DNA of 22,554 nucleotides from a virus. A program made the translations under genes and the position numbers. The stretch lies in the IMG/VR virus record IMGVR_UViG_3300009142_000009, positions 1-22,554 of that record; one strand, written 5' to 3'. Below the pieces are notes generated by a model. It did no database searches, was not told the origin of the DNA, and was given only the letters and a program-made list of their open reading frames with translations. Below, piece after piece: positions 1 to 22,554 of the stretch; within the stretch, counting starts at the first letter, position 1; the number at the start of each line of letters is the position of its first letter.

Positions 1-29
1 GGCTACCCGGACGCCAAAAATATTATTAG
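1..29 (+). other. possible 3' end of an upstream gene
   Basis: All three forward frames are open from the window edge into this stretch. One frame ends at a TAG at 27-29, three bases before the ATG at 33, which suits the tight spacing of the other genes. The other frames close at 44-46 and 88-90, inside the next gene. Too little sequence remains to say which frame is coding or what it encodes. Confidence 0.2.
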
Positions 30-32
30 TAA

Positions 33-749
33 ATGGCAAGAATTAGTACTTATGGTATTGACGCTAATCCTGAATTGGCAGACAAAGTAATTGGTACTGA
101 CCAAGGAGAGGGACGCCAGACTAAAAACTACACATTAGAAGATGTATCAGATCTGATTAACCACACTAATAGCTTAGGAGTGGCAGATCAAGCTGTATTT
201 CTTTTTCAATCCGATATTTCTGAGGGCAGAAGCCCTGGGTGTATAAGCTTCATATCTGGAGGAGGGGTTGGAACTAGTTTTACAAACATAACAAGCATTC
301 TAATGAGTAAAACTGGCGCCGGCGGAAAACCGATGTCAAACTTTTTACCTTTATTCCAAGGTAAAGATGTAATAATAGCTAATGCCAAAAATATAAATTC
401 TTTTGGTACATACAAAGTAATAAATATGCAGGATTACCCAAACAATCCTGATTTCTTAGAAGTTACTTTGACTAATTATGAGGCAAGTGGTAACTTAGAT
501 CACAACGCTTATTACATATTTAGCGAATTTCAAAATGCAGAAAACGGTGGAGGAGACCTCAACTTAACATACTCTCCCCCTAATTCTCAACAAGTTTGGA
601 CTATAACTCATAACCTTGGTAAAAACCCTTCGGTATCAGTAGCAGACTCTGCTGGAACTTGGGTGGTTGGTGAGGTTGAATACTTAAGCAATAACGAATT
701 AACCATAACATTTAACTCCAGTTTCTCTGGGGTTGCATATTTAAACTAA
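33..749 (+). CDS. virion fibre-type protein with beta-rich C-terminal domain
   Basis: This 238-residue protein is probably part of the tail fibre or another surface structure. The first 50 residues (MARISTYGIDANPELADKVI and following) have the look of N-terminal virion-attachment segments of phage fibres. Residues about 181-238 form a compact beta-rich module with the pattern WTITHNLGKNPSVSV ... GEVEYLSNNELTITF ... FSGVAYLN, a C-terminal domain common in phage fibres. A related module ends the next gene. The ATG at 33 has an AT-rich leader without a Shine-Dalgarno sequence. It opens a block of fibre genes. The fibre role rests on recognised patterns and position; receptor binding is inferred. 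Confidence 0.7.
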   Translation: MARISTYGIDANPELADKVIGTDQGEGRQTKNYTLEDVSDLINHTNSLGVADQAVFLFQSDISEGRSPGCISFISGGGVGTSFTNITSILMSKTGAGGKPMSNFLPLFQGKDVIIANAKNINSFGTYKVINMQDYPNNPDFLEVTLTNYEASGNLDHNAYYIFSEFQNAENGGGDLNLTYSPPNSQQVWTITHNLGKNPSVSVADSAGTWVVGEVEYLSNNELTITFNSSFSGVAYLN

Positions 750-759
750 AAAAAAACAA

Positions 760-2571
760 ATGGCTTTAAATTTTTTAACCGGATTAGACATAAAAGGGAA
801 TGTCGATCTAAACAAGAAAGAGCTGCAAAATGCAGTTATTCAAAACTTAGGCACGGCACCTTCAAGTCCTTTAGAAGGCCAGATATACTACGACACCGAT
901 GTAGATAAATTAAAGCTATATACTGCTGGTGGCTGGCTTACAATACCAGACGGTAATACAGCAGCAAATGATTTCTTAACGGGTTTATCTTTTAATGATG
1001 GCAATGGAATATTAACTGCTACAGTTTCAAATCAATCCGATGTAACTGTTGACTTAGACGGTAGGTACGCACTAGCGTCTTCTATACCATCTGTTGGCGA
1101 TGGAACATTGACGGTATCAGGATCTGGTGTTCTTGGCGGATCTGGAACTTTTACAGCTAATCAAACGGGTAACTCTTCTATATCAATATCACATGATAAT
1201 GTAACTAGAACCGACACAACTTCTGCAGTTAGTGGTAATTCATTCCCAGTAATTGACACTATTACAACTGATGTACACGGGCATATTACTGCTGTTAATG
1301 TAAAGACTCAAACTGTATCGGATGATGATACAACTTCTTTGCCTATAAAAAATTCAGGCGGCACAACTCAGTTTACTTCAACTGACGCCACTGGTTTAAG
1401 ATTTGAGGGCGGAACAAATGTAACTGTTGGTTTTACATCATCTGATCAAACGGTAAAAATAAACAGTACAGATCAATACCAAGGTACAGTTACGGGTGTA
1501 GGTACGGCTACTTCAGGTACAATAGCGATAGCGGGTACATCTGCTGTTCCTACTGTATCAACTAAAACAGCGGCTGTCGTTAATGGCGGTGCAGCATTAG
1601 CAACTGGAGATCAAATATATGATTTTGTTACAGCTCAAATTGGTAACATTCCTTCGGGGTTAGCTTTTGAGGGAAGCTGGGATGCTAGTTCTGGTAGTGC
1701 TCCTTCATCATCGCCAGCTAGTGGACAATTTTGGATTGTATCTGTAGACGGTTCAACAAGCTTATCTGGTATCACGGATTGGAAAATTGGTGACTGGGCT
1801 ATATATGTAAGTACAGGTGCAGGGACAGACGGATGGCAAAAAATAGATAACACATCTATATTATCAGGTAACGGAGTTGCTAATAGGGTAACGTTCTGGA
1901 GTGGAGCATCGTCTCTTACTAGTGATGCTGGTATGACATATAATGCATCATCTAATGCGTTGACTATTACTGGAGTAATGACTGCAGCTGGCGGAAATTC
2001 TACTAATTGGAATTCAGCTTATGCAGCAACAAACGCATTTACTACGGTTGGAGCGAACTTAACTACGTTAGCAAACCCTAACGCAATTAGATTTATAAAA
2101 ATAAATGCTGATAACACGGTAACAGCAAGAACAGCTGCTCAATTTAGAGCTGATATAGGGGCTGGTACTAGTAGCACAATCGGTACTGTAACGAGTATCG
2201 CGACTAGCGCACCAATAACGGGAGGGACCATAACTGATACTGGCACAATAGGAATATCTAATGCGACTGCAAGCGCCGTTGGTGCTGCAAGAGTAGCTGC
2301 TGGTACAGGTATTTCCGTAGCGGTTTCGAATGGTGTATTTACTGTGACAAACAACGACAGAAACTCACAAAGCACCCTTGCTATTAATGTCCCTGCAAAC
2401 GGGATTATTACACATGGTTTTGGCACAAAGGATGTTATAGTGCAATTGTTTGACGCAACTACAAACCAAACGGTATATGCAGATGTAAGCAGAGCTTCTA
2501 ATACTATTACAGTTTCTTATTCTACAGCACCAACAAATACAATAAGAGCCTTAATACAAAAGATAGGATAA
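760..2571 (+). CDS. long tail fibre protein
   Basis: This 603-residue protein reads as a classical phage tail fibre. The N-terminus contains the pattern NLGTAPSSPLEGQIYYDTD followed by KLKLYTAGGWLTIP, widely seen in fibre proteins. The middle is Gly/Thr/Ser-rich and repetitive (TVTGVGTATSGTIAIAG, GTVTSIATSAPITGGT), as in fibre shafts. Residues about 534-603 form a beta-rich end module with the same layout as the C-terminus of the preceding protein: THGFGTKDVIVQLFDA, then ADVSRASNTITVSYS. No cysteines are visible in the shaft. The gene starts 10 bases after the previous stop behind an A-run leader. It probably recognises the host surface; whether the end module or the shaft does so cannot be told from sequence. 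Confidence 0.8.
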   Translation: MALNFLTGLDIKGNVDLNKKELQNAVIQNLGTAPSSPLEGQIYYDTDVDKLKLYTAGGWLTIPDGNTAANDFLTGLSFNDGNGILTATVSNQSDVTVDLDGRYALASSIPSVGDGTLTVSGSGVLGGSGTFTANQTGNSSISISHDNVTRTDTTSAVSGNSFPVIDTITTDVHGHITAVNVKTQTVSDDDTTSLPIKNSGGTTQFTSTDATGLRFEGGTNVTVGFTSSDQTVKINSTDQYQGTVTGVGTATSGTIAIAGTSAVPTVSTKTAAVVNGGAALATGDQIYDFVTAQIGNIPSGLAFEGSWDASSGSAPSSSPASGQFWIVSVDGSTSLSGITDWKIGDWAIYVSTGAGTDGWQKIDNTSILSGNGVANRVTFWSGASSLTSDAGMTYNASSNALTITGVMTAAGGNSTNWNSAYAATNAFTTVGANLTTLANPNAIRFIKINADNTVTARTAAQFRADIGAGTSSTIGTVTSIATSAPITGGTITDTGTIGISNATASAVGAARVAAGTGISVAVSNGVFTVTNNDRNSQSTLAINVPANGIITHGFGTKDVIVQLFDATTNQTVYADVSRASNTITVSYSTAPTNTIRALIQKIG

Positions 2572-2599
2572 TAAAAATAATAAAATCTAATATACGTAT

Positions 2600-3340
2600 A
2601 TGAAGTTCTTCAGTGGCATTGACGTGGACAATAGAACACTGTTCACAGACACAGCAAATGATAGGGTTGGTATTAACATTACTAACCCTTATGCTACCCT
2701 AGCTGTTGGCGGTAACGCCATCGGAGGAGGTGCGGCTACTTGTCACTCTGACGATGGTATAGCCTGGGGAGTAGATTCAACTGCTAAAACTGAGAAAGCT
2801 AATTTTGCTTTTGGTTTAGGGGTGGTAACCCCCTGGGGTAATGACTCTAACGATAAAGTAGCAAACGGAGCAGGGCAATTTGCGTGTGGTCTTTTCAATG
2901 CTGATAAAATTAAAGCAATTCACAGGTTTTCAGTAGGCAATGGAGCAAATGATGATACCAGACATACCGCTTTTTGTGTTACAAGCAAAGACTATGTAGG
3001 TATTAATAAATCAAACCCCACTTACAATCTAGACGTATCTAAAGACGCTAGAGTAGATGGAACTGTTACTGCTAGTAATTTTGTTTTATCTTCAGATAAG
3101 AATTTAAAATACAATATAAAAGATCTAATCGCAGAGCCTATAAAAGTAAACTGGAAATCTTTCTTTTTTAATAATAACGAAGACGATTATAGAACGGGAG
3201 TTATAGCTCAAGAATTAGAAAAAGATCATCCTGAGTTTGTATCCGAAGATAAAGAAGGGATGAAGACTGTTAAATATATAGATCTATTAGTGGCAAAAAT
3301 AGCAGAATTAGAGCTTCGCTTATCAAAACTTGAAAAGTAA
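2600..3340 (+). CDS. fibre/spike protein with S74 intramolecular chaperone domain
   Basis: This 246-residue protein combines a short fibre or spike part with a C-terminal intramolecular chaperone of the peptidase S74 type. The N-terminal MKFFSGIDVDNRTLFTDTAN and repeats such as RVGINITNP and YVGINKSNP are typical of fibre sequence. The chaperone begins near residue 163 with SSDKNLKYNI. Ser165 and Lys170 have the S-x4-K spacing of the self-cleavage dyad known from endosialidase tailspikes. It continues with YRTGVIAQELEKDHPEFV and ends in a leucine-heptad helix (LVAKIAELELRLSKLEK) that would drive trimerisation. In this family the chaperone trimerises the fibre and is then released by autocleavage. 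The stop overlaps the next start (TAATG). Confidence 0.88.
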   Translation: MKFFSGIDVDNRTLFTDTANDRVGINITNPYATLAVGGNAIGGGAATCHSDDGIAWGVDSTAKTEKANFAFGLGVVTPWGNDSNDKVANGAGQFACGLFNADKIKAIHRFSVGNGANDDTRHTAFCVTSKDYVGINKSNPTYNLDVSKDARVDGTVTASNFVLSSDKNLKYNIKDLIAEPIKVNWKSFFFNNNEDDYRTGVIAQELEKDHPEFVSEDKEGMKTVKYIDLLVAKIAELELRLSKLEK

Positions 3341-3780
3341 TGGGGGTGCCAAACACATCAACTTTTACAATGGAAGGTGTTAAGAAAGTATTAAATACAC
3401 TTCAAAACTCGTTAGTAGATTTTTTCAAAGCAGCGGACACTTCTAGGTTTGATCCAGAGTATTCAGGAAACAAAGACAGCTTATTAAACTTTAGGAATTA
3501 CGGCAACCTACCTATTTGGAACCCAATAGATGCTTGGGGGGTAGAGAGTGTATTTACTTATAAAAATTGCGACAGAAATTTAGATCAAGTAATCTATTTT
3601 AGATCAACTGGAACTGAACCTAGTATAGGAGACGACGTATCTTCGTCAAATCAAAGCTTTGTTGCGGTGCTTCCTGGATTTTGGACAGTAAAAACTCCAG
3701 GGGTCAATGCAATACTTGAAATACAAATGACGAGCAAAGGACAAACCACTGTAGTTTCAAAACAATATTGTATCATGTAA
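3340..3780 (+). CDS. conserved phage protein, probably fibre-associated
   Basis: I do not recognise a function for this 146-residue protein. It begins MGVPNTSTFTMEGVKKVLN and contains DSLLNFRNYG, a pattern I recall from small proteins beside fibre genes in Bacteroidota phages. The first 40 residues look helical, and the rest looks beta-rich, ending in MTSKGQTTVVSKQYCIM. There is no signal peptide or membrane segment. Its ATG shares a base with the stop of the S74-chaperone fibre gene, so the two are probably translationally coupled, and its product may join the same structure. A structural or fibre-assembly role is inferred from position only. Confidence 0.65.
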   Translation: MGVPNTSTFTMEGVKKVLNTLQNSLVDFFKAADTSRFDPEYSGNKDSLLNFRNYGNLPIWNPIDAWGVESVFTYKNCDRNLDQVIYFRSTGTEPSIGDDVSSSNQSFVAVLPGFWTVKTPGVNAILEIQMTSKGQTTVVSKQYCIM

Positions 3781-3856
3781 GTCATTACAGTTAATTACCC
3801 ATAATATTAAGTAATAATATTCATATAACCAAATGTCAAATTAAAAACCAAAACCA

Positions 3857-4171
3857 ATGACACTTTATTACCAGACTAATTCGTGGAGTAGTCAATCACA
3901 AGAAAAAGAAAATCGTTTAAAACTATGGACTCATTTAGTCAACAAGGCAAACTGGAGAATAGTGCAATTAGAAAACGGTTATTACCAAACAGAACACAAA
4001 GATATAAGCTGTAACTGTGACCCGGAAAAAGATGTTTGCTGTGAAAAATGGCACGATATAACTAGAAGGGAAACACTAGAGGCAGCAGAAACTTCTATAG
4101 ATAAAACTATAGAACATTACAATAACAGAATACAATTCATAAAAGGACCAAAGGTTGTAAAGACCTTTTAA
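3857..4171 (+). CDS. small conserved phage protein with cysteine cluster
   Basis: This 104-residue protein has no assigned function. Its core, NWRIVQLENGYYQTE and TRRETLEAAETSIDKTIEHY, ending GPKVVKTF, resembles a family I recall from many marine phages. The C-terminal half should be a long helix. Between them sits a short cysteine-rich insert with Cys52, Cys54, Cys61 and Cys62 (CNCDPEKDVCC), which could hold a metal ion. The 76 bases upstream contain an AT-only inverted repeat (3803-3809 with 3815-3821). The end of the gene holds an inverted repeat, AAAGGT at 4150-4155 with ACCTTT at 4163-4168, which could act as a weak terminator before the RNA region. Confidence 0.7.
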   Translation: MTLYYQTNSWSSQSQEKENRLKLWTHLVNKANWRIVQLENGYYQTEHKDISCNCDPEKDVCCEKWHDITRRETLEAAETSIDKTIEHYNNRIQFIKGPKVVKTF

Positions 4172-4200
4172 ATTAAACTGCCATTTTTCAACACTTCAGC

Positions 4201-4397
4201 AGGGGAGCGTGCCCCAGGCGCTGTAACCTTACATGGTTGGCAGTCTAAACTTTCAGAGAGCGTGACCGTAAGATCCCAAACTCGCCTACGAATAGCCAAC
4301 TAGTTTACCCTGCGGGGTATACTAGCTCATCTCTTGGCGGATGAGATTCTATTGGGGCTTGTCAGTAAGACACAGGTTGCGCTCCGAGGGGTTTTTT
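4201..4397 (+). ncRNA. unidentified structured RNA upstream of groEL
   Basis: No good reading frame fills the 248 bases between the flanking genes. By hand count 4201-4380 is about 52% GC, against about 28% at 4081-4140 and 35% at 4441-4500. Visible helices: 4204-4210 with 4379-4385, closing the whole element; 4211-4215 with 4354-4358; 4216-4220 with 4283-4287; a strong hairpin 4300-4310 with 4315-4325 (one mismatch, TGCG loop); 4326-4331 with 4340-4345; and 4360-4363 with 4369-4372. GCCAAC at 4295-4300 can pair with GTTGGC at 4236-4241, or its GCCAA with TTGGC in the loop at 4334-4338, so pseudoknots or a switch are possible. T6 at 4392-4397 may mark an RNA end or an attenuator, 22 bases before the groEL ATG. 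It does not match tRNA, tmRNA, RNase P RNA or a riboswitch I can recall. Confidence 0.6.
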
Positions 4398-4419
4398 AAT
4401 AAAATCTAAATTAAATATA

Positions 4420-5976
4420 ATGGAATACAATAATCCTAATGAGATTGTAAAAACTCTCACTTTTGGTGATACTGCCAAAAAAGAAATAATGCAAGGAGTC
4501 GAAAAATTAGCAAGCGCAGTAAAGAGCACCTTAGGTGCTTCTGGAAAATGCGTAATTTATGAAGACGCCCTTGGAAGACCGGTTATAACAAAAGACGGTG
4601 TAACCGTTGCAGACAGCGTAGTCTTATTACATCCGGTTGAAAACATAGGTGCCACTCTTATAAAAGAAGCGGCCAATAACACAGTTAAGGAGGCTGGCGA
4701 CGGCACAACAACAGCAACCGTGTTAGCTGACTCACTATTAAAAATAGCTAACGAAAAATTAAATGAAGCAGAAGTTAGAGACATTAAAGCAGGCATTCTT
4801 AGTTGTGCTGATAAAATTAAAGTATATCTTGATAAGACCAGTACTCCAGTTAAAGGCGCTATGCTTAAAAATGTTGCTATTATTAGCTGCAACAACGACG
4901 AAAAGCTTGGAACCAAAATTGGAGAAGCTTACGAGAAAGTTGGCCCTAATGGCGTTGTACTAATGGAAGAGTCTGAGACGAATGAGACGTATGTTGATTT
5001 TGTCGAAGGTGTGCAGTTCGATTCTAAAATCAGATCTAATCACTTGACCACAGACAAAGATAAAGGTACCGCCACCCTGGAGAATCCTATGGTTCTTATT
5101 GTGTCTTCTCCTATACCTAATATTAGGAGAATACAAAATGTGCTTGAGCACGTAGTAAAGAACAAGCGTAGTTTGCTAATTGTAGCGGAGGTTGAACAGC
5201 AGCCATTTGCAACCTTAGTAGCCAATAAGGTGAAAGGGAACATTAAAGTAAACATCGTGGATCCCCCAGGCTTTGGACCAACACGTAATGAATCTATAGA
5301 GGACTTAGCGATATTAACAAACGCCACAGTTATAAACGAGGAGTTAGGGGACGATTTAGACTTGATAGATATATCAGTACTAGGAGAAGCCATAAAGTCC
5401 GTTACGGATGATAAAAACACTGTTATACAGGTTTCAGAAGGCAACAAAGAATTAGAGCAAAGAATAGAACTAGTAAAAGCAAAAATGAAGAATGAAACAA
5501 ACCCATTCTTTGTTAAAAAGCTAGAACAACGTTTGTCTATGTTAACCGGAAGCGTTGGCATAATAAAAGTAGGAGCAGACTCTAAGGTAGAGTTAAAAGA
5601 AAAGAAAGATAGAGTTGAAGACGCTATATATGCGACAAAAGCTGCTTATAAAGAAGGTATTGTTGCTGGAGGAGGAGTTGCTTTGTTAAATGCTTCTAAT
5701 AAGATAAAACCGTCTAATAAAGGAGAAGAGGCTTTACTTGAAGCAATTAGAGCTCCATATTATACAATATTAGATAACGCTGGTATTGTTGAAATAAAAA
5801 AACAAACAGTAAAAAATAGAGGAATAGACGTTAAGACCGGTAAGGAAGTTAACATGCTTAAAGCAGGTATTATAGATCCTGTATTGGTTACAAAGTCTGC
5901 TCTTAAAAACGCAGTTAGTGTTGTTACAACAATAATTTCAGCTGATTGTGTAATTAGTAATAAAAGATTAGCATAA
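4420..5976 (+). CDS. groL: phage-encoded GroEL (type I chaperonin)
   Basis: This 518-residue protein is a full-length GroEL-family chaperonin, the ATP-driven ring that folds proteins in an enclosed chamber. Diagnostic signatures are TLGASGK (37-43), ITKDGVTVA (56-64), GDGTTTATVLA (93-103) and RVEDAIYATKAA with VAGGGVALL (398-422). The ATPase acidic residues are kept: Asp59, Asp94 and Asp401, equal to E. coli 52, 87 and 398. The apical domain is divergent. Positions equal to E. coli Tyr199, Tyr203, Phe204, Leu234, Leu259 and Val264 read Ile, His, Leu, Gln, Phe and Ala, so clients or the lid are probably bound differently. The C-terminal Gly-Gly-Met tail of bacterial GroEL is missing. The gene follows the structured RNA and overlaps groES (TAATG). 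Folding of phage virion proteins is the likely purpose, by inference. Confidence 0.95.
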   Translation: MEYNNPNEIVKTLTFGDTAKKEIMQGVEKLASAVKSTLGASGKCVIYEDALGRPVITKDGVTVADSVVLLHPVENIGATLIKEAANNTVKEAGDGTTTATVLADSLLKIANEKLNEAEVRDIKAGILSCADKIKVYLDKTSTPVKGAMLKNVAIISCNNDEKLGTKIGEAYEKVGPNGVVLMEESETNETYVDFVEGVQFDSKIRSNHLTTDKDKGTATLENPMVLIVSSPIPNIRRIQNVLEHVVKNKRSLLIVAEVEQQPFATLVANKVKGNIKVNIVDPPGFGPTRNESIEDLAILTNATVINEELGDDLDLIDISVLGEAIKSVTDDKNTVIQVSEGNKELEQRIELVKAKMKNETNPFFVKKLEQRLSMLTGSVGIIKVGADSKVELKEKKDRVEDAIYATKAAYKEGIVAGGGVALLNASNKIKPSNKGEEALLEAIRAPYYTILDNAGIVEIKKQTVKNRGIDVKTGKEVNMLKAGIIDPVLVTKSALKNAVSVVTTIISADCVISNKRLA

Positions 5977-6233
5977 TGAAAGCAATTAATTATTACTTAA
6001 TAGTAGACAAAATAAAAGAAGCTCCTAAAAAAGTAGCAGGCTTAGAGCTGACTGAAAAGCAAAACTCTGAAGTTCGATACTTAAGAGCAGAAGTTATAAG
6101 TGTAGGTGAGAATGTGCCTATGATAAAAACAGGCGATATAGTCAGATATGACAAACACGCTGGTCACGGTATAGAATGGAAAGATAAATTATATTATGTT
6201 TTAAAAGCTCCCGATGTAGTCATTATAGAATGA
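5976..6233 (+). CDS. groS: phage-encoded GroES co-chaperonin
   Basis: This 85-residue protein is a GroES-type lid for the chaperonin encoded just upstream. It aligns along its whole length: the first strand INYYLIVDKIKE; a mobile loop VAGLELTEK whose Leu23-Glu24-Leu25 corresponds to the Ile-Val-Leu GroEL-binding tripeptide of E. coli; then RAEVISVGE, IKTGDIVRYD, and a closing YYVLKAPDVVIIE. Between ISVGE and TGD it is about nine residues shorter than E. coli GroES, so the roof hairpin is reduced. The T4 co-chaperonin gp31 also lacks that roof, which enlarges the chamber. The start overlaps the groEL stop and its stop overlaps the next ATG (ATGA), so the genes are probably co-translated. Pairing with the phage GroEL rather than the host one is inferred. 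Confidence 0.9.
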   Translation: MKAINYYLIVDKIKEAPKKVAGLELTEKQNSEVRYLRAEVISVGENVPMIKTGDIVRYDKHAGHGIEWKDKLYYVLKAPDVVIIE

Positions 6234-6670
6234 AATTCACAGGACAAGACATAAGAGATATGAATCTATTTAAGTATTACAGGCTTGTCAGAAGATGGGC
6301 TTGTAAAACTTACAGCTTAAAAGATGCTGATTTAGAGCTTCTTGTTTATCTTGATTGTAAAAAACTATTTACTAGAAATGATTTTATTAATGGTACTTAT
6401 ACTTATAGTTGGGATAAAAATCGCTGGGAGCGATTGAGAAGAGAAGGGTGGATAGATGTATTCAAAGAAAGGAATAGAACTACTTCAAAGTTTGCTGTTT
6501 ACAAAGTTTCGCACAAAGGCATAAACCTTATTATGCGAATGTATCGAATAATGTTAGGCCAAGAAGATATGCCTACTTCACAGAGAAGCACCTTTTATAA
6601 AAATAAATCATATACAGATAAAGTTTATAATAAAGCTATTGATGATATGATACATGATAAAGAACGATAA
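6230..6670 (+). CDS. winged-helix-like conserved phage protein
   Basis: This 146-residue protein has no assigned function. FKYYRLVRRWACKTYSLKDADLE followed by LLVYLDCKKLFTRNDF resembles the helical start of MarR-like winged-helix domains. WDKNRWERLRREGWIDVFKE and KFAVYKVSHKGINLIMRMYR could form the recognition helix, wing and last helix. The tail from residue 115 is polar and basic (YKNKSYTDKVYNKAIDDMI). I recall similar proteins next to structural genes in marine Bacteroidota phages. It overlaps groES by four bases and the next gene by one, so it belongs to the same transcript. It could be a DNA-binding regulator or a virion component; the fold is a pattern-based guess. Confidence 0.65.
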   Translation: MKFTGQDIRDMNLFKYYRLVRRWACKTYSLKDADLELLVYLDCKKLFTRNDFINGTYTYSWDKNRWERLRREGWIDVFKERNRTTSKFAVYKVSHKGINLIMRMYRIMLGQEDMPTSQRSTFYKNKSYTDKVYNKAIDDMIHDKER

Positions 6671-7065
6671 TGGGTTTTAAACTTAAGAATTTTTCAGACC
6701 TTATAGGTATAGACAAAGAAACTTCCAGTTACGGAACTCCTGTTTTTAAAAAAGATTTAGAGGGTACTGTAATTGCGGAAGCTAATAATGATGGTACAAT
6801 ATTTGTAGATCATTCAGCGGAAGGCCAGTCAAAAGAGGAGGCTATAGCTCACGAGAAAGTTCACATAGATCAATTAAAGAGTGGGCGGCTACAATACACG
6901 GATAGTTCTTTAACCTGGAAAAAAGATACCCGATCCCCTTCTAGAGTATATAAAAGAGAAAAAGGTAACTTAATAGATACTAAAACAGGTGAATCAAAAC
7001 CAGAAGGCGATCCTACTTTAGAGTGGGAACACGAGGCTTATCACCCGGAACAAACAAAAAAATAA
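6670..7065 (+). CDS. small HExxH metallopeptidase-like protein
   Basis: This 131-residue protein carries a zinc-peptidase signature, AIAHEKVHIDQLKSG. His61, Glu62 and His65 form HExxH, the two metal ligands and catalytic glutamate of zincin proteases. A possible third ligand is a glutamate in EWEHEAY (118-124), giving a gluzincin-like arrangement. The N-terminal half looks beta-rich (GTVIAEANNDGTIFVDHSAEG), as expected before the active-site helix. There is no signal peptide or cell-wall-binding domain, so it is not an obvious endolysin. It could process virion proteins or be a structural relative that has lost activity. It ends in a seven-A run directly before the stop. The catalytic role is inferred from the motif. 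Confidence 0.7.
   Translation: MGFKLKNFSDLIGIDKETSSYGTPVFKKDLEGTVIAEANNDGTIFVDHSAEGQSKEEAIAHEKVHIDQLKSGRLQYTDSSLTWKKDTRSPSRVYKREKGNLIDTKTGESKPEGDPTLEWEHEAYHPEQTKK
7056..7065 (+). promoter_or_regulatory. possible -1 frameshift site (A AAA AAA before stop)
   Basis: Seven A at 7056-7062 lie in the phase A AAA AAA, directly followed by the TAA of the HExxH gene. A -1 slip would continue through ATA AAT into the ATG of the next gene at 7068, in frame, fusing the two proteins. The same heptamer plus stop also ends the gene at 9914, where slipping leads only to a quick stop, so chance in a Lys-rich C-terminus is a serious alternative. Confidence 0.15.
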
Positions 7066-7067
7066 AT

Positions 7068-7337
7068 ATGTATAAAGCAACTCCAATAACTTATAGAGCA
7101 AAATCAGCTCCTACAAAAGCAAACGAAGCTTTAATAGACGGCGCAGCAACTTTAGGTGAGTCAAAAGCCTTTAAAGACCACGGGGAAGGAATGGAAGAAA
7201 AGTTTTCTAGCTCTGGCACGGTAAGTACTCCAGTTGACCATGGAAAAAGTCAGCAAAAAGAGAGGGAAGAAAAAAAGAAAAAAAGCCAATCATCCGGTGC
7301 TGTAGAAACTGATTCTACCAAAACACCTGAGGTTTAA
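7068..7337 (+). CDS. small low-complexity protein with SPIT-type N-terminus
   Basis: The preferred start is the ATG at 7068, just after the previous stop and behind an A-rich leader, giving 89 residues. The same frame extends upstream to an ATG at 7023, but that stretch overlaps the HExxH gene and looks unnatural. The protein starts MYKATPITYRAKSAPTK, a variant of the N-terminal motif shared by three later genes. The rest is polar and probably unstructured, with a Lys/Glu-rich stretch (REEKKKKSQ). There are no membrane segments. It begins the block of basic, disordered proteins. Function unknown; a virion-internal protein is my best guess from the company it keeps. Confidence 0.65.
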   Translation: MYKATPITYRAKSAPTKANEALIDGAATLGESKAFKDHGEGMEEKFSSSGTVSTPVDHGKSQQKEREEKKKKSQSSGAVETDSTKTPEV

Positions 7338-7356
7338 AACAAATAAAACAAACAAT

Positions 7357-8379
7357 ATGCCATCACCAATAACTAGCAGAATAAAGAGACATCCCTCATT
7401 TGGACCTCTTAAGTCAGATAAAGACAAAGACCCTAAAGCAGAAACTTTTACTGAAGGGAAAACAGAAATAACAAAAGAAAACGTAGAAGGCAATAAAACC
7501 GACGGAAAAGTAGTTAAAGCTTCTTCTAATCGCTGTGGTACTCAGGCTGAAAAAGATGCGGGGAAAGTAACACAAACCTGCGAGGAAAGCGGTTTTTCAA
7601 GTTTATCCGATGAAGAGGTCAAAGCCTCTGAAATAAAGCAAGGGTTAAGAACTGAAGACACCGTTACTTGCCCAGAAGGTTCTACCAAAGATGCAGATGG
7701 TAATTGTGTAAAAGAAACAAAAACAACTACTCCAGGTTCAAGAGGCGATGTATTCACTGAAACAGAATCAAGGGTTTTACAACCTTGGGAAATACGTAGA
7801 CTGAATAGATCTGGAAGGATAGCTGATAATAGAATAAGCTCTTCAAGTAGACGTTTAACAAACTTAGGAGGAAAACAAGACGCTGATGGTAATTGGTCTT
7901 TGGATGATAATGCGTCAGCAAAAGATAGAAGAAAATTTAATAAATTCAAATCTAAGTTCGAAAGAAACACTATGCAGAAAACCAACGTAGATCGTTCGGT
8001 AAAATCTGGTAGAGGAGCTGGTGAGTTAATACATTCTGGGCAAAGAAAAACAACTCAGTCTGAAATTAATAAAGATCCTGGAAGCGTAAAAGCACAAGAA
8101 AAATTAAATGCCGATAGAAGTGCCTACGATGAGTCCCAAAAAGCTCAACAGGATGCTGTCACTAATTCTATTAGCTCGTCAAGCAAACCTAAATCGGAAT
8201 CAATTGATCCTAATCAAACAAATCCATTTACGGCCATGCTTACCAAGTTTGAAGAAGATAAGCAGAAAGGAGATTACACTTTTGGTAAATTCGATGTTGG
8301 AGCCGGTACTTCGCCGAAGTCATCTGGTTTATTTGCTAAAAAAGGTGCAATGAAAAAAGGATATTTTAAAGGTTATTAA
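7357..8379 (+). CDS. disordered basic protein with SPITSRIKR N-terminus
   Basis: This 340-residue protein opens with MPSPITSRIKR and is mostly low-complexity, rich in Lys, Ser, Thr, Asp and Glu. Two short cysteine-bracketed loops are visible near residues 59-75 and 104-117 (CPEGSTKDADGNCV). LQPWEIRRLNRSGR (about 136-149) resembles a short conserved segment I recall in marine phage proteins. The middle is Arg/Lys-rich (KDRRKFNKFKSKFERN). The end, GLFAKKGAMKKGYFKGY, is a basic and aromatic tail. Eighteen bases separate it from the previous gene. There is no enzyme signature. A capsid-internal or DNA-associated protein is plausible, but this is inference from composition, shared motif and neighbours. 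Confidence 0.7.
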   Translation: MPSPITSRIKRHPSFGPLKSDKDKDPKAETFTEGKTEITKENVEGNKTDGKVVKASSNRCGTQAEKDAGKVTQTCEESGFSSLSDEEVKASEIKQGLRTEDTVTCPEGSTKDADGNCVKETKTTTPGSRGDVFTETESRVLQPWEIRRLNRSGRIADNRISSSSRRLTNLGGKQDADGNWSLDDNASAKDRRKFNKFKSKFERNTMQKTNVDRSVKSGRGAGELIHSGQRKTTQSEINKDPGSVKAQEKLNADRSAYDESQKAQQDAVTNSISSSSKPKSESIDPNQTNPFTAMLTKFEEDKQKGDYTFGKFDVGAGTSPKSSGLFAKKGAMKKGYFKGY

Positions 8380-8381
8380 TT

Positions 8382-8786
8382 ATGGCATATATACAGAGAC
8401 CAACATCAAGTTGCCTTAAAAAAGCACTTGCTGGAAATCAAAGTAATTTGCCTCAATTTCTACAAGACGAGATCAAAGAAGCTTCGCCAGTTAAGAAAAA
8501 AGGAGGGGCACCTTCTCGTAAAAAGTCTAAAGGCTATTACAATGAAGTTAGATCTAAATCAAAAGAAGGGGCAGCTGCAGGAGGCGGCATGACGCAAGCA
8601 GGTGTTAATAAATACAAAAAAGATAACCCCGGCAGTAAACTTAAGACTGCTGTCACTAACTGTAAAGCTAAAGTAGGCACAAAGCCTTATAAAAGGCAAA
8701 AAGCATTTTGCTCTAGATCTAAAAGCTGGAATGGCGAAAGAGGCCGCGCAGCAAGAAGAAGATGGTGTTGCAGCCGATTTAGCTAA
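8382..8786 (+). CDS. small basic phage protein, DUF6321-like
   Basis: This 134-residue, strongly basic protein contains GGGMTQAGVNKYKKDNPGSK followed by LKTAVTN, then AFCSRSKSWNGERGRAARRRW. That is the hallmark of a small domain common in phage proteins, which I recall as DUF6321. Homologues usually end shortly after RRRW-x-C; here the tail reads RRRWCCSRFS. The N-terminal part (MAYIQRPTSSCLKKALAGN) and a Lys-rich linker precede the domain. It may bind nucleic acid, given the charge and conserved Cys and Trp residues, but no function is established that I know of. It lies two bases after the previous gene and twelve before the next. Confidence 0.72.
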   Translation: MAYIQRPTSSCLKKALAGNQSNLPQFLQDEIKEASPVKKKGGAPSRKKSKGYYNEVRSKSKEGAAAGGGMTQAGVNKYKKDNPGSKLKTAVTNCKAKVGTKPYKRQKAFCSRSKSWNGERGRAARRRWCCSRFS

Positions 8787-8797
8787 AATATAATATT

Positions 8798-8953
8798 ATG
8801 GAATCAAAAGGATTAGGAGACTCAATAGAAAAATTTACAGAAGCAACAGGAATAAAAAAGCTTGCGGATAAGATACCCGGAGGATGCGGTTGCGAAAAAA
8901 GAAAACAAACATTAAATAAGTATTTCCCATATAAAAACAAACAAAATGGCTGA
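8798..8953 (+). CDS. 51-residue conserved small protein with CxC motif
   Basis: A short frame from ATG 8798 to TGA 8951-8953 fills the otherwise empty gap before the next gene and overlaps that gene's start by eight bases. The product starts MESKGLGDSIEKFTEATGIK and ends GGCGCEKRKQTLNKYFPY plus a short polar tail. The GLGDSIEKxTxATGIKK and CGCxKRKxxLNxxFPY segments match a small protein I recall in many marine phages, often fused to or near other structural genes. Cys30 and Cys32 could bind metal or form a disulfide. Function unknown. Confidence 0.7.
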   Translation: MESKGLGDSIEKFTEATGIKKLADKIPGGCGCEKRKQTLNKYFPYKNKQNG

Positions 8954-9914
8954 ATCAAAAAAGAGCGGGTATAGTTGCCAACCAGTTACCGCTAAAATAA
9001 AAAGAACAACACAAGGCGGAATGAAAGCGGAACAACCTTTATTAGGTAGTTATGCACCAGTTCAAATGAACAGTCCAGCAAAAGGTCTTGGCGGATTGAT
9101 TCTAAAAGGGGCTAAAGGAATCGTTAAAAGTGGGATGAAAGCCGCTTCTAAACAAGGTAAAGCAGGACAGAAGCTCTTAGGTGACGGATATACTCCATTC
9201 GTTGAGGTAAGCAGCAAGCTAGGTAATGGAGCAACTAGAACATTAAACGCAGCTAAGACCGGCGTTGGTAAGTCATTATTTAAAAGAGCGGTGAATCTTG
9301 GAAAAAGGACACTCAAGGCAAGTGCTGTTATAGGAACTGGTGCTTTGGTGGCTAGTATGTTTGGAGGTGATTCTACACCTGAAACAAAACCTCAGGTTAC
9401 GCCAAACCCAACACCTAAGCCGAAAAAGAAACCTTATGTAAAACCAGGAGGCAAAGCCACAGGTAACATGAGAGACTACAAAATAGGTAGCAGTGAAAGA
9501 TACAATGAATACGAAGCTAGAGGCTGGAAGCAAGATGCTACTACCAAGGGTGGTGAGCCAAGAAAGAAAGTAGAAGCAGTAAGTACTCTAAAACCAGAGG
9601 GTGTTAAGACTATTAAACCTAAAATAGAAACTCCTAAAATTTCTATTGAAACAAAAGCACCAACTAGTAACCCAAGCGCGAAAGATAAATTTGTTGCTAA
9701 AAAGAAAGCAAAAGCGGGGGTTAGAAAAACAGGGAAGGCTGCAGATAAACAAAAACAAGCAGACGAAGCGGCTGCGGCTGGCAATGCTGGTAAAGCTAGA
9801 AGAAAACAAAGAGCGGCTGATAGAAAAACAAGAAAAGCTAAAAAGAAGTTTTCGCAAGCGGCGGCAGCAATAGGAGTATCATCGCCAGCTCCAAAAAAGA
9901 AAACAAAAAAATAA
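8946..9914 (+). CDS. basic protein with histone-H1-like C-terminal tail
   Basis: This 322-residue protein has several distinct parts. The N-terminus contains CQPVTAKIKRTTQGG, a variant of the SPITSRIKR motif of its neighbours. Residues about 42-125 are basic with MNSPAKGLGG and repeated Lys/Gly segments. Around 122-141 lies a hydrophobic stretch (SAVIGTGALVASMFGG) that could be a single membrane segment. Then comes a Pro/Lys linker (TPNPTPKPKKKPYVKPGG). Residues about 247-322 are almost wholly Ala/Lys/Arg (AKKKAKAGVRKTGKAADKQK, KARRKQRAADRKTRKAKKKF, ending PKKKTKK), like histone H1 or AlgP-type tails. Such a tail would bind DNA. A capsid-internal DNA-binding or ejected protein is my inference; a cytoplasmic nucleoid-binding role is an alternative. 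Confidence 0.7.
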   Translation: MAESKKSGYSCQPVTAKIKRTTQGGMKAEQPLLGSYAPVQMNSPAKGLGGLILKGAKGIVKSGMKAASKQGKAGQKLLGDGYTPFVEVSSKLGNGATRTLNAAKTGVGKSLFKRAVNLGKRTLKASAVIGTGALVASMFGGDSTPETKPQVTPNPTPKPKKKPYVKPGGKATGNMRDYKIGSSERYNEYEARGWKQDATTKGGEPRKKVEAVSTLKPEGVKTIKPKIETPKISIETKAPTSNPSAKDKFVAKKKAKAGVRKTGKAADKQKQADEAAAAGNAGKARRKQRAADRKTRKAKKKFSQAAAAIGVSSPAPKKKTKK

Positions 9915-9920
9915 ACCAAT

Positions 9921-10697
9921 ATGAAAGCTAGCCCGATTACTTCAAGAATAAGAAACCAGAAAGCAACTCCAGTTAAAGTAGATGGACAGTCTTCTGAGAA
10001 TAAAGCAACAGAAGGATCGGGCATGCAATCAAACAAGCCTGAAGAAAAAAGCTGGGGTAATGTTATAGGCCATGGAGTCTTAGACGTTGTAGGTTTAGTT
10101 CCAGGAATTGGAGAAATAGCAGACGGTATTAATGCAGGTTGGTATGCGGCCGAAGGAGATTATACGAACGCTGCTTTATCTGCTGCGGCAATGATCCCAT
10201 TTGCGGGTTGGGGAGCTACTGCTACAAAAGTAGGAATGAAAGTAATGCCTAAAGCTACTAAGGTAATTAAAGGCACCACACAAGCCGTTAAAAAGACAAA
10301 GGTTTTAAACAATAAGGTCGGAAGATTTGCTACAGGAGAGGCTGGTAGGTTTTTAGACAAGCCAACTAAGTACGCAAGAACATGGAGAGGGACTGAAAAT
10401 GTTATTGATAAAGCTTTTTCAGGAGGTAGTGACACAGGAGGTAATAAGCCTGCAACAAACAATGGTAAACCTGCCATGGATAACGGTAAGCCTAGTGAAT
10501 CAATTAATAAAAACCTAGGTTCAAATAGAGTAGCACAAGGCGCGGCCTCTTGGAAAAGAGCAGTAGCCAACAATAAGTCAGGCACATCTTTAACTAATTT
10601 AATTAAGCAACGTAATAGCAACAAGAAGGGGTCGGCAGAATATGCTAAAGCTCAAAACGCTATAAACAAAGCTTACGGATCTAAAAAGCGTTACTAA
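9921..10697 (+). CDS. SPITSRIR protein with polymorphic-toxin TG-type linker
   Basis: This 258-residue protein starts MKASPITSRIRNQKATPVK, the clearest copy of the shared N-terminal motif after that of the 7357 gene. Residues about 53-97 read VLDVVGLVPGIGEIADGINA, then WYAAEGDYTNAALSAAAMIP and FAGWG. This closely resembles the hydrophobic pre-toxin TG domain (PT-TG) that precedes toxin domains in bacterial polymorphic toxins. After it, residues 100-258 are basic and low-complexity (KNLGSNRVAQGAASWKRAV, ending NKAYGSKKRY); I see no known toxin fold. In toxins this linker is thought to help membrane passage. Here it may serve an ejected virion protein. It sits directly before the holin, with one base between them. 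Confidence 0.7.
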   Translation: MKASPITSRIRNQKATPVKVDGQSSENKATEGSGMQSNKPEEKSWGNVIGHGVLDVVGLVPGIGEIADGINAGWYAAEGDYTNAALSAAAMIPFAGWGATATKVGMKVMPKATKVIKGTTQAVKKTKVLNNKVGRFATGEAGRFLDKPTKYARTWRGTENVIDKAFSGGSDTGGNKPATNNGKPAMDNGKPSESINKNLGSNRVAQGAASWKRAVANNKSGTSLTNLIKQRNSNKKGSAEYAKAQNAINKAYGSKKRY

Positions 10698-10698
10698 T

Positions 10699-11100
10699 AT
10701 GAAAAAGATATGGGAATGGCTTACTGGTAATGTTATTAAAGAGGTTGGTGACGTTATTGATAAATTAACTACAACGAAAGAGGAGAAGCTTATAATAAAA
10801 AAGCAAATCCAAGAGATATTAGAAAAAGCTGATAACGATGCTCAGAAGCAAGTTACAGCACGCTGGGAATCAGACATGCAATCCGATAGCTTCCTTTCAA
10901 AAAATATTAGACCCATGGTACTTATATATTTAACAGTAATATTTACTGTGTGTGCTTTCTTTGATGGCAATATAGGTGAGTTCCATATAGCTGAAGAGTA
11001 TATACCAATATTTCAAACATTACTGGTTACAGCCTATGGGGCTTATTTTGTAGGTAGAAGCTGGGAGAAAGGAAAATCAATATCCACTAAAAATACGTAA
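10699..11100 (+). CDS. holin, GTA-type 3TM family
   Basis: This 133-residue membrane protein matches holins of the gene-transfer-agent three-TM type. The N-terminal part (MKKIWEWLTGNVIKEVGDVI) is amphipathic, followed by a charged helix. SDSFLSKNIRPMVLIYLTV starts the first clear membrane segment (about 71-89), with the conserved Asn-Ile-Arg-Pro just before it. The second spans about 102-118 (IPIFQTLLVTAYGAYFVG). It ends with the polar GRSWEKGKSISTKNT. Holins open the inner membrane at the end of infection so that a lysin reaches the wall. No endolysin is recognisable in this window, so the partner lies elsewhere or is host-like. Confidence 0.8.
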   Translation: MKKIWEWLTGNVIKEVGDVIDKLTTTKEEKLIIKKQIQEILEKADNDAQKQVTARWESDMQSDSFLSKNIRPMVLIYLTVIFTVCAFFDGNIGEFHIAEEYIPIFQTLLVTAYGAYFVGRSWEKGKSISTKNT

Positions 11101-11136
11101 TAAATAAAGTAAGTATTAACAATTAAATCAAATAAA

Positions 11137-11379
11137 ATGGCAAAAAAATTAAAAAAAGACGAACTAACTCAATTACAAGTAGCAGTAAACAAAGTTAACC
11201 AAGTGCAATTGCAAGTTGGAGGCTTAGAATTACAAAAGCATGAATTGATACATACAATGTCTTCCGCTCAAGCTGAATTAAGTAGCGTGCAGAATATACT
11301 TAAAGATAAGTATGGAGATATTAGCGTAGATATTAGCACTGGTCAGATAGCTGAGAATGGGGTTGATAAGAAAGATTAG
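11137..11379 (+). CDS. small coiled-coil phage protein
   Basis: This 80-residue protein is mostly one helix with heptad spacing: LTQLQVAVNKVNQVQLQVGG, LELQKHELIHTMSSAQAELS, SVQNILKDKYG. It then has a short strand, ISVDISTGQI. I recall similar proteins, with the LELQKHEL and KYG...INI.TG.I pattern, beside holin and terminase genes of Bacteroidota phages. It would oligomerise through the coiled coil. An A-rich leader precedes the ATG, and the gene ends in TAG inside the start of the next gene. Function unknown. Confidence 0.7.
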   Translation: MAKKLKKDELTQLQVAVNKVNQVQLQVGGLELQKHELIHTMSSAQAELSSVQNILKDKYGDISVDISTGQIAENGVDKKD

Positions 11380-11575
11380 TATCGGAAGAGACTATAAAAA
11401 TGATGCCATGCACTATTCTGTTGGACAGGAAGTGTATGGTAATCACATTATAGACAGTATAATAGAGGAGGAAGATAAGTACTCTATCTATATAATAAAA
11501 GCCAAAGAGGTGTTACCTTGGAAAGACTTCAATAAAAATATGGCGATAGCTGTAGAATACAATTTACAATATTGA
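11357..11575 (+). CDS. small conserved phage protein (IRKISIGxDYK)
   Basis: This 72-residue protein begins MGLIRKISIGRDYKNDAMHY, goes on with SVGQEVYGNHIIDSIIEE, and ends VLPWKDFNKNMAIAVEYNLQ. I recall this family as short proteins in marine phages without known function. The layout suggests a small beta-barrel. The ATG at 11357 lies 23 bases inside the previous gene; a TTG two codons later (11363) would give the start I remember for homologues and cannot be excluded. Its stop overlaps the next start (ATTGATGA). Confidence 0.7.
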   Translation: MGLIRKISIGRDYKNDAMHYSVGQEVYGNHIIDSIIEEEDKYSIYIIKAKEVLPWKDFNKNMAIAVEYNLQY

Positions 11576-12174
11576 TGAGAGGGCTATTTGATTTTATAAT
11601 CGAACCTAAAGACCAAAGATATAATAATGTAAAGCATGTAAACGAAAGTGAGCTTATACTTAATACAGAATTACAAAACCACCAATATGTAAGTCGACAG
11701 GGGATTGTTTTGGCAGAGCCATCGGTTAACGAGACTAATATAAAAAAAGGTGATACAGTAATATTACATCATAATGTTTTTAGACGTTTTAGAGACGTTA
11801 GAGGCAAAGAAAAAAACGGGAAGAGCTATTACTCAGATAACGTGTATATAGTTTCTCCAGATCTTATATTTGCTAAAGTCGAAGACAATACGATAAAGCC
11901 TCTACCAGGGTTTAATTTTGTTAAGCCTATAAAAGAAAATAAAATGTTTTCTATTGATTTTGAAAAACCTTTAATAGGTGTGCTAAAATACAAAGATACT
12001 AACCTAGAAGTTATGACCGTTGGTGACTTAGTGGGATTTAGCCCGGGGACAGAATATGAGTTTTTAATAGAAAATGAAAAACTATATAGAGTTCCTACTA
12101 ATCAAATTACAATTAAATATGAATATCAAGGAGACGAAGAAGAATATAATCCAAGCTGGGCACAAAGCAGTTGA
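11572..12174 (+). CDS. probable tandem GroES-like domain protein
   Basis: This 200-residue protein reads as two GroES-like domains in a row. Domain 1 (about 5-101): LFDFIIEPKDQRY matches the first GroES strand (PLHDRVIVKRKE in E. coli), then GIVLAEP, IKKGDTVILHHN and VYIVSPDLIFAK match the barrel strands ending in the GroES-like closing strand. Domain 2 (about 107-183) repeats this: IKPLPGFNFVKPIKE, then PLIGVLKY, MTVGDLVGF and KLYRVPTNQITIKY. The mobile loop that binds GroEL is not obvious in either half. The tail is acidic. It could be a pseudo-symmetric lid or assembly factor for the phage chaperonin, or a virion protein that reuses the fold. The alternative start one codon on (ATG 11575) is equivalent. 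The fold is inferred by eye. Confidence 0.65.
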   Translation: MMRGLFDFIIEPKDQRYNNVKHVNESELILNTELQNHQYVSRQGIVLAEPSVNETNIKKGDTVILHHNVFRRFRDVRGKEKNGKSYYSDNVYIVSPDLIFAKVEDNTIKPLPGFNFVKPIKENKMFSIDFEKPLIGVLKYKDTNLEVMTVGDLVGFSPGTEYEFLIENEKLYRVPTNQITIKYEYQGDEEEYNPSWAQSS

Positions 12175-12394
12175 GGAATTAATAAAGGTAGCCAAAGAAG
12201 CTATAGTTGATTCAGACGACGATATATCAGCAGACAGATTAAAAAATGCAGCAGCTACAAAAAAACTAGCTATATTTGATGCTTTTGAGATATTGAATAG
12301 AATACAAGACGAGGAAAACTTATTGGAGGATAAGCCAAAGGAAGATACAAAACCTAAGGCTTTTAGCGGGTTTGCTGAAAAAAGATCAAGATAA
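12119..12394 (+). CDS. probable terminase small subunit
   Basis: The chosen start is ATG 12119, giving 91 residues. An ATG at 12074 in the same frame would overlap the previous gene by 101 bases and add unnatural sequence. The product, MNIKETKKNIIQAGHKAVEE followed by LIKVAKEAIVDSDDDISADR and LKNAAATKKLAIFDAFEIL, is helical and matches a small protein I recall directly upstream of large terminases in Bacteroidota phages. The end, FSGFAEKRSR, is conserved too. The stop overlaps the terL start (TAATG). Role as DNA-recognition subunit of the packaging enzyme is inferred from position, size and helical make-up; no helix-turn-helix is certain. Confidence 0.65.
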   Translation: MNIKETKKNIIQAGHKAVEELIKVAKEAIVDSDDDISADRLKNAAATKKLAIFDAFEILNRIQDEENLLEDKPKEDTKPKAFSGFAEKRSR

Positions 12395-14607
12395 TGTATC
12401 AGCAAAATCTATACAGCGTAATAACCCCTATAAAAGAGACTACAATCTCTAGGCTTAACAAAGCTAATAAGTGGGCATACGGATACAACAAAGAGCACGA
12501 CGTTGTTGTTATAAGTAAAACGGGAAAGATCGGCGAAATATACAATATACAAAACCTTAAGATAGCTTTACCTAAAACCCCAGCTAAAATCAGTAAAGCA
12601 AATACTGAGTGGACGCCAGAGGAGTACCCGACAGAGCTAAAGCAAATACAAAGCGTATTCGACTGGAGAGATTATCCGGATGATTTTAAGGAAAAATGGG
12701 AACCTTATATAGATGAACAATTCAAATACAGAGACGAAGGCCATTGGTTTAATAATAAAGGCGTGGGCACTTACATTACTGGTACTCACTTTATGTACCT
12801 GCAGTGGTCCAAGATTGATGTTGGGAGACCAGACTTTAGAGAGGCAAACAGATTATTCTTCATATTCTGGGAAGCTTGCAAAGCAGATAGACGTTCTTAT
12901 GGAATGTGCTATCTTAAAAACCGTAGATCGGGATTCTCTTTTATGTCCTCAGCTGAAACGGTTAACCTTGCGACAATATCCTCGGATTCACGGTTCGGCC
13001 TATTGTCCAAATCTGGTTCCGATGCTAAAAAAATGTTCACAGATAAGATTGTACCAATTTCCGTTAACTACCCGTTCTTCTTCAAACCGATCCAGGACGG
13101 TATGGACAGGCCAAAGACTGAACTCGCCTATAGAATCCCAGCCAGTAGACTCACTAGAAAATCTATACAGAATAAACAAGATCAGGAACTCCTCGAGGGT
13201 CTTGATACCACGATCGACTGGAAGAACACGGGGGACAACTCCTATGATGGAGAAAAACTTAAACTCCTCGTCCATGATGAATCGGGGAAGTGGGAAAGAC
13301 CGGACAACATCCTCAACAACTGGAGGGTCACAAAAACAACATTAAGATTAGGTAGTAGAGTTATTGGTAAGTGTATGATGGGTTCAACATCAAATGCTTT
13401 AGATAAAGGGGGAGAAAACTTTAAAAAATTATATAATGATTCTGATGTTTCCCAAAGAAATAGAAATGGACAAACCAAGTCAGGACTCTATTCTTTGTTC
13501 ATTCCTATGGAATGGAATTACGAGGGATTCATTGATTCTTTTGGAATGCCTGTCTTCGATACACCATCAGAACATTGTGAGGACCACAATGGAGACGTTA
13601 TTGACATCGGAGTAGTTGAGCACTGGAATAATGAAGCCGAAGGATTAAAAGGCGACCAGGATGCTCTGAATGAGTTTTATAGACAGTTTCCTAGAACAGA
13701 GGAGCATGCCTTTAGAGATGAAACAAAAAACAGTATATTTAATTTAGTTAAAATATACGAACAAATAGATTACAATGAAGACCTAGCTAATTCAGCGGTA
13801 GTTACGACTGGTAGTTTTTCTTGGGAAAATGGCATAAAAGACAGTAAAGTCAAGTTTACGCCAAATCCGAACGGAAGGTTTAAAGTAAGTTGGATACCTT
13901 CAGCCAGTGTCCAGAATAATCAATTTATAAAGAACGGCAGAAAATCACCAGGTAATGAACATATAGGTGCATTCGGATGTGACAGTTATGATATATCCGG
14001 AACAACAGACGGTAGGGGATCTAAAGGTGCTTTGCATGGATTGACTAAGTTTAGTTTAGAAGATCACCCACCTAATGCTTTCTTTTTAGAATATGTAGCA
14101 AGACCTCAAACAGCTGAAATGTTTTTTGAAGACGTGCTAATGGCTTGTGTGTTTTACGGTATGCCTCTACTGTGCGAAAACAATAAACCGCGTCTTTTAT
14201 ATTATTTTAAAAGAAGAGGGTATAGAGGATACTCAATGAATAGGCCGGATAAGATATGGAATAAACTATCTGTAGCAGAAAAAGAAATAGGGGGAATACC
14301 TAATTCAAGTGAAGACATAAAACAAGCACACGCTGCAGCTATAGAATCATATATAGATCAATATATAGGGCTAAAATCAGATGGCCAATATGGCAATATG
14401 TATTTTAACGAAACCTTAAACGATTGGGCTAAATTCGATATAAATAAAAGAACAAAGTTTGATGCAGCTATAAGTTCAGGTTTAGCTATAATGGCTTGCA
14501 ATAAAAATTTATATAAGCCGGTTCCACAAATGCAAAAAAGAAAGTTAAATTTAAAAATAGCTAAATACACCAATAGCGGTGCATTTTCGAAATTAATAGA
14601 AAAATAA
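12394..14607 (+). CDS. terL: terminase large subunit
   Basis: This 737-residue protein is the packaging motor: an ATPase that drives DNA into the head and a nuclease that cuts it. The Walker A-like motif is KNRRSGFSFMS (175-185), which has Phe where the usual lysine of RRxGKS stands. Walker B is LLVHDES with Asp295-Glu296. The coupling motif is GKCMMGSTSN (325-334), and QFPRTEEHAF (431-440) follows. The RNase-H-type nuclease has GAFGCDSYD (Asp530, Asp533), LLCENN (Glu595) and KFDAAISSG (Asp690). Start chosen at the TAATG overlap with the small gene upstream. Roughly 12961-13335 has clearly higher GC and different codon choice than the rest. The gene directly precedes the portal, as usual. Confidence 0.93.
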   Translation: MYQQNLYSVITPIKETTISRLNKANKWAYGYNKEHDVVVISKTGKIGEIYNIQNLKIALPKTPAKISKANTEWTPEEYPTELKQIQSVFDWRDYPDDFKEKWEPYIDEQFKYRDEGHWFNNKGVGTYITGTHFMYLQWSKIDVGRPDFREANRLFFIFWEACKADRRSYGMCYLKNRRSGFSFMSSAETVNLATISSDSRFGLLSKSGSDAKKMFTDKIVPISVNYPFFFKPIQDGMDRPKTELAYRIPASRLTRKSIQNKQDQELLEGLDTTIDWKNTGDNSYDGEKLKLLVHDESGKWERPDNILNNWRVTKTTLRLGSRVIGKCMMGSTSNALDKGGENFKKLYNDSDVSQRNRNGQTKSGLYSLFIPMEWNYEGFIDSFGMPVFDTPSEHCEDHNGDVIDIGVVEHWNNEAEGLKGDQDALNEFYRQFPRTEEHAFRDETKNSIFNLVKIYEQIDYNEDLANSAVVTTGSFSWENGIKDSKVKFTPNPNGRFKVSWIPSASVQNNQFIKNGRKSPGNEHIGAFGCDSYDISGTTDGRGSKGALHGLTKFSLEDHPPNAFFLEYVARPQTAEMFFEDVLMACVFYGMPLLCENNKPRLLYYFKRRGYRGYSMNRPDKIWNKLSVAEKEIGGIPNSSEDIKQAHAAAIESYIDQYIGLKSDGQYGNMYFNETLNDWAKFDINKRTKFDAAISSGLAIMACNKNLYKPVPQMQKRKLNLKIAKYTNSGAFSKLIEK
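12961..13335 (+). other. GC-rich patch inside terL
   Basis: By hand count the stretch is about 45-50% GC in most 60-base lines (50% at 12961-13020, 13081-13140 and 13261-13320; 35% at 13021-13080). It drops to about 27% at 13381-13440. Codons such as CTC, TCC, ACG, ATC and GTC dominate here, in contrast to the A/T-ending codons on both sides. It covers residues about 190-314, between the Walker A-like motif and just past Walker B. It may come from recombination with a related phage. Confidence 0.5.
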
Positions 14608-14611
14608 ATAT

Positions 14612-17038
14612 ATGGCTGAGTCAGTTATAAAATCTTATTTTCCGAGTCAAGTAGCAAGCGATGAAGAAAAAATGTCATTAGAATATGGCAAGAAAATCGG
14701 TAATGCTATTGAAAGCGAGTGGTTCTCTTCGGATAACGGTATTGGTAGATTCAGAAGTAATCAAAACACTTTTCATAACTTAAGGTTATACGCAAGAGGT
14801 GAACAACCTGTGCAAAAATATAAAGATGAATTATCTATAAATGGAGATTTATCTTATCTTAATTTAGATTGGAAACCTGTACCAGTGGTTCCTAAATTTG
14901 TTGATATTGTTGTTAACGGTATATCTGAGAGATCATTTGATGTTAAAGCTTATTCTCAAGACCCATTTGGTGTTGAAAAAAGAACTAGATATATGGAGTC
15001 TCTAATAAGAGACATGGAAACAAAAGATCTAAACGAGTTTGTAAGAAAAGAATTTGGGGTTAATTTATTCGAAAATGCTCCTGACGTTGTACCTAGAAAT
15101 AAAGAAGAGTTAGAGGTTCACATGCAACTTACTTATAAGCAGCAAGTTGAAATAGCTGAAGAGCAAGCTATAAATGTATTACTAGAGGGTAATAAATACG
15201 ACTTAACTAAAAGACGATGCAACTATGATCTAACTACTATAGGTATAGGCGCCGTTAAAAACACATTTAGCAAATCAGAAGGAGTAGTTGTAGACTATGT
15301 AGATCCTACTAACCTAGTATGGTCATACACTGATTCACCGTATTTTGACGATATATATTACGTAGGTGAAGTTAAGAGTGTGCATATAAATGAATTAAAA
15401 AAGCAATTCCCTTATTTAACAAACGAAGATCTTGGTCAATTGTCTCAGCAATCATATAAAGCAAATGGCTTTTATGACAGAACTTTGAATAACGACAATG
15501 GCGATGACGCTAATACCGTACAAGTGTTGTATTTTAACTACAAGACTTACACAAATGAAGTGTACAAAGTAAAAGAACTGGCAACAGGGGCATCTAAAAT
15601 AATACCTAAAGACGATCAGTTTAATCCACCTGAACAGATAATGCAGGATCATAAGATTGAAAAGATATCTCAGTCTTTAGAGGTTTTATACGAAGGGGTT
15701 AAAATTTTAGGAGGTAGGGTTCTTAAATGGGAGTTAGCTACTAACATGATAAGACCCAAAAGTGATTATACTAAAGTAAAAATGAATTACAGTATTGTTG
15801 CTCCTAGAATGTACAAAGGGCGTATTGAAAGTTTAGTTTCAAGAATAACAGGATTTGCGGACATGATTCAGCTTACCCACTTGAAATTACAACAAGTCAT
15901 GTCTAGAATGGTTCCAGATGGAGTTTATTTAGACGCAGATGGTTTAGCTGAGATTGATTTAGGTAACGGTACAAATTACAATCCGCAAGAAGCATTAAAT
16001 ATGTTTTTTCAAACTGGATCGGTAATTGGCAGAAGCTTCACTCAAGAAGGCGATATGAACCCAGGTAAAGTTCCTATTCAGGAAATACAATCAGGGTCAG
16101 GCGGAGCAAAACTACAAAGCTTAATAACTACATACAATTATTATTTACAAATGATAAGAGATGTAACGGGGCTTAATGAAGCAAGAGATGGCAGTACTCC
16201 AGACGCAAGAGCATTGGTAGGCGTACAGAAGATGGCGGCGGCTAACTCAAACACCGCAACAAGGCATATATTAAACGGAAGCTTATTTATAACTGCAGAT
16301 TTATGCGAGGGGTTATCGCTAAGGATATCTGATATTATAGAATACTCACCTACAAGACAAGCGTTTATACATAAGATAGGTAATCAAAATGTAGCTGTAT
16401 TGCAAGAAATGGCAGATCTATATTTATATGATTTTGGTATATTTATACAACTTTCGCCTGACGAAGAGGAAAAAGCAATGTTAGAAAACAATATACAAGT
16501 AGCTGTTCAGGCGGGTATGATTGATTTATCAGACGCTATAGATCTTAGAGAGATAAAGAATCTTAAGTTAGCTAATCAATTGCTAAAAATAAGGAGAGAT
16601 CAAAAGCAAAAGAAAGATCAAAAGATCCAACAAGAAAATATTCAAGCACAAGCCCAAGCAAATGCTCAAGCCCAGCAGGTAGCTGCTCAAGCTGAAGTAC
16701 AGAAAGGTGAGGCGCTTATGCAACAAAAAATAAGCTTAGAGCAAGCTAAAGCCCAAATAGATACTCAAAAATTAATGCAAGAAGCAGCTTTGAAAAAAGA
16801 GCTTATGCAGTTAGAGTTTCAAATGAACATGCAGCTTAAAGGCTTAGAAGTATCTGGTAAAAAGTCCGAAATAAAAGAAAAAGAAGACAGAAAAGATGAT
16901 CGAACAAAGATACAGGCTTCACAACAAAGTGAATTAATAAACCAAAGAAAAAACGATTTACCTCCTAAAAACTTTGAATCCGCAGGAAACGACATACTTA
17001 GCGGGGATTTCGGCTTAGGTAATTTTGATCCTAAGTAA
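14612..17038 (+). CDS. portal protein
   Basis: This 808-residue protein fits a portal, the twelve-part ring through which DNA enters and leaves the head. It follows terL by four bases and precedes the scaffold and capsid genes. The body has the expected mixed alpha/beta make-up: VPVVPKFVDIVVNGISERSF near residue 100, a typical clip/wing pattern DYVDPTNLVWSYTDSPYFDD near 230-250, then RMYKGRIESLVSRITGFADM and the long segment VTGLNEARDGSTPDARALVG around 520-540. From about 650 to 745 there is a long Gln/Ala-rich helix (QAQAQANAQAQQVAAQAEVQ), as in portals with a C-terminal barrel. The last 60 residues are charged. Length is similar to portals of crAss-like and other Bacteroidota podoviruses. 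Confidence 0.85.
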   Translation: MAESVIKSYFPSQVASDEEKMSLEYGKKIGNAIESEWFSSDNGIGRFRSNQNTFHNLRLYARGEQPVQKYKDELSINGDLSYLNLDWKPVPVVPKFVDIVVNGISERSFDVKAYSQDPFGVEKRTRYMESLIRDMETKDLNEFVRKEFGVNLFENAPDVVPRNKEELEVHMQLTYKQQVEIAEEQAINVLLEGNKYDLTKRRCNYDLTTIGIGAVKNTFSKSEGVVVDYVDPTNLVWSYTDSPYFDDIYYVGEVKSVHINELKKQFPYLTNEDLGQLSQQSYKANGFYDRTLNNDNGDDANTVQVLYFNYKTYTNEVYKVKELATGASKIIPKDDQFNPPEQIMQDHKIEKISQSLEVLYEGVKILGGRVLKWELATNMIRPKSDYTKVKMNYSIVAPRMYKGRIESLVSRITGFADMIQLTHLKLQQVMSRMVPDGVYLDADGLAEIDLGNGTNYNPQEALNMFFQTGSVIGRSFTQEGDMNPGKVPIQEIQSGSGGAKLQSLITTYNYYLQMIRDVTGLNEARDGSTPDARALVGVQKMAAANSNTATRHILNGSLFITADLCEGLSLRISDIIEYSPTRQAFIHKIGNQNVAVLQEMADLYLYDFGIFIQLSPDEEEKAMLENNIQVAVQAGMIDLSDAIDLREIKNLKLANQLLKIRRDQKQKKDQKIQQENIQAQAQANAQAQQVAAQAEVQKGEALMQQKISLEQAKAQIDTQKLMQEAALKKELMQLEFQMNMQLKGLEVSGKKSEIKEKEDRKDDRTKIQASQQSELINQRKNDLPPKNFESAGNDILSGDFGLGNFDPK
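16643..16694 (+). repeat. CAAGC-rich low-complexity repeat in portal gene
   Basis: The pentamer CAAGC recurs several times (for instance 16643, 16655 and 16690) with CAAGCC and GCTCAAG variants. It encodes the Gln-Ala repeat of the portal's C-terminal helix, and probably expands and contracts by slippage. Confidence 0.6.
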
Positions 17039-17070
17039 TAATAATAGTAATAATTATATAATATTTTATC

Positions 17071-18219
17071 ATGTCAGAAGAACTAGAAAACCAAACCGCC
17101 ACTGAAGAAGTGGTGGAACAGAGTCCTGTTGGACCAATGACCGTTGATGACGGCGTAATTAAAGTAAACTTAGCCGAGCTAAATAAACCTACTGAAGAAA
17201 CTCCAGCTGAACAAGAACCAGTAAACGAGGAAGCTCCTGTTGAACAGGTTAGCGAAGAGGTTAAAGAAGTTACAGAGGCAATCGAGCAACCTATTATTCA
17301 AGAAATAACAGATGAAGAGGTGCAAGAGCAAGCGGAAGAGCTTGAGGAGCAAGTAGAGCAGGCTTTAATAGAGGTTGATGCGGGAATTGAATTACCTGAA
17401 AATATACAAAAGGTTGTTGAATTCATGAATGAAACAGGCGGCAGCTTGTCAGATTATGTTAAACTTAACACAGACTACACGTCTTTAAGTGAAACGCAGC
17501 TCCTTAAAGAGTATTACGAAACAACAAAACCTCACTTGAACTCCGAAGAGATAAGCTTCTTAATGGAAGACACTTTCGCGTATGATCAAGAGTTAGACGA
17601 GGAGAGAGAGGTAAGAAAAAAGCAAATTGCTCATAAAGAGGAACTAGCTAAAGCTAAAAATTACTTAGACGGATTAAAGACTAAGTATTACGAAGAAATT
17701 AAAGCAGGGTCTAGATTGAACCCTGAACAAAAGAAAGCGGTTGAATTCTTTAACCGATATACAAAAGAAAATGAGGAAGCTAGCAAATTAGCTGAGACAC
17801 AGGTGTCTGCATTTAGAACAAAGACTCAAAAATTATTTTCAAAAGATTTCAAAGGTTTTGATTTCACTGTTGGAGATAAAAAATTTAGGTACAACGTTAA
17901 TGATGTAGAATCTGTTAAGAGTAATCAAAGCGACATTAATAATTTTGTCAAGAAGTTCTTGAACGATAAAAATGAAATGTCTGATGCTGGTGGTTACCAT
18001 AAGTCTCTATTTACGGCTATGAACGCTGACAAGATTGCTAATCACTTTTATGAGCAAGGCAAAGCTGATGCAATGAAAGATTCCATATCAAAAGCTAAGA
18101 ACATCGATATGAACCCTAGAGGGGCTCATCAAGAAGTCGATGCTCCTAACGGTTGGAAGGTTAGATCAGTCCCAGGCGGAAAAACTGCTTCTTCGTTTAA
18201 AATTAGAAAACGAAAATAA
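17071..18219 (+). CDS. head scaffolding protein
   Basis: This 382-residue protein lies between portal and major capsid genes, the classic place for the scaffold that guides head assembly and then leaves. The first 115 residues are extremely rich in Glu, Pro and Val and surely disordered (EEVVEQSPVGP, EEVQEQAEELEEQVEQALIE). The middle is helical with a charged coiled-coil stretch (about 170-250: REVRKKQIAHKEELAKAKNY). The end is basic (KTASSFKIRKRK), which matches the way scaffolds bind capsid protein through a basic C-terminus. There is no protease motif. Leader at 17051-17070 is AT-only and resembles that of the 19768 gene. Confidence 0.78.
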   Translation: MSEELENQTATEEVVEQSPVGPMTVDDGVIKVNLAELNKPTEETPAEQEPVNEEAPVEQVSEEVKEVTEAIEQPIIQEITDEEVQEQAEELEEQVEQALIEVDAGIELPENIQKVVEFMNETGGSLSDYVKLNTDYTSLSETQLLKEYYETTKPHLNSEEISFLMEDTFAYDQELDEEREVRKKQIAHKEELAKAKNYLDGLKTKYYEEIKAGSRLNPEQKKAVEFFNRYTKENEEASKLAETQVSAFRTKTQKLFSKDFKGFDFTVGDKKFRYNVNDVESVKSNQSDINNFVKKFLNDKNEMSDAGGYHKSLFTAMNADKIANHFYEQGKADAMKDSISKAKNIDMNPRGAHQEVDAPNGWKVRSVPGGKTASSFKIRKRK

Positions 18220-18241
18220 TAACCATTAAAAAAATAATAAA

Positions 18242-19684
18242 ATGGCAGGAGGATTTACGGGTAGCGCAGGAGCATTAGCTCACTTAACGCCACGCCCAAC
18301 ACAAACTTTATTTAATGATAACTATTTATCATTAGATGATATGAAATTTACACAACAATTCTTACCAGAAGTGTATGAAAAAGAAGTAGAGAGATACGGT
18401 AATCGTACTATCTCTGGATTCTTAAGAATGGTAGGAGCAGAAATGCCTATGGCTTCTGATACAGTAGTATGGTCTGAGCAAGGACGTTTACACGTTGCTT
18501 ACGATGATGTTGAAGTTACAGCTACATCTGTAATTATACCAGCAGGAGCAGCAGGTGCTTCAAAAAACCTAATCGGAGCAGGGGCTACTATCGTAGTTGC
18601 TAACGAGGCAGGAACTAAAGTTGAAAAAGCTTATGTAAAATCTGTAGTTACAGCTGTAAACGGTATAGCAACATTAACAGTAGCAGGTTACAAAGGGGCT
18701 TTAACTCCAGTACCTGCAGGAAAAGGAAAAGTATTTGTATACGGTTCTGAATATGGAAAAGGATCCTCTAATGCAGGAACTTCTATTGACGCTGCTTTTG
18801 AGCAATTCAATAATAAGCCAATTATCCTTAGAGATAAGTACAATGTAAACGGTTCTGATACAGCTCAAATTGGGTGGGTAGAAGTGACTACTGAAATTGG
18901 AACATCAGGATACCTATGGTACTTGAAATCAGAGCACGAAGCTCGTATCCGTTTCGAAGACCAATTAGAAATGGCTATGATTGAAGCTGAAAAAGCAAAT
19001 AACGTAATCAACACTGACCCAGTTAATGACTTTGGTGGTGGAAATGTTATTACTGGTTCTGATGGACTTTTCTCTGCTATTGAAGAAAGAGGTTTAGTTT
19101 ATGAAGGAGCTAATTTTGGAGACCCTGGTACCGGTGGTGCGCCAAGCCCAGGTTTAGCTGAGTTTGATGTTATCTTAAACGAGCTAGATAAGCAAGGAGC
19201 TATTGAAGAGAACATGATGTTCTTAGATAGAAATACCGCTTTAAGTATTGACAATATGTTAGCTCAACAAAATACTTATGGAGTAGGAGGAACATCTTAT
19301 GGTGTATTCGAAAATTCAGAAGATATGGCGTTGAACTTAGGATTCAGCGGATTCCGTAGAGGATCTTATGATTTCTATAAGACTGACTGGAAATATTTAA
19401 ACGACGCTACAACTCGTGGTTTAGTTGGAGATATCGAAGGTGTTATTGTTCCAGCAGGAACTTCAACAGTTTACGACCAAATGCTAGGACAGAATATTTC
19501 AAGACCTTTCTTACACGTACGTTACAGAGCTTCTGAAGCAGACGATAGAAAGATGAAATCTTGGATCACTGGATCTGTAGGTGGAAACTACACAAGCGAC
19601 GAAGATGCAATGAACGTTCATTTCTTATCAGAAAGATGTTTATGTGTACAAGCTGCTAACAACTTTGTATTGTTGAAAAAGTAA
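18242..19684 (+). CDS. major capsid protein
   Basis: This 480-residue protein is the probable major head subunit, expected to have the HK97 fold. It follows the scaffold and precedes the connector genes, and a strong terminator stands directly after it, as is usual for this most highly expressed gene. The N-terminus MAGGFTGSAGALAHLTPRPT, with NDNYLSLDDMKFTQQFLPEV, suits the N-arm. RISGFLRMVGAEMPM-type sequence and WSEQGRLHVAYDDVEV follow (about 60-95). A Gly/Ala/Val-rich beta region covers about 95-160. The C-terminal part has HVRYRASEADDRKMKSWITG and ends LSERCLCVQAANNFVLLKK. The leader is A-rich without a Shine-Dalgarno sequence. No protease-cleavage signal is evident. The codon use (many GGA, GCA, GTA, TTA) suits strong expression. 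Confidence 0.85.
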   Translation: MAGGFTGSAGALAHLTPRPTQTLFNDNYLSLDDMKFTQQFLPEVYEKEVERYGNRTISGFLRMVGAEMPMASDTVVWSEQGRLHVAYDDVEVTATSVIIPAGAAGASKNLIGAGATIVVANEAGTKVEKAYVKSVVTAVNGIATLTVAGYKGALTPVPAGKGKVFVYGSEYGKGSSNAGTSIDAAFEQFNNKPIILRDKYNVNGSDTAQIGWVEVTTEIGTSGYLWYLKSEHEARIRFEDQLEMAMIEAEKANNVINTDPVNDFGGGNVITGSDGLFSAIEERGLVYEGANFGDPGTGGAPSPGLAEFDVILNELDKQGAIEENMMFLDRNTALSIDNMLAQQNTYGVGGTSYGVFENSEDMALNLGFSGFRRGSYDFYKTDWKYLNDATTRGLVGDIEGVIVPAGTSTVYDQMLGQNISRPFLHVRYRASEADDRKMKSWITGSVGGNYTSDEDAMNVHFLSERCLCVQAANNFVLLKK

Positions 19685-19703
19685 TACTACATTAATGTAA
19701 TTG

Positions 19704-19730
19704 TTACCCCTGTTGTATTTACAGGGGTAA
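19704..19730 (+). terminator. terminator hairpin after the capsid gene
   Basis: TTACCCCTGT at 19704-19713 pairs perfectly with ACAGGGGTAA at 19721-19730, a 10-bp stem with a 7-base loop, extended by a G-T pair. A T-rich run (TTATTACCTTTT) follows. It lies 20 bases after the capsid stop. It fits a rho-independent terminator or partial attenuator that keeps capsid messages high relative to the genes downstream. Confidence 0.75.
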
Positions 19731-19767
19731 TTATTACCTTTTACAAACTATTTAATTATATTATATC

Positions 19768-20607
19768 ATGGCTAAAAAAGCTAAAGAAGCAGAAGCACCT
19801 ATTGAGGTTGCACCTCAAGTTATTACAAAGAAAGAAGCAATAGAAAAACAAATTATAGAAGCTCCAAAGGCTCCTGTATTTGAATTTAAAGATAGAGTTT
19901 ATGTTTTAGACGGTGATCGACACCCTATAGTTTACTCTATGCAATCTAAGCACTCAGGAAGAAAACCATTACTTTATTTTGACAAAGAAGCTGGCTATCA
20001 AAGAGAGCTAAGGTATGCTACCAATCAGAAGTCTCCATTCGCAGATGAGCAAAAAGGAAACGTAACACTTGGTAGAATAGTTTTTAGAGACGGTACTTTA
20101 ACCGTTCCTAAAGAAAATGTTATATTGCAAAAATTTCTTTCTATATACCATCCTAATAAAGGCGTTAAGTATCACGAACATGATCCTGTAGCCATCTCAG
20201 AGAACGAGATAAATTGGATTGAATTAGAGTTAGAAGCACTTACAGCTGCTAAAGAAATGAGCACGGATGACGCTGAAGCTATATTAAGAGTAGAGCTAGG
20301 CAGTAAAGTTACAACACTTTCTTCAAGCGAACTTAAAAGAGATCTTATGATCTTCGCTAAAAGAAATCCGGCTTTGTTTATAAATTTAGCTACAGATGAC
20401 AATGTGCATTTAAGAAACGTTGGAGCCAAAGCAGTAGAGGCTAAAATAATAACTCTATCCCCTGATCAAAGGACATTTAGCTACGGGGAAACAAATAGAA
20501 AATTAATGACCGTTCCTTTTGACGAGCATCCTTATTCAGCATTAGCTGCATATTTCAAAACAGATGAAGGTATGGAAGTTTACAAAGTTATAGTAAATAA
20601 ACTATAG
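19768..20607 (+). CDS. head-associated structural protein
   Basis: This 279-residue protein is placed right after the capsid gene and terminator. Its N-terminal 30 residues are Ala/Lys/Glu/Pro-rich (MAKKAKEAEAPIEVAPQV). A beta-rich segment follows, with RELRYATNQKSPFADEQ and LGRIVFRDGTLTVPKENVIL (about 75-120), then LQKFLSIYHPN and a helical half (about 150-215) with IELELEALTAAKEMSTDDAE and ELKRDLMIFAKRNPALFI. I recall this pattern from virion proteins of marine phages downstream of the capsid gene, but not its role. A head-decoration, completion or vertex protein is plausible. It ends in TAG followed at once by TAA. Confidence 0.7.
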   Translation: MAKKAKEAEAPIEVAPQVITKKEAIEKQIIEAPKAPVFEFKDRVYVLDGDRHPIVYSMQSKHSGRKPLLYFDKEAGYQRELRYATNQKSPFADEQKGNVTLGRIVFRDGTLTVPKENVILQKFLSIYHPNKGVKYHEHDPVAISENEINWIELELEALTAAKEMSTDDAEAILRVELGSKVTTLSSSELKRDLMIFAKRNPALFINLATDDNVHLRNVGAKAVEAKIITLSPDQRTFSYGETNRKLMTVPFDEHPYSALAAYFKTDEGMEVYKVIVNKL

Positions 20608-20622
20608 TAAGTTACTTTATGG

Positions 20623-20653
20623 TAGTTAAGCTGCTTTAAAGGTGGCTTAACTA
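20623..20653 (+). other. intergenic hairpin
   Basis: TAGTTAAGC at 20623-20631 pairs perfectly with GCTTAACTA at 20645-20653, and further inner pairs are possible in the 13-base loop. The following sequence is AT-rich but has no T run (TTATAAATTAAAAAAA), so it may be an RNA-processing or stabilising hairpin, or a terminator of the minus-strand direction, rather than a normal terminator. Confidence 0.5.
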
Positions 20654-20675
20654 TTATAAATTAAAAAAATATCAC

Positions 20676-21437
20676 ATGGCTGTAAGCATAAACACTGTTT
20701 ATCAAAGAGTACTAGGAATACTCAATAAAGAACAACGAGGGTATGTTACGCCTCAAGAATTTAATTTGTTCGCAAACCAAGCACAAATGGATTTGTTTGA
20801 GCAATACTTTTATGATATTAATCAATTTGGCAGAATACCAGGGAACTCAACGGAGTTTTCAGACATGCTAAAAACACTCAACGAGAAAATATCATTATTT
20901 GAAACCCAAGCTAACTTAGTATATCTAAATAGTAGCAACGGTACATTCAGCTTACCTAGTAATCTTTATAGGTTAGGCACGGTTATATACACCAACTCTA
21001 CAACAAAAAACATATTAAGCCCAACACTAGGGCCAAATACTCCAGTTACAACCAATGAGGATGTTATAGCTGAGCGTATTAATCCAAATGAATTTTTATA
21101 TATAAATTCATCACCTTTGACAAAACCGAAAAATATACGTCCTGTATATGTTTCAGATGACAGGGGAATAAAAGTATATGGAGACTTAGAAATAAAAACA
21201 GATGTACGGGTTACTTATATAAAACAACCTACTCCTGTAGCATGGGGTTACCAAATAGTTTTTGATGAGCCTCTTTACAATGCGGCTACAACAACTAATT
21301 TTGAGTTACACCCATCAGAAGAAACAGAGCTAGTTATAAAAATACTAGAACTATGCGGAATACTTATAAAAGATTTAAGCTTATATCAAGTATTTGATAA
21401 GGAAGAACAAGAAACTATTCAACAACAAAAATCGTAA
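20676..21437 (+). CDS. neck/connector (ring) protein
   Basis: This 253-residue protein probably sits between portal and tail. It begins MAVSINTVYQRVLGILNKEQ, then RGYVTPQEFNLFANQAQMDL and FEQYF, a helical start that I recall from proteins following the capsid genes in Bacteroidota phages. The centre is beta-rich (NGTFSLPSNLYRLGTVIYTN, GDLEIKTDVRVTYIKQPTPV). The last 40 residues are helical again (SEETELVIKILELCGILIKD), as in connector-type proteins. It is followed after three bases by another protein of similar type. Ring or adaptor function is inferred from position and make-up, not from a firm motif. Confidence 0.65.
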   Translation: MAVSINTVYQRVLGILNKEQRGYVTPQEFNLFANQAQMDLFEQYFYDINQFGRIPGNSTEFSDMLKTLNEKISLFETQANLVYLNSSNGTFSLPSNLYRLGTVIYTNSTTKNILSPTLGPNTPVTTNEDVIAERINPNEFLYINSSPLTKPKNIRPVYVSDDRGIKVYGDLEIKTDVRVTYIKQPTPVAWGYQIVFDEPLYNAATTTNFELHPSEETELVIKILELCGILIKDLSLYQVFDKEEQETIQQQKS

Positions 21438-21440
21438 TAA

Positions 21441-22328
21441 ATGGGGTTAATAACAGAAAATAATGAACAGTATTACTTAGGTCCAGATGGGCAATGGAAT
21501 AGCTGGGATGAAAATTACGGTGGTTACCAGTTTATAACTATAAAGGATATAATAAATAATTTTATGATATCTTATGTTGGTGAAGATAAAATAATACCAA
21601 GAGTAAAAAGAACGGATGTTATATTCCATGCAATGCGTGGGATTCAAGAATTCAGCTTTGATATATTACCTTCAGTTAAATCACAAGAGATTGAATTAGG
21701 GCCTTCCTTAGGAATGATATTACCTCAAGACTACGTTAACTATGTAAAACTTACATGGACCGATTCTGCGGGGCTTGAGCATGTTATATACCCCGCTATC
21801 AACACTTCTAACCCTACGCCGATATTACAGGATCATAGGTTTCAATATTTGTTTGACGAGCAAAATAGGGAGTTGCTTACCGCTGAGGAATCGGAAACTA
21901 AAAAAAGATTTGACAACGGGTCAAAAGGCAATGGCATAGAAGGCATAAATGCTAGTTATGGCCGCAGGTATGGGTTAACCCCTTCAAGTGCACAGTCTAA
22001 TGGTGTTTTTTACATAGATCAGTCTGTTGGAATTATATATTTTGATTCTAGCTTATCTAATAAAATAATCACTTTAAAATACGTTTCTGACGGTGTTAGC
22101 GGCAAAGACGAAGACATAACACTACATAAGTTTGCGGAAGAGGCTATGTATAAGCATATAGCTCATTCTCTTCTTTCAACAAGAACCAATGTGCCTGAAT
22201 ATATGGTAGCTAGATTCAAAAAAGAAAAAGCAGCCGCAAAAAGAAACGCAAAATTAAGACTATCAAATATAAAAATAGAAGAGATTGCACAGGTTATGCG
22301 TAATAAGTCTAAGCAAATAAAACACTAA
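21441..22328 (+). CDS. neck/tail-tubular-like connector protein
   Basis: This 295-residue protein is the second probable neck component. TIKDIINNFMISYVGEDKII, with RVKRTDVIFHAMRGIQEFSF, resembles the helical start of adaptor and tail-tubular proteins. SQEIELGPSLGMILPQDYVN is the beta/loop segment characteristic of this family in marine phages. A beta-rich part includes NGVFYIDQSVGIIYFDSSLS (about 187-206). The end is helical and basic (VARFKKEKAAAKRNAKLRLS). It lies three bases after the first connector gene and three before the next. Adaptor function is inferred from pattern and position. Confidence 0.68.
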   Translation: MGLITENNEQYYLGPDGQWNSWDENYGGYQFITIKDIINNFMISYVGEDKIIPRVKRTDVIFHAMRGIQEFSFDILPSVKSQEIELGPSLGMILPQDYVNYVKLTWTDSAGLEHVIYPAINTSNPTPILQDHRFQYLFDEQNRELLTAEESETKKRFDNGSKGNGIEGINASYGRRYGLTPSSAQSNGVFYIDQSVGIIYFDSSLSNKIITLKYVSDGVSGKDEDITLHKFAEEAMYKHIAHSLLSTRTNVPEYMVARFKKEKAAAKRNAKLRLSNIKIEEIAQVMRNKSKQIKH

Positions 22329-22331
22329 TAT

Positions 22332-22554
22332 ATGCCAGAATTTACTCACCTGTTTAACGCGGGTAAAATGAACAAAGACCTTGATGAAAGACTTGTTCCT
22401 CAGGGGGAATATCGAGATGCTTTAAATCTAGATTTAGCAAACTCAGAGAATGGCAACAGTGGCGCTTTGCAAAACGTAGAGGGTAATACTCAATTAAGAA
22501 AAAATAATAAAAACTTACCTTGGGTTAGTAATTATATAGACCAGCTTATTAACC
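22332..22554 (+). CDS. tail stabilisation-like protein (5' part)
   Basis: The ATG at 22332 opens a frame that stays open to the window end (74 full codons). The N-terminus MPEFTHLFNAGKMNKDLDER, then LVPQGEYRDALNLDL and GNSGALQNVEGNTQL, matches the N-terminal pattern GxMNKDLD...GEYRDALN...SGALxNxxGN of structural proteins annotated as tail stabilisation proteins in crAss-like and other Bacteroidota phages. The family is long, so most of the gene lies beyond the window. Start spacing (three bases after the previous stop) suits the operon. Confidence 0.78.
   Translation, partial: MPEFTHLFNAGKMNKDLDERLVPQGEYRDALNLDLANSENGNSGALQNVEGNTQLRKNNKNLPWVSNYIDQLIN

Follow-up and report, generated by a model that had tools for sequence, protein, structure and literature searches.

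GOLLD RNAs are frequent in phages or prophages. GOLLD, ROOL and OLE are described as large, ornate RNAs of phages and bacteria (PMC12286853). The element reported here, which we call family F1, resembles these three in being complex and pseudoknotted and in having a role that is little known or not assigned; it differs in size (218 nt, against approximately 400–800 nt) and in being without an Rfam match. F1 represents a phage structured-RNA family outside all Rfam 15 models, with a fold that is backed by compensatory changes, and the site that it occupies beside a phage chaperonin gene accommodates small reading frames and two or more RNA families that are apparently unrelated.

Genomic context of the element

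The stretch of DNA analysed, hereafter the window, is an IMG/VR record of 22,554 bases from a marine phage. It encodes a terminase, a portal and other head proteins, and the terminase resembles those of Flavobacterium 'elemo' and Cellulophaga phages (44–62% identity for the best matches). On the + strand, a promoter-like motif is followed by a small gene, the RNA element, groEL and groES:

3811–3819, + strand: GTAATAATA, a phage motif that resembles a promoter, ahead of the small gene
3857–4171, + strand: small gene (open reading frame of 104 aa, function not assigned), directly upstream of the element
4177–4394, + strand: structured RNA element of family F1, two domains, approximately 218 nt, from the consensus fold with compensatory changes and from energy folds
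4420–5976, + strand: groEL chaperonin (PF00118, phrog_5725)
5976–6233, + strand: groES co-chaperonin (PF00166, phrog_3188)

The small gene is without a Pfam or PHROG match and is present in 59 IMG/VR contigs. The gene-free stretch between it and groEL (4172–4419, 248 nt) is the only one of that length in the window, and positions 4201–4400 have a GC content of 51%, the maximum for any 200 nt of the window, compared with 37% for the record and 29–37% for the neighbouring sequence. The original prediction, made from the window alone, had described a long gene-free, sharply GC-rich stretch upstream of groEL and groES, and was right on all of these points. The 5′ boundary that it had set at 4201 has to be moved to approximately 4177, because helix P0 begins there, and the element is larger than had been proposed. 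The F1 RNA spans the gap from 5 nt past the small gene's stop codon, the distance that separates this codon from P0, to 25 nt short of the groEL start.

The GTAATAATA motif, or its general form GTAATRATA, also occurs at positions 369 and 17035 of the window, and it is strand-biased (14:1; 0.081 versus 0.006 per kb), with a constant spacing to the starts of genes. It lies 42–65 nt upstream of 25 of the 39 groEL genes that have no small gene before them, and at loci that bear the small gene it never lies between that gene and groEL. GTAATRATA is therefore a candidate phage promoter. Motif and terminator scans found neither a promoter nor a terminator belonging to the element itself. As no motif separates the small gene from groEL, the element is predicted to lie inside the operon transcript, without a promoter of its own.

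Known RNA classes, coding potential and further copies

The prediction that the element is a GC-rich, pseudoknotted RNA of no catalogued class, directly upstream of groEL, has held. A search of the window against Rfam 15, including introns, riboswitches, ribozymes, 6S, RNase P, GOLLD, ROOL and HEARO, gave no match at the gathering score, and neither positions 4150–4430 nor the homologue described below matched any Rfam 15 family at E≤10, an outcome in favour of the prediction. ARAGORN found no tRNA or tmRNA at the element. A conserved reading frame had been named as evidence that would speak against an RNA; no frame with a start codon is common to the window and the homologue, and the one look-alike frame within the element is without a start codon and has more amino-acid-changing than silent differences.

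When three stretches of the element served as exact patterns to scan IMG/VR, only near-identical copies and chance matches came up, and BLASTN against isolate phages and plasmids gave no match. A groEL-anchored search of 160 loci found the element only in copies of the same phage, with no further F1 homologue, and brought to light the second RNA family, F2, described below. Models R2 and R3, run on loci and on 100 whole phage records, had no match past the homologue; the element is single-copy per record, with no copy elsewhere in the 100 records. A pattern scan of GTDB genomes produced ten matches of 17–18 bases only, in unrelated archaea and bacteria, which we rejected.

A divergent homologue supports the fold

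Anchoring the search on the small gene located one divergent F1 homologue, in a 47.7-kb contig of a related phage (L282), where it occupies the corresponding site. A covariance model built from the window and a near-identical copy, with L282 excluded, recovers L282 with an E value of 1.7e-5. The two inserts are approximately 63% identical with gaps counted, compared with 95% for groEL and 77% for the small gene, and the F1 fold is based on these two independent sequences, the other copies being near-identical.

None of the 37 tested pairs, among them those of the pseudoknot, is lost in any of the three distinct sequences, and nine of the 37 have changed on both sides; none of 500 shuffles was comparable and slid controls gave 0–1. 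The pair test used a MAFFT alignment (A5) that was not fitted to structure. The 37 pairs were picked from folds of the same sequences, which biases the shuffle figures in favour of the fold and leaves the doubly changed pairs unaffected. By compensatory base changes beyond controls, F1 is a structured RNA, and such change implies selection for its fold. The helices are as follows:

4177–4244, + strand: 5′ domain, closed by the 7-bp helix P0 (ACUGCCA 4177–4183 with UGGCAGU 4238–4244)
4195–4226, + strand: P1a (4195–4200 with 4220–4226) and P1b (GGGG 4202–4205 with CCCC 4212–4215)
4247–4394, + strand: P2a (AAACUUU 4247–4253 with GGGGUUU 4388–4394), an outward extension of P2; probability 0.43
4258–4384, + strand: P2, 10 bp, closing the 3′ domain (GAGCGUGACC 4258–4267 with GGUUGCGCUC 4375–4384); probability 0.97–1.0
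4290–4349, + strand: P4 (GAAU 4290–4293 with AUUC 4346–4349), with covariation
4295–4338, + strand: pseudoknot (single-stranded GCCAA 4295–4299 with UUGGC 4334–4338, in the P6 loop)
4300–4325, + strand: P5 hairpin with a UGCG loop and covarying pairs; z −4.7 jointly with P6
4326–4345, + strand: P6 hairpin (CUCAUC-UCUUGGCG-GAUGAG), with four of six pairs doubly changed in L282

The closing helices of both domains are found in the best energy folds of the window and L282 computed separately. In L282, P0 is formed from other letters and has nine pairs (UUUGAGUAG/CUACUCAAA), and P2 (GAGCGUAUCC/GGGUACGCUC) carries one double and two single changes, most pairs of P2a being retained. The P5 stem is longer in L282 around an unchanged UGCG loop, and P6 becomes CCUUAC-AUUUGGCG-GUAAGG; all five pseudoknot pairs are identical, although the P6 stem that surrounds them has changed. 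The best energy fold of L282 is without P6, which has a probability of 0.17 when the pseudoknot is left out. P4 is supported by covariation, as L282 has GCAC/GUGC with two double changes, yet energy alone does not predict it in the window (0.01). Support from the energy ensemble of the full window sequence is weak for P1a (0.19), in which one C-G pair has become U-A, and for P1b (0.31), and P3 is ambiguous, pairing as UCCC/GGGG in the window and as CUCGUGCC/GGGUGCGAG in L282. On this comparison, the predicted helices that we regard as supported are P0, the 10-bp P2, the hairpins P5 and P6, and the pseudoknot 4295–4299/4334–4338.

The two strong hairpins had been foreseen at exactly these coordinates, and they fold well beyond chance: positions 4298–4347 reach −22.8 kcal/mol (z −4.7), with none of 1000 shuffles as good, and the 3′ domain (4256–4387) reaches z −3.4, again with none of 1000 as good. 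The compensatory changes among homologues that the prediction had called for are present in the fold (the nine doubly changed pairs), and there are none in the closing helix that it had drawn. That helix (4204–4210 with 4379–4385) and an inner helix (4211–4215 with 4354–4358) consist of complementary letters, but L282 keeps only four of seven and three of five pairs, respectively, and both have a pair probability of approximately 0. A fold that uses them costs 5.6 kcal/mol above the best fold, in which 4258–4267 pairs with 4375–4384 instead. The proposal that GCCAAC (4295–4300) has two mutually exclusive partners stands as far as the window is concerned; L282 keeps the loop partner at 4334–4338 alone, whereas the other (4236–4241) retains two of six pairs.

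The small-gene/groEL junction in related phages

Related phages provided 132 distinct junctions between the small gene and groEL, of which 113 are empty, three hold F1, nine hold a second RNA family, F2, and seven hold small reading frames. The empty junctions are AT-rich gaps of 18–42 nt. The small reading frames at the seven other junctions are AT-rich as well. Five of these frames, which apparently encode short membrane peptides, run across the small gene's stop codon; such frames, approximately 40 aa long, are seen in L136, L152, L182, L184 and L300. As 113 of the 132 junctions are empty, F1 is dispensable for groEL expression in this phage family and, with the site mostly empty or filled by other cargo, the RNA is no general requirement for phage groEL expression.

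The F2 copies, identified by their 3′ hairpin, lie in sense orientation at this site, ahead of groEL:

L098, 8934–9028: F2 RNA
L095, 2483–2577: F2 RNA
L099, 8721–8815: F2 RNA
L100, 2852–2944: F2 RNA
L214, 1299–1395: F2 RNA
L116, 1383–1475: F2 RNA
L012, 4879–4978: F2 RNA
L023, 444–535: F2 RNA, weaker member
L097, 6078–6167: F2 RNA, weaker member

F2 is like F1 in site, sense orientation and GC richness, and unlike it in length (approximately 95 nt), sequence and fold. Its conserved features are an internal loop (GUGUACU...AGGAAC) and the 3′ hairpin ACUC-GCGAA-GAGU, of which the GNRNA-type pentaloop (GCGAA) resembles a boxB loop. Covariation in F2 is thin, with two doubly changed pairs that 33 of 500 shuffles matched, and the consensus fold obtained when all members were aligned with MAFFT (A1) was poor; the case for F2 as a putative RNA is made more by position, sequence conservation and exchange than by covariation. 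F2 is without an Rfam match above threshold; the reverse strand of one F2 RNA faintly matched c4-2 (18 of 41 bits, E 0.16), which we took as chance. Model R1 of F2, with filters off, had no match to the window element or to L282, and the window-element models had none to the F2 loci, so that the two families, whose models do not cross-match, are apparently unrelated. Every RNA at the site has the orientation of groEL, and its 3′ end lies 22–33 nt ahead of the groEL start codon (22–29 nt for F2). In L015 and L303, where the junction is otherwise empty, the 42-nt gap before groEL contains CGCTGCTAGCAAAGAGTT or a close variant of it, apparently left over from the 3′ hairpin of F2.

Presence and absence alternate between close relatives. 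The site is empty in the relative L002, with flanks that are 77–91% identical, and L116 is occupied while L117 and L118 are empty despite approximately 94% identity downstream. The flanks of L012 and L100 are 93% and 97% identical, and their F2 RNAs only 77%, with 34 gap positions; between L100 and L098 the flanks are 81% and 74% identical, and the RNAs 91%. These identities indicate that F2 RNAs have been exchanged independently of both flanks. The window and L282 are approximately 91% identical across most of the record, and the RNA is the fastest-changing piece. It lies at the edge of a recombination block, the tail-fibre cassette (1102–4390, 72–88% identical to L282), and identity rises to 95–97% at the 3′ edge of the element. 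A Peptidase_S74 intramolecular chaperone is encoded within this cassette, at 2600–3340.

Discussion

Taken as a whole, these sequence comparisons mark the junction between the small gene and groEL as a cargo hot spot within the late operon of a phage family that has Flavobacterium and Cellulophaga phages among its relatives. Our preferred reading, to which we give a probability of roughly 0.5, is that F1 is an accessory RNA cargo module of that operon, one that is probably cut out and then acts independently. We infer its transcription, release, partner and effect along the following lines. F1 would be transcribed within an operon that starts at or before the motif at 3811, and its compact fold would then be released by nucleases, or protected within the late transcript. 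The RNA would then act by itself in the infected cell; the most plausible mode is binding to a protein of the host or the phage, with host takeover, counter-defence and exclusion of rivals as candidate roles. We propose a role in trans solely from the population pattern, as such a role would fit patchy presence, fast change and exchange. The broader proposal, that the site is a locus for interchangeable structured-RNA cargo at which unrelated families alternate, are exchanged, change fast with their fold kept and act in trans against host or rivals, is put forward tentatively, as less likely than not.

The main rival is a cis-acting leader of groEL-groES that controls translation, or a processing site that protects the 5′ end of the mRNA, such that the chaperonin would be made at a different level or time than the product of the small gene. 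Position and orientation are as such a leader would have them: F1 fills the intercistronic gap, ends like F2 within 22–33 nt of the groEL start, and has no promoter-like motif between the small gene and groEL. The two P3 partners, which exclude each other, would permit a switch, as would the alternative fold (+5.6 kcal/mol). In these respects F1 resembles structured mRNA leaders and processed intercistronic RNAs, directly upstream of groEL inside an operon. It is unlike structured leaders in being missing from most relatives and in matching no Rfam riboswitch or leader; F1 is always upstream of groEL where present, but groEL does without any such RNA at 113 of the 132 junctions. Small reading frames occupy the same gap in other phages, the RNA diverges between the window and L282 along with the tail-fibre side, high identity beginning only at its 3′ edge, and F1 is larger and more complex than a stabiliser or processing hairpin requires. 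A leader would be expected in more than one tenth of the family, yet the behaviour of the site is that of a hot spot for small RNA or peptide cargo; we therefore prefer an accessory RNA, and consider a leader doubtful, if a genuine possibility.

A small mobile or selfish RNA-coding element with no phage function, such as the relic of an intron, of a ribozyme-type element or of a transposon end, would account for clean presence and absence in close relatives, exchange between backgrounds and the reuse of one site. We consider it unlikely: each record has a single copy, with none elsewhere in the 100 phage records, plasmids or isolate phages; no group I or II intron or other Rfam family matches at E≤10; compensatory change means selection for the fold; and ordinary recombination in the flanking genes can account for the exchange.

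A transcription terminator or attenuator before groEL is already largely refuted and very improbable. The T6 tract at 4392–4397 does follow GC-rich sequence, but the nearest stem ends 7 nt before it, and the intrinsic terminator scan finds none there. The tract had also been taken as a landmark of the 3′ end, a role that it loses with its absence from L282, which has AAAATAAAA in its place; F2 RNAs have no T tract either. Least probable of all is a chance fold of a GC-rich insert with no RNA function, for although the whole-element z-score is modest on its own (−2.0 to −2.5; for 4175–4396, −75.5 kcal/mol, z −2.5, 2 of 200 shuffles), nine pairs are doubly compensated and none is lost, against 0 of 500 shuffles.

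If F1 is accessory RNA cargo, as we favour, a close parallel may be the cargo genes known as phage 'morons', which it resembles in patchy presence, in exchange that is independent of the flanks and in the alternative cargo found at one site. It is unlike those genes in that the cargo is an RNA, for which neither a separate promoter nor a separate terminator is evident. The locus thereby raises the question of whether exchangeable non-coding RNAs serve phages as accessory weapons or regulators in a manner comparable to accessory proteins.
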